Part shown: piece by piece, positions 1-51,810 of the stretch
Layout: each line of letters starts with the position of its first letter
Numbering within the stretch: position 1 is the first letter of the stretch
Assembly: GCA_913057135.1 (NCBI GenBank)
Contig: CAJXNM010000019.1
Span: 1-51,810, forward strand
From: an uncultured Halieaceae bacterium
GTDB taxonomy: Bacteria > Pseudomonadota > Gammaproteobacteria > Pseudomonadales > Halieaceae
Direction: 5' to 3'
Length of the DNA stretch: 51,810 nt
Position numbers and translations under genes: made by a program
The notes under the pieces: generated by a model
What the model saw: only the letters and a program-made list of their open reading frames with translations
What the model was told of the DNA's origin: nothing
Databases searched by the model: none

Positions 1-2
1 AC

Positions 3-167
3 CCCGAGATTCGCGCCAACCTACCCAAATACGCAAATTGGCCGACATTTCCTCAGCTGTGGGTTGATGGAGAGCTGGTTGGCGGCTGCGATATCATCAC
101 CGAAATGCATGAGACCGGTGAGTTGAAAGAGGTAATCACCGGCGCTGCAAGCGGCGACGTCTCCTAA
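3..167 (+). CDS. grxD: Monothiol glutaredoxin (Grx4 type), C-terminal part
   Basis: The reading frame is open from the left edge and ends at TAA 165-167, giving about 54 residues of a protein that starts outside the window. The readable part includes [20 protein letters not shown], the typical second half of monothiol glutaredoxins: the WPT(F)PQ stretch with the cis-proline that contacts glutathione, then the GG-C/D segment. The CGFS active site lies upstream of the window. Family members bind glutathione-coordinated [2Fe-2S] clusters and deliver them with BolA partners. Its neighbours bfr and bfd also belong to iron metabolism, which fits. It converges with bfr, and a shared hairpin terminator lies between them. 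Confidence 0.9.
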
Positions 168-188
168 TTCTCTGACCCGCTAATGAAA

Positions 189-213
189 ACGCCACCTCAT
201 CGGTGGCGTCTTT
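189..213. terminator. Bidirectional intrinsic terminator between grxD and bfr
   Basis: Eight-base perfect stem (ACGCCACC at 189-196 with GGTGGCGT at 202-209), five-base loop, followed by CTTT on the plus strand and preceded by GAAA, which reads TTTC on the minus strand. It lies between two convergent stop codons, where a two-way terminator is expected. Confidence 0.8.
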
Positions 214-221
214 ATGGGGCC

Positions 222-710
222 TTACCCCTCGCTAGGCTTGACCGTTTTCATGGCTGTTTGCAGATAGTTCTGCTCTCCAACATGGTCCATCAGCGACAAC
301 TGTGTTTCTAGCCAGTCGATATGCTCTTCTTCAGCATCGAGGATGCGCTTGGCGAGATCACGCGACGTGTAGTCTTGCGCTTGCTCGCAGTAGGCAATGG
401 TGGCTTTCAGGTCTTTGTGGGCAATGTGTTCCAACTTGAGGTCACATTCTAGCATTTCACGGGGATTTTCACCGATCATGAGTTTGCCCAGGTCTTGTAG
501 GTTGGGCAGACCCTCAAGGAATAAAATACGCTCAATCAGTTCATCGGCGTGCTTCATTTCGTCGATGGACTCGTGATACTCGTGCTCTGCGAGCTCGGTT
601 AGCCCCCAGTCCTTGTACATCTTTGCGTGCAAAAAGTATTGGTTGATGGCAACCAATTCATTGGCGAGCAAAGTGTTTAGGTGCTCGATTACTTTAGGAT
701 CGCCTTTCAT
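222..710 (-). CDS. bfr: Bacterioferritin
   Basis: 162 residues, close to the usual 155-160 of the family. It oxidises Fe(II) and stores iron as a mineral inside a 24-subunit cytoplasmic shell that also binds heme between subunits. All ferroxidase ligands are at the expected positions: Glu18, Tyr25, Glu51, His54, Glu94, Glu127 and His130. Met52, the axial heme ligand, is present, so this is a true heme-binding bacterioferritin and not a Dps or plain ferritin. The start ATG at 710 is preceded by a G-rich run (GGGGGG) four bases upstream as the binding site. bfd lies upstream on the same strand and would supply the electrons that release the stored iron. Confidence 0.96.
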
Positions 711-816
711 TGAACCCCCCGGTCTACTGGCGTGATTGAGATAGCTAGTATAGGTGATTGTCTCGCTATGACAACTACCGGAAAAAGCTTAAGTGATTGA
801 TATGTAACGTTTTTAT

Positions 817-849
817 CGCTAGTGCGAATCAGACTTGTTTGCACTAGCG
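817..849. terminator. Hairpin between bfd and bfr
   Basis: Nine-base perfect inverted repeat, CGCTAGTGC (817-825) and GCACTAGCG (841-849), with a 15-base loop, placed 11 bases downstream of the bfd stop. In the bfd direction it is followed by ATAAAAACG, not by a U-run, so it is not a textbook terminator. It could stabilise the bfd mRNA end or attenuate read-through into bfr. Confidence 0.45.
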
Positions 850-859
850 TCCGCAGCCC

Positions 860-1072
860 TCAGGCGGGTTGAGCGGCGTCGTAGAAGTCGATCTGAGGTT
901 GGAGTTGTGCCAATTGCTCGGCGACGATGGCACGCGCCAGCGGTGCGCATTTGCCACACTGGGTCGAGACCGCCAAGTGATGGCGGACTTCCCGAAAACT
1001 GGTGGCGCCTTCTTCGCTGATCACACGCTTGATGTCGTGGTCAGTGACGCCTTTGCAGAGACATACATACAT
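860..1072 (-). CDS. bfd: Bacterioferritin-associated ferredoxin
   Basis: 70 residues. The ORF is open further upstream to 1324, but the family starts directly with MYVCLC, so the ATG at 1072 was chosen; the upstream extension overlaps proA and looks non-coding. Cys4, Cys6, Cys39 and Cys42 are the four [2Fe-2S] ligands, in the same spacing as the E. coli protein. Bfd docks on bacterioferritin and passes electrons through the heme to the mineral core, which mobilises Fe(II). A Fur-box-like palindrome overlapping a promoter-like sequence lies immediately upstream, in keeping with the iron-starvation induction known for bfd genes. Confidence 0.93.
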   Translation of the reverse strand: MYVCLCKGVTDHDIKRVISEEGATSFREVRHHLAVSTQCGKCAPLARAIVAEQLAQLQPQIDFYDAAQPA

Positions 1073-1079
1073 GTTGCGA

Positions 1080-1108
1080 AGCTTATTGCGAGTGAGAATG
1101 ATTGTCAA
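1080..1108 (-). promoter_or_regulatory. Probable Fur-controlled promoter of bfd
   Basis: TGAGAATGATTGTCA at plus-strand 1093-1107 matches the 7-1-7 Fur consensus TGATAATnATTATCA at 12 of 14 positions and is itself nearly palindromic. On the minus strand it overlaps TTGACA (1108-1103), which is followed after 17 bases by TAAGCT (1085-1080), a weak -10. With that pair, transcription would start almost at the bfd ATG, so the message could be leaderless, or the real -10 may be elsewhere. Confidence 0.6.
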
Positions 1109-1210
1109 CTGTTTTTGCGTTTGATTGTTATTGAGTTTTGACTCGGCCTCTGCAGGTGCGCTGCAGCGCTCTCGGGTATACTTGTTGGCTCGAAAGAGGA
1201 CGTCGTATCT

Positions 1211-2467
1211 ATGACAATTCAGCAGTACATGATGGAGCTTGGGCAGCAGGCGCGCATGGCCGCGCGCCACGTTGCCGTGGCCGATGTAGCACTTCGCAAT
1301 GCCGCCTTGCGAGGGATTGCTCAACTTATCGATAACAGTCGCAGCGATCTGTTGGCCGCTAATGCCGAAGATCTGGCGCGGGGTGAGGCCAACGCCCTTG
1401 AGGCGCCGCTGATGGATCGCTTGGCTCTAAACGATCAGCGCATCGATGCCTTAATAGCCAGTTTGCATCAGGTGGCTGCATTGTCAGATCCGGTCGGCGC
1501 TATCGACAATGTGCGCACCATGGACTCGGGTATCAAAGTGGGGCAAATGCGGGTGCCTTTAGGGGTTATTGGCATTATTTACGAGTCCCGCCCCAATGTG
1601 ACCGTTGAAGCGGCCAGTCTGTGCCTTAAGTCAGGTAATGCGGCTATTTTGCGCGGTGGTTCCGAGGCGGTCTCAAGCAACACCCTGTTGGGTGGTTTAA
1701 TCGCGCAAGGGTTGGCGTCGGTCGGACTTCCTAAAACCGCGGTACAAGTCGTGTCATCGACTGACCGAGCGGCGGTCAGCGCGCTGATCACCATGCCTGA
1801 GTATGTCGATGTGGTGATCCCCCGGGGTGGCAAAGGGCTGATAGAGCGCATAGCCAATGACGCCCGAGTGCCGGTGATAAAACATCTCGATGGTATTTGC
1901 CATGTCTATATCGATAGTGATGCTGACCCTGAGATGGCCCTTGCTATTGCGGTTAATGCCAAGACGCAACGCTATGGGACCTGCAACACCATGGAAACCT
2001 TGTTAGTGGCCGAGGGCGCAGGGGCCCATCTGGCGACTATTTTGGCGGCAATCGCCGATGAAGGTGTGGAAATTCGCGGCTGTCCACGAACCCGAGAACT
2101 CGTGCCAGCTGTGCAACACTCAGCGACGGAGCTCGACTGGCAAACCGAATACTTAGCGCCCATCTTGTCGGTGCGTGTGGTCGACGATCTCGATGCGGCT
2201 ATCGATCACATTGCACGTTACAGCTCTGGCCACACCGAGAGTATTGTGACCGATAACCATCGCCGGGCCATGCGTTTTTTGCGCGAAGTCGATTCGAGTT
2301 CGGTGATGGTAAATACATCGACGCGGTTCGCCGACGGCTTTGAGTATGGTCTGGGCGCAGAAATTGGTATTTCCACCGATAAGCTGCACGCCCGGGGCCC
2401 GGTGGGTCTCGAGGGGCTGACCTCTGTGAAGTATGTTGTGTTCGGCGATGGTCAAGTAAGGGGCTAA
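1211..2467 (+). CDS. proA: Gamma-glutamyl phosphate reductase
   Basis: 418 residues, the normal size of ProA. It reduces gamma-glutamyl phosphate with NADPH to glutamate semialdehyde, the second step of proline synthesis in the cytosol. The aldehyde-dehydrogenase-fold catalytic cysteine is Cys258 in [12 protein letters not shown], and the nucleotide-binding stretch [17 protein letters not shown] is at about 115-131. The ATG at 1211 follows AAGAGGA about ten bases upstream. nadD begins at the base after the proA stop, so the two are cotranscribed; proA heads this long operon in the same way as in pseudomonads. Confidence 0.96.
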
Positions 2468-3106
2468 GTGTTGAGGGCTATAGGCCTATTGGGCGGAACC
2501 TTCGATCCCATCCACATTGGTCATCTCCGGATTGCCATTGAGTGTCGCGAGCGCCTTGGGCTCAATGAGGTCAAATTACTCCTCGCGGCGATACCGCCAT
2601 TAAAGCGCAGCCCGAATGTTGGGCCCCAGCAGCGTGCCGCTATGGTTGAGTTGGCTACAGCGCAGGTGCCGGGGTTAACCCTGGACACACGCGAATTGCA
2701 GCGACAGGGGGTGTCATACACGGTCGAGACCCTGGCACTCATCCGTAACGAGATAGATGCGGACACAGCCTTGGTCTGGATTATGGGTACCGACAGCCTT
2801 GAGCAGCTCGATCGCTGGCATCGCTGGCAGGACTTGCTTGATTTTGTAAATATCGCGGTACTGCAACGGCCCGGTTGGCAAGGTGTCAGCCACGGTCCTG
2901 TCGCGCAATGGCTAGCTCAACACCTGTGTCCCCCGGGTCAGTTATGCAGCCAGCCGTCGGGTGGCATCGCCTTGCTTGAGCAGCCGCCCCTAGCTATCTC
3001 GTCGACGGCGGTTAGGGCCGCGCTGCGTGAAAGAAAAAACCTGCAATTTCTATTGCCCGCCCCTGTTATCGAGTATATTTCCGACAATGATCTGTATACC
3101 CACTAA
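2468..3106 (+). CDS. nadD: Nicotinate-nucleotide adenylyltransferase
   Basis: 212 residues. It transfers AMP from ATP to nicotinate mononucleotide to make deamido-NAD in the NAD pathway. The nucleotidyltransferase signature GGTFDPIHIGH is at residues 9-19, and the second conserved ATP-binding motif ISSTAVR lies near the C terminus. GTG at 2468 is the first in-frame start and abuts the proA stop, with AAGGGG just upstream; TTG at 2471 is an alternative. The start codon placement suggests translational coupling to proA. Confidence 0.95.
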   Translation: MLRAIGLLGGTFDPIHIGHLRIAIECRERLGLNEVKLLLAAIPPLKRSPNVGPQQRAAMVELATAQVPGLTLDTRELQRQGVSYTVETLALIRNEIDADTALVWIMGTDSLEQLDRWHRWQDLLDFVNIAVLQRPGWQGVSHGPVAQWLAQHLCPPGQLCSQPSGGIALLEQPPLAISSTAVRAALRERKNLQFLLPAPVIEYISDNDLYTH

Positions 3107-3130
3107 GAATTCGCCGCGGGAGTGCGCGTG

Positions 3131-3496
3131 ATGCCCGCCGCCGATACAAGCCAAGGTTCAATTCCAGAGGGCGACGCCCTCATTGCTCTGGTGCGCGACG
3201 CCCTTGATGACTTGAAGGCGGTCGATACCGTCGACATCGATGTGCGCCAAGTCAGTTCTGTTATGGATTACCTGGTGGTGACCAGTGGTACATCGACCCG
3301 CCATGTGAAGTCCCTGGCCGACAATGTCATTGAAAAAGCCAAGGCCGCAGGGGTCAGACCCATTGGTATCGAAGGTGAAGTGGCGGGTGAGTGGGTGCTC
3401 GTCGACTTTGGCGATGTGGTCGTGCACATGATGCAGCCTGCTACCCGCAGCTTTTACGACCTAGAGCGATTGTGGACCACGCCACCCGCTGAGTGA
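3131..3496 (+). CDS. rsfS: Ribosomal silencing factor RsfS
   Basis: 121 residues from ATG 3131. GTG codons at 3122 and 3128 are also in frame, but GGGAG at 3118-3122 is correctly spaced (8 bases) only for the ATG. The DUF143/Iojap fold is clear: the segment around [19 protein letters not shown] and the later stretch [20 protein letters not shown]. Family members bind ribosomal protein L14 (uL14) and block subunit joining when nutrients are short. Located between nadD and rlmH, as in most gammaproteobacteria. Confidence 0.93.
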
Positions 3497-3963
3497 TGCG
3501 AATCCGCGTTTTGGCAGTGGGCACGCGCATGCCAACATGGGTTAGCACCGGTGTCGACGATTACCAGCGACGGATGCCCCGGGACTTCCCCGTCGAGTGG
3601 ATTGATATTCCCCCCGCGAAGCGTCAGGGTGAGCCAGTGCCCAAGCTCATGGCCAAGGAGGCTGCGGCAATCAAACGACAGCTCAAGGCCGGTGAGCGTT
3701 TAATTGTGCTCGACGTTGCGGGTCGTCTGTTGGACACCGAAGCCATGGCCGCAAACATGTCCCAATGGCAGCAATCCGGTGGGTCAGCCGCCATCGTTAT
3801 TGGGGGCCCGGACGGTACCGACCCCAGTCTACTAGCCCAAGCTGATCTGTGTTGGTCTCTGGGGCGCATCACGATGGCGCACCCCTTGGTACGGGTGGTA
3901 CTGGCCGAGCAGCTGTATCGTGTCTGGTCTATCATTGCACAACACCCCTACCACCGGTCGTAA
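3496..3963 (+). CDS. rlmH: 23S rRNA pseudouridine-1915 N3-methyltransferase
   Basis: 155 residues from ATG 3496, exactly the E. coli length. The frame is open to a GTG at 3493, but ATG 3496 overlaps the rsfS stop by one base, a coupled arrangement. The SPOUT-class knot is visible in the C-terminal half: VIGGPDGTDPSLLAQADLCW followed by MAHPLVRVVLAEQLYRVWSI, which forms the SAM-binding trefoil and the dimer interface. It methylates the pseudouridine at position 1915 of helix 69 on assembled 70S ribosomes. Confidence 0.95.
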   Translation: MRIRVLAVGTRMPTWVSTGVDDYQRRMPRDFPVEWIDIPPAKRQGEPVPKLMAKEAAAIKRQLKAGERLIVLDVAGRLLDTEAMAANMSQWQQSGGSAAIVIGGPDGTDPSLLAQADLCWSLGRITMAHPLVRVVLAEQLYRVWSIIAQHPYHRS

Positions 3964-3966
3964 ACC

Positions 3967-5817
3967 ATGGCTTCTCGCCGCCCAGCACTGAGCGACACAG
4001 GACGGGAATCCGCTATTAATAGCGGCCGTGTCATAGTGGCTGGTGCCCTTGTGCTGTTGGCTTTTGTTACCCTGGGCTGGCGTTATTACAGTCTGCAAAT
4101 CGTTGATTATCAGCAGTTCCTGGTGCAATCCGAGCGCAACCGTGTGCGCTTAGAGGCGGTGCCACCCAAACGCGGTTTGATCTATGACCGCAAAGGCCGG
4201 CTGTTGGCCTCGAATGAGCCCAGCCATCGCTTAAGCATTGTGCTCGAGCGCGTCGACGATCTTGATGAGCTCCTCGCGCAGCTGAAAGCCTTGGTGGTTA
4301 TCTCCGAAGACGATATTCGCCGATTTGAGCAGCGGCGCAGGCGCCGCCGACCCTATGATCCGGTGCCCCTCAAGCTACAGCTAAGCGACGAGGATATGGC
4401 GGTACTGGCGGTTAACCGGCATCAGTTGACGGGCATCGCTATCGAGGCCCAGTTGACCCGTCACTACCCTTACGGCGATCTCTTAAGCCATGTGGTGGGT
4501 TATGTGGGGCGTATCAATGAGCGTGAGGCCGCGACCCTCGATGAGGCGGCTTATCAGGGCACGTTACATATAGGGAAAATCGGTTTAGAGAAGCGCTATG
4601 AGGCGCTCTTACACGGTACCGTGGGCTATCAAAACGTCGAAACGAACGCCCATGGACGTATTCTTCGTGTGCTTGATCAGCAGCCTCCCACCGATGGTGC
4701 CAACCTCTATTTGTATCTCGATGTCGATCTTCAGCGCGTTGCCGCTGAGGCGTTGGGCGATCAGCGTGGTGCAGTGGTTGCCCTTGATCCGAAAAACGGC
4801 GGTGTCCTCGCGCTGGTATCTAATCCGAGCTTTGACGCCAATTTATTTGTGAACGGTATTAGTCGTCGAGACTACAACGCCCTTCGCAATAATCCCGACA
4901 CCCCGCTATTGAACCGCGCCGTGCAGGGTCGTTATCCACCAGGCTCCACCGTGAAGCCGATGCTGGGTTTAGCGGGTTTGGAGATGGGGTTGGTGACCGC
5001 CGAGACCATGATCCCCGATCCCGGGTGGTATAGCCTGCCCGGTGATAGCCGTCGCTATCGTGACTGGATATTACGGATTCGGGGTACCGGTCACGCCGAT
5101 GAGGTCAATTTACAAATGGCCATCGCCCAATCTTGCGATGTTTATTACTACGATTTGGCCCGTGAGATGGGCATTGATCGTATGGCTGATGCTCTGGCCC
5201 CTTTTGGCTTTGGAGCGCCAACTGGTATCGATATCACGAGTGAAAAGGCGGGTATTTTGCCCAGTAGCGAGTGGAAGCAGCGGGCGATGGGTCAACCTTG
5301 GTATCCCGGGGAGACCCTGAGCGCGGGTATTGGCCAGGGCTATATGCTGGCGACGCCCCTGCAGTTGGCGCAGGCCACCGTGGCACTGGCTAATCGCGGC
5401 GAGAGTTTCACGCCATCTGTAGTTCGACGCATCGGTAATAAACAGGTGGGTGGCTTGCCAAGGGAGCCGGTCGCTGCAAGCGAAGACCATTGGGCAACGG
5501 TCATTGCGGGCATGGTCGACGTGGTCCATAACCGACGGGGTACGGCCCATGCCATCGCCGGCGGTTTGAACTACACCATTGCCGGTAAGACCGGTACCTC
5601 TCAGGTCATCGGTATTGCCCAAGACGAAGAGTACGACGAAGACACGATTGCCGAGCGTCACCGAAATCACGGCTGGTTTATTGCCTTCGCTCCGGTTGAT
5701 GCGCCGAGTATTGTGGTGGCGGTGTTGGCCGAGAACGGTGGCGGCAGTAGCGCTGCCTATCCGGTTGCCCGTCAGGTTATTGATCAGTGGTTATTGGCTG
5801 GAGCGGTCGATGGCTGA
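3967..5817 (+). CDS. mrdA: Penicillin-binding protein 2 (elongation transpeptidase)
   Basis: 616 residues. An N-terminal membrane anchor (about 21-45) is followed by the pedestal region and then the transpeptidase domain. The active-site serine is Ser327 in GSTVK (Lys330 is the general base), the second motif is Ser389-Cys390-Asp391, and KTG is at 541-543. It cross-links new peptidoglycan during lateral wall growth in complex with RodA, which follows with an 8-base overlap. An arginine-rich stretch (residues 119-129, RRFEQRRRRRR) lies in the pedestal region and is somewhat more basic than usual. Confidence 0.96.
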   Translation: MASRRPALSDTGRESAINSGRVIVAGALVLLAFVTLGWRYYSLQIVDYQQFLVQSERNRVRLEAVPPKRGLIYDRKGRLLASNEPSHRLSIVLERVDDLDELLAQLKALVVISEDDIRRFEQRRRRRRPYDPVPLKLQLSDEDMAVLAVNRHQLTGIAIEAQLTRHYPYGDLLSHVVGYVGRINEREAATLDEAAYQGTLHIGKIGLEKRYEALLHGTVGYQNVETNAHGRILRVLDQQPPTDGANLYLYLDVDLQRVAAEALGDQRGAVVALDPKNGGVLALVSNPSFDANLFVNGISRRDYNALRNNPDTPLLNRAVQGRYPPGSTVKPMLGLAGLEMGLVTAETMIPDPGWYSLPGDSRRYRDWILRIRGTGHADEVNLQMAIAQSCDVYYYDLAREMGIDRMADALAPFGFGAPTGIDITSEKAGILPSSEWKQRAMGQPWYPGETLSAGIGQGYMLATPLQLAQATVALANRGESFTPSVVRRIGNKQVGGLPREPVAASEDHWATVIAGMVDVVHNRRGTAHAIAGGLNYTIAGKTGTSQVIGIAQDEEYDEDTIAERHRNHGWFIAFAPVDAPSIVVAVLAENGGGSSAAYPVARQVIDQWLLAGAVDG

Positions 5818-6949
5818 TTACGCCCATTACCTTCCCGATGCGGAGCGAGATCTGCGCAGTAGAAGCAGTCTTGCGCAGCTTCTGCACATCGACGTTTTCT
5901 TACTGCTACCGTTGCTGGTGCTGATGCTTGGCGGCCTGGTAGTACTTTACAGCGCTTCCGATGAGAGTTGGACCACCGTGATACGTCAACTGCGCAATAT
6001 GGCGGTTGCGTTGGTAGGCATGGCCATAGCCGCTCAAATTAAGCCGGAGACCTATTGTCGTTGGGCGCCTGCGCTGTATTTGGTGGGGCTCGTGTTGTTG
6101 GCGGCGGTGCCTGTGGTGGGCGTTAAGGCGATGGGAGCCCAGCGCTGGCTCAGTCTTGGCTTTGTGCGTTTTCAGCCATCGGAACTGATGAAATTGGCCA
6201 TGCCGCTCATGGTGGCGTGGTGGTTTGCTCGTGAGGGCATACCGCCGCGCCCAATGTCCCTGGCCGTAGCCCTGTTGCTGGTCCTATTACCCGCCGCGCT
6301 AATCGTGATTCAACCCGATTTGGGCACCTCGCTGCTGGTGGCAGCCAGCGGTTTATTTGTGGTGTTCATGGCGGGGATTAGTGGCTGGTATATCGCTGCT
6401 GCCGTGCTGATGTTGGTGGCGAGTTTGTGGCCCGCTTGGATGTTCATGCTGAAGGATTATCAGAAGCAACGGGTGCTGACTTTGCTCGATCCGGAAGCAG
6501 ATAAGCTGGGTGCGGGTTGGAATATCATTCAGTCGAAGACCGCCATCGGCTCTGGTGGCTGGACGGGCAAAGGTTGGTTGGCAGGCACCCAATCCCATCT
6601 GGACTTTTTGCCCGAGAGCCAAACCGATTTCATCATTGCGGTATTGGCTGAAGAGTTTGGGCTCAGGGGGGTATTAACCCTGTTACTCATTTATTTGCTG
6701 ATTATTGGCCGTGGACTTTGGATCAGCCTCACCGCACAAACTCTCTACGGACGACTTCTGGCATCGGCCATTACACTGACATTTTTTGTGTATGTCTTCG
6801 TCAATATCGGCATGGTGGCTGGCATCCTGCCTGTGGTCGGTGTGCCGTTACCCCTCATCAGTTTTGGTGGCACCTCAATGGTTACGCTATTACTGGGTTT
6901 TGGCGTGTTGATGGCGATTAGCACTGAGCGTCGTATTATTACCCGATGA
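5810..6949 (+). CDS. rodA: Rod-shape SEDS glycosyltransferase RodA
   Basis: 379 residues from ATG 5810, which has GGAG six bases upstream; the frame is open further upstream inside mrdA but the family begins here. A polytopic SEDS protein with about ten hydrophobic segments. It polymerises lipid II into glycan strands together with PBP2. Signatures: GAQRWLSLGFVRFQPSEL, then VIQPDLGTSLL, then GAGWNIIQSKTAIGSGGWTGKGW, then HLDFLPESQTDFI (all typical of RodA and not of FtsW), and the C-terminal PLPLISFGGTS. Confidence 0.96.
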   Translation: MADYAHYLPDAERDLRSRSSLAQLLHIDVFLLLPLLVLMLGGLVVLYSASDESWTTVIRQLRNMAVALVGMAIAAQIKPETYCRWAPALYLVGLVLLAAVPVVGVKAMGAQRWLSLGFVRFQPSELMKLAMPLMVAWWFAREGIPPRPMSLAVALLLVLLPAALIVIQPDLGTSLLVAASGLFVVFMAGISGWYIAAAVLMLVASLWPAWMFMLKDYQKQRVLTLLDPEADKLGAGWNIIQSKTAIGSGGWTGKGWLAGTQSHLDFLPESQTDFIIAVLAEEFGLRGVLTLLLIYLLIIGRGLWISLTAQTLYGRLLASAITLTFFVYVFVNIGMVAGILPVVGVPLPLISFGGTSMVTLLLGFGVLMAISTERRIITR

Positions 6950-6991
6950 GGTCTCGTTTTTAGGTATGTCGCAGAGAAGGAGAGAAGCTTA

Positions 6992-8047
6992 ATGTTTGAG
7001 CAAAGCGCCGAGGCCATTTTGCCCCGCCTGTATCAGCCGGTGTGCTTGTGGCCGGTGAGTCGACTATTACCGGGTCTAGTGCGTCTGCTGTCGGCAGTGC
7101 TTTTGTCGATAGTGCTTTGTATTGAGATTGCCGTGGGTGCCGAGTATGTGGACCGTGACGAGACGGCTGCAATCCTAGAGGCGGTTGTGGCTGAGGGCGT
7201 TGATCGTGAGTGGGCGCTGGAGGTACTAGCAGCGGCCCAGCGACAGCAAAGTATCTTAGATGCCATTGCAAGGCCCGCGGAAAAAACGAAGCCATGGTAT
7301 GAATATCGCAAGATTTTTCTCACCGAAAAACGTATCGACGGTGGTGTTCGATTCGCGCAAGCACATGCGGATACCTTGACCGAGGTATCTCAGCGAACCG
7401 GTGTGCCGGCATCGCTGATCGTGGCAGTGATTGGTGTCGAAACCTACTACGGACGTATCACCGGCAGCTATCGCGTCATTGATGCCTTGGCCACATTGGC
7501 CTATGACTATCCCAAACGGTCACCATTTTTTACCCAAGAACTGCAGCATTTTCTGGTGTTGGCCTACAACAGTGGCAAGGACCCCTTGGCCCTGAAGGGC
7601 TCCTATGCGGGCGCTATGGGCTACGGGCAATTCATGCCATCGAGCTATCGTGCTTACGCTCGGGATTTTGACGATGACGGTATCGCCGATATCTGGAGCA
7701 ATCCGAAGGATGCTATTTACAGCGTGGCCAACTATTTTGTGAAGCACGGCTGGCAGCCGGGTGCCGCGGTGATTGAGCGCGCCAACGGCGATAAAGCGGA
7801 TTCAGCGTTGTTTGATGCAGGTTTAAAGCCGGCGACGACGGTTGGTGAGCTCGCCAAGCGGGGCTTGGTGCCCTTGCGCGCCACCGACGTCGCTTTGGCG
7901 GCTACACCCCTGCGTCTTGAGGGTGATGATGGACCCGAGTACTGGGTCGGGCTTAACAACTTCTATGTCATCACACGCTACAATCACAGTGCCATGTATG
8001 CCCTGAGTGTTTGGTTGCTAAGTCAGGCGATTAGCGAGCAACTCTGA
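6992..8047 (+). CDS. mltB: Lytic murein transglycosylase B
   Basis: 351 residues. It cleaves the glycan between MurNAc and GlcNAc to form 1,6-anhydroMurNAc. A hydrophobic segment (about 25-50) ending near AVGAEY acts as signal or anchor; no lipobox is seen, so it resembles the soluble or anchored SltB1-type proteins more than lipoprotein MltB. The catalytic acid is Glu150 in VIGVETYYG, followed by the GAMGYGQFMPSSYR glycan-binding stretch and an EF-hand-like loop DFDDDGIADIW (225-235). AAGGAG lies ahead of the ATG. It sits between rodA and rlpA, as in pseudomonads. Confidence 0.94.
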   Translation: MFEQSAEAILPRLYQPVCLWPVSRLLPGLVRLLSAVLLSIVLCIEIAVGAEYVDRDETAAILEAVVAEGVDREWALEVLAAAQRQQSILDAIARPAEKTKPWYEYRKIFLTEKRIDGGVRFAQAHADTLTEVSQRTGVPASLIVAVIGVETYYGRITGSYRVIDALATLAYDYPKRSPFFTQELQHFLVLAYNSGKDPLALKGSYAGAMGYGQFMPSSYRAYARDFDDDGIADIWSNPKDAIYSVANYFVKHGWQPGAAVIERANGDKADSALFDAGLKPATTVGELAKRGLVPLRATDVALAATPLRLEGDDGPEYWVGLNNFYVITRYNHSAMYALSVWLLSQAISEQL

Positions 8048-8053
8048 GACAAC

Positions 8054-8797
8054 ATGCGGTACCTGTTGGCAATATGTCTTTTGGTGTTGGCGGCCTGTGC
8101 TTCGCAACCAAAAATGGCAGATGTGGCACCACCGCCGATCAGTGCGGCGGCGGTGCCCGATGCGGTCCCTCGTTATGAGCCAATTTTAGCGGCGGGTAAT
8201 AAAAGCCCCTACCGTGTCCACGGCAAAACCTATCATGTACTCAGTAGTGCCAAAGGTTATGCAGAAGAGGGCGTCGCGTCGTGGTATGGGCTTAAATTTC
8301 ACGGACGCCAAACCTCAAACGGTGAGCGCTTCAGTGTCTATCGCGCCACCGCGGCCCATCGAAGTTTGCCGATCCCCAGTTATGTCCGAGTCACTAATTT
8401 GAGCAACGGGCGTCATATGGTCGTAAGGATTAACGATCGTGGTCCCTTCTACCCGAATCGCATTATCGACTTGTCCTACGGTGCGGCGGTGAAGCTCGGG
8501 TTTGCGGACCAAGGTACGGCGCCTGTGCGTGTAGAGGCTATCGTTGTGCCCGAGACCCCTTCACCTGATTACACCCAGTTGCAATTGGGGGCCTTTGCCA
8601 GCCAGGCAGCGGCGCTGGCTTTGAAGCAAAAGGCGAGTGAGATCTTGATTGTGCCGATTGTGTTACAGCAGACCGACGGGCCTAACGGCACCCTGTACCG
8701 ATTACGCGCAGGGCCCTTTGACAGTCTCGATGAATTAAAAGCGAGTCAACAGTTGTTGGCGGCTATGGGCTTACCCGAGGGCCAACCGCTGCCTTGA
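8054..8797 (+). CDS. rlpA: Septal/rare lipoprotein A, lytic transglycosylase with SPOR domain
   Basis: 247 residues. The lipobox LAAC puts the lipidated cysteine at residue 15, and outer-membrane sorting is expected from the residues after it (ASQ). The double-psi beta-barrel domain runs from about 70 to 165 (GVASWYG, HGRQTSNGERF, VRINDRGPF, IDLSYGAA). A SPOR domain occupies about 172-247 (LQLGAFASQAAA ... YRLRAGPF) and should bind denuded glycans at the septum. In Pseudomonas the family cleaves naked glycan strands to help daughter cells separate. Six bases separate it from mltB. Confidence 0.94.
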   Translation: MRYLLAICLLVLAACASQPKMADVAPPPISAAAVPDAVPRYEPILAAGNKSPYRVHGKTYHVLSSAKGYAEEGVASWYGLKFHGRQTSNGERFSVYRATAAHRSLPIPSYVRVTNLSNGRHMVVRINDRGPFYPNRIIDLSYGAAVKLGFADQGTAPVRVEAIVVPETPSPDYTQLQLGAFASQAAALALKQKASEILIVPIVLQQTDGPNGTLYRLRAGPFDSLDELKASQQLLAAMGLPEGQPLP

Positions 8798-8865
8798 ATC
8801 TGTGACGGGGCGGTGACCGGCTGCTACCATGCTGCCCCTAACCTGATCGTGCTGTAAGGACTCTC

Positions 8866-10017
8866 ATGTTTCGTTTAGCTCTGCTGCTTTTGTTGTGTAC
8901 CCCCATCACTGGCGTTGCCGGGGCAATTGTCCCGGCGCCACCCAGTATTAATGCAGCAGCGTATTTGTTAATGGATTTTCAATCCGGTGACATTCTCGTC
9001 GAGCACAATATCGACGAGACACTGGAGCCAGCCAGTCTCACTAAGCTCATGACCGCCTATGTGCTAGCCGAGGAAATAGATGCAGGCCGTCTTTCCCTCG
9101 ACGACAAGGTCACCGTGAGTCGCAATGCTTGGTCGCAAAATCCACTCTTTAAAGGCTCATCCCTTATGTGGATTGAGCCGGGTAAACCGGTCACCGTCGC
9201 CGAGCTCGAGAAAGGTATTGTGATTTCCTCGGGCAATGACGCCACTGTCGCTATCGCCGAGCATATTGCCGGTACCGAGGCGGCCTTTGCGGATATGATG
9301 AATCGCTACGCTCAAGAGCTGGGTATGGCGGGCACCCACTTCACCAATAGTCACGGTTTACCTGACCCGGATCATGTCACCACCGCCCGTGATTTGGCGG
9401 CACTGGCGGCGGCAACCATTCGCCATCATCCCGACCGCTACCAGGTCTATTCCCAGCAGAGCTATACCTACAACGACATTAAGCAGTACAACCGAAACCT
9501 GTTGCTACGTGATGATCCATCGGTCGATGGTTTGAAAACGGGTTATACCAGCAGTGCCGGTTATGGCTTGGTGGCCTCCGCTGAGCGTGACGGTATGCGA
9601 TTGATTTCGGTGGTTATGGGTAGTGCGAGTACCCGTAGTCGCACATCAGAGACTCGCTCATTGTTGAACTACGGCTTTCGTTTTTACCAAACGATTGAGC
9701 CTGTTATTGCCGATGCGGTGTTGGGGCAAGCGCGGGTATGGCAGGGTCAGCGGGATGTACTCGATGCAGGTGTGTTGTCATCCGTCGTGATGACTGTGCC
9801 GCGCAGTAATGCGGAGCCAGAACTGAAGGTTGTTTTCGACGAGCCGCTCGTTGCGCCCATTCAACGGGGTGACCCAGTGGGTTCTCTGGTGGTGACCCTT
9901 GATGGGGATGTGGTTTATGAGCAGCCCCTTCAAGCGCTAGTCGACGTGCCAGAGGCGGGCTTTTTTGCGCGACTTTGGGATGCGTTAGTGTTGTGGCTAA
10001 AGACCTTGTTTAGCTAA
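8866..10017 (+). CDS. dacA: D-alanyl-D-alanine carboxypeptidase (PBP5/6 type)
   Basis: 383 residues with a Sec signal peptide (1-20, VAGA cleavage region). It trims the terminal D-Ala of the pentapeptide stem in the periplasm. Catalytic motifs: Ser57-x-x-Lys60 (SLTK), Ser122-Gly123-Asn124, and Lys224-Thr225-Gly226. The C-terminal domain ends in an amphipathic tail (FFARLWDALVLWLKTLFS) that typically peels onto the outer face of the inner membrane. The 68-base gap from rlpA contains a weak promoter-like pair (GTGACG 8802-8807 and TACCAT 8825-8830) and a clear TAAGGA binding site, so it may also be transcribed on its own. Confidence 0.95.
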   Translation: MFRLALLLLLCTPITGVAGAIVPAPPSINAAAYLLMDFQSGDILVEHNIDETLEPASLTKLMTAYVLAEEIDAGRLSLDDKVTVSRNAWSQNPLFKGSSLMWIEPGKPVTVAELEKGIVISSGNDATVAIAEHIAGTEAAFADMMNRYAQELGMAGTHFTNSHGLPDPDHVTTARDLAALAAATIRHHPDRYQVYSQQSYTYNDIKQYNRNLLLRDDPSVDGLKTGYTSSAGYGLVASAERDGMRLISVVMGSASTRSRTSETRSLLNYGFRFYQTIEPVIADAVLGQARVWQGQRDVLDAGVLSSVVMTVPRSNAEPELKVVFDEPLVAPIQRGDPVGSLVVTLDGDVVYEQPLQALVDVPEAGFFARLWDALVLWLKTLFS

Positions 10018-10057
10018 GTCATAGCGCCAAGAATGTGTAACATTGGTCGAAGGGTGA

Positions 10058-10330
10058 ATGATGAGTCAGCCAGAACCCCCCAAAATTGAATTTCCCTGTA
10101 ATTACCCTATCAAGGTCGTTGGGCGGCGCTGCGAGCAGTTCAGTGAGTCGGTGCTGACAATCTTTGAGCGTCATGCCCCCGGCTTTGACGCCGAGGCCAT
10201 GACGGTGAAGTCGTCCAGCGGCGGTAAGTTTGTGTCCCTGACTATTGTTATTGAGGCCACCGGTGTCAGCCAGCTAGAGGCCTTGCACAAAGATCTTATG
10301 GCCACCGGTTTGGTGTCGATGGTGATCTAG
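10058..10330 (+). CDS. ybeD: DUF493 family protein YbeD
   Basis: 90 residues, the usual length. The small alpha/beta (ferredoxin-like, ACT-resembling) family is recognised by FPCNYPIKVVGR near residues 12-23 and by VKSSSGGKFVSLTIVIEATG (about 48-67). The biochemical role is unsettled; it is nearly always encoded between dacA and lipB, as here, and a link to lipoylation has been proposed from this context only. Two consecutive ATGs (10058 and 10061) follow GAAGGG; either could start the protein. Confidence 0.9.
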   Translation: MMSQPEPPKIEFPCNYPIKVVGRRCEQFSESVLTIFERHAPGFDAEAMTVKSSSGGKFVSLTIVIEATGVSQLEALHKDLMATGLVSMVI

Positions 10331-10335
10331 TTCTT

Positions 10336-10962
10336 ATGCACATTCAGCGATTGGGTCTTGTTGAGTACGCGCCAACCCTTGACGCCATGAAGCAATTCAC
10401 GGCCAATCGAACGGACCAAACCGATGATGAACTGTGGTTGTTGCAGCATCCACCGGTGTATACCCAGGGTATCTCCGGTAAGGCGGAACACGTACTCGAT
10501 GCCGGTGTTATTCCCATTGTGCCCATCGATCGAGGTGGGCAGGTGACCTATCACGGGCCTGGTCAATGGGTGGTATACACCCTGTTTGATCTGCGCCGAG
10601 CCGGGTTTGGGGTGCGCCAGTTGGTGACGGCCATTGAGTTGGCGGTCATCAATGTGCTGGCTGGTTATGGTATTTGCGCCAGCGCTGACGCAAAGCGTCC
10701 GGGTGTTTATGTAGGCGGGCGAAAAATTGCATCGCTAGGACTCAAGGTCAGTCGTGGTTGCAGTTATCACGGTGTTGCCCTGAATGTCGATATGGACCTA
10801 GAGCCTTTTCAGCGCATCAATCCCTGTGGCTATCCTGGGCTTGAAGTGACCTCTATGGCAGACGTGTTGGGCCTTGGTCCCTCGATGGATGATGTGGGAG
10901 AGAGCCTTCTTACGGCTCTGATTAAAAGCCTAACGTTAGACAACGCGAATGGAGATCAGTAA
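10336..10962 (+). CDS. lipB: Octanoyl-[acyl carrier protein] transferase
   Basis: 208 residues. It moves the octanoyl group from acyl carrier protein to lipoyl domains of 2-oxoacid dehydrogenases and the glycine cleavage H protein. Motifs: RGGQVTYHGPGQ (66-77), IASLGLKVSRG with the catalytic Lys137, and INPCGYPGL with the acyl-accepting Cys164. LipA, which inserts the sulfurs, is normally the next gene in this cluster but is absent here, so the lipoylation pathway must be completed by a gene outside the window. Confidence 0.96.
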   Translation: MHIQRLGLVEYAPTLDAMKQFTANRTDQTDDELWLLQHPPVYTQGISGKAEHVLDAGVIPIVPIDRGGQVTYHGPGQWVVYTLFDLRRAGFGVRQLVTAIELAVINVLAGYGICASADAKRPGVYVGGRKIASLGLKVSRGCSYHGVALNVDMDLEPFQRINPCGYPGLEVTSMADVLGLGPSMDDVGESLLTALIKSLTLDNANGDQ

Positions 10963-11172
10963 TTCAGGTTTGTTGGCTTGAAATATATTTGAGCATAACC
11001 TTGAGATCTATTTTGTTAGAAACGCCTTCAATCCCTAGTTGTTTAATTGTTCAAATTGAGTTGAATAATTAAAATCTGAAATCACTCTTTTGCCGTATTG
11101 CTTTTAATAGCCGAAATTCTGGGGTGTTCGTGATTTTGGTCCAATCCGTCCGCAGATAGCCGGCAATAGAAT
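10963..11172. other. AT-rich gap between lipB and the giant repeat-protein gene
   Basis: About 210 bases, clearly richer in A and T than the flanking operon, with no ORF or strong hairpin. It occupies the start of the position where lipA is expected. It must hold the promoter and binding site for the gene at 11173, but no convincing -35/-10 pair or Shine-Dalgarno was found; AATAGAAT lies directly before the ATG. Confidence 0.5.
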
Positions 11173-14100
11173 ATGCTTCATTCCTTTAAAGCCAAAAATT
11201 CCTCCAGAATTCATCTCGCTTTTAGAAACAGGGTACGGTTGTTGGGCTTTGCGTGGTGTGCAGTTGTATTGGTGTTTTCGACCGTATGGTTCGTTTTGCC
11301 GCTACATGCCATCGCGGCAATCAACGATGACGATGATGACGGTATTCTCAATAGCGTTGATGCCTGTCCGTTTACCCCTACCGTAGAGATTAGCCAAGTC
11401 GACAGCGATGGCTGTGGCCCCAGTAAGCGAGATTCCGATAGCGACGGTGTCGTTGATAGTGCTGACGTATTCCCGTTTGACCCATCAGAGGTGAGTGATG
11501 GTGATTTAGATGGGGTGGGTAACAATCGAGACGAGTGTTCGAGTACCTCGCCAGGGCGCGACGTGCTTTCTAATGGTTGTGCATTCTTGCCCCCAGAAAA
11601 GTTGGGTGTGACCATAGCCGGACAGGCGGTCGTTGACAAGTCGGGTACTTCCGTAGCCATCTCCGGAGACGGCCATACGGTAGCTATCGGAGCGCCCTAT
11701 AGTGCTTCTCTGCTCCAATTCCGCTTTTATAGCTGGGATGGACGCGCATGGCAGCAGCTGGGTCGGAGCATTTTTCGCGAGGGGTATGCTGATGTTTCGG
11801 GTTGGTCAGTAGCTATGTCCAGCGACGGCACAACGGTGGCTATTGGTGCTCGTGAAACCGGGGGAAATGGCTACAAGTCTGGCAGCATTAGTTTGTATCA
11901 CTGGAATGGCAGCAAGTGGTCACTGAGTTCGGTCATAAACGGTGAGGCCGCCGGTGATCAATTTGGCACTTCGGTAGCGCTCTCAAACGACGGTACGACG
12001 GTAGCTGTTGGTGCACCGTTTAATGACCATAATGGCACTGATTCTGGTCATGTCCGTTTGTATCGATCGGATGGCAGCACGTGGCAGCAGTTGGGTGCGG
12101 ACATTGCAGGTGAGGCGGCAGGTGATCAATCTGGTAATTCAGTAGCTCTCGCCAGTGACGGTAGCACTGTGGCTGTCGGGTCATGGGCTAATAACGGCAA
12201 CGGTGCTGCCTCTGGTCATGTTCGGTTATATCGCTGGAATGGAAGTACTTGGCAGCAGTTGGGTGCGGATATCGATGGTGAGACTGCTTATGATGAGTCG
12301 GGGAGTTCAGTTGCGCTCTCAAGCGACGGCAGTACGGTAGCTATCGGTGCCGCACATAACGACGGCAACGGACCTGATTCCGGTCATGTCCGTTTATATC
12401 GTTGGGATGGCAACTCTTGGCAGCAGCTGGGTGCGGACATCGACGGTGAGGCAGCTTACGATGAATCCGGTAGTTCAGTCGCCCTCTCCAGCGACGGTAC
12501 AGTGGTAGCCATTGGCGCGACAGGTAACGACAGTAATGGCATTGCTTCTGGCCATGTTCGCTTGTATCGCTGGGATGGCAGCGCGTGGCAGCAGCTGAGT
12601 TTGGACATTGACGGTGAGGCTGCCCTTGAACATTTCGGGACTTCAACAGCGCTTTCCAGCGACGGCAGCACGGTAGCTATTGGTTCGGACTGCAATGGCG
12701 ATTGCTCTGGCCGTGTGAGTATCTATGGCATCATCCAAGACAGTGATGAAGACGGTATTGGTGATACCTTCGATGCATTTCCTCTCGACCCAAACGAAAC
12801 CCTAGATACAGACCATGACGGTTCGGGTAACAATGCGGATATCGATGACGACGGTGATGGTGTTGATGACACAAGCGATGCCTTTCCCCTCGATGCAGCC
12901 GAGACCGGTGACGGAGATTTAGATGGCATAGGGGATCGGCGTGACGAGTGCCCGTACACAAGAGTGGGGAGGGTGGTGTTACCCAACGGTTGCGCCTTTA
13001 TTCAAAAAATAGAGCAAATGGGTTTGGACATTGATGGTGAGGCGGCCGGTGATGAATTGGGTACCTCCGTTGTCCTCTCGAGCGACGGCACGACGGTAGC
13101 TGTGGGTGCGAGGTACAACGATGGCAATGGCACTAAGTCTGGTCATGTTCGTTTGTTTCGCTGGGATGGCAGCGCGTGGCAGCAGCTGGGCGCGGATATC
13201 GACGGTGAGGCCGCTTACGATTATTCGGGCACCGCAGTATCCCTCTCCAGTGACGGTAACATTGTAGCCATTGGCGCGACGGGTAACGACGGCAACGGCA
13301 CTGATGCTGGTCATGTCCGTTTATATCGCTGGGATGGCAGCACTTGGCGACAGCTGGGGGCGGACATTGATGGTGAGGCTGCTTATGATGAATCCGGCAT
13401 TTCAGTCGCGCTCTCCAGCGACGGTAGCACGGTCGCCATTGGTGCCTGGTTCAATAGGGGTGGGTATGTTTCCGACCGAAGTAATGCTGGCCATGTGCGT
13501 TTGTATCGCTGGAATGGCGGCACGTGGCAGCGGCTGGGTGAGGAGCTCAGCGGCTCGTTTGGCGCGAATTCGGGTGCTTCAGTAGCACTCTCTAGCGACG
13601 GCACGACGGTAGCTGTTGGTGCGAGGTACGACGATGGCAATGGCGCCAGGTCTGGCCATGTGCGTTTATATCGCTGGAATGGCGGCATATGGCAGAAGCT
13701 AGGTGCAGACATTGACGGTGAAGCGGCCGGCGATGAGTCCGGAGTTTCAGTTGCTCTCTCTGGTGATGGCAGCACTGTAGCCGTTGGCGCGGCATATAAT
13801 GACGGCACAGGCGGCAATTCTGGTCATGTCCGTTTGCATCGCTGGGATGGCAACTCTTGGCAGCAGCTGGGTGCAGACATCGACGGTGAGGCGGCTTATG
13901 ATGAATCCGGTATTTCAGTCGCGCTCTCCAGCGACGGTAGCACGTTAGCCATTGGTGCCATGTACAACGATGGCAACGGCAGTAATTCCGGCCATATCCG
14001 TTTGTATCGCTGGGATGGTAGCACTTGGCGGCAGCTGGGGGAGGATATTAATGGTGAGGCGGCTGGTGACAGGTCGGGTGGATCGGTTGCTCTCTCCAAT

Positions 14101-17100
14101 GATGGCGGGACGTTAGCAATTGGTGCCACACGTAATGCCGACAACGGCAGTAATTCTGGCCATGTCCGCGTGTATACCATCATTCAGCAAGACGCTGACG
14201 AGGATGGTGTTGGTGACACCTTTGATGCGTTCCCCTTTAACTGGAGCGAAACTCTAGACACTGATGGCGACGGTATCGGTGACAATGCAGATATCGACGA
14301 TGACGGTGATGGTATTGACGACGTGATCGATGCCTTCCCTCTCGATGCTAATGAGTCCATGGATACCGATAATGATGGTATTGGCGACAATGCGGATACC
14401 AATCAGGATACTGATGGTGATGGTGTTGACGACATAATCGATGCCTTTCCTCTTGATATTACTGAGTCAATTGATACGGACAACGATGGCATTGGCAACA
14501 ACACCGACAACGATGACGATGGTGATGGTGCTGAAGATTTTAGCGATGCTTTTCCTCTCGATGCTGAGGAGACAAGCGACACAGATTCTGACGGTATCGG
14601 AGACAGGCGTGACGAATGTCCCAACACCACTCTAAACAGAGAAGTATTAGCTAATGGATGCGCGTTTGTCTCGCAACTACAACGTTTGGGTGTTGACATT
14701 GATGGTGAGGCCGCTGGTGACAGATCGGGTGGATCGGTTGCTCTCTCCGATGATGGCAGGGTGTTAGCAATTGGTGCCACAGTTAATGCCGACAACGGCA
14801 CTGACTCTGGCCATGTCCGTTTGTATCGCTGGAATGGCGGCACTTGGCAACAGCTGGGTGCGGATATTGACGGTGAGGCGGCCGGCGATGAGTCAGGAGT
14901 TTCAGTTGTCCTCTCTAGCGACGGCAGCACAGTAGCAATCGGTGCTCACCTCAACGACGGCAACGGTACTGATGCTGGTCATGTCCGTTTATATCGCTGG
15001 GATGGTAGTACTTGGCGCCAGTTGGGCGCGGATATTGATGGAGAGGCAGCTGGTGACCGGTCGGGTCGGTCAATAGCGCTCACCAGTGACGGCAGTACGA
15101 TAGCCATTGGCGCGACGGGTAACGACGGCAACGGCGCTGATGCTGGTCATGTCCGTTTGTATCGCTGGGATGGCAGTACTTGGGGCCAGTTGGGTGCGGA
15201 CATTGATGGAGAGGCAGCTGGTGACAGGTCGGGCGGGTCAGTAGCACTTGCCAGTGACGGCAGTACGATAGCCATTGGCGCGACGGGTAACGACGGCAAC
15301 GGCACCGATGCTGGTCATGTCCGCTTGTATCACTGGGATGGCGGTATTTGGCGCCAGCTGGGTGCGGACATTGATGGAGAGGCAGCTGGTGACAGGTCGG
15401 GCGGGTCAGTAGCACTTGCCAGTGACGGTAGTACGATAGCCATTGGCGCGACGGGTAACGACGGCAACGGCACTGATGCTGGTCATATCCGTTTATATCG
15501 CTGGGATGGCAGCATTTGGCACCAGCTGGGCGCGGATATTGAGGGAGAGGCCGCTTACGATTATTCGGGGATTGCAGTCGCTCTATCTGCCGATGGCAAT
15601 ACGGCAGCGAGGGGTGCGATCTTAAACGATGGCTATGGCAATGATTCGGGCCACGTCCGGCTATACCACTGGGATGGCAGCGCTTGGAAGCAGTTGGGTG
15701 CTGACATAAATGGTGAGTGGGCTTTTGATTGGTCTGGCGCTTCAGTTGCCATTTCCAGTGATAGTAGTTCGGTAGCTATTGGTGCCATTTACAACGATGG
15801 CAACGGCACTGATTCTGGCAATGTCCGCATTTACAAAATTATTCAGCAAGACAGCGATGAAGACGGAGTTAGCGATGTTTTTGATGCTTTTCCCCTCGAT
15901 CCTTACGAAATTCTAGATGCCGATGGCGATGGCACTGGTGATAATACGGATGTGGATGATGATGGTGATGGTGTTGACGACCTCAGTGATGCATTCCCAT
16001 TCGATGCTACAGAAACGAGTGACGGAGATTCAGATGGCATCGGAGATAATCATGATGAGTGTCCCAACACAACACCAGGGCGAGAGGTACTACTCAATGG
16101 ATGCGCGTTTGTGCCTCAGCAACAATTGGGTGCGGACATTGACGGTGAGGCGTCTGTTGATCTATCGGGCGAGTCGGTAGCACTCTCCAGCAACGGCACA
16201 ACCTTAGCCATTGGTGCTCACCTAAACGATGGCAATGGCACGGATTCTGGTAACGTCCGACTTTATCGATGGGAAGGGGGCGCGTGGCAGCAACTGGGTG
16301 CGAATATTGGCGGTGAGGCAGCGGGTGACTGGTCGGGCAGTTCAGTTGCTCTCTCTGGTGATGGCGGCACAGTAGCAATCGGTGCTTTCCTCAACGACGG
16401 CAACGGTACTGATGCTGGCCATGTCCGTTTATATCGCTGGGATGGTAGTACTTGGCGCCAGTTGGGCGCGGACATTGATGGAGAGGCAGCGGGTGACTGG
16501 TCGGGCAGTTCAGTTGCTCTCTCTGGTGATGGCAGCACTGTTGCCGTTGGTGCGCGATATAATGACGGCACAGGTGGCAATTCTGGTCATGTCCGTTTGT
16601 ATCGCTGGGATGGCAGCACTTGGCGCCAGTTGGGTACGGACATTGATGGAGAAGCCGCTGACGATTATTCGGGCATTGCAGTGTCCCTGTCCAGTGACGG
16701 CGGTACGATAGCCATTGGCGCGACAGGTAACGACGGCAACGGCACTGGTGCTGGTCATGTCCGTCTGTATCGCTGGGATGGCAGTATTTGGCAACAGCTG
16801 GGCGCGGACATTGATGGAGAGGCCGCTTACGATCGTTCGGGCGTTGCAGTGTCCCTGTCCAGTGACGGCAGTACGATAGCCATTGGCTCGACGGGTAACG
16901 ATGACAATGGCCCTGATTCTGGTCATGTCCGTTTGTATCGCTGGGATGGCAGCGCTTGGAAGCAGCTAGGCGCGGGCATTGACGGCGAGGTAGCTGGTGA
17001 TAAGTCGGGAGGGTCAATAGCACTCACCGGCGACGGCAGTACGATAGCCATTGGTGCGACAGATAACGACGACAATGGTACTGACTCTGGCCATGTTCGT

Positions 17101-19716
17101 TTGTACCGCTGGAATGGCAGTAGTTGGCAGCAACTGGGTGCAGACGTTGAGGGTGAGGCTGAGGGTGACGAGTCCGGTGGGTCAGTTGCCCTGTCCAGCG
17201 ACGGCGGCACGTTAGCTATTGGTGCGAGAGCTAACGACGGCAATGGCTTTTTGTCTGGCCATGTCCGCGTTTATAACATCATTCAGCAAGACACTGATGA
17301 AGATGGGGTTGGCGACGCCGATGACCCATTCCCACTAGATGCTACTGAATCCATAGATACGGACAACGATGGCGTTGGTAACAATACAGACACTGATGAC
17401 GACGGCGATGGTGTTGGCGACACTGTAGATCCATTCCCATTGGATTTTGCCGAGTCTGTAGACACAGATGGCGACGGTATTGGCAATAACACTGATACGG
17501 ATGACGATGGTGATGGCGTTGGAGATACCAATGATGCGTTCCCCCTTGATGCCACCGAGTCTGTAGACACAGACAACGATGGCATCGGCAACAACGCAGA
17601 CACCGATGACGACGGCGATGGTATCGATGACAGCACCGACGACTTTCCCCTTGATGCTACTGAGTCACTGGACATAGATGGCGACGGTATTGGCAATAAC
17701 AGTGATACCGATGACGATGGCGATGGCGTTGAAGATACCAATGATGCGTTCCCACAGGACGCCACCGAGTTCGTCGATACAGACAACGATGGCATCGGTA
17801 ACAACACCGACACCGATGACGATGGTGATGGTGTTAGCGATATTACCGACCCATTTCCGCTAGACGCCACTGAATCCGCCGATACGGATGGTGACGGCAT
17901 CGGTAACAACACAGATGCCTGCCCACTCGAGGCTGTCGCGAAAAGTATTGACAAAGATTTTCTGATTTGGAGTGTAGTTGCGCCTCAAATTGCCGAGTCT
18001 ATATCAGTGCGGGAAGGCTGCCCCGGCCTTTGGCAGCAAGTGGGTAACAGCATCACGATTTCGCAGGCGGGTATGAGTCCCCCATTAGCCATGTCACAAG
18101 AAGGTGATGTCGTTGCTGTTGGTTCTATTCGCGGTTCACCCCTTACTGTGTACGAGTTGACAGAGGGTACTTATGTACAGCGAGGCGATCCAATCCCCGA
18201 TTCCGAATTAGCGAACGCTTATGTTTCGGCTCTCGATCTATCAGCCGATGGTTCTGTGCTAGTGGTCGGGGCCCCCGGTGCGAGACCTGGAAACTTCGCT
18301 GGTGGCGCCGTTTTTGTCTTTGATTGGAACGGCACCAATTGGGTGCGGCGCAGTGTTCTCAGCGATAATCAGATCCCGCGTTTTGGTCGCTCGGTGAGTG
18401 TCTCAAATGATGGCCGACGTATCGCCGTGGGTGCTCCTGGGTCATCGGCATTCGATGAAGGGAGGAGTGCTGTATACGAGTGGAACGGCATGTCGTGGCG
18501 TCAATTGGGCTCGACGATTGTCGGTGAGCGACCTGAGGATTACGCGGGTTACTCAGTGTCTCTGGCAGGAGATGGTCAGTCGTTGGCTGTAGGTGCACCG
18601 GGCAATGACGGCGGTTCTGGCAGTAACGTCGAAAATACCAACAAGGGCCATGTTCGTATTTACCGTTGGACTGGCACTACTTGGTCTCAGCGTGGCTTAG
18701 ATATTGATGCATTACCCACCCCCGATTCTTTCGATGCTGCACCGGCGGGCCTTAATTTTGGGCACTCGGTAGCACTATCGGCCGATGGTTTGACGGTGGC
18801 GATTGGTAGTGCTCAGCAGGCACCGCCCGAGGCACAGGCCACGGCGCTCGACCCATTTGCTGATCCTGCGGTTCCTATTGATCAATTCGTACCTGCTTTT
18901 GGCAGTCCAGTTCGTGTCTTCGACTGGACTGGTAGTCAATGGGAGCAGCGTAGCCTCGATGGGATTCCCAGAACTACACCGCAGTACACTGGCGGTCCCT
19001 CTTCCCCTACAGGACCTGATGCCGATATAAGTGACTTGGTCGCCATCTCCGACGACGGCCTATTGGTAGCGGTTGGGCAGGGTGGACTTGTGGGCTCGGA
19101 GCCAGTCCGAGTATTCCGCTGGAACCAAGAGGCAGCCATTCCTCAGTGGGAGCAATGGGGTAATGCAATTGGCGATGACATAGCTGCTGGTGGTAACACG
19201 GGCGGCGCTATTGCACTATCCGGCGACGGAACCAGGCTTATCGTCGGGCCATTCCCTGCCACGTCGTCGTCCGATGTAACTTTAACAACCTACAGGCTTG
19301 TTCCACGTCTTACTGACACTGACAATGATGGCATTCCAGATAAAGATGACGCGTTCCCTGAAGATGTGACTGAGTCGGTAGACACCGATAGCGACGGTAT
19401 CGGCGACAACGCTGATGCATTCCCCAATGACGGCAGTGAAACCGCAGATACTGACGGCGATGGTGTGGGCGACAACAGCGATGCTTTCCCGCGAGATAGC
19501 TCTGAGACTATAGATACCGATGGCGACGGTCTGGGGGACAATCTAGAGCAAACATTGGGTACCAAACTCGACGTGGCCGATTCGGATGCCGATGGCTTCA
19601 CCGACAAGGAAGAGTATGAGGCAGGCAGCAACCCGACCGATGCCAATGATGAACCCTTAGCAGCTGGCTTACCTATTTGGCTACTCCATGAGGCCAGCAA
19701 GCTGAGAGCTCAATAA
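11173..19716 (+). CDS. Giant secreted FG-GAP-like propeller / TSP3 calcium-repeat protein
   Basis: 2847 residues. A long signal peptide (basic first 22 residues, hydrophobic 23-45, cleavage near AIAA at 46-49) leads into acidic TSP3-type calcium repeats of the DxDGDGxxD kind. Then come five propeller domains separated by TSP3 linkers. Each propeller has seven blades of about 56 residues with the pattern LGADIDGEAAGDxSGxSVAL, SSDGSTVAIGA, NDGNGTDSGHVRLYRW and DGSTWQQ. The first four propellers end in an I-I-Q closing strand. Four linkers carry the pair DEC(S/P)xTxxGRxVLxNGCAF just before a propeller, likely a disulfide loop. The C terminus has a TSP3 block and a short hydrophobic-basic tail. 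FG-GAP-type propellers bind ligands or other proteins at cell surfaces, and TSP3 repeats stiffen with calcium; an adhesin or matrix role is inference. No enzyme domain was seen. Confidence 0.85.
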   Translation: MLHSFKAKNSSRIHLAFRNRVRLLGFAWCAVVLVFSTVWFVLPLHAIAAINDDDDDGILNSVDACPFTPTVEISQVDSDGCGPSKRDSDSDGVVDSADVFPFDPSEVSDGDLDGVGNNRDECSSTSPGRDVLSNGCAFLPPEKLGVTIAGQAVVDKSGTSVAISGDGHTVAIGAPYSASLLQFRFYSWDGRAWQQLGRSIFREGYADVSGWSVAMSSDGTTVAIGARETGGNGYKSGSISLYHWNGSKWSLSSVINGEAAGDQFGTSVALSNDGTTVAVGAPFNDHNGTDSGHVRLYRSDGSTWQQLGADIAGEAAGDQSGNSVALASDGSTVAVGSWANNGNGAASGHVRLYRWNGSTWQQLGADIDGETAYDESGSSVALSSDGSTVAIGAAHNDGNGPDSGHVRLYRWDGNSWQQLGADIDGEAAYDESGSSVALSSDGTVVAIGATGNDSNGIASGHVRLYRWDGSAWQQLSLDIDGEAALEHFGTSTALSSDGSTVAIGSDCNGDCSGRVSIYGIIQDSDEDGIGDTFDAFPLDPNETLDTDHDGSGNNADIDDDGDGVDDTSDAFPLDAAETGDGDLDGIGDRRDECPYTRVGRVVLPNGCAFIQKIEQMGLDIDGEAAGDELGTSVVLSSDGTTVAVGARYNDGNGTKSGHVRLFRWDGSAWQQLGADIDGEAAYDYSGTAVSLSSDGNIVAIGATGNDGNGTDAGHVRLYRWDGSTWRQLGADIDGEAAYDESGISVALSSDGSTVAIGAWFNRGGYVSDRSNAGHVRLYRWNGGTWQRLGEELSGSFGANSGASVALSSDGTTVAVGARYDDGNGARSGHVRLYRWNGGIWQKLGADIDGEAAGDESGVSVALSGDGSTVAVGAAYNDGTGGNSGHVRLHRWDGNSWQQLGADIDGEAAYDESGISVALSSDGSTLAIGAMYNDGNGSNSGHIRLYRWDGSTWRQLGEDINGEAAGDRSGGSVALSNDGGTLAIGATRNADNGSNSGHVRVYTIIQQDADEDGVGDTFDAFPFNWSETLDTDGDGIGDNADIDDDGDGIDDVIDAFPLDANESMDTDNDGIGDNADTNQDTDGDGVDDIIDAFPLDITESIDTDNDGIGNNTDNDDDGDGAEDFSDAFPLDAEETSDTDSDGIGDRRDECPNTTLNREVLANGCAFVSQLQRLGVDIDGEAAGDRSGGSVALSDDGRVLAIGATVNADNGTDSGHVRLYRWNGGTWQQLGADIDGEAAGDESGVSVVLSSDGSTVAIGAHLNDGNGTDAGHVRLYRWDGSTWRQLGADIDGEAAGDRSGRSIALTSDGSTIAIGATGNDGNGADAGHVRLYRWDGSTWGQLGADIDGEAAGDRSGGSVALASDGSTIAIGATGNDGNGTDAGHVRLYHWDGGIWRQLGADIDGEAAGDRSGGSVALASDGSTIAIGATGNDGNGTDAGHIRLYRWDGSIWHQLGADIEGEAAYDYSGIAVALSADGNTAARGAILNDGYGNDSGHVRLYHWDGSAWKQLGADINGEWAFDWSGASVAISSDSSSVAIGAIYNDGNGTDSGNVRIYKIIQQDSDEDGVSDVFDAFPLDPYEILDADGDGTGDNTDVDDDGDGVDDLSDAFPFDATETSDGDSDGIGDNHDECPNTTPGREVLLNGCAFVPQQQLGADIDGEASVDLSGESVALSSNGTTLAIGAHLNDGNGTDSGNVRLYRWEGGAWQQLGANIGGEAAGDWSGSSVALSGDGGTVAIGAFLNDGNGTDAGHVRLYRWDGSTWRQLGADIDGEAAGDWSGSSVALSGDGSTVAVGARYNDGTGGNSGHVRLYRWDGSTWRQLGTDIDGEAADDYSGIAVSLSSDGGTIAIGATGNDGNGTGAGHVRLYRWDGSIWQQLGADIDGEAAYDRSGVAVSLSSDGSTIAIGSTGNDDNGPDSGHVRLYRWDGSAWKQLGAGIDGEVAGDKSGGSIALTGDGSTIAIGATDNDDNGTDSGHVRLYRWNGSSWQQLGADVEGEAEGDESGGSVALSSDGGTLAIGARANDGNGFLSGHVRVYNIIQQDTDEDGVGDADDPFPLDATESIDTDNDGVGNNTDTDDDGDGVGDTVDPFPLDFAESVDTDGDGIGNNTDTDDDGDGVGDTNDAFPLDATESVDTDNDGIGNNADTDDDGDGIDDSTDDFPLDATESLDIDGDGIGNNSDTDDDGDGVEDTNDAFPQDATEFVDTDNDGIGNNTDTDDDGDGVSDITDPFPLDATESADTDGDGIGNNTDACPLEAVAKSIDKDFLIWSVVAPQIAESISVREGCPGLWQQVGNSITISQAGMSPPLAMSQEGDVVAVGSIRGSPLTVYELTEGTYVQRGDPIPDSELANAYVSALDLSADGSVLVVGAPGARPGNFAGGAVFVFDWNGTNWVRRSVLSDNQIPRFGRSVSVSNDGRRIAVGAPGSSAFDEGRSAVYEWNGMSWRQLGSTIVGERPEDYAGYSVSLAGDGQSLAVGAPGNDGGSGSNVENTNKGHVRIYRWTGTTWSQRGLDIDALPTPDSFDAAPAGLNFGHSVALSADGLTVAIGSAQQAPPEAQATALDPFADPAVPIDQFVPAFGSPVRVFDWTGSQWEQRSLDGIPRTTPQYTGGPSSPTGPDADISDLVAISDDGLLVAVGQGGLVGSEPVRVFRWNQEAAIPQWEQWGNAIGDDIAAGGNTGGAIALSGDGTRLIVGPFPATSSSDVTLTTYRLVPRLTDTDNDGIPDKDDAFPEDVTESVDTDSDGIGDNADAFPNDGSETADTDGDGVGDNSDAFPRDSSETIDTDGDGLGDNLEQTLGTKLDVADSDADGFTDKEEYEAGSNPTDANDEPLAAGLPIWLLHEASKLRAQ
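11602..12738 (+). repeat. Propeller 1 (seven blades)
   Basis: 379 residues made of seven consecutive blade repeats. The first three are the most divergent of the array (for example IAGQAVVDKSG and IFREGYADVSG). Blade 7 closes with VSIYGIIQ. It is followed by a 93-residue TSP3 linker (12739-13017) with a DEC...NGCAF cysteine pair. Confidence 0.85.
13018..14190 (+). repeat. Propeller 2 (seven blades)
   Basis: 391 residues, seven blades, from MGLDIDGEAAG to VRVYTIIQQ. Blade 3 carries a short insertion (RGGYVSDRSNAG) and blade 4 has lost two residues in its first strand (LGEELSGSFGANSG). Followed by a 165-residue TSP3 linker (14191-14685). Confidence 0.85.
14686..15849 (+). repeat. Propeller 3 (seven blades)
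   Basis: 388 residues, seven blades, ending VRIYKIIQQ. Blades 3-5 are nearly identical at the DNA level (see the 15022-15525 entry). Blade 6 contains AARGA in place of the usual VAIGA. Followed by a 92-residue TSP3 linker (15850-16125). Confidence 0.85.
15022..15525 (+). repeat. Three near-identical 168-bp tandem repeats
   Basis: Units begin at 15022, 15190 and 15358 with an exact 168-base period (56 codons). The second and third units differ at only about three positions over the roughly 125 bases from GACATTGATGGAGAGGCAGC to GCTGGTCAT. This indicates recent duplication or gene conversion inside propeller 3. Confidence 0.9.
16126..17289 (+). repeat. Propeller 4 (seven blades)
   Basis: 388 residues, the same length as propeller 3 and exactly 1440 bases downstream of it. 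Ends VRVYNIIQQ. The DNA at 16371-16490 almost repeats 14931-15050. Followed by the longest TSP3 linker (17290-18027, about 246 residues, with repeated DTDNDGIGNNTDTDDDGDG units). Confidence 0.85.
18028..19308 (+). repeat. Propeller 5 (seven divergent blades)
   Basis: 427 residues. Seven blades can still be counted by the repeating LSADG/VSNDG, VAVGAPG and W-x-x-R/Q elements, but the loops vary in length (long insertions in blades 4-6) and the sequence is far from the consensus of propellers 1-4. It lacks the I-I-Q closing strand and ends TTYRLVPR. It is likely older, or under different selection. Confidence 0.7.
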
Positions 19717-19729
19717 ACGTTAGCCATGG

Positions 19730-19759
19730 CCGTCGTAGGCGCAACACCGCCTGCGACGG
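19730..19759 (+). terminator. Strong hairpin after the giant gene
   Basis: CCGTCGTAGGCG (19730-19741) pairs with CGCCTGCGACGG (19748-19759), 12 pairs with one G-U and a six-base loop, 13 bases past the stop. No U-run follows (TATCTCGCG), so termination may need help or the hairpin may protect the mRNA end. Confidence 0.55.
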
Positions 19760-19831
19760 TATCTCGCGCTACGCAATGATTACCGCCGCACTCCACATGC
19801 TGGCATAATCCCGCCCCCTGAAGGAGGCGTC

Positions 19832-21421
19832 ATGTCAGAAACCCAAACCGATTTAAAGCGCGCTATTGCGGCGCGTCGTACCTTTGCCATTATCTCGCAC
19901 CCGGACGCGGGTAAGACCACCATGACCGAGAAGCTGTTGTTGCTCGGTAGTGCTATTCAAGTGGCGGGTTCGGTTAAGGGTAAGCGCGGTCCACATGCCA
20001 CCTCTGACTGGATGTCACTAGAGCAAGAACGGGGCATTTCAGTGACTTCTTCGGTCATGCAGTTCCCCTATCGCGATCGCACGGTCAATCTGCTGGATAC
20101 CCCCGGGCACGAGGATTTTTCCGAGGATACCTACCGTACGCTCACCGCCGTTGACTCGGCGTTGATGGTGATCGACGGGGCCAAAGGTGTCGAAGATCGA
20201 ACGATCAAGCTGATGAACGTATGTCGTTTGCGCGACACTCCCATTATTAGCTTTGTGAACAAACTTGACCGGGACATTCGTGATCCGATCGAGCTGCTCG
20301 ATGAAATTGAAGAAGTGCTGGGTATTGCCGGAGCCCCTATTAACTGGCCAGTGGGTATGGGGCGGCATTTAAAGGGCGTATACAACCTGTATACCGATAC
20401 CTTTCACGTTTACGAATCAGGTCACAACGCTGTTCTGCCGCCGGATGAGCGCATTGAGGGTCTCGATTCCGACGAGGCGCGGGCGTTACTCGACGATGAG
20501 TACGATAATTTCTGCGAAGAGATTGAGCTGGTGCGTGGCGCCAGTCACAGTTTTGATCGGGAGCTCTTTCTGGCTGGTCAGTTGACACCCGTATTTTTTG
20601 GTACTGCCCTTGGCAACTTTGGTGTTCGAGAAATGCTCGATCAGTTTGTTGAATGGGCACCGGCACCGTTAGCACGGTCCACGCAGAGTCGTGAAGTTGA
20701 CCCTTACGAGTCACAGTTTTCGGGCTTCGTGTTCAAGATACAAGCGAATATGGATCCAAAACATCGGGATCGGATTGCCTTCGTCCGCGTCTGCTCAGGT
20801 CGCTATGACAAGGGTATGAAAATGCGCCATGTGCGGACTGGGAAAGATATTCGTATAGCCGATGCGGTGTCCTTTAAGGCCGGCGAGCGCGTGCTCGTGG
20901 AAGAGGCGGTTTCGGGGGACATTATTGGCTTACACAACCACGGCACTTTGCAAATTGGCGATACCTTCACTCAGGGCGATGACCTGAGATACACCGGAAT
21001 CCCGCACTTTGCGCCGGAGTTATTTCGTCGTATTCGTCTGAAAGATCCAATGAAAATGAAGGCGCTGCAAAAGGGTCTGCAACAACTCTCGGAGGAGGGG
21101 TCAACCCAAGTATTCTCGCCGCTCAATAACAGCGATCTCATTGTGGGTGCGGTTGGGCAGTTACAGTTCGACGTTGTGGCCTATCGCCTCAAGGATGAGT
21201 ACAAGGTCGAGGCGGTGTACGAGCCCGTGAGTGTTTACACGGCCCGTTGGGTGGAAGCAGATGACCCGCGCAAGCTCGAGGAGTTCCGCAAGAAAGCCGC
21301 GGATAACTTGTCGGAGGATGGGGGCGGTTATCTCACCTACCTGGCACCGACACGGGTTAATTTATCGCTCATGGAGGAGCGCTGGCCCGATATCCGCTTT
21401 AGGGCAACCCGCGAGCATTAA
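19832..21421 (+). CDS. prfC: Peptide chain release factor 3
   Basis: 529 residues, the normal RF3 length. A translational GTPase that removes RF1 or RF2 from the ribosome after peptide release. The G1 motif SHPDAGKTT is at 22-30, the G3 region is [14 protein letters not shown], and the G4 motif is NKLD. The RF3-specific C-terminal domains follow. A perfect AAGGAGG lies eight bases before the ATG, and CATAAT about 25 bases upstream could be the -10 of its own promoter. Confidence 0.97.
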
Positions 21422-21454
21422 GGGGGCGCGGCGGCTGCCATCGCTATAAGTGCT

Positions 21455-21943
21455 TTAGGCCCCTGCTAGAAGTGCCTCGATATCAGCAGCAATAGCCTCG
21501 GGCTTGGTTTGCGAACCGTATCGTTTGACAACCTTGCCCTGGCCATCGACCAAGAATTTTGTGAAATTCCATTTGATGGCCTCAGTCCCCAAGACACCGG
21601 GTGCTTGCTTCTTTAAATACTGATAGAGCGGATGAGCATTGGGTCCATTGACCTCGATTTTGCTGAACAATGGAAAGCTGGTGCTAAAGCGTGTGCTGCA
21701 AAACTCGGCAATGTCGCTGTCGCTGCCTGGCTCTTGGTGCCCAAATTGATTACAGGGGAATCCTAGAACATCAAAACCGCGCTCGTGAAAGCGGCTCTGG
21801 AGGGCTTCCAATCCCTCGTATTGGGGTGTGAAACCACATTTCGAGGCGGTGTTAACAATCAACAAGACGCGGCCCTTGAACCTCGACAATGCAACGGGGC
21901 TGCCTGTGACATCGGTTGCGTTCAGATCGTACAAGTCAGACAT
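21455..21943 (-). CDS. Thiol-dependent glutathione peroxidase (BtuE-like)
   Basis: 162 residues from ATG 21943. The frame is open to 22024, but family members start with a short MSxLYxL segment, and GGGA lies seven bases upstream of this ATG. The tetrad is Cys36 (SKCGFTP), Gln70, Trp125 and Asn126 (KWNFTKF). Cys82 (EFCSTRF) matches the resolving cysteine of thioredoxin-dependent members, so reduction by thioredoxin is likely. It detoxifies hydrogen and lipid peroxides in the cytosol. It lies downstream of the glutamine-synthetase-like gene on the same strand with a gap of about 105 bases; cotranscription is possible. Confidence 0.9.
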   Translation of the reverse strand: MSDLYDLNATDVTGSPVALSRFKGRVLLIVNTASKCGFTPQYEGLEALQSRFHERGFDVLGFPCNQFGHQEPGSDSDIAEFCSTRFSTSFPLFSKIEVNGPNAHPLYQYLKKQAPGVLGTEAIKWNFTKFLVDGQGKVVKRYGSQTKPEAIAADIEALLAGA

Positions 21944-22048
21944 GGGCTTCCCATTCCTTTTCAGCAGAGTCGTGTTTACGTCTCGGGGGCAGTTTGGTTC
22001 AGCCCCATCTGACACCTTTGCCACGCCTGACGGTTGGCGCTGGCTGCC

Positions 22049-23392
22049 TTAGCCGCGCAAATAGGTCTCCACCTCGAACTCTGTCACGCGACGCTGAAAC
22101 TCATCAAGCTCTTGCCATTTGGTCTTGCTGAACAAGGTTTGGAATTCGGTGCTCAGGTACTTGGCCACAAACTCGGATTGCTCGAAATGCTCAATAGCAG
22201 TGGACATGAGCACAGGTAAGTCGGGGGCGTCGTGCTCTTTTTCCCAAGCGTTACCTTCCACCGCAGACGGGGGTTCTAACTCATCATTGATACCGTGCAA
22301 AATGCCAGCAAGCACCGCAGCGAGAGCGAGATAGGGGTTGGCATCGGCGCCGGCAACGCGATGTTCAAGGCGTTTCGCTTGCGGTGGGCCTGCAGGTACC
22401 CGTACCGCCGTGGTGCGATTATCCATACCCCAGGTGGGCACGGTCGGCGCATGGTTACCCGCTTGGAAACGACGGTAGGCGTTAAAGCTGGGCGCAAAAA
22501 TCAGCATGGAATCAGCCATGGTATCGAGACATCCGGCAATCGCTTTCTGCAGTAAGTCAGTGCCGGCTTCAGAGCCGTCGTTGAACACGTTGTTGCCCTG
22601 CTGGTCGAGCATACTGCAGTGCACGTGCATGCCATTGCCAGCGTGCTCGTCCATAGGTTTGGGCATAAAGCTTGCGATCATATTGAAGCGGGCCGCCACA
22701 ACACGGATGCAACGCTGCATACGGATGATGTGATCCGCTAGTACCATCACATCATCGCTGTGGGCCATGTTGACTTCAAACTGAGCAGGGGCGGCTTCTT
22801 TCACGATCCCTTCGTAAGGCAGACCCTGAATTTCGAAGGCTTCGCGCAGCGCTTCGAGCATATCCGCGTGTTTATCGAGTTCTTCCAGTGCGTACAAATT
22901 ACCCGCTACCGATGCCTGTCCACGCAGTGCATGACTGAGTGGCCTGTCGGCACCTGGATCGGGTAACAGGCTAAATTCAAGTTCAGCGGCCATACAGGGG
23001 CGCAGTCCACGGGCGTTGAAGCGCCGCACCATGCTCGCCAAGACCTGGCGCGGATCGCCCATGAAGGGCTCGTGATTTTCGTCGTACATGGTGATCAGCA
23101 GCTGACCCTGATCGAGTCCCCGTGCCGTTCGCATGGGTCGCAGGGAGCCCTCTACCACCCGGCAGTAACCGTCGATATCACCATTAGCAAACGCGAGTTC
23201 GGGAATGTCTCGACCCCAAATGTCGAGACTGAGTGCAGACTTCGGCAATTTTAGGCCGTTTTTGGTCACGCTCTGTAGCTTGGCTCTGGGCACCAGTTTG
23301 CCACGGGCAACGCCGTTGCAGTCGGTGATTAAGGCCTCAATCATCGATACCGATGGATAGGCCTCTAAAAATAATTCGATTTCGCGGCTCAT
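22049..23392 (-). CDS. Glutamine synthetase family, gamma-glutamylpolyamine synthetase-like
   Basis: 447 residues from ATG 23392; the frame is open ten codons further, to 23422. The sequence follows PuuA of E. coli more closely than GlnA: the N-terminal stretch on the TDCNGVARGKLVP pattern, CMAAELEFSLLPDP, EAAPAQFEVNMAHSDDV, HAGNGMHVHCSM, FQAGNHAPTVPTWGMDNRTTAVR and EHRVAGADANPYLALAAVLAG. Such enzymes join glutamate to an amine (putrescine or another mono- or polyamine) using ATP, the first step of gamma-glutamylated amine breakdown. The rest of a Puu pathway is not in the window. The exact amine cannot be read from sequence. The LuxR-type gene just upstream is a candidate regulator. Confidence 0.87.
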   Translation of the reverse strand: MSREIELFLEAYPSVSMIEALITDCNGVARGKLVPRAKLQSVTKNGLKLPKSALSLDIWGRDIPELAFANGDIDGYCRVVEGSLRPMRTARGLDQGQLLITMYDENHEPFMGDPRQVLASMVRRFNARGLRPCMAAELEFSLLPDPGADRPLSHALRGQASVAGNLYALEELDKHADMLEALREAFEIQGLPYEGIVKEAAPAQFEVNMAHSDDVMVLADHIIRMQRCIRVVAARFNMIASFMPKPMDEHAGNGMHVHCSMLDQQGNNVFNDGSEAGTDLLQKAIAGCLDTMADSMLIFAPSFNAYRRFQAGNHAPTVPTWGMDNRTTAVRVPAGPPQAKRLEHRVAGADANPYLALAAVLAGILHGINDELEPPSAVEGNAWEKEHDAPDLPVLMSTAIEHFEQSEFVAKYLSTEFQTLFSKTKWQELDEFQRRVTEFEVETYLRG

Positions 23393-23567
23393 GTCGCACT
23401 GACCTGTCATTACACTCGTCACAGAGTGCCTGTCGGTACCGATCGGAACAATTTATTGGCTACCCCATAAGGGGCAAGGGAAGTCCACTCTGGTTTTTGC
23501 TTAAAGCCGCCTGTGGGCGCGGCTATGTTGAGTGGCGGGGAAAGCTTTGGAGATATAGGCGCCTTGA

Positions 23568-24407
23568 TTAAGACATGTAGACGCTCAGGGGATCGCCGCC
23601 CCGCGCCTCACCAATAAACGGCATGACATTGATAAACAGGGCAAAGAGATCAGATTGAGAGTTTACATCGAGCTTTTTATAGATGGCTTTGCGATGTCGA
23701 CGTACGGTTTCCAGTGAGATATCAAAGCGCTCAGCGGTGGTGTCAGCACCGTAACCTCGCAGCATCAGCTCGAGTACTTCGCGTTCACGCTTACTCACGA
23801 AGTCTTGACCGAAGGTGCGAAACGCCAAATCGATTTGAGCATCCAGCCCCGGCTGTAACAAATTATTGATAGCGAAGTCGTCGTGCTGGCAGTGCACTTT
23901 GATGATGGCGGAGATCGGATCGGCAACGGCATATAAAAGATCGTATTCTTCTTGGGTGAATTCACCCTGCTGCTTGGTACGCATCACCGACAGGTGAACC
24001 ACATTACCATCGTCAAGTCGGGACAGAAAAATGACTTCATCGGCGGTGCCGGTTTTGGAATAGTAGTTCGTAAAGTAGCCCGACTCTTCAAACATGCCGC
24101 CGGTTATTCGGTTCAGCCGGTAGATAGTGTTGCGCGGTCCACTCATAGAGATTTGGTAAAATGGATCTTCCCGATAGGGGCCGTCCAAGTACCGATCGAT
24201 TTGAATCGCTTGGTACTTGGGCGGAATATCGTGGTGTAGCACGCAGGGAGGCAAGTCCCGGTGATATAGCCATATCTGCGGCCACGATAATTTGACCAAC
24301 CGGCGTAACGCCTCATATAACGACGGAAAAAAAGCGTCGGTGCCAACCGCTGAAATGCTTTTGCCGAGATCGGTATTCCAGCGGTTCAGCAGTTTCAGAT
24401 CGATCAT
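23568..24407 (-). CDS. LuxR-type transcriptional regulator
   Basis: 279 residues. The C-terminal HTH (about 205-265) has the classic features [35 protein letters not shown]. The N-terminal 180 residues look like a GAF/PAS-like sensor ([20 protein letters not shown], hydrophobic strands) and contain no autoinducer-binding or receiver signature that I can identify. Its ATG overlaps the proS stop as ATGA, so its translation is tied to proS. The PuuA-like gene follows 175 bases downstream, and control of amine use is a reasonable guess. The gap between them contains a small hairpin (AGCCGC 23505-23510 / GCGGCT 23519-23524). Confidence 0.85.
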
Positions 24408-26128
24408 TGGGGTGGTGTCTCCCGCGCGAGCATCCCCATAATACAGCCATACGCATCGGTTAGGGGCACTGACTGGGCCTCGTTGGACGTGCGTAGTTGC
24501 AACTCTATGTTGCCCTCCGCTAGGGACCTATCCCCAATGGTGACTCGCAGTGGCATACCCACAAGCTCCATTTCAGCAAACTTGACCCCGGGACGCTCTT
24601 TGCGGTCATCGAGAAAGACGTCGATGCCGGCGGCCAGTAGTTGGGCGTAGAGGCTTTCGGTGGCCTTGGCTACTGCCTCGGATTTATCCATATTGAGCGG
24701 CACAATAGCCACATCGAAAGGTGCCATGGCCGCCGGCCAAATGATGCCCTTGTCATCGTGATTTTGCTCAATCGCAGCGGCCACGATGCGGGTAACACCA
24801 ATGCCATAACAGCCCATGGACATGGGCACACTTTTACCGTTTTCATCGAGCACCATTGCCCCCATCGCTTCCGAGTACTTGGTGCCCAGCTGGAAGATAT
24901 GACCGACCTCGATGCCCCGTCGAATTTGGATAGTGCCATTGCCGCAGGGACTCGGCTCTCCTGACACCACATTACGTATATCGGCTATTTCTATGTTGCC
25001 AACATCGCGCTGCCACTGGGCACCTTTGAAGTGAAAGCCATTGTTATTGGCGCCACAGACAAACTCAGCCATGGCGGCAGCGGCATGGTCCACAATAATT
25101 CGGCAGTTCAAGTTGACGGGTCCCAGCGATCCAAAGCCCGCGCCGGTTAGCGCCAGCACTTCTTCCTCGCTGGCCATGGCGAGAGGTGTTGCGATACCGT
25201 CGAGCTTCTCGGCTTTAATCTCATTTAGTCGATGATCGCCGCGTAATACTAATGCCACTGGCTGACCTTGTTCATCTTTGACAAACAAGGTTTTGACCGT
25301 GTCGGTGATCGCGATGTCTGCAGCCGCCACCAAATCATCGATGGTTTTTACGTTGGGTGTTGCGAATTCCTCGAGTACTGCGGTGCTCGATGCTATTGAT
25401 ACCGATGGCGGTAGTGCGGCGGCTAGCTCCACATTAGCGGCAAAGTCACTGCCATCAGAGAAAGCGATATCGTCTTCACCCGATTCTGCCAGCACATGGA
25501 ATTCGTGTGAATGACTGCCGCCAATAGAACCGGTATCCGCTTCCACCGGACGAAAGTCGAGGCCAAGGCGCGTGAAGATAGCCGTGTACGCCTCGTGCAT
25601 ACGCCAATAGGTTTGCTCCAAGGACCCATGGTCGACATGGAAGGAGTAGGCATCCTTCATCACAAACTCTCGTGAGCGCATAACGCCGAAGCGCGGGCGT
25701 ATCTCGTCGCGGAATTTGGTTTGAATTTGATAGAAATTCAGCGGCAGCTGTTTATAGCTTTTGATTTCGTTGCGGCCCAGGGTGGTCACGACTTCTTCAT
25801 GGGTAGGCCCTAGACAAAACTCCCGATCATGTCGATCTTTTAAGCGCGCTAACTCAGGACCGTAGTGTTGCCATCGACCGGATTCCTGCCAGAGCTCAGC
25901 GGGTTGAACAACCGGCATGCTAATTTCAAGCGCGCCGGCGCGATTCATTTCATCGCGCACAATGGCCTCTACCTTGCGCAATACACGAAGCCCCATTGGC
26001 ATCCAGGTGTAGATGCCCGCGGCGATGCGTCGAATGAGTCCGGCGCGCATCATCAACTGATGGCTAATCACCTCGGCATCTGCAGGGGTTTCTTTTTGGG
26101 TCGACATAAGAAAGGTACTGGCGCGCAT
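24404..26128 (-). CDS. proS: Prolyl-tRNA synthetase
   Basis: 574 residues from ATG 26128, matching the E. coli start ([20 protein letters not shown]). The frame is open 12 codons further, but a good promoter at 26163-26190 would start transcription downstream of that codon. Class II synthetase: motif 2 around [19 protein letters not shown], motif 3 [20 protein letters not shown], the inserted editing domain in the middle (about 230-390), and the anticodon-binding domain at the end ([20 protein letters not shown]). GGAAC lies before the ATG. The 3' end overlaps the LuxR-type gene by four bases. Confidence 0.96.
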
Positions 26129-26162
26129 TAATTGAGTTCCATGTAGGTTTGTTTGTGCAGGC

Positions 26163-26190
26163 ATTCTACGAGCAGGGATTGGGTTGGCAA
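26163..26190 (-). promoter_or_regulatory. Sigma-70 type promoter of proS
   Basis: On the minus strand TTGCCA (26190-26185), a 16-base spacer, then TAGAAT (26168-26163). Predicted transcription start near 26156, leaving a leader of about 28 bases before ATG 26128. Confidence 0.65.
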
Positions 26191-26321
26191 CAGTACTATG
26201 GACACTGTTGGTGACACGCCTATCCGTTCAACTTTTCAGTCGTAACAGCCGTTCGGCCCTTTTGTTCTGGTTGATGCTGAGGTTGAATCGGAATGCTGAA
26301 TGACGTCACCTGTGTTGACAG

Positions 26322-26909
26322 TTGTTGTCGGCGGTTCAGTGTTACCGTTCAAAAACTAAAAAAACCGCAGCCAAAAAAGCCCCGGCAAAAAAAGCCCCTG
26401 CCAAGAAGGCAGCGGCAAAAAAGGCCCCTGTGAAGAAGGCCCCTGCTAAGGCCGCCCCCGCCGCTAAAAAAGCGCCCGCTAAAAAAGCCGCAGCACCCAA
26501 AAAGGCACCGGTAAAAGCGGCTGCTAAAAAAGCGCCCGCTAAAGCAGCAGGAGCTGCCAAGGCACCTGCTAAGAAGGCGCCTGCAAAGGTGAAGGCGATT
26601 CAGGAAAAAATGACCAAGACCCAAATCATTGGCAACATCGCTGACAGCACAGGGCTTAGCAAGAAGCAGGTCACCAATGTTATTGGTGAGTTGGAGTCTT
26701 TGATTGAGGGTAGCATCAAGAAGCGCGCTATCGGTGAATTCACCATCCCTGGGTTGATGAAGATCACTACAGTGCGCAAGCCCGCGGTGCGCGCCCGCAA
26801 GGGAACCAACCCCTTTACAGGCGAAGAAACCATGTTTAAAGCCAAGCCGGCGAGCACAGCGGTCAAAATCCGTCCGCTGAAGAGAATGAAGGAATTTTCC
26901 AATTCCTGA
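26322..26909 (+). CDS. HU-like DNA-binding protein with Lys/Ala/Pro-rich N-terminal tail
   Basis: 195 residues as drawn. Residues about 13-90 are built from KKAPAKKAAAKK units similar to the tails of histone H1-like, AlgP or PhaF proteins. The last 100 residues are a bacterial HU/IHF-type fold (NIADSTGLSKKQVTNVIGEL, IKKRAIGEFTIPGLMKI, NPFTGEETMFKAKPASTAVKIRP). It should bind and compact DNA. The start is problematic: a TGA closes the frame at 26316, and only TTG codons (26322, 26325) precede the tail, without a binding site. The first in-frame ATG (26611) would remove the tail. One extra A in the A7 run near 26358-26364 would instead join the frame to ATG 26293, which has GAGG about ten bases upstream. 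The coding sense of the tail is not in doubt; the start is. Confidence 0.8.
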   Translation: MLSAVQCYRSKTKKTAAKKAPAKKAPAKKAAAKKAPVKKAPAKAAPAAKKAPAKKAAAPKKAPVKAAAKKAPAKAAGAAKAPAKKAPAKVKAIQEKMTKTQIIGNIADSTGLSKKQVTNVIGELESLIEGSIKKRAIGEFTIPGLMKITTVRKPAVRARKGTNPFTGEETMFKAKPASTAVKIRPLKRMKEFSNS

Positions 26910-26922
26910 TGCCGCCGAGGTT

Positions 26923-26949
26923 GTGTTAGGGGTCGCTGACCTCTAACAC
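26923..26949 (+). terminator. Hairpin after the HU-like gene
   Basis: GTGTTAGGGGT (26923-26933) pairs with ACCTCTAACAC (26939-26949), 11 pairs including one G-U, loop of five. No U-run follows. It lies 14 bases past the stop and is a probable transcript end. Confidence 0.55.
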
Positions 26950-27070
26950 GGCTTCAACCGCCTTCCTAAAACGCGAGTCCTGCGGTACTCTTTGCGCTCT
27001 TGTGTTTTTACCCAAATGACCTCATCTACGGCCTCGGTGCGCGAGAGCGCGTTTTGAGGAGAGATGCAAA

Positions 27071-27358
27071 GTGCCTATCTACGAATACCAATGCGCTGAT
27101 TGCTGTCACAGCATGGAAGCCATTCAAAAGATTTCCGATCCGGTTCTTGTCGATTGCCCCGCCTGTGGTAAAGCGACTCTGAAAAAATGTGTCAGCGCGC
27201 CCTCGTTCCGGTTGGCCGGCGGTGGCTGGTATGAAACCGACTTCAAAACCGGTAACAAGAAAAATCTAGCGGGGGATGGTGGCTCAAAAGACACTGGCTC
27301 ATCTTCCGGTGACAGTAAATCCACAAGCAGCACTAGCGATAAACAGCCAGCGGCCTAG
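27071..27358 (+). CDS. FmdB-type zinc-ribbon protein
   Basis: 95 residues, GTG start with GAGGAG about ten bases upstream. The N-terminal [11 protein letters not shown] and the cysteine pairs Cys8/Cys11 and Cys29/Cys32 form a zinc ribbon of the FmdB regulatory-protein family. The segment [13 protein letters not shown] is the second family hallmark. The C-terminal 30 residues are a Ser/Thr/Gly/Asp-rich disordered tail. It is commonly encoded directly before aspS in gammaproteobacteria, as here; the function is unknown, with proposed links to regulation or ribosomes only by analogy. Confidence 0.9.
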
Positions 27359-27396
27359 CTCGCGGCTTACCCCACTATCCAAACGGCGGACCTATT

Positions 27397-29166
27397 ATGC
27401 GTACCCATTACTGTGGCTCTTTAAGAGCGTCACACATTGATGAAACAGTAACTCTGTGTGGATGGGTTGACCGTCGTCGCGATCACGGTGGGGTCATCTT
27501 CCTCGACATGCGTGACCGAGAGGGCGTCGTTCAAGTGGTGTTCGATCCCGATACTGAAGAGCACTTTGAACGCGCTGATCGAGTTCGATCGGAGTATGTC
27601 CTGAAAATCACGGGGCGAGTGCGTGCACGCAGCGAGTCGACGGTTAACGACGCCATGGCCACGGGTCAGATCGAGGTGCTGGGTAAAGCGCTCGAAATCT
27701 TGAGTGTTGCCGGGACGCCGCCGTTCCCTCTCGATGCTCACGCGTCTGTGGGTGAGGACGTTCGACTGAAGTATCGCTATATGGATCTTCGTCGACCCGA
27801 GATGCAGCGCAACTTGATTATGCGCTCGCGGATCAGCCACAGCGTCAGAACCTTTCTTGAGAGCGAAGGGTTTCTCGATATTGAGACCCCGGTACTGACC
27901 CGTGCAACCCCCGAGGGCGCGCGAGATTACCTCGTGCCCAGTCGAACCCATCAGGGTGAGTTTTTTGCCTTGCCACAATCACCACAACTCTTTAAACAGC
28001 TGCTAATGGTGTCTGGGTTTGATCGTTACTACCAAATCGCGCGCTGTTTCCGTGACGAAGATTTGCGTGCCGATCGCCAGCCTGAATTCACGCAAATTGA
28101 TATTGAGACCGCGTTTCTCGATGAACAAGCCATTATGGCCATCGCTGAGCGTATGGTGCGATCGTTGCTGGCAGAGCACTGCCAAGTAGAGCTACCCGCA
28201 TTTCCCCGTATGACCTGGCATGAGGCCATGGAACGCTACGGCTCTGACAAGCCCGATTTGCGCGTTGATTTAGAGCTGGTATCCATCGACGATCTAATGC
28301 AGCAGGTGGATTTTAAAGTGTTCCGTGGGCCCGCCGATGACCCGGCTGGTCGTGTTGCCGCCTTGAAGGTCCCCGGCGGTGCTGTCATCAGTCGCAAAGA
28401 AATTGATGACTACACCAAGTTTGTTGGTATCTATGGCGCCAAGGGTCTGGCGTGGATAAAGGTTAATGACCTAAGCGCGGGCACCGAAGGTTTGCAATCG
28501 CCCATTCTCAAATTCATGTCAGACGATGTTGTCACTCAGTTGATGCAGCGGCTCGATGCCCGTGATGGTGACATTGTTTTCTTTGGCGCCGATAAGCGAT
28601 CAGTGGTCAATGAGGCTCTGGGCGCCTTACGGTTGAAAGTTGCCGAACAGTTGGGTTTGGTGGCCGAGGGTTGGGCGCCCCTATGGGTGGTTGATTTCCC
28701 CATGTTTGAAGAAACTAGCGATGGCGGCCTAACGCCCCTACACCATCCGTTTACCGCGCCCGCCTGTTCGGTGGACGCCCTGCGGGAAAACCCCGCAGCG
28801 GCGCTGTCTCGCGCCTATGACATGGTATTGAACGGTAGTGAAGTGGGTGGCGGTAGTATCCGTATTTTTGACCCTGTCATGCAGCAAACCGTATTCGATA
28901 TTTTGGGCATCGGCAGCGTCGAGGCAGAAGAGAAGTTTGGTTTCTTGCTGTCGGCACTGAAATACGGTGCACCACCCCATGGGGGCATTGCTTTCGGTCT
29001 CGATCGCTTGGTGATGCTTATGGTGGGTGGCCAGTCCATTCGCGACGTTATCGCGTTCCCGAAAACCCAATCGGCTCACTGTGTCATGACCGACGCTCCC
29101 GGTGTTGTCTCGGAAGCGCAGCTCAGAGAGCTCAATATTCGTCTGCGCAAGGTCGATGTGTCATAA
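27397..29166 (+). CDS. aspS: Aspartyl-tRNA synthetase
   Basis: 589 residues, typical of bacterial AspRS. The N-terminal OB-fold anticodon-binding domain (1-105, [20 protein letters not shown]) is followed by the class II catalytic core ([40 protein letters not shown]), the bacterial GAD insertion (about 290-420), and motif 3 ([14 protein letters not shown]). It charges tRNA-Asp in the cytosol. ruvC follows after 68 bases; yebC, often found between them, is absent. Confidence 0.97.
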
Positions 29167-29234
29167 ATCCTGAATCCGCGCTGTGACCTGCGGCCACTCT
29201 TGCGTCACAATAGGACGAAAGGGGAGCGGCAACT

Positions 29235-29765
29235 ATGGCGTTGGTTTTGGGTATTGATCCGGGGTCACGAAAAACCGGTTTTGGCATCGTGTCCGTGTCC
29301 AAGGGCAAGCCCACCTATGTGACCAGCGGTGTTATTCGACTACCAGTGGATCAACCCCTGGCGCCTCGTCTGGCGGTTTTGTTTGAGAACCTCAACGCGC
29401 TAATTGACGAGTACTCCCCCGAGCAAGCTGCCATCGAAGAGGTGTTTATGGCCCGTAGTGCAGGTGCGGCGTTGAAGCTGGGTCAGGCGCGCGGTGCTGC
29501 TATGGTTGCCTGTGTCAGCCGTAACATGGTGGTGCATGAGTATTCCGCGCGGGCCATCAAACAAGCGGTGGTCGGCACCGGCGCCGCTACCAAGGAGCAG
29601 GTACAGCACATGGTTAAAACGCTACTCAACTTGCCCGGCGAACCTGCCGAAGATGCCGCCGATGGTCTGGCAGCGGCGCTCTGTCATGCGCACTCCCAGC
29701 AGGGATTGAGTGCCTTGGCATCGGGTGCCATGCGCCGCGGTCGTTTGCAATCGAGTCATTTATGA
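29235..29765 (+). CDS. ruvC: Holliday junction endonuclease RuvC
   Basis: 176 residues. RNase H-like fold with the catalytic acids Asp8 (GIDPGSRKTGFG), Glu68 (AAIEEVFMARS), Asp140 and Asp143 (EDAADGLAAALCHAH). It cuts four-way junctions symmetrically after RuvAB branch migration. AAAGGGGAG precedes the ATG. The stop overlaps the ruvA start (ATGA at 29762-29765), so RuvC and RuvA are translationally coupled. Confidence 0.96.
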   Translation: MALVLGIDPGSRKTGFGIVSVSKGKPTYVTSGVIRLPVDQPLAPRLAVLFENLNALIDEYSPEQAAIEEVFMARSAGAALKLGQARGAAMVACVSRNMVVHEYSARAIKQAVVGTGAATKEQVQHMVKTLLNLPGEPAEDAADGLAAALCHAHSQQGLSALASGAMRRGRLQSSHL

Positions 29766-30379
29766 TCGGGTTTATACGCGGTGTGCTGGTGTCGAAATCA
29801 CCACCGGATATTTTAGTCGATGTGGGTGGCGTGGGTTATGAATTGCAGGTGCCCATGACCACGCTGTTTCAGCTGCCCGAGCTGGATTGTGAAGTGTCGC
29901 TGCTAACCCACTTCGTGGTTCGTGAAGACGCTCAATTGCTCTATGGGTTTGCCGAAGCTGAAGATAGGCGGTTATTTCGGGAGCTGATTAAAGTCAGTGG
30001 CGTTGGGCCTCGACTGGCCCTGACCCTATTGTCAGGCATGGACGCAAGGGCGTTTGCACAGTGTTTACAGCGTGATGATCTCAGCGCGCTAGTTGCCTTG
30101 CCGGGTGTGGGTAAGCGCACCGCCGAGCGCCTGCTGGTTGAAATGCGAGATAAGGCAGGTAAGTGGCTCGAGGAGCTATCACCGGCAGTCACCGGGCAAA
30201 CCACTGTGTCCGTAACACCGCTGCTTGATTATCGGGCCGAAGCGGAACAGGCCTTGGTCGCTTTGGGTTACAAGCCCGCAGAAGCGGCGAAATGGTTGTC
30301 GGCGGTTGATGATGCCGAGGTCACATCCAGTGCCGAGCTGATTCGACGTGCGCTAAAAGCAGCGGCACCGAGGGCTTGA
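29762..30379 (+). CDS. ruvA: Holliday junction branch migration protein RuvA
   Basis: 205 residues. An N-terminal OB-fold ([29 protein letters not shown]), two helix-hairpin-helix motifs ([18 protein letters not shown] and [20 protein letters not shown]), and the C-terminal RuvB-binding three-helix domain ([20 protein letters not shown]). Tetramers hold the junction open. It overlaps ruvC by four bases and lies two bases before the ruvB start. Confidence 0.96.
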
Positions 30380-30381
30380 TC

Positions 30382-31449
30382 ATGATTGAAACCGATCGAC
30401 TGGTAGCCGCCGAACCGAAAAGTCATGCCGACGAAGCCATCGACCGGGCTATTCGACCGAAAACCTTGGACGACTACATGGGGCAGCCGGTTGTCCGTGA
30501 GCAAATGTCTATCTTCTTGGCGGCGGCCCGAGGTCGGGGGGAGCCCCTCGACCACACATTGATTTTTGGTCCCCCGGGGCTGGGTAAAACTACCCTTGCC
30601 AGCATCATCGCCCACGAGATGGGTGTTGCACTGAAAACAACCAGTGGCCCGGTGCTGGAGAAAGCCGGCGACATCGCTGCGCTAATGACCAATCTTGAGC
30701 CGGGTGATGTCTTGTTTATCGATGAGATTCATCGTCTGAGCCCCTATGTTGAAGAAATCCTGTACCCGGCTATGGAGGATTACCAGCTCGATATCATGAT
30801 TGGCGATGGTCCAGCTGCTCGTTCAATTAAGCTCGATTTGCCTCCGTTCACCCTGGTTGGGGCCACCACTCGGGCAGGGCTGTTGACATCGCCCCTGCGC
30901 GATCGCTTCGGTATTGTGCAGCGGCTGGAATTTTACGGTGTTGACGACTTGGCCAAAATCGTAGCTCGATCGGCGCGGCTACTCGATATCGCCATGGACG
31001 AAGGTGGCGCTCGCGAAGTTGCCTGCCGCTCTCGAGGAACGCCTCGTATTGCCAATCGCCTACTGCGACGTGTTCGAGATTTTGCTGAAGTGAAAGCCGA
31101 TGGACATATTTCGGCCGATGTCGCGCGGCAGGCCCTCGATATGCTCAGTGTGGATCAGCGAGGATTTGACCATCTTGATCGACGTTTACTGCTGATGCTC
31201 ATAGAGAAGTTCGATGGCGGTCCGGTAGGTATTGATAGTCTGGCGGCTGCTTTATCGGAGGAGCGTGGCACCCTTGAAGACGTGCTCGAGCCCTATCTTA
31301 TTCAGCAGGGCTACCTGATTAGGACGCCACGGGGGCGTATGGCTACCCGCAGCGCTTATGCGCATTTCGATATACCCATGCCCCGTGCGGATACACCCGA
31401 TACATTACCTTTGGATTTTGAGCAGGACCCCAGGGGAGGGGGCCGGTGA
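30382..31449 (+). CDS. ruvB: Holliday junction branch migration helicase RuvB
   Basis: 355 residues from ATG 30382; a TTG at 30376 is also in frame but the ATG gives the family start (MIETDRL). AAA+ motor with Walker A GPPGLGKT (63-70), Walker B FIDEIH (112-117), sensor 1 in LVGATTRAG, the arginine finger region PLRDRFG, and the C-terminal winged helix ([22 protein letters not shown]). It drives branch migration on RuvA. The ybgC start overlaps its stop as GTGA. Confidence 0.97.
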
Positions 31450-31871
31450 GCGGGGAATTTCTCCTGCCCATTCGGGTCTATATTGAAGATACCGATGCGG
31501 GTGGCATCGTCTACTATGTGAACTACTTGAAGTACTTTGAGCGCGCTCGTACTGAGTTCATGCGAAGCCTAGGTTACGAAAAAGCGGCGTTCTTGGGTGG
31601 CGATGGTTTGTTTGTTGTGACGGATGTGGCCCTTAGCTACCGCCAATCTGCCCGTCTCGACGACCAGCTGCAAGTGTCTGCGGTAGTGCACTCGGTCGCT
31701 GCAGCGAGCATCACCTTTGGTCAATGTGTGTATCGAGACGGCTGTTGTTTGGCAGAGGGCACGGTGACCATAGCCCTTATTGCTGCCGATAGCGGGCGTC
31801 CCAAACGTTTACCGAGAACCTTAAGAATGACATTGATTTCTGAGTCGAATACAGAGCAAGGCAGTCATTAA
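31446..31871 (+). CDS. ybgC: Tol-Pal-associated acyl-CoA thioesterase YbgC
   Basis: 141 residues, GTG start inside the end of ruvB. A hotdog-fold 4-hydroxybenzoyl-CoA-thioesterase-type protein with Asp17 in [20 protein letters not shown] as catalytic residue. It hydrolyses short acyl-CoA or acyl-ACP thioesters; its relation to Tol-Pal is mostly genetic. First gene of the tol set, as in E. coli. Confidence 0.95.
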
Positions 31872-31891
31872 TGGCAAGTTGGAGAAAGTAA

Positions 31892-32602
31892 GTGAACGAT
31901 GAATTGGGTTTTCTGGAGCTGATACTGGGTGCCAGCATCACCGTTCAGGCGGTCATGTTGCTGCTGTTTTTAGCGTCTATTGTGTCCTGGTACATGATTG
32001 CTCAACGCATCATGTTGTTGCGTCGAACAGACGGTGACTCTCTCGCTTTTGAAGACCAATTTTGGTCAGGTATTGATCTTGCGAAGCTCTATCGTGAAGG
32101 CAATGTGGCGGTGAACGAGGGCAATTTACCGATTGGTCTCGAGAGTATTTTTCGTGCCGGTTTTAAGGAGTTTTCACGTCTCTCGATGCAGTCGGACATT
32201 GAAACCGAGGCTATTCTCGAGGGGGCGAAGCGGGCTATGCGAGTGGCAACCATGCGAGAGACTGAGCGGCTCGAAACGAATCTGCCCTTTCTTGCTTCGG
32301 TGGGTTCTACCAGCCCCTACATAGGATTGTTTGGCACTGTCTGGGGCATCATGCACTCCTTCCGCGGCTTGGCAAACGCCACCCAGGCGACATTGGCAAC
32401 GGTAGCACCTGGCATATCTGAAGCCCTCATTGCGACAGCCATGGGTCTATTCGCAGCGATTCCAGCGGTGCTTGCGTACAACCGGTTCACTGCGCGGGTC
32501 GACAATTTGGTGAACCGTTACGATTCCTTTGTCGATGAATTTCTTGGCATTTTACAGCGTCAAGCTTATGCCCGTCGGGCGCGTCAAAGCGGAGTGAAAT
32601 GA
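31892..32602 (+). CDS. tolQ: Tol-Pal proton channel subunit TolQ
   Basis: 236 residues, GTG start with GGAG seven bases upstream. Three membrane helices (about 17-38, 140-160, 175-195), with a large cytoplasmic loop after the first. The conserved SVGSTSPYIGLFGTVWGIM and ATAMGLFAAIPAVLAYNRF stretches line the ion path. With TolR it converts the proton gradient into TolA movement for outer-membrane constriction at division. Confidence 0.96.
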   Translation: MNDELGFLELILGASITVQAVMLLLFLASIVSWYMIAQRIMLLRRTDGDSLAFEDQFWSGIDLAKLYREGNVAVNEGNLPIGLESIFRAGFKEFSRLSMQSDIETEAILEGAKRAMRVATMRETERLETNLPFLASVGSTSPYIGLFGTVWGIMHSFRGLANATQATLATVAPGISEALIATAMGLFAAIPAVLAYNRFTARVDNLVNRYDSFVDEFLGILQRQAYARRARQSGVK

Positions 32603-32603
32603 C

Positions 32604-33020
32604 GTGCGCAAGCGCCGGGCAATGGCTGAAATCAATGTGGTTCCCTACATCGACGTCATGTTGGTGCTGCTCATTATCTTCATGGTGACGGCACCGATGT
32701 TGATGCAGGGTGTACAGGTGGATTTGCCTAAGGCATCGGCGGAACCGGTGCCCGATCAAGACAGCGAACCCCTTATCGTCTCTATTGATAGTCAGGGTCA
32801 GCTGTTTTTGAACTTGGGGGCCAATGAGGATCAAGCCTTAGAGCTCGTGACGGTAAAAGAACGGGTTGCGACCATTATGCGCCGTGACCCCGATAAATCT
32901 GTGTTGGTTTGGGGCGATGCGGCTGTGCCCTACGGGCAGGTTGTTAGCTTGATGACTGTCCTACAGGCCGCCGGAGCACCGTCGGTGGGTCTGGTCACCG
33001 AGGAACCGGCTAGCCCGTGA
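32604..33020 (+). CDS. tolR: Tol-Pal proton channel subunit TolR
   Basis: 138 residues, GTG start two bases after the tolQ stop. One membrane helix carries the proton-carrying aspartate (NVVPYIDVMLVLLIIFMV), followed by the periplasmic ExbD/TolR domain, which ends in QVVSLMTVLQAAGAPSVGLV. Partner of TolQ and TolA. Its last four bases overlap tolA (GTGA). Confidence 0.96.
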   Translation: MRKRRAMAEINVVPYIDVMLVLLIIFMVTAPMLMQGVQVDLPKASAEPVPDQDSEPLIVSIDSQGQLFLNLGANEDQALELVTVKERVATIMRRDPDKSVLVWGDAAVPYGQVVSLMTVLQAAGAPSVGLVTEEPASP

Positions 33021-33787
33021 CCGAATGGCTGCACAGACTGTCGTGGTTCGGTGCCCCGGTGCTCATGACACTGTTGCTGCACGGACTGGTCTTTGGGGCC
33101 CTGTTTTGGCGATGGACAGAGGTTCGCACCGTCGAAGCACGCAAGGCACAGCCGGTGGCCATTAAGGCCTCTCTGGTAAGTGCTGACAGCTTGCGTCCCC
33201 GCGCCACATCGACCGCTACGCCTGTGCCAAAACCTAAGCCCAAGCCCAAGCCCAAGCCTGAACTGAAACCAAAGCCTGTGCCTAAGCCTGCGCTAACCGC
33301 GACCACTGTCGTCGAGTCTGAGCCTGCCCCTGCGCCCACGGTTTCGGCGGAGCCGGCTGCCCCAGATCAGACAGAGGCCGCCAGTAACAGCGCTGCATTC
33401 GATACAGAGCAGTTGGCGGCTATGACATTGCAAGAGTTGGAATCTGCCCTTGCCGGTGAGCAACCGGTCGAGGGCGATACAGCGGCGTCAGCCACCGATG
33501 CTGTGGCGGCTATTATTCAACAGGCGGTCATTAGTCGCTGGACTAGGCCGCCGTCCGCGCGCAATGGTATGCAGGCGATACTGGAAATCGCCCTGGTGCC
33601 CACAGGCGACGTCGCCGGCGTCAGTGTATTGCAAACCAGCGGCAATAACGCCTTTGATCGAAGTGCGATCAGTGCGGTTGAGCGGGCGGGACGCTTTCCT
33701 GAGGTTCAACAACTTGAGCCCGCTGTTTTCGAGCGCGAGTTCAGGCGTTTTCAATTGATATTTAGACCCGAAGATTTGAGGTACTAA
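33017..33787 (+). CDS. tolA: Tol-Pal inner-membrane spanning protein TolA (short form)
   Basis: 256 residues, well below the 421 of E. coli. Layout: N-terminal membrane helix (about 13-33); a [20 protein letters not shown] proline-lysine rod (about 72-92) in place of the long helical KAEAAK rod; an acidic, Ala-rich stretch; and the C-terminal globular TonB-like domain (about 160-256, [41 protein letters not shown]). It links TolQR to TolB and Pal across the periplasm. The rod is encoded by short tandem CCCAAG repeats that could vary in number. tolB starts at its last base. Confidence 0.93.
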
Positions 33788-35082
33788 TGCGTTTTTTTAA
33801 CACCACCTTGCTAGCGTTGTGGTTGGTTGCTTGTGGTTCGGCACAGGCCCAGTTACAGATTGAGATCACCCAAGGGATCGATAATCCAACTCCCATTGCG
33901 GTGGTGCCCTTTGCATGGACAGGCACAGGTGCCGCCCCAGAGGATGTTGCGCGTATTGTCGATGCGGACTTGGTCCGTAGCGGACAATTTGCCCCGGTGG
34001 AGCGACGCGACATGTTGAGCTTCCCCAGTCGAGGCTCTGATATTTACTTCCGGGATTGGCGTGCCATCAATAGTGACTACGTCTTAGTCGGCCGTGTCGA
34101 GCCTGCGCCCTCGAGCCGGGTGCGAATCAATTGGCAGTTATTTGATAGTAGCCGCGAGCAAGAAATCGAGGCGGGTACCGTAGAGGGCTCGGTCCTCGAG
34201 ATACGGATGTTGGCCCACCGTGTTGCCGATGCGGTCTATGAAACCCTGACGGGTATTCCCGGTGCCTTTGCCACCCGTCTGTTGTACGTATCCGTGACCC
34301 GTAATCCGACGGGTAAAGATTTCTATCGATTAACCTTGGCGGACGCCGATGGTGCTCGTCCCATCGTTCTATTGGAGAGTCGCGAGCCGATTATGGCGCC
34401 CTCATGGTCGCCCGCTGGTGATGAGGTGGCTTATGTCTCCTTTGAAACGTCACGGCCTGCCATCTATCGCCAGAATTTGCGCACCGGTGCGCGCGAGCAG
34501 CTGACCAACTTCACTGGACTAAACAATTCCCCGGTTTGGTCTCCCGACGGCAAACAAATGGCCATGGTGTTATCGAAAGACGGCAGCCCCGATATCTATC
34601 TCATGGACTTGTCGACTAAGCGTTTGCGTCGTTTGACCCGTCACTACGCCATTGATACGGAACCAACTTGGATGCCCGATGGCAAGTCGCTCTTGTTCAC
34701 CTCAGATCGAGGTGGCCGCCCCCAGATTTATCGTTATGATCTGGCCTCTGGCGCTATTAGCCGCGTGACCTTCGAAGGGCCGTTCAATGCGCGAGCCCGT
34801 GTCGCCCAAGATGGACGAAACGTTGCCCTGGTGCATCAACGGGACGGACGCTTTCACATCGCTGTCTTCGATTTGGTGACCGAGCGGCTAACCGTACTGA
34901 CGTCGACGGATTTAGATGAGAGTCCGACCATTGCGCCCAATGGGTCCATCGTGCTTTACGCCACCAAGCGGGGTGACGATAGTATTCTGGGTGCCGTATC
35001 CGTGGACGGTGGCATCAGTTTCAGTTTGCCGGCACGTTCGGGTAGTGTGCAGGAACCCGCATGGTCGCCCTACATACAGTGA
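33787..35082 (+). CDS. tolB: Tol-Pal periplasmic propeller protein TolB
   Basis: 431 residues. Signal peptide 1-21 (VACGSAQA). N-terminal TolA-binding alpha/beta domain (about 25-160), then a six-bladed beta propeller with repeated PxWSPxGxxVAYVS, [30 protein letters not shown]-type blades that binds Pal. The propeller is a housekeeping one and is unrelated in sequence to the giant protein at 11173. The pal gene follows after 137 bases. Confidence 0.96.
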
Positions 35083-35219
35083 AAGCGGATGTTGCAAATT
35101 GCCTATATACTGGCAATCTGTGTATCAAAAAATTGCGCCAAGTCTCAACAACTTGCCCGCGATGCGCTACATTACGCGGTGAGGCGTCACCCCTTTTAGA
35201 CTAAGCATAGGATCGTTCC

Positions 35220-35786
35220 ATGAAAGTACTCCCCGTTGCAGGCAAATTCGCGTCGATTGCGCTGGCCAGCTTGCTGCTCGCAGCGTGCTCCAGCACCGAG
35301 ACTCAACAACAGGAAGCTGAAGCGGCGCAGGCGGCTGCGGCCGAGGCAGCCGCTGCAGAGGCGGCGGCTGCAGAACAGGCGGCAGCTCAAGAAGCCCAAG
35401 CCCGCGCTGAGGCGGCTGCGGCTGCCAAGCAGGAAAAAATGGAGAAAGCGGCGGCTGCAGCCGGACGCGTTTTCTATTTTGCGTTCGATAGTTCTGCACT
35501 CACCGATCAAGCGCGTGTGGCTATCGACGCCCACATAGCGGCTATGATGGGCAACGATCATCGTATCCGTCTTGAGGGTCACACCGATGAACGAGGCACC
35601 CGAGAGTACAACCTGGCGCTGGGTGAGCGTCGTGCCAATGCCGTACGAGATTATATGGTCGCCAACGGTGTACCCGGATATCGCATTGAAACCATCAGCT
35701 ACGGTGAGGAAAACCCCATCGCTTACGGCTCTGGCGAGGCCAATTGGGCTCAGAACCGTCGCGTGGAATTAAAGCACGCCAACTGA
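35220..35786 (+). CDS. pal: Peptidoglycan-associated lipoprotein Pal
   Basis: 188 residues. Lipobox LLAAC places the lipidated cysteine at residue 23. Residues about 35-80 are an unusually long Ala/Glu/Gln-rich coiled coil. The OmpA-like peptidoglycan-binding domain follows (RVFYFAFDSSALTDQARVAI, LEGHTDERGTREYNLALGER, ISYGEENPIAYG, NRRVELKH). It anchors the outer membrane to the wall. AGGA lies seven bases upstream of the ATG. The upstream 137-base gap includes TATACT (35106-35111) as a possible -10, so pal may have extra transcription from its own promoter. Confidence 0.95.
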   Translation: MKVLPVAGKFASIALASLLLAACSSTETQQQEAEAAQAAAAEAAAAEAAAAEQAAAQEAQARAEAAAAAKQEKMEKAAAAAGRVFYFAFDSSALTDQARVAIDAHIAAMMGNDHRIRLEGHTDERGTREYNLALGERRANAVRDYMVANGVPGYRIETISYGEENPIAYGSGEANWAQNRRVELKHAN

Positions 35787-35797
35787 GGTAGCATTTC

Positions 35798-36733
35798 ATG
35801 CGCTTCTTGACCAAGCCGACTCTTGTGGTCGGCTTTTTCAGTTATTGCTGGGGGGTGGCTGCCACTGCCCAGGATTATATCGACGTGGAAGCGGAGCGAG
35901 CGGCCCAGCGGCGCGCAGATGCAGTGCAATCGATGCCCGTCGAGTCCCCTGCCTCATCGGACTCGCTCGGTGAGACCGCGTCAACTGATAGGACTGCTGG
36001 GGCGGTTGTACAGCCGGGTATTCGTCCTTACACCGGGGCCACAACCCTGGCGGTGCCAGTGGATGACCCTACAGCCGTCAAACCCTCTATGGGTGACGAC
36101 AATAGCCTGGGCGGTCTTGTGATCCGGATCCAGCGCCTGCAGGAAGAGATCATGCGCCTCAATGGCCGCGTCGAAGAACAGGCAGATCAAATCCGCAAGC
36201 TACAAGAACAAGGTCTCGAGCGTTACATTGATATCGATCGTCGTTTGGCACAGCTAGATGCGATAGCGTCGCCAGAGAGTAGTGAAGATGCTGACCCTGA
36301 GCCCGTCGATGAAACGTCAGTAACGTCCACGGCAAGCAGTGCTGCGCCGGAAATAGGCGAAAAAGCCGCTTATCAAAATGCCTACGAGTTAGTGAAATCT
36401 AGGTCATTTGATCAGGCGGTGATGGCTTTCAATGAGTTTTTAAGCACCTACCCACTAGGTCGCTACGCCCCCAATGCACACTATTGGCTAGGGGAGTTGT
36501 ATTTGGTGGTAACACCGGCTGAACCTGAATTGGCACGGCAGAATTTTAAGTTATTGCTCGATCAGTACCCCGAGCACAACAAGGTGCCTGACACACTGTA
36601 TAAACTTGGTAGGGTGCATTTTTTGAAGGGTAACCGCGAACAGAGTCGTGACTATTTGAATCGTGTCATTGCTGAGCACCCGTCACATCCGGCAGCCCAG
36701 TACGCCCAAGACTTTATTGACCAGAACTTCTGA
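35798..36733 (+). CDS. cpoB: Cell division coordinator CpoB
   Basis: 311 residues. Signal peptide 1-24 (VAATA cleavage region), a coiled-coil trimerisation segment (about 108-150, VIRIQRLQEEIMRLNGRVEE), and C-terminal TPR repeats (AYQNAYELVKSRSFDQAVMA, YPLGRYAPNAHYWLGELYL, VPDTLYKLGRVHFLKGNREQ). It couples outer-membrane constriction by Tol with PBP1B-driven septal synthesis. Codons 6-14 contain a perfect intrinsic terminator (35813-35838), so expression relative to pal is probably reduced. queE starts at its last base. Confidence 0.94.
   Translation: MRFLTKPTLVVGFFSYCWGVAATAQDYIDVEAERAAQRRADAVQSMPVESPASSDSLGETASTDRTAGAVVQPGIRPYTGATTLAVPVDDPTAVKPSMGDDNSLGGLVIRIQRLQEEIMRLNGRVEEQADQIRKLQEQGLERYIDIDRRLAQLDAIASPESSEDADPEPVDETSVTSTASSAAPEIGEKAAYQNAYELVKSRSFDQAVMAFNEFLSTYPLGRYAPNAHYWLGELYLVVTPAEPELARQNFKLLLDQYPEHNKVPDTLYKLGRVHFLKGNREQSRDYLNRVIAEHPSHPAAQYAQDFIDQNF
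35813..35838 (+). terminator. Intrinsic terminator inside the 5' end of cpoB
   Basis: AAGCCGAC (35813-35820), seven-base loop, GTCGGCTT (35828-35835), followed by TTT (T-run 35834-35838). An eight-base perfect stem with a U-tract is a textbook Rho-independent terminator. It lies 27 bases after the pal stop and within the signal-peptide codons of cpoB, so it ends part of the pal transcript. Confidence 0.75.
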
Positions 36734-37404
36734 TGCCCGCGTTATCCGTGCGAGCTAACGCAGCGCAGTTGCGTATCACCGAGATTTTTCACTCCCTGCA
36801 GGGGGAATCGCGGACGGTGGGTCTGCCGACCGTATTTGTTCGTTTAACGGGTTGTCCACTGCGCTGTGTGTGGTGCGACACGGCTTACGCGTTCTCGGGA
36901 GGTGAGCTCATGACCCTCGAGACGGTTCTGGCCCGTGTTGCCGAGTTTGACTGCCGTCGGGTTTGCGTCACGGGTGGTGAGCCGCTGGCACAGCCTGAAT
37001 GCCTCGAATTGCTTACTATGCTCTGTGACATGGGTTTTGAGGTATCCCTCGAGACCAGTGGGGCTCTATCGATTGAACATGTCGATACCCGTGTCAGTCG
37101 TGTGATGGATTTGAAAGCACCGGACTCTGGCGAGTCCCATCGCAATGACTACGCTAACGTGGCCTATTTAACGCCCCACGATCAAGTGAAGTTTGTTCTG
37201 TCTTCGCGGCAAGACTATGACTGGGCCTGTTTTAAAATTGACGAGTATCAGTTGATTAGGCGTGTCGCCGAGGTTCTGTTGTCACCGACCCATGGCACCT
37301 TGTCACCGCGTCATCTCGCCGAGTGGATTCTCGACGATGGGCTCGCTGTACGATTGCAGCTGCAGCTACATAAGTTACTTTGGGATGACGCCCCGGGCCA
37401 TTAA
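36733..37404 (+). CDS. queE: 7-carboxy-7-deazaguanine synthase
   Basis: 223 residues. A radical-SAM enzyme that contracts carboxytetrahydropterin to 7-carboxy-7-deazaguanine in queuosine synthesis. The cluster ligands are Cys41, Cys45 and Cys48 in GCPLRCVWCDTAYAF; the substrate and SAM-binding parts ITEIFHSLQGESRTVG and VTGGEPLAQ are present. ATG 36733 overlaps the cpoB stop. The next gene, queC, carries out the following step. Confidence 0.95.
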   Translation: MPALSVRANAAQLRITEIFHSLQGESRTVGLPTVFVRLTGCPLRCVWCDTAYAFSGGELMTLETVLARVAEFDCRRVCVTGGEPLAQPECLELLTMLCDMGFEVSLETSGALSIEHVDTRVSRVMDLKAPDSGESHRNDYANVAYLTPHDQVKFVLSSRQDYDWACFKIDEYQLIRRVAEVLLSPTHGTLSPRHLAEWILDDGLAVRLQLQLHKLLWDDAPGH

Positions 37405-37437
37405 TGGCTTGGTCATTAAACCATCAAGGAGCGTGAG

Positions 37438-38109
37438 ATGAGTGAACGGGCCATTGTCTTGACCTCGGGTGGTCTAGATTCTGCAACGGTCTTGGCCATG
37501 GCGCACGCTGCGGGTCGTGAATGTTACGCCTTAAGTTTTGATTACGGACAGCGTCATCGAGCCGAATTACTGGCTGCAGAGCGAGTGGCGGCATCGATTC
37601 CTGGCACCGTGCACAAAGTGGTATCCCTCGATTTACGGAGTATTGGTGGGTCCGCGCTTACCGATGATGCTATTGATGTGCCGACAACCCCCACCGAAGG
37701 AATCCCCGTGACCTATGTACCGGCCAGAAATACGGTTTTTCTATCCATTGCTTTGGGGTGGGCGGAAGTGGTGCAGGCGTCTGAGATTTATGTAGGCGTT
37801 AATGCGGTGGACTATTCCGGTTATCCCGATTGCCGACCGGCTTTCATTCAGGCGTTTCAGAATCTCGCAGCGGTGGCGACTAAAGAGGGTGTAGAGGGAA
37901 GCCCCGTCGCTATCTGCACGCCCATTATTACAATGAGTAAGGCAGACATTATTCGCCAGGGCACCGCGCTTGGGGTTGATTACAGCCTGACAGTGTCTTG
38001 TTATCAGGCCGATGAGACTGGCGCGGCCTGCGGTCGCTGCGACTCTTGCCGTTTGCGCCGGGAAGGATTTGAAGCCGCTGGCGTCGCTGACCCTACCCGT
38101 TACTTTTGA
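37438..38109 (+). CDS. queC: 7-cyano-7-deazaguanine synthase
   Basis: 223 residues. It converts 7-carboxy-7-deazaguanine to preQ0 with ATP and ammonia. The PP-loop SGGLDS is at 10-15; the zinc site near the C terminus is [25 protein letters not shown] lies before the ATG. With queE this forms the preQ0 pair; queD and queF are not in the window. Confidence 0.96.
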
Positions 38110-38528
38110 TCTTCAAAAGGCTCAAAGATAAATTTATCGTCCGCAAAGCTTTTGAATTCCAGCGCGTAGCCATTGGGATCTTTGAAAAACATTGTGTGCT
38201 GCTCGCCAGCGGTGCCCTCAAAGCGCACAGAGGGCTCTACCACAAACGCGACTTTGTGATGCAGTCGTTCGGCGAGCTCCTTGAAGGTTTCAGGCAATAA
38301 AACAACCCCAAAGTGAGGGATCGGCACCTGGTGCTTGTCGACCGGGTTGTAGTAATTGGGAAGTGCCTGGCCACCGCAGTCGTGAAATACCAGTTGATGT
38401 CCGAAAAAATCAATATCAATCCAGCTGTCATCGGAGCGGCCCAACTTGCACTGTAGTAGCTCTGTATAGAAGCCTTTGGTTGCGTTTAAGTCGGTGGTGG
38501 GTAGGGCGAGGTGAAAGGGCCTGATCAT
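38100..38528 (-). CDS. VOC-superfamily (glyoxalase/dioxygenase-like) protein
   Basis: 142 residues. Begins [20 protein letters not shown] and ends [15 protein letters not shown], the paired beta-alpha-beta-beta-beta units of the vicinal-oxygen-chelate fold. His7 and the C-terminal Glu (ALEFK) are plausible metal ligands. The substrate cannot be told. It converges with queC, and the two coding ends overlap by ten bases. Confidence 0.87.
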
Positions 38529-38587
38529 ATGTCCTGCTCGTTAGGCAATAGCCGTTGTGACTGGTTTGGCGTTCTCAAAACAAAGGC

Positions 38588-38615
38588 TTGCACTTTGGTG
38601 CTGGATCCGTAAGAT
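38588..38615 (+). promoter_or_regulatory. Promoter of tRNA-Lys
   Basis: TTGCAC (38588-38593), 16-base spacer, TAAGAT (38610-38615), then a GC-rich discriminator ACGCGGC, typical of stringently controlled stable-RNA promoters. The predicted start is about 45 bases before the tRNA. Confidence 0.6.
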
Positions 38616-38667
38616 ACGCGGCTCGCATTTAGAACCCTGTCGGTTGCGGCAGAGTCTAGCAGTTTTC

Positions 38668-38743
38668 GGGTCGTTAGCTCAGTCGGTAGAGCAGTTGGCT
38701 TTTAACCAATTGGTCGCTGGTTCGAACCCAGCACGACCCACCA
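38668..38743 (+). tRNA. tRNA-Lys (anticodon TTT)
   Basis: 76 bases including encoded CCA. Acceptor stem GGGTCGT with ACGACCC; D arm GCTC/GAGC; anticodon stem GTTGG/CCAAT with loop CTTTTAA (anticodon TTT); T arm GCTGG-TTCGAAC-CCAGC; discriminator A. All four arms fold as expected. The accessory block begins just downstream of this tRNA. Confidence 0.97.
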
Positions 38744-38947
38744 TTCTCCCCTTTTTACAGCAACCGTTTAGTGCACTATCGCTTTGGGCGAATTGTGCTG
38801 CAGCCACAATACCGGTGATTCGCCGTACCCCAATAGCGGGGGATGGCACTCTTCAAGGTTTCTGAAACCATACGCGCTTCGAGTCATCATCTCCATTTTG
38901 TTGTGGGAGCCCTCGACCGCTTTGTCAGTCACATCATTCAGCGTTGT

Positions 38948-38969
38948 AGCACATTTGTGGTACTGTGCT
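38948..38969. promoter_or_regulatory. Palindromic operator and promoter of the toxin-antitoxin pair
   Basis: AGCACA (38948-38953) and TGTGCT (38964-38969) form an inverted repeat with a ten-base centre. TG-G-TACTGT (38958-38966) inside it resembles an extended -10 box. Ribbon-helix-helix antitoxins normally bind such sites and repress their own operon. Confidence 0.5.
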
Positions 38970-38998
38970 CAGGTATTTGGATTGCGGAGTGCATCATC

Positions 38999-39283
38999 AT
39001 GTCTACAACGACTATTCGACTGCCCGCTGACCTGAAAAAACGCCTCGCTAACGTCGCCGAGCGGACGGGAATGACTTCCCATGCATTGATCCTCGAGGCG
39101 ATTTCGGATCGGATCGAAGCCGATGAAGCACGGAATCGTTTTTATGACGAGGCGGATCGACGTTACGCCGTGATCGCCGAAACGGGGAAGACCATTCCTT
39201 GGTCGGAGATGCGAGGCTACCTCGAGCGTCGGCTGGTCGGCGAATCCATCGCGCTACCCTCGGCTCGCGCCCTGGGCGAGTAA
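38999..39283 (+). CDS. Ribbon-helix-helix antitoxin
   Basis: 94 residues from ATG 38999; the frame is open to 38843 but the extension crosses the operator. The N-terminal STTTIRLPADLKKRLANVAE and the helix TSHALILEAISDRIE form a CopG/Arc-type DNA-binding fold. The C-terminal half (RRYAVIAETGKTIPWSEMRG) should wrap the toxin. The toxin gene begins four bases after its stop. The usual role is autorepression and toxin neutralisation; the physiological trigger cannot be read. Confidence 0.85.
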   Translation: MSTTTIRLPADLKKRLANVAERTGMTSHALILEAISDRIEADEARNRFYDEADRRYAVIAETGKTIPWSEMRGYLERRLVGESIALPSARALGE

Positions 39284-39287
39284 GGCA

Positions 39288-39599
39288 GTGGCACGGATCG
39301 AGCTTGCACCAGAGGTCGCCAGCGATCTCGAGCGTATTGTCGATCACCTCACACAACACGAAGCTTCCCGTATTGATGAACGTGTCGCGGGGCTGATTGA
39401 TGCCATTGAGGTTTTGGCCCATAGCCCTTTGATGGGTCGCCCCATGCGGCAGGAACTTCGGGAGTTGATTGTTGGCCGCGCTGCAGGGGGCTACGTCATC
39501 CTGTACCAGTACATTTCGGAAATCGATACCGCGTTTGTGCTGGCGGTGCGCAGCCAGCGAGAGGCCGGCTATGGGAATCGTGATGATGTGGATTGTTGA
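39288..39599 (+). CDS. ParE/RelE-family toxin
   Basis: 103 residues, GTG start with AAGG just upstream. The fold signature is ELAPEVASDLERIVDHL, SPLMGRPMRQELRELIVG, GYVILYQYISEIDTAFVLAV, with the usual R-x-x-R/E-A-GY ending. Members either poison gyrase (ParE) or cut mRNA on the ribosome (RelE). The spacing of LRELIVGRAAGGYVILY resembles ParE more than RelE, but this is not decisive. Confidence 0.85.
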   Translation: MARIELAPEVASDLERIVDHLTQHEASRIDERVAGLIDAIEVLAHSPLMGRPMRQELRELIVGRAAGGYVILYQYISEIDTAFVLAVRSQREAGYGNRDDVDC

Positions 39600-39629
39600 A
39601 GCATCGCTCAGATTCGGCGCTTATTTCGA

Positions 39630-39645
39630 ACCCAGTGTACACTCG
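39630..39645 (+). repeat. 16-bp direct repeat, copy 1
   Basis: ACCCAGTGTACACTCG, identical to 42560-42575. Its core AGTGTACACT is a perfect palindrome. Copy 1 lies 52 bases before the pip remnant, and copy 2 lies 85 bases before the intact pip. Confidence 0.85.
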
Positions 39646-39697
39646 ACGGCCACCGACGCAGGGAACCCATGACTAGCAAACCTAGTTTGTGTTCATA

Positions 39698-39820
39698 GCC
39701 TGCGCTCTGTATCCCGACAGCTGGCAACATTATCTGGTGCCTACCCCAACGGGAGAGCGCGATGCTTTGGTGGTCGCCAATTACAAGCGTTTGTCGTGTG
39801 ATGACAAAGCAGTTCGAGCT
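39698..39820 (+). pseudogene. Remnant of a prolyl iminopeptidase gene
   Basis: This stretch aligns without gaps to 43111-43233 inside the intact pip, with roughly 85% identity by eye. The encoded ACALYPDSWQHYLVPTPTGE and YKRLSCDDKAVR match residues 151-191 of Pip (ACALYPDSWEHYLAPIPTEE). Neither the catalytic residues nor any start codon region of pip is present. The divergence argues for a fragment of a homologue and not a fresh tandem copy. Confidence 0.88.
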
Positions 39821-39950
39821 CCTATCAGTCAAAATACTCGGGTTATCCGTGCTTATCCACCAACCCATGCTATGAGATGTTGATTGTCGGCAGCTAGGCT
39901 TCCACGATCGTTTTGCACACTAGCGATGGCAGGCCTAAGAGGAAAACCTT

Positions 39951-39989
39951 ATGCGGTTTCAGGATTATTTTGATACTGGGGATGGTTGA
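39951..39989 (+). CDS. 12-codon mini-ORF coupled to the synthetase gene
   Basis: Encodes MRFQDYFDTGDG. AAGAGG lies about eight bases upstream of its ATG, the best ribosome binding site in this locus. Its TGA (39987-39989) overlaps the ATG of the large gene (TGATG), so ribosomes finishing here would re-initiate there. It could be a translational coupler, a regulatory leader peptide, or a short peptide substrate; none of these is shown by sequence alone. Confidence 0.4.
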   Translation: MRFQDYFDTGDG

Positions 39990-42496
39990 TGAACGAGGCT
40001 GCTGTAGCCCCAATACAATGGTGGCAACAAACGTATGACGACGATTGGACGGTCGCCGAGATGTTGGCGAAACTCACAGGCGATTATGCCGATTTACCCG
40101 TATTGGAGTTAGCATCGGGTGAGCGACTAAGCCACGCGGTCATTCATAAGCGGGCAGCCTGTGTGCGTACATCTCTAGCGGAAAAACTGCCAGCTAGAAG
40201 CGTAGTCGCCGTGTTGCTACCACTTGGTGCGGAATACATGGTAGCGGTTTGCGCTGTTTTCAGTTCTGACTATGTGTTTACTGCACTCGACCCGGACTCA
40301 CCGCCGGAACGAAACCTAAAAATCCTAGAAGCAACGAATGCAAAATTATTGTTGACCAATGATGGTTGTATGGAATCGGCACAGCAATTAAGCACACGCT
40401 ACGGTATTGAGCTCTTATCAATTCAAGCTACCTACACACAGGCGCCTACGCCAGCGAACATATCAGTTCGAGCAGACGATATAGCGGCTTTGCTGGCTAC
40501 CAGCGGCTCCACAGGTGAGCCCAAGATTGTTGTGCGCAGCCATCGCAGTTACTCACACGCCATCTACTCTTTTGGCGCTCTTACCAGTGCCCAACCAGGT
40601 GAGCTTATTTTGACTGTCGGGTCTCCCGCATATGTGGGCACCCTTAATGCTTGCTTAACTGTTCTACTGAACGGCCAGTGCGTGAGAGCCTTTCCGGCCA
40701 ACGATACGAATGTCGTAGAGTTTGAAGCATTTGCCCGACACAATCCCGTTAACCAAATAGATTGCTCACCAGCTTTACTTCGGTTGTTGACAGCTGCGCC
40801 TGAGGCGAGAATCAACAACCCAGCAATACGTCGAGTGTTCACATCTGGCGCCGCTTTGCTCAAGTCGGATGTAAATCGGTTTCAAGAGGTTTTTGGGCGC
40901 CATGTTGAGCTGGTCGCAAATTACGGCTCAACCGAAGCTGGACCGATGATTTGTGGCCGCTACCGCGATCAAATCTTTGCAGGTGACGGTGGCACACCGT
41001 TAAGCAATTTGGCACATGGTTGCCAGCTAGAAATTATTGATGAGAGCGGTGAATTGGTGGGTGTTGGCCAAGAGGGTAGCATCCGCGTACGCAGCAAGTA
41101 CTTCGCCCAAGGTTATTTGAATGCACCTGAACAAACCCAAGCCACATTTAAAAACGACCACAACGGCGCTTATTTGTTAACAGGTGACCGTGGCTATTTT
41201 GACGAAAACGGCCAGCTAACGATTCTGGGTCGCGCAGATAGGCAATTTAGCCGCCATGGTCGGCGCTTTGATTATGGTGAAATCGAGGTTGCCATTCGCA
41301 GCCAGGGGGAATGGGCAGATGCCGTTGTGGATTACTGCGAGCTGCCCGACCGGCAGGCGATGCTGGTGGTTTTGGTTAAAGCACACCACCAAAACGCCTG
41401 TGTAGATGCGTTGCGCGATTACCTCTATACGGAATTACCACCAGCCGCGATTCCGTCACGCTATATCGCTGTTAATAGCATCCCCAAAACAGCCTCAGGC
41501 AAAGTCGACTACGCTGCGTGTCGCAGGCTAATTCTTGGCAAGGTGACACTACACCCAGACGGCCTTGGCGGCCCACCACAAGGTACGCTGGAAAACTGGT
41601 TAGCCGATTGCTGGGAAGAGTTGTTTAACTGCCGGCGCCCTGGTCGGGATGATAATTTCTTCTCGATGGGTGGCGATTCATTGGCCGCTATGCAATTGAT
41701 TACTCTATTAGAGCAACGTTTTGGCTATAAGTTGGCGCTGGATCAGTTTGCCGAATCCCAAACAATTGCCAAACAGGCTCAGTTGTTAACAAGTACTCAA
41801 CGTCAAAGCAAGCCTCTTATCTGCTTGAGGCAAGGAAAACCCGATACCGATTTAATGATATTAATACCCGGTGTTGGCGGCCATGCCTGGGTCTTTGGCC
41901 ACATTTTGCGGCACCTGCAGTCTGAATTGACGGTATACGGGGTGAGCTTTCAGGCATTGCTGGCTGATGTGCCTCGGGCAAACGAGCAAAACTTTCACCG
42001 CGTATTGGCAAGTAAAATCAAAGAACTTGCCGAGCAGCGACGGGTCATCATTGCCGGCTACTCTTTGGGGGCTGTATTGGCTACCCAGCAAATTCAGTAT
42101 CTGGCAGCGTTGTCTATACGTGTCCATAAGCTGCTGCTTATCGACCCAATGCAATCTGGCTCATGGCTGCATGGGGCAAAAAAAATGTTCCTCCGCAATC
42201 GCCGCCAGTTGGCTTCAGCGAAACCGCAACACGAATTGCGGTATCTGCTCGATAGCGAGATAGCTCAGCAAGCAAAAGTTTTAAAGCGTATTGCTCGACG
42301 GCAGCCACAGCTAACTGGAATTGACGTTAGCGTGTTGTACTCACGTGACTCTCAATCTGAAGCCTTGGCTGCCTGGGTAAGAGGTGCAAATACGAAGCAC
42401 TTGCATTGCGGCCATCTGGCACTGATGCGCCCACCGTATGCAGAGGAAACAGCAACCTGGCTGGATCGTCAACTCGTGTGTGTTAACACGCCCTAG
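39989..42496 (+). CDS. Single-module synthetase: adenylation - carrier - thioesterase (A-T-TE)
   Basis: 835 residues from ATG 39989. Adenylation domain about 1-520: TSGSTGEPK (171-179), NYGSTEAGP (311-319), TGDRGYFDENG from 398, GRADRQFSRHGRRFDYGEIE (414-433), and catalytic Lys505 in TASGK. Carrier domain about 530-605 with phosphopantetheine Ser564 in MGGDSL. Thioesterase about 615-830 with GYSLG (Ser692), Asp719 and His809. It activates a carboxylic acid as adenylate, loads it on its own carrier, and releases or condenses it. In the A4 region (SPAYVGTLNACLTVLLNG) the aspartate that normally holds an alpha-amino group is not evident, so an aryl, keto or fatty acid is more likely than an amino acid. 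No condensation domain, tailoring enzyme or exporter is adjacent. It seems more AT-rich than its neighbours and is flanked by direct repeats. Confidence 0.85.
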   Translation: MNEAAVAPIQWWQQTYDDDWTVAEMLAKLTGDYADLPVLELASGERLSHAVIHKRAACVRTSLAEKLPARSVVAVLLPLGAEYMVAVCAVFSSDYVFTALDPDSPPERNLKILEATNAKLLLTNDGCMESAQQLSTRYGIELLSIQATYTQAPTPANISVRADDIAALLATSGSTGEPKIVVRSHRSYSHAIYSFGALTSAQPGELILTVGSPAYVGTLNACLTVLLNGQCVRAFPANDTNVVEFEAFARHNPVNQIDCSPALLRLLTAAPEARINNPAIRRVFTSGAALLKSDVNRFQEVFGRHVELVANYGSTEAGPMICGRYRDQIFAGDGGTPLSNLAHGCQLEIIDESGELVGVGQEGSIRVRSKYFAQGYLNAPEQTQATFKNDHNGAYLLTGDRGYFDENGQLTILGRADRQFSRHGRRFDYGEIEVAIRSQGEWADAVVDYCELPDRQAMLVVLVKAHHQNACVDALRDYLYTELPPAAIPSRYIAVNSIPKTASGKVDYAACRRLILGKVTLHPDGLGGPPQGTLENWLADCWEELFNCRRPGRDDNFFSMGGDSLAAMQLITLLEQRFGYKLALDQFAESQTIAKQAQLLTSTQRQSKPLICLRQGKPDTDLMILIPGVGGHAWVFGHILRHLQSELTVYGVSFQALLADVPRANEQNFHRVLASKIKELAEQRRVIIAGYSLGAVLATQQIQYLAALSIRVHKLLLIDPMQSGSWLHGAKKMFLRNRRQLASAKPQHELRYLLDSEIAQQAKVLKRIARRQPQLTGIDVSVLYSRDSQSEALAAWVRGANTKHLHCGHLALMRPPYAEETATWLDRQLVCVNTP

Positions 42497-42559
42497 GCAA
42501 CGGTAAGAAGGATAAACCCGCCCCCATCCGACACACAAAGACGTCACGTCGATCGGCAT

Positions 42560-42575
42560 ACCCAGTGTACACTCG
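42560..42575 (+). repeat. 16-bp direct repeat, copy 2
   Basis: ACCCAGTGTACACTCG, identical to 39630-39645 and 2930 bases from it. It lies in the 164-base gap before pip, together with no other clear element. Confidence 0.85.
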
Positions 42576-42660
42576 GGTCTTAACAATAGCGGCACCCCCT
42601 TGGTCTCAAGAAAGGACTAAAGGAACTCCAGGTGCCTTCTTCTGTTGAGAGTGTTGATTA

Positions 42661-43614
42661 ATGCCTGAGTTATATCCACCCATCGATCCTTATGAGCATG
42701 GCCATCTGGATGTTGGCGATGGCCATCGTGTGTATTACGAAGTCTGCGGTAATCCCATGGGATTACCCTGTGTTTTCGTGCATGGAGGCCCGGGTGGTGG
42801 CGCTACCGAGGCAGCGCGGCGTTTTTTCGACCCCAGTGTTTACCGCATTGTTGTGTTTGACCAGCGTGGTTGCGGACGATCGACGCCCCATGCGTCGTTG
42901 GAAGACAACACGACGTGGCATCTGGTTGCGGATATGGAGCGATTGCGGGCGCACCTAAGCATTGAGCGCTGGCTGGTGTTCGGTGGTTCTTGGGGCAGTA
43001 CCTTGGCATTGGCCTATGCCCAGACCCATCCACAGGCCGTGACCGCCCTCGTGCTTCGAGGTATTTTTCTGCTGCGTCCTCAGGAAATCCGATGGTTCTA
43101 CCAAGAGGGTGCCTGCGCTCTGTATCCCGACAGCTGGGAGCATTATCTGGCGCCTATTCCAACGGAAGAACGCGATGATTTGGTGGCCGCTTATTACAAG
43201 CGTTTGACGTGTGATGACGAAGCCGTTCGGTTGGAAGCGGCACGTGCCTGGTCGGTGTGGGAGGCCTCTGCCAGTTTCCTTGAGCAGAACAGCGCCTTCA
43301 TGGAGCAGCTTGATGAGCCCGAAGCTGCATTGCCTATGGCACGCATTGAGTGTCACTACTTTGTGAACGGCGGCTTTTTTACCAGCCCTAATCAGCTCCT
43401 CGAAAATATCGACAGTATTCGGCATATTCCAGCGGTTATTGTGCAGGGACGTTACGACGTCGTTTGCCCCGCCATGAGTGCTTGGGATTTACACAAGGCA
43501 TGGCCTGAAGCTGAGCTGCAAATGATTGCCACCGCCGGTCACTCGGCATTTGACCCGGCAAATACCGCAGCCTTGGTTGCTGCCACCGATCGCTTTAGGT
43601 GTCTTGCCGAATGA
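42661..43614 (+). CDS. pip: Prolyl iminopeptidase
   Basis: 317 residues. An alpha/beta-hydrolase that removes N-terminal proline from peptides in the cytosol (S33 family). Oxyanion HGGPGGG (41-47), nucleophile Ser110 in GGSWGS, Asp266 (GRYDVVCP) and His294 (AGHSAFDP). The cap domain is in the middle, and a fragment of a related gene covering part of it lies at 39698-39820. No strong Shine-Dalgarno precedes ATG 42661. Confidence 0.95.
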   Translation: MPELYPPIDPYEHGHLDVGDGHRVYYEVCGNPMGLPCVFVHGGPGGGATEAARRFFDPSVYRIVVFDQRGCGRSTPHASLEDNTTWHLVADMERLRAHLSIERWLVFGGSWGSTLALAYAQTHPQAVTALVLRGIFLLRPQEIRWFYQEGACALYPDSWEHYLAPIPTEERDDLVAAYYKRLTCDDEAVRLEAARAWSVWEASASFLEQNSAFMEQLDEPEAALPMARIECHYFVNGGFFTSPNQLLENIDSIRHIPAVIVQGRYDVVCPAMSAWDLHKAWPEAELQMIATAGHSAFDPANTAALVAATDRFRCLAE

Positions 43615-43619
43615 CAAGT

Positions 43620-43654
43620 GCCCCATTGTGTTTTGGCGCTTTAGTGAATGGGGC
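43620..43654 (+). terminator. Hairpin after pip
   Basis: GCCCCATT (43620-43627) and AATGGGGC (43647-43654), eight perfect pairs with a 19-base loop, immediately after the pip stop. No U-run. Possibly an mRNA-stabilising or weak terminator structure. Confidence 0.4.
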
Positions 43655-43663
43655 TAATTGGGT

Positions 43664-43684
43664 GCTCTCGCGTGTCTAGAGAGC
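43664..43684 (+). promoter_or_regulatory. Hairpin covering the trmL ribosome binding site
   Basis: GCTCTC (43664-43669) pairs with GAGAGC (43679-43684), nine-base loop. The 3' arm contains the only Shine-Dalgarno-like sequence (GAGAG) of trmL, whose ATG is at 43690. Confidence 0.35.
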
Positions 43685-43689
43685 AAATC

Positions 43690-44157
43690 ATGCTGCCCCA
43701 TGTCGTTCTGTACCAACCCGAAATTCCACCGAATACCGGCAACATTATTAGATTGTGTGCCAACACCGGCTTTGCCCTGCATCTGATTAAGCCCATGGGG
43801 TTTGCGCTGGAAGACAAACGGCTGCGTCGCGCTGGCCTTGATTATCATGAGTATGCGCGTGTCAGTGAGTGGTCATCGTTACAGCACTACTGCCAGGCAC
43901 ACCCCGAGCGGCGTCTGATCGCCATCGAGACTGGGGGCGATCAGGTCTATACAGAGGTTGGCTACCAGCCCACTGACACCCTTGTGTTCGGACCTGAAAC
44001 ACGGGGCTTGACGGCCGATGTCCTGGCCCAGCTCGATACCGTCATCGTTGCTCGACTACCCATGGTACCCACCAGACGCAGTCTGAACTTGTCCAATTGT
44101 GTTGCCACGGTGGTTTATGAGGCATGGCGTCAACTGGAATTTGTGGGTGGCGAGTAA
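43690..44157 (+). CDS. trmL: tRNA (cytidine/uridine-34 2'-O)-methyltransferase TrmL
   Basis: 155 residues from ATG 43690; the frame is open 14 codons further upstream but the family begins MLPHVVLYQPEIPPNTGNII. SPOUT-fold features: NTGNIIRLCANTG, LRRAGLDYHEYA, LVFGPETRGL, and VPTRRSLNLSNCVATVVYEA, which forms the knot and SAM site. It methylates the wobble ribose of tRNA-Leu isoacceptors in E. coli. Confidence 0.94.
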   Translation: MLPHVVLYQPEIPPNTGNIIRLCANTGFALHLIKPMGFALEDKRLRRAGLDYHEYARVSEWSSLQHYCQAHPERRLIAIETGGDQVYTEVGYQPTDTLVFGPETRGLTADVLAQLDTVIVARLPMVPTRRSLNLSNCVATVVYEAWRQLEFVGGE

Positions 44158-44299
44158 AGGCCGTCGCTCTATGGTGAGTGGCTGCCGCACTGCTTAGATC
44201 ATGTGTGGCTATGCGTCTGAATGGACGGTAGGCACCGATCGGTCCAAACCGTAAACTGCAAAACCCAATAACGATAGCGTCTCGAATAAGGAATAGCAG

Positions 44300-45454
44300 A
44301 TGAGCAAAGGTCCCCTCGCCGGTTTGAAAGTGGTCGAAATCGCTGGGATTGGCCCGGCCCCCTGTGCCGGTATGATGCTGGCCGACTTGGGTGCCGACGT
44401 GGTGTTGGTAGAGCGACGTTCAAGCCAGTCCGCAAGTGGCGATGCGCCCGCTGACGGCTATCAGGCTGCTATTTATAACCGCGGTAAGCGCTCTATAGCC
44501 CTCGATCTTAAGCAGCCTGCCGCTATCGATGTCGTACTATCGCTGGTTGCTGATGCCGATATTTTGATTGAAGGTTTTCGGCCGGGTGTTATGGAGCGCC
44601 TGGGCTTGGGCCCTGAGGTCTGTCTGGAGCGCAATCCCCGTTTGGTTTACGGGCGCATGACGGGGTGGGGCCAGACCGGACCCCTGGCAAAAAGTGCGGG
44701 GCACGACCCCAACTACATTGCTCTCAGCGGCGCCCTGTGGGCGGGTAGTGGTCCCGATCGCCCACCCACAGCACCACTCACCCTGGTAGGTGATGTCGGT
44801 GGTGGCACCATGGTGCTGTTACTGGGTGTGCTAAGCGCGGTATTTCATGCGAAAAGTACCGGCGAGGGTCAGGTCGTGGATGCTGCCATTACCGATGGCT
44901 CGGCCTATATTTCTACCCTGTTACGGATGATGCATAACACCGGTCAATTATCCGATGAGGCCGGCAGTGGTTGGAGTGATTACGGCTCACCGTGGAATGA
45001 CAATTACCCCTGTGCCGATGGCCACTACATCTCGATTTGTGCATTGGAGCCACAGTTTTACGCACTCCTTATGGACAAGTTAGGGCTCGCGGACCACCCT
45101 GTCTTTGCCAATCAGTGGGATAAAAGCCAGTGGCCAGAGGGTAAGCGCATTATTGCGGAGGTATTTAAGGGTAAAACACGTCAACAGTGGTGCGATTTGC
45201 TTGAAGGCACCGACGCTTGTTTCGCGCCGGTATTGAATATGTCAGAGGCCACCGAGCATCCCCACAATAAAGCACGCGGGACCTTCACCACAGTGGATGG
45301 CGTGTTGCAGCCAAGCCCCGCACCAAGTTTCAGTCGTACAGTAACGACACCGGGTCATGTGCCCTACGCGGGTCAGCATAACGCCTCACTCCTTGCGTCA
45401 CTGGGTTACGACGACCAGAGGATTAGCCAGCTTCGTGAGCAAGGCGTCATCTAG
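44300..45454 (+). CDS. CaiB/BaiF family CoA-transferase (alpha-methylacyl-CoA racemase-like)
   Basis: 384 residues, ATG with AAGGAA seven bases upstream. Class III CoA-transferase fold. The residues that form the racemase triad in the mycobacterial enzyme are present: His135 (AGHDPNY), Asp165 (GDVGGGT) and Glu250 (ALEPQFY), which favours 2-methylacyl-CoA epimerisation over CoA transfer. EGFRPGVMERLGLGPEV is a family hallmark. It would help degrade branched fatty acids or sterol side chains. The next gene starts 20 bases before its stop. Confidence 0.88.
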   Translation: MSKGPLAGLKVVEIAGIGPAPCAGMMLADLGADVVLVERRSSQSASGDAPADGYQAAIYNRGKRSIALDLKQPAAIDVVLSLVADADILIEGFRPGVMERLGLGPEVCLERNPRLVYGRMTGWGQTGPLAKSAGHDPNYIALSGALWAGSGPDRPPTAPLTLVGDVGGGTMVLLLGVLSAVFHAKSTGEGQVVDAAITDGSAYISTLLRMMHNTGQLSDEAGSGWSDYGSPWNDNYPCADGHYISICALEPQFYALLMDKLGLADHPVFANQWDKSQWPEGKRIIAEVFKGKTRQQWCDLLEGTDACFAPVLNMSEATEHPHNKARGTFTTVDGVLQPSPAPSFSRTVTTPGHVPYAGQHNASLLASLGYDDQRISQLREQGVI

Positions 45455-46415
45455 TCGACTGAGCCCCTGGCTCACCCAGCGCTGGCTACCGGGGCCACCG
45501 CTCATCCATTTTTTGCTGCTCGGCGGACTGTTGTTGGCGCTGTCTCGATGGTTGATCCCCGATCCACTGCCTGTGTTGGGGCCGCCTGATGTGGGTCGTC
45601 TGTCGGCCCGGGTGGCGGATTATGCTAATACCACCGGTAGATCCCCGACTGACGCGGTTCTTGAAGAGTTTGAGCAAATGGAACTGCGCGATGAGTTGTT
45701 ATTTCGCGAGGCGTTAGCACGGGAATGGCACACCCGTGATCAAGTGGTTGCCAACCGGCTTATTCAAAACACTCAATTCCTCTACCCTCAAACCGCCCTG
45801 ACAGCGGGGGCAGCCGTTGAAAAGGGTCTCGCCCTGAATATGCACCTTACCGATGAAGTTATTCGTCGGCGCTTAGTTCAAATGATGGAGCAGGAGTTGC
45901 TGCGACGTGTCGACTTTGCACCCATCGACGAGGCGGTATTACGGTCTGCCTACAGCGAGCGAATCGCCTCATTGAAAACACCTGCGTCTATTAGCTTCAG
46001 CCATGTGTTTCTGGGGGAGATAGATGAAACCCAGGCCAAAGATACGCTTCGGTCGATACGTGACGCCAATCACTCCGAATCCGATGCGAGGGCAATGGGT
46101 AAACCATTTTTAAATGGCTATACCTTTCAAGGTCAGACCTGGCAGCAGGTAACTAATCGCTTCGGGGACAATTTTTCGGCGGTTTTAGCGGAGCAATTAT
46201 TGGCAATGCCAAAGCATACCGGGTGGCTTGAACCCATTGTCTCGCCATTTGGTTGGCACTTGGTTTTTATCGACGACTTTCAGCCTGAGTCGACCCAAAC
46301 CTTTGAGCAAGCCGTTGACCAGCTTCGCTGGCAGTTGCAGCAGGAGCGGGAAAGGGATGCCTTGAGCGCTGCTATTAACGCGTTAATGACCAACTATCAG
46401 GTGCGGCTACTGTGA
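45435..46415 (+). CDS. Membrane-anchored parvulin-type peptidyl-prolyl isomerase
   Basis: 326 residues from GTG 45435; the frame is open further, into the CoA-transferase gene. One N-terminal membrane helix (about 22-42, LIHFLLLGGLLLAL) puts the rest in the periplasm. A helical SurA/PpiD-like chaperone region precedes a PpiC-type domain (about 190-300, SFSHVFLGEIDETQ, SAVLAEQLLAMPKHTGWLEP, SPFGWHLVFIDDF). The C terminus is a coiled coil. The next gene overlaps by four bases, so it probably assists folding of, or works with, that membrane protein. Confidence 0.87.
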   Translation: MSKASSSRLSPWLTQRWLPGPPLIHFLLLGGLLLALSRWLIPDPLPVLGPPDVGRLSARVADYANTTGRSPTDAVLEEFEQMELRDELLFREALAREWHTRDQVVANRLIQNTQFLYPQTALTAGAAVEKGLALNMHLTDEVIRRRLVQMMEQELLRRVDFAPIDEAVLRSAYSERIASLKTPASISFSHVFLGEIDETQAKDTLRSIRDANHSESDARAMGKPFLNGYTFQGQTWQQVTNRFGDNFSAVLAEQLLAMPKHTGWLEPIVSPFGWHLVFIDDFQPESTQTFEQAVDQLRWQLQQERERDALSAAINALMTNYQVRLL

Positions 46416-47458
46416 CCGCGACCTGCTATGACTTGCCAGCTAGTTCTCAGTGGCGTGTGCTCATACGCGGTTTGGTGGCGTACTCAGTGGGCGTTGTTTT
46501 GTGTTTGCTCACTAGCACTGCTTGCGCGCATCGCTTTGCACCCTCTGCCTTAACCATCACGCAGCTTAACGACAGCGAATACAGCGTGACGTGGAAGACA
46601 CCGCTGCAGTCGATAACTACGACGCCGTTACGTGTGGAGTTACCAGCTCTTTGTGAGGCGTTACAAACATCGCCTTGGGTGCCCGAGGGTACGGGTAAGG
46701 TGCGTCAACTGAGCGTGTCCTGCAACGGCCAGCTAACGGGGTCAACGATTCGCATACACGGCCTGCCTGAACATCAAACATCGGTTGTATTGGCTCTTAA
46801 TCTGGTCAATGGCATCCAGCATCAGGCCGTACTGACCCCCCGGTCTCAGACCTTTGTTGTACCAAGAGAGCCTAATCCCTGGCAGGTGATAGGCCGTTAT
46901 ACGGTGCTGGGCGGCGAGCACATATGGGCCGGAATCGATCATCTATTATTCGTTATGGGGTTGCTAATGCTCGTGGGGGGCGGTACCCGCCTCTACATAA
47001 CGATTACAGCATTTACCCTGGGACACAGTGTCACCTTGGCAATGGTCACCTTGGGTTTGTTTCGCTACCCGGTTGCTCTAATTGAATTGCTTATAGCGGC
47101 TTCAGTGTTGTTGCTTGCTGTGGAATTGACGCGTCCGGGGGGCAGTTCGCGGCTATGGCGGTCGCCCTGGTGGTTGGCTGGTGTATTTGGGTTGTTACAC
47201 GGCATGGGCTTTGCTGGGGCGCTCGCGGAAACAGGTTTGCCCCAACGTCACGCACCACTCGCTCTGTTGTTCTTTAATATCGGTATTGAACTGGGGCAAC
47301 TGAGTTTTATTGCTGTGTTATTGGTACTAAAGGCGGTGGTTAAACGCACAATGCCTCTTCGGCCAGTGGCCTTCGATCAAATGCCTGTGTTGGTATTAGG
47401 GACGCTCAGCGCCATGTGGTGTATTGAGCGAGGCTTAGAAGTACTCAGTATCCTATGA
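46412..47458 (+). CDS. HupE/UreJ-family membrane protein
   Basis: 348 residues, GTG start overlapping the isomerase stop. An N-terminal signal or anchor (about 18-39, ending STACAH), an extracytoplasmic beta-rich domain (40-160), and a C-terminal block of about six membrane helices. The second half carries the family motifs GIDHLLFVMGLL, FTLGHSVTLA, FGLLHGMGFAGAL and FNIGIELGQL, rich in His and Asp inside membrane helices and suggestive of metal (Ni/Co) passage. The hydrogenase or urease genes that classical HupE/UreJ serve are absent here, so the substrate is unknown. Confidence 0.85.
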   Translation: MTATCYDLPASSQWRVLIRGLVAYSVGVVLCLLTSTACAHRFAPSALTITQLNDSEYSVTWKTPLQSITTTPLRVELPALCEALQTSPWVPEGTGKVRQLSVSCNGQLTGSTIRIHGLPEHQTSVVLALNLVNGIQHQAVLTPRSQTFVVPREPNPWQVIGRYTVLGGEHIWAGIDHLLFVMGLLMLVGGGTRLYITITAFTLGHSVTLAMVTLGLFRYPVALIELLIAASVLLLAVELTRPGGSSRLWRSPWWLAGVFGLLHGMGFAGALAETGLPQRHAPLALLFFNIGIELGQLSFIAVLLVLKAVVKRTMPLRPVAFDQMPVLVLGTLSAMWCIERGLEVLSIL

Positions 47459-47464
47459 TGAAGG

Positions 47465-49369
47465 TCATGCCCCCTTAGCTGTTAGCCAGATCGGTGATGA
47501 CCATGCCCGCTCCTGAACCGTTGTAGGGAGGTCTGGGTTCGGTGCTGTGCCATTTCGCACCGCGTCCCACGTGCTCCAGCGACAACTGGGGTTCTCTAAA
47601 ACCCGCACGTAGTAAACCGCTGACTGATTCGCGCGATAGCTGGGGTCATGCCAGAGTGTTTTGAGCTCCGCTGCAGCAGCGTCACTGGTGGTCTGGCAGG
47701 TTTTCACGTCAACCACAGCGCCGTTATCAGGACAGCGATGTGTCTGGGGATCGGGGGCTTTGCCCCCCGAACAGGCGACATCAAACACCATTTCTCGGTG
47801 CTCGTCGTCGACATCACGCCAAACCTTGATAACTTGCAAGCGCTGCAGCGGCTCGCTGTTGGGGTCCTGCAGCGCCCATATCAGCATGGCGGGTGATTCT
47901 ATACCGGCCGCAAGGGTTGCACCCATGGGCACACCCATTTGATACGCTTGAGTCAAGGCGTCGTGGGTACTGAGGAGATCTTCGGGGTAGTTTCCCGCAA
48001 AAAAACGCACTTGTATGCGAGGTCCGGACGTCCCGAATACTTCTTTGCGCTTGAGCGCGGCAAACAGCGCTTCTCGGGTATTGGCTTCGGCCCATACGCC
48101 CGCCAAACCACCCGCGCTGAAGTAGGGTGCTGAGCTTGCGCGCAGGCCGCGACCGTTGGCCAAAGTTTCCTGTTGGTCCCAGGTATCACCTAGGGGCACC
48201 GAACCTCGGTTTCTGGGGTTGGCTGCGTCGGCTGGGAACTTACCGGAATAGCGGTGCTCATCGTAGGGCCCTGCGCCAATATGGGTATCACTTGAACCAA
48301 TTAAGCCAAAAGCAAAGGGATTAACACCGTATTGTTCGGCGGCCGAGAGACCCTCTCCCAGACTTGGTCGCACGTAGCTGCCGGCCAAATCCTGGGATTT
48401 AATTTTAGAGGCCACCAGGAACGGATAGTGCTCGAACTCGGCCCATTCATCCTCGGGTGAAAAAAGTGGTCGTGTATCCGATGATCCCTTGATTTGATTA
48501 ATTTCCACCACTGGCTCGTTGCGATGTCTGCGCTCCAGTGCTTCCCTTGATACCGGATTGCCATCGGCATCATACAGAGAGAACATCATGCCGTTAGAGG
48601 CATTGGCGTTATGGGGAATCGCGAGTACATCGCGGCCCAATGCGCGTTCACCGTCCATCCAGCGCCAGAGATCGTTGGGGTCGCCCGATTCGAGGGTAGT
48701 GAAGATGGTGTCGGGCGCTTGGTCTTCGAAAATAACATTTCGGTGCAAATTAGCGGCGGCGTTCCGCTTAATGTCAACCGGCTTCATGGCTGTGAATTCA
48801 TACCCGGCGAAGGTGGTAAACGAGCCTGGTTCGTAATGTCTGTTGGCGGCATCAACGGTGTCTAGCCATGTTTTATTGATGTGCTCTTTGTCGTAGATAT
48901 CTTCAATAGGTTGTTGCGTCACAAATGAAACACCTATGCGAGCGAATGTGGCACTTTGCTCTACAGGATCACTGCTAAACGCAGTGCTCGCGGTGTTGGT
49001 CTTCGACAGTGGATGCTCAGGGTCTGCCATAGCGGGAACGATGCCCAAATACTCCCCGTGATCGGTAACTGCGTAGAAATCGAGGGGCCCATCGGCTAGC
49101 TTTACTTGCCCGCCACCATCATTGGGGATGGCCTCCCCTTTGGCAAAGCGGTAGGCATCATCCGGTGATCGCCGAACGCCAAAGACAAAGGCATCAAAGG
49201 AATTTTGTGTGTGAACATGTAGGTCCCCGAAGTAGGCTTTGCGGGTGGGATCGCTGAGCGTGTTTTCCCCGTGAGCGGTGGGCAAGACTGTTGAGACTGC
49301 CAATAGGCTACTGAGTGCTACGATTACTGTTGGCCTGCGGGACGTATCTTTGCAGCGTGGCTGTTGCAT
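47465..49369 (-). CDS. Secreted DUF3604 protein (PHP-like metal site)
   Basis: 634 residues. Signal peptide 1-34 (PTAHG). Motifs in order: YFGDLHVHTQNSFDA, DFYAVTDHGEYLG, VLAIPHNANASNG, VVEINQIKGSSDTRP, FGLIGSSDTHIGAGP. The His/Asp pattern (DxHxH, DHGE, HNAN, SDTH) resembles the metal-binding loops of PHP-family phosphoesterases. The substrate is unknown. It converges on the HupE-like gene with six bases between the stops, and the M24 peptidase gene is divergent on the other side. The C-terminal region contains cysteines (VACSGGKAPDPQTHRC), a possible disulfide. Confidence 0.85.
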   Translation of the reverse strand: MQQPRCKDTSRRPTVIVALSSLLAVSTVLPTAHGENTLSDPTRKAYFGDLHVHTQNSFDAFVFGVRRSPDDAYRFAKGEAIPNDGGGQVKLADGPLDFYAVTDHGEYLGIVPAMADPEHPLSKTNTASTAFSSDPVEQSATFARIGVSFVTQQPIEDIYDKEHINKTWLDTVDAANRHYEPGSFTTFAGYEFTAMKPVDIKRNAAANLHRNVIFEDQAPDTIFTTLESGDPNDLWRWMDGERALGRDVLAIPHNANASNGMMFSLYDADGNPVSREALERRHRNEPVVEINQIKGSSDTRPLFSPEDEWAEFEHYPFLVASKIKSQDLAGSYVRPSLGEGLSAAEQYGVNPFAFGLIGSSDTHIGAGPYDEHRYSGKFPADAANPRNRGSVPLGDTWDQQETLANGRGLRASSAPYFSAGGLAGVWAEANTREALFAALKRKEVFGTSGPRIQVRFFAGNYPEDLLSTHDALTQAYQMGVPMGATLAAGIESPAMLIWALQDPNSEPLQRLQVIKVWRDVDDEHREMVFDVACSGGKAPDPQTHRCPDNGAVVDVKTCQTTSDAAAAELKTLWHDPSYRANQSAVYYVRVLENPSCRWSTWDAVRNGTAPNPDLPTTVQERAWSSPIWLTAKGA

Positions 49370-49484
49370 GGACTAGGGTCTCTTATTGTTGTTAGGTCTC
49401 GATGAAGAGCATAGGGGTGTTTGGTTATCTGGGCCAGTGATTTGAAATGACAACGGCGGGTAGTCACAGAGGGTGATGACATTG

Positions 49485-50831
49485 ATGTTCGGTAGGAAAT
49501 TGTTTCAAACACTTGGCAGCGTGGTATGCGCCCTGGCCATTTCGTCTCACGGTCATGCTCAGACGGCGGCTATTGCGCCCTATGACAATCGTCCCGTTAT
49601 CGAAAATACGATTGTCGAAGCACGCCTGAACACCCTATTGCCGCGCTTGATGCGCGAAGCGGGTATCGACATGTGGGTCGTGATTGCACGCGAGTATAAC
49701 GACGATCCTGTGTTTCTCTCCCTGGTGCCCAAACCGCGATTTACAGCCCGCAGAACAACTATGTTGGTGTTCTTTGATCGGGGTGACGGGGGAGTTGAAC
49801 GATTGACCGTAAGTCGATATCCCCTGGGTTCTCTGTACGAGGCAGTATGGGAGGGCGGTGATCTGGCCGCGCAATGGGAGCGTTTGGGGCAAGTGATTCG
49901 CGATAGGAACCCAAAGCGCATTGGCGTGAATGTGAGCGATATGTGGCCGGTTGCCGATGGATTGAGTCACAGTCTTTACGAGCAATTGATGCGCAGTATT
50001 GGCCCGACACTAAGCGAGCGAGTCACCTCTGCCGAGGTACTCGTCGTTCGCTGGCTAGAGACGCGATTACCACTTGAGGTGGAAGTCTGGCAGCGAGCAG
50101 TTGCCATTGCTCGGGAGACTATTGCACGCGCTTTCAGTAATGAGGTCATTACAGCCGGTGTGACGACGGTGGGTGATGTCGCATGGTTTATACGTACGCG
50201 ATTTGAGGAGGCCGGTTTAGAACCTTGGTTTCATCCTGACGTAAACCGACAGTGGCAGGGCGCAGATTTTGACGACAATGCGCCTTCGCTCGGCGATGGC
50301 ACACCGGACGCGGTGATTCGGCGCGGTGATCTCCTGCATACGGATGTGGGTCTATGTTATCTCGGCCTGTGTACGGATACTCAGGAAATGGGGTACGTAT
50401 TAAAGTTGGGAGAAACCGATGCGCCCCAGGGACTTACAGATGCCATGGCGGTGGGAAATCGTTGGCAGGATTTGCTCACCGACGAATTCAAGGTTGGCCG
50501 CACCGGTAACCAGATACTGGCAGCAGCTCAGTGCTCGTTGGCAAAAGCGGGCATTAAAAACGCCATCTATACCCATCCACTCGGTGTCTTTGGACATGCA
50601 CCCGGACCTACTATTGGCATGTGGGATAACCAGGGACCCACTCCCGGTCGCGGTGATTGGCCCATGTACCCCATGACGGGGTATGCCATTGAGGGCAACG
50701 TCACTGTGCCTGTTCCCGAGTGGAACGGCCAGCCTGTGCAGATGAAATTGGAGCAAAGTGCGTTTTTCGATGGTGCCAAGGTGCACTATCTTGCGGGGCG
50801 GCAAACAGCTTTGCATTTAATCAGAGATTAA
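49485..50831 (+). CDS. Secreted M24-family (Xaa-Pro aminopeptidase-like) metallopeptidase
   Basis: 448 residues from ATG 49485; GTG 49473 and ATG 49476 are in frame, but GAGGG (49469-49473) is too close to them and suits 49485. Signal peptide 1-26 (SSHGHAQ). N-terminal creatinase-like domain, then the pita-bread domain with the five metal ligands: Asp in LLHTDVGL, Asp in LCTDTQEMG, His in FGHAPGP, Glu in AIEGNVTV, Glu in KLEQSAFF. It acts on proline-containing peptides in the periplasm or outside. It shares the intergenic region with the divergent DUF3604 gene. Confidence 0.88.
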   Translation: MFGRKLFQTLGSVVCALAISSHGHAQTAAIAPYDNRPVIENTIVEARLNTLLPRLMREAGIDMWVVIAREYNDDPVFLSLVPKPRFTARRTTMLVFFDRGDGGVERLTVSRYPLGSLYEAVWEGGDLAAQWERLGQVIRDRNPKRIGVNVSDMWPVADGLSHSLYEQLMRSIGPTLSERVTSAEVLVVRWLETRLPLEVEVWQRAVAIARETIARAFSNEVITAGVTTVGDVAWFIRTRFEEAGLEPWFHPDVNRQWQGADFDDNAPSLGDGTPDAVIRRGDLLHTDVGLCYLGLCTDTQEMGYVLKLGETDAPQGLTDAMAVGNRWQDLLTDEFKVGRTGNQILAAAQCSLAKAGIKNAIYTHPLGVFGHAPGPTIGMWDNQGPTPGRGDWPMYPMTGYAIEGNVTVPVPEWNGQPVQMKLEQSAFFDGAKVHYLAGRQTALHLIRD

Positions 50832-51158
50832 CCTCGAGCCGCATACCGGCGAGCCAAGGAACGCAAGCGCCTCAGGCGCGCAGCCGGAATAGTCCTCTTC
50901 TCATAGAAAACTGGGTTGGCTGGCGACTACCGAACGATGTAGCGATAGTTAGAAGTATGGCGCCCAGGAGAGGACTGCTATGGAATAATGACAGTAAAGT
51001 TTGCACCACGTAGCCTTGTTGTTGGGGTTGGCGTGCACTTACAAACAAGTAGATGTACCAACTTTTGTACCAATCACTAACACGCTGGGATAGTGTAATT
51101 CCGATGATCTTGTGGCGGTGGCTAGATCTTTAGGCCGAATAGCTCGTGACCACTGTCT
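50832..51158. other. Non-coding gap after the M24 peptidase gene
   Basis: 327 bases without a supported gene. There is a small inverted repeat GCGCCT/AGGCGC (50869-50880) just past the stop, and a repeated hexamer TACCAA (51056-51061 and 51071-51076). Short open frames here have no start signal or recognisable product. The base composition drops toward AT in the right half, next to the orphan gene. Confidence 0.5.
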
Positions 51159-51692
51159 TTACAGGCTGTACTCGTCATCGGGGTCAGAGTCCGAATAGAA
51201 CCAGCCTTCCTCTTCCGACCTTGCGTAGTCGATTCGATCGTCCTCTAAATCGGCAGCCAGCTCGATTAAGTCCTTATCTTCTTCATATAGATCGTCCGAG
51301 CTTTCGCGTCCAATGCTGTCTTCGTACTCTCCCTCCCCAGCCGACTTAGCTAATCTGGCGTTTAGTCCTCCCGCATCTGGATTCGACGGGGTTAAGTGGT
51401 CACGCGCGTACTCAAGATAATTTTCTAATTCTTTAGGTAAACTTACCTGCGCCGGTGAAAATCTCCCAGAAGCGTCTGCTGCAAACAGTCTGTAGTTTTT
51501 GTAAACACTATTCTGCGTGGGATATAGGACGTATCCCAGCGAGTTTTTTACAACAAAATCGCCTATCCAATTCCTCACTAAAGTCATTTCACGGTGTGGG
51601 TTTTTTCTCAAAAAACTTAGCCCCTGCATGAAAGTGATGCGGTTTGGGAAGCATGAGCCTTCTACGTAGATTGGTGTGACGTCAGTTCGCAT
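51159..51692 (-). CDS. Acidic protein of unknown function
   Basis: 177 residues, not recognised. The N-terminal 80 residues are mixed alpha/beta-like (FPNRITFMQGLSFLRKNPHR, NWIGDFVVKNSLGYVLYPTQ); the C-terminal 70 are very acidic (DDLYEEDKDLIELAADLEDD, SDSDPDDEYSL) and probably disordered. No signal peptide or membrane segment. On the minus strand, TTACACT lies just upstream of the ATG and could be a -10 box for a nearly leaderless message; no Shine-Dalgarno is seen. It seems more AT-rich than the housekeeping genes, consistent with acquisition. It could be a nucleic-acid-mimicking or binding-partner protein, but this is a guess. Confidence 0.55.
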   Translation of the reverse strand: MRTDVTPIYVEGSCFPNRITFMQGLSFLRKNPHREMTLVRNWIGDFVVKNSLGYVLYPTQNSVYKNYRLFAADASGRFSPAQVSLPKELENYLEYARDHLTPSNPDAGGLNARLAKSAGEGEYEDSIGRESSDDLYEEDKDLIELAADLEDDRIDYARSEEEGWFYSDSDPDDEYSL

Positions 51693-51810
51693 AGGCGAAG
51701 TGTAATACGAGCAGCCGCAGTCCTTGCAGCTTTATCTTTGCGACCCGTCGCTAAAGTCCTGCGGTGTTCTCGCGGTGTTTAGCGAACTACACAGTGGACA
51801 CTTGTGGGAT
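51693..51810. other. Right-edge sequence without recognised gene
   Basis: 118 bases with the direct repeat GCGGTGTT (51761-51768 and 51773-51780). Nothing else can be supported. Confidence 0.4.

Follow-up and report, generated by a model that had tools for sequence, protein, structure and literature searches.

A large protein of five seven-bladed FG-GAP_2 propellers on thrombospondin type 3 linkers in an uncultured Halieaceae bacterium

Known propeller chains and the architecture of the giant protein

Tandem seven-bladed propellers within single bacterial proteins were reported in two papers of 2011. In the available text of PMC3192720, bacterial chains of 14 repeats are described in which a strand is predicted before every set of seven blades, the propellers being arranged 2 x 7 in tandem, lacking a transmembrane helix and being predicted to close through a strand ahead of blade 1 that completes blade 7; in the available part of PMC3123361, Npun_R4253 of Nostoc punctiforme is credited with three tandem seven-bladed propellers. 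The giant protein described here resembles both, and deviates from them in carrying five rings, set on linkers of thrombospondin type 3 (TSP3) repeats, and in having its calcium motifs only in the linkers and termini, whereas the bacterial set of the former source has such a motif in every blade and Npun_R4253 consists largely of calcium blades. A further parallel is WRAP (Npun_R6612), which, in the accessible portion of PMC6805158, has a recently amplified domain of 14 blades and a velcro strand outside the repeat, blade amplification being the means by which propellers are made, although it belongs to the WD40 family and its blades are nearer identity than those of the giant protein. For the linkers, the counterparts are the type 3 repeats of thrombospondin and COMP (3fby, 2rhp, 1yo8, 1ux6), Asp-rich calcium repeats that match them in sequence; here, however, the repeats sit between propellers and advance in steps of ~35 residues. 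A propeller chain on TSP3 linkers is not described in the available portions of those open-licence papers, among the search matches listed, that name both FG-GAP and thrombospondin type 3 repeats. The giant protein belongs to a known kind, of which it is an unusually large member, and what stands out is its five rings on TSP3 linkers, blades that keep no register between rings, and its position between lipB-like and prfC-like genes.

The window, by which we mean the whole stretch of 51,810 nucleotides analysed, encodes this protein at positions 11173..19716 in one ATG-to-stop frame of 2847 residues on the forward strand, as are all features given below. It opens with a segment that is probably a signal peptide with a long n-region (11173..11319), containing a hydrophobic stretch at residues ~22-45 (Kyte-Doolittle average up to 2.35, residues 28-42) from which the protein is likely to be secreted, and continues with a TSP3-type region at residues 50-141 (11320..11595) that holds four Cys and three Dx[DN]xDG motifs. 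Five propellers recognized by the blade profile follow: P1 (residues 142-522; 11596..12738), P2 (residues 614-1005; 13012..14187), P3 (residues 1169-1558; 14677..15846), P4 (residues 1650-2038; 16120..17286) and P5, which is divergent, with seven weak blades (residues 2286-2713; 18028..19311). Between them lie TSP3 linkers 1 (12739..13011, with a CPxT..GR.VLxNGC motif at its end), 2 (14188..14676), 3 (15847..16119) and 4 (17287..18027, with 17 Dx[DN]xDG motifs), and the chain ends in a TSP3-type region with five such motifs (19312..19665) and the tail GLPIWLLHEASKLRAQ (19666..19713). Measured from IIQ to the first strand of the next block, the linkers span 91, 163, 91 and 247 residues; a preliminary description had given 93, 165, 92 and 246, the gap being one of boundary placement.

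The blade profile was made from 24 blades of blocks 1-4, with blade 7 of each omitted, and it recovered 28 of the 28 blades in these blocks at 28.2-107.3 bits. In block 5, it matched at seven blade positions (residues 2305, 2354, 2403, 2456, 2528, 2623 and 2671; 4.2-53.5 bits), the fifth blade being split by a long loop, with its second piece at 2580. Faint last-strand pieces precede blocks 2-5 (residues 615, 1169, 1650 and 2286; -3.6 to 2.8 bits), and the profile reported no lone first-strand piece before block 1. Because this profile came from the giant protein itself, independent checks carry more weight. Specifically, profiles made mainly from relatives also count 7 x 5, and Pfam FG-GAP_2 (PF14312) matches the protein at 380.4 bits against a cut-off of 23 (E 2e-116), with ten stretches passing alone.

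Structure prediction returned block 3 as a separate domain of 28 strands in the order 1+6x4+3, that is, seven blades, with integrin alpha as the best solved folds. Integrin alpha was likewise best for the P4 part of a model spanning P4, linker 4 and P5, in which no strand was assigned at the linker (residues 391-636). Block 3 was accordingly predicted with no blade number other than seven, and the longer model showed no blade shared across its linker. The longer model, from a 10-row alignment, has an overall pLDDT of 63 and a pTM of 0.44, with the linker at a pLDDT of about 25-30; the structure comparison reported P4 alone, with no fold match for P5 of its own, and the poor quality of the model at P5 and the linkers gives any relative placement of the beads low confidence. 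The predicted strand order of block 3 fits velcro closure, in which the first strand pairs with blade 7, and, taken with the fold match, it suggests such a pairing; against this stand the low scores of the strand pieces ahead of blocks 2-5 and the lack of a reported piece ahead of block 1. The five-by-seven count in the giant protein is real, and the preliminary description is borne out on these points: seven blades in each of five blocks, of FG-GAP type, with a shared I-I-Q end in blocks 1-4 (found at residues 522, 1005, 1558 and 2038), strung in a beads-on-a-string domain order on TSP3 linkers.

The TSP3 assignment draws on several signals. Pfam TSP_3 (PF02412) reaches 83 bits against a cut-off of 25 when summed over the full length, with no individual stretch passing E 0.001, and phmmer against PDB sequences (E <= 0.1) gave five matches, all through TSP3-type parts, namely COMP, two thrombospondin-2 chains, thrombospondin-1 and one bacterial OmpA-family protein. 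The COMP and thrombospondin-2 chains align at residues 2033-2204, and the stretch matched by thrombospondin-1 (1055-2189) covers several linkers. FP motifs number 2, 4, 2 and 6 in linkers 1-4, at a spacing of 35-37 residues, and none of the 45 Dx[DN]xDG motifs lies within the five propeller blocks. Set against the integrin-type features in the available text of PMC3192720, taken strictly, the protein has the seven-bladed fold (predicted, for block 3) and lacks the DxDxDG-type blade site. The TSP3 repeats suggest that the linkers bind calcium, and the bead spacing may in turn be set by calcium, as the preliminary description had proposed.

Other family matches were set aside. Pfam ARF_AD (60.3 bits, cut-off 27), Pfam DUF2244 (33.4 bits, cut-off 27) and NCBIfam PGF_pre_PGF (94.5 bits, cut-off 28) score as whole-protein sums in which no single stretch passes and the best lie inside blades, and so appear to be driven by the repeats. 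The MtsC cell-cell cohesion protein (NF047638) scores 142.5 bits, below its curated cut-off of 350, and MtsD and Amuc_1099 also fall below their cut-offs. PADLOC returned no family.

Seven blades per ring among relatives

Two samples, both of which lean to strong matches, place the count in context. The first comprises 80 loci from many phyla, the best 80 of 138 confirmed relatives found with a whole seven-blade query, while the second, from the same class, takes the region that matches best in each of the 27 best-scoring genomes among 57 with a match besides the window's own, plus one extra region each from G297 and G112. One-blade runs, hits below 3 bits and hits that did not cover the A-B core were left out of the run counts, and a run was called cut when it lay within 250 bases of the end of the available stretch. 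Multiples of seven prevail in both. Among the 80 loci, 89 runs are uncut, and 81 of them have a blade count divisible by seven (79 of seven blades, one each of 14 and 21), with exceptions of four (one run), five (two), six (four) and 13 (one), and four of the eight cut runs are also of seven. The class sample has 39 uncut runs, of which 32 consist of seven blades, the others having two (one), four (two), five (one) or six (three), and there is one cut run of four. Closer still, the window, contig C30 of its genome, G006, G020 and G007 of the same genus, and G029 and G031 of the same order, gave sevenfold runs in 10 of 11 cases, five of these from the window; G007 gave four blades. Certain exceptions appear to stem from weak blades that went uncounted, as in L111 (seven, then six in a recount) and in L236, beside its congener L233, while those with strong blades throughout (L067, L098, L112 and L114) may reflect collapse, loss or true departures.

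Chains of several rings recur, with 7,7,7,7 in G112 and, in its congener G240, 7,7,6,7, and with 21 blades in L110 (14+7) and L082 and 7,7,7 in L111 by one count. In L082 (7979-13678) and L110, from Blastopirellula and Cysteiniphilum records, the runs of 21 and 14 have no linker between propellers. The longest chain comes from another family of the same class, G043, in which a frame of 4966 residues (L264, G043:C7:12500-31500) carries a single chain of about 35 FG-GAP_2 blades, as in the giant protein, but contiguously, at a spacing of 55-82 residues and without linkers, and a second frame of 2504 residues has 21 (loci L264 and L265). Seven frames of this genome gave 35, 21, 21, 16, 3, 7 and 5 blades with a profile that included its own blades, 35, 21, 18, 14, 3, 7 and 5 with one that excluded them at a loose threshold, and 34, 21, 16, 10, 2, 7 and 5 at a stricter one. 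From this comparison, the counts of 35 and 7 and the first 21 are fairly firm, unlike the second 21, and the remaining frames do not fit sevens.

Seven per ring is the usual number of the FG-GAP_2 family. For this reason, a five-by-seven count on its own is no sign of anything unusual, and the preliminary description is not supported in its view of such regularity as exceptional: sevens prevail in relatives, G043 reaches about 35 blades, and both 2 x 7 and 3 x 7 chains appear in the accessible text of the 2011 papers.

Could the count instead be a product of assembly, through collapse or expansion of near-identical repeats? The gene is repetitive and lies in a 103-contig assembly, its longest exact repeat is 70 bp and 10 different 61-mers are repeated; further, exact repeats of 50-81 bp occur in five of the eight odd-count runs examined in relatives, against repeats of 54-107 bp in four of 18 seven-blade controls. 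However, no 77-mer is repeated, so ordinary read lengths should resolve the gene, random collapse would hardly yield seven in all five blocks, and the prevalence of sevens in relatives speaks against it as well. We regard this as the least probable of the explanations considered, with very little standing.

Insertion site and origin of the blade array

The gene lies between a lipB-like gene (10336..10962) and a prfC-like gene (19832..21421), both named from their translations. Both were matched in 22 of 24 genomes of the same genus, adjacent on one contig in all 22, at a gap of 43-165 bp as against 8,872 bp in the window (gaps were hand-derived from match coordinates, using one portion of a split gene in G017 and G008). 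Compared with these 22, the window's genome is alone in having an intervening gene. Shortly 5' of the prfC start, 20 of the 24 loci carry an element, GGCATAAT; the remaining four comprise two loci whose prfC match starts mid-gene and two in which a contig edge shifts the register. The window retains GGCATAAT where the inserted stretch ends on the right, and a search with only the 210 bp that lie left of the giant gene matched none of the 24 loci. Hence, insertion took place between the lipB end and the start region of prfC, leaving the latter intact. Its GC content is 54.7%, that of the window 54.6%, and promoter and terminator scans of both flanks returned no sites.

As to how the array arose, simple duplication of whole rings was tried as an explanation and is not supported, as same-position blades of P1-P4 are hardly closer (65.3% identical, 42 pairs) than those at different positions (64.2%, 252 pairs). 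A register shift of zero was the best of seven in two of six propeller pairs, by 0.4 points each. Because the blades of P1-P4 are ~65% alike whatever their position, no register from whole-ring duplication is left, an outcome with which an ancient duplication whose register has since decayed would also agree. Blades 3-5 of P3, at 85-92% identity, show local amplification. Blades of the window are 63.2% identical to those of the C30 paralogue (196 pairs), compared with 65.3% within the window (378 pairs), and 51.8% identical to those of G020. P5, only 31-33% identical to P1-P4, appears from its sequence to be an older or foreign ring. As no 77-mer repeats in the gene, assembly error is an unlikely source of these patterns of count.

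The blades of different propellers thus look as if reshuffled, with each ring kept at seven. One tentative reading, which we hold at less than even confidence, is that blades reshuffle, duplicate and drop out freely, and that chains are kept only if every ring closes at seven, such that evolution would proceed by whole rings and natural strings would record selection for closure, the present gene being a fresh insertion with a calcium-tuned, five-headed, integrin-like string. If true, the 35 blades with linkers here and the roughly 35 without in G043 would be a record of ring-closure selection.

Probable surface location and possible functions

The tail of the giant protein belongs to a pattern, GLP[IVL]W[LM], that lies 12-21 residues before the stop and ends proteins of differing make-up. 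Among DNA-pattern hits, such tails were found in four of 10 in the window's own genome (C19, C30, C39 and C82), four of nine in G020 and one of five in G006, with perhaps one more in G018; all but one G020 hit and one G006 hit were followed to a stop, and chance hits to the pattern are common. Besides 19666-19713 of the window, the tail loci are L029, L030, L217, L218, L220, L221, L222 and L158. NCBIfam returned no sorting-signal family for the ends of two tail-bearing proteins. The tail is a candidate sorting or anchoring signal, and its presence in other proteins suggests that the giant protein may be retained at the surface. One bearer, the paralogue at L029 (G000:C30:6675-8900), is a 742-residue frame with a single seven-bladed propeller, a similar N-terminal TSP3-type region, a TSP3-type tail and a GLPIWML end.

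Taken together, we consider the product to be probably a secreted, multi-domain surface or matrix protein, in which five separately closed, seven-bladed, integrin-alpha-like propellers on acidic TSP3 linkers act as a multivalent binder. Closure would most likely be of the velcro type, the strand before blade 1 completing blade 7, with a coding unit of D+(ABCD)x6+ABC; such a unit would make seven the closing number and let each bead fold independently. Calcium could stiffen or compact the linkers and so set the bead spacing, and the C-terminal region could hold the protein at the surface or release it. Its likely role would be to bind glycans, particles or neighbouring cells through multiple weak-affinity contacts. 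Adhesion is plausible given the fold class, the multivalency and the proposal of adhesion for such repeats in marine flavobacteria, made in the available text of PMC2668756. A fold or a profile match does not by itself indicate adhesion.

The same architecture might instead serve without adhesion or a specific ligand, either as a surface filament with a structural or protective role or as a matrix scaffold that is released. The evenness of the blades and the recurrence of the linkers do resemble a spacer or scaffold, and we identified neither a ligand site nor a partner gene nor a dedicated export system; from their translations, the neighbours read as housekeeping genes. The distribution is patchy too, with propeller matches in four of 24 same-genus genomes (G004, G006, G007 and G020) and FG-GAP_2 in 58 of 274 class-sample genomes, the window's own included. 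Against this, the accessible portion of PMC8023676 presents propellers mainly as scaffolds for interactions and catalysis, and the flavobacterial proposal favours adhesion. We consider a non-adhesive role unlikely, although it merits serious weight, and we rank adhesion or matrix binding first and a plain structural filament second. Far less probable is that the propellers belong to a secreted enzyme or degradative complex, with beads that hold substrate or accessory domains: no catalytic domain was found at E <= 0.001 in Pfam or NCBIfam across the whole giant protein, and a match to CylK is by fold only.

The five-by-seven count alone is accounted for by known biology, and what interest remains attaches to the size of the example and to the rule of ring closure as blades turn over. 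The protein offers a natural case of how repeat proteins hold their ring size while the repeats turn over, and it is a candidate for a surface protein that is modular, multi-headed and dependent on calcium, with heads predicted to adopt the integrin alpha propeller fold.
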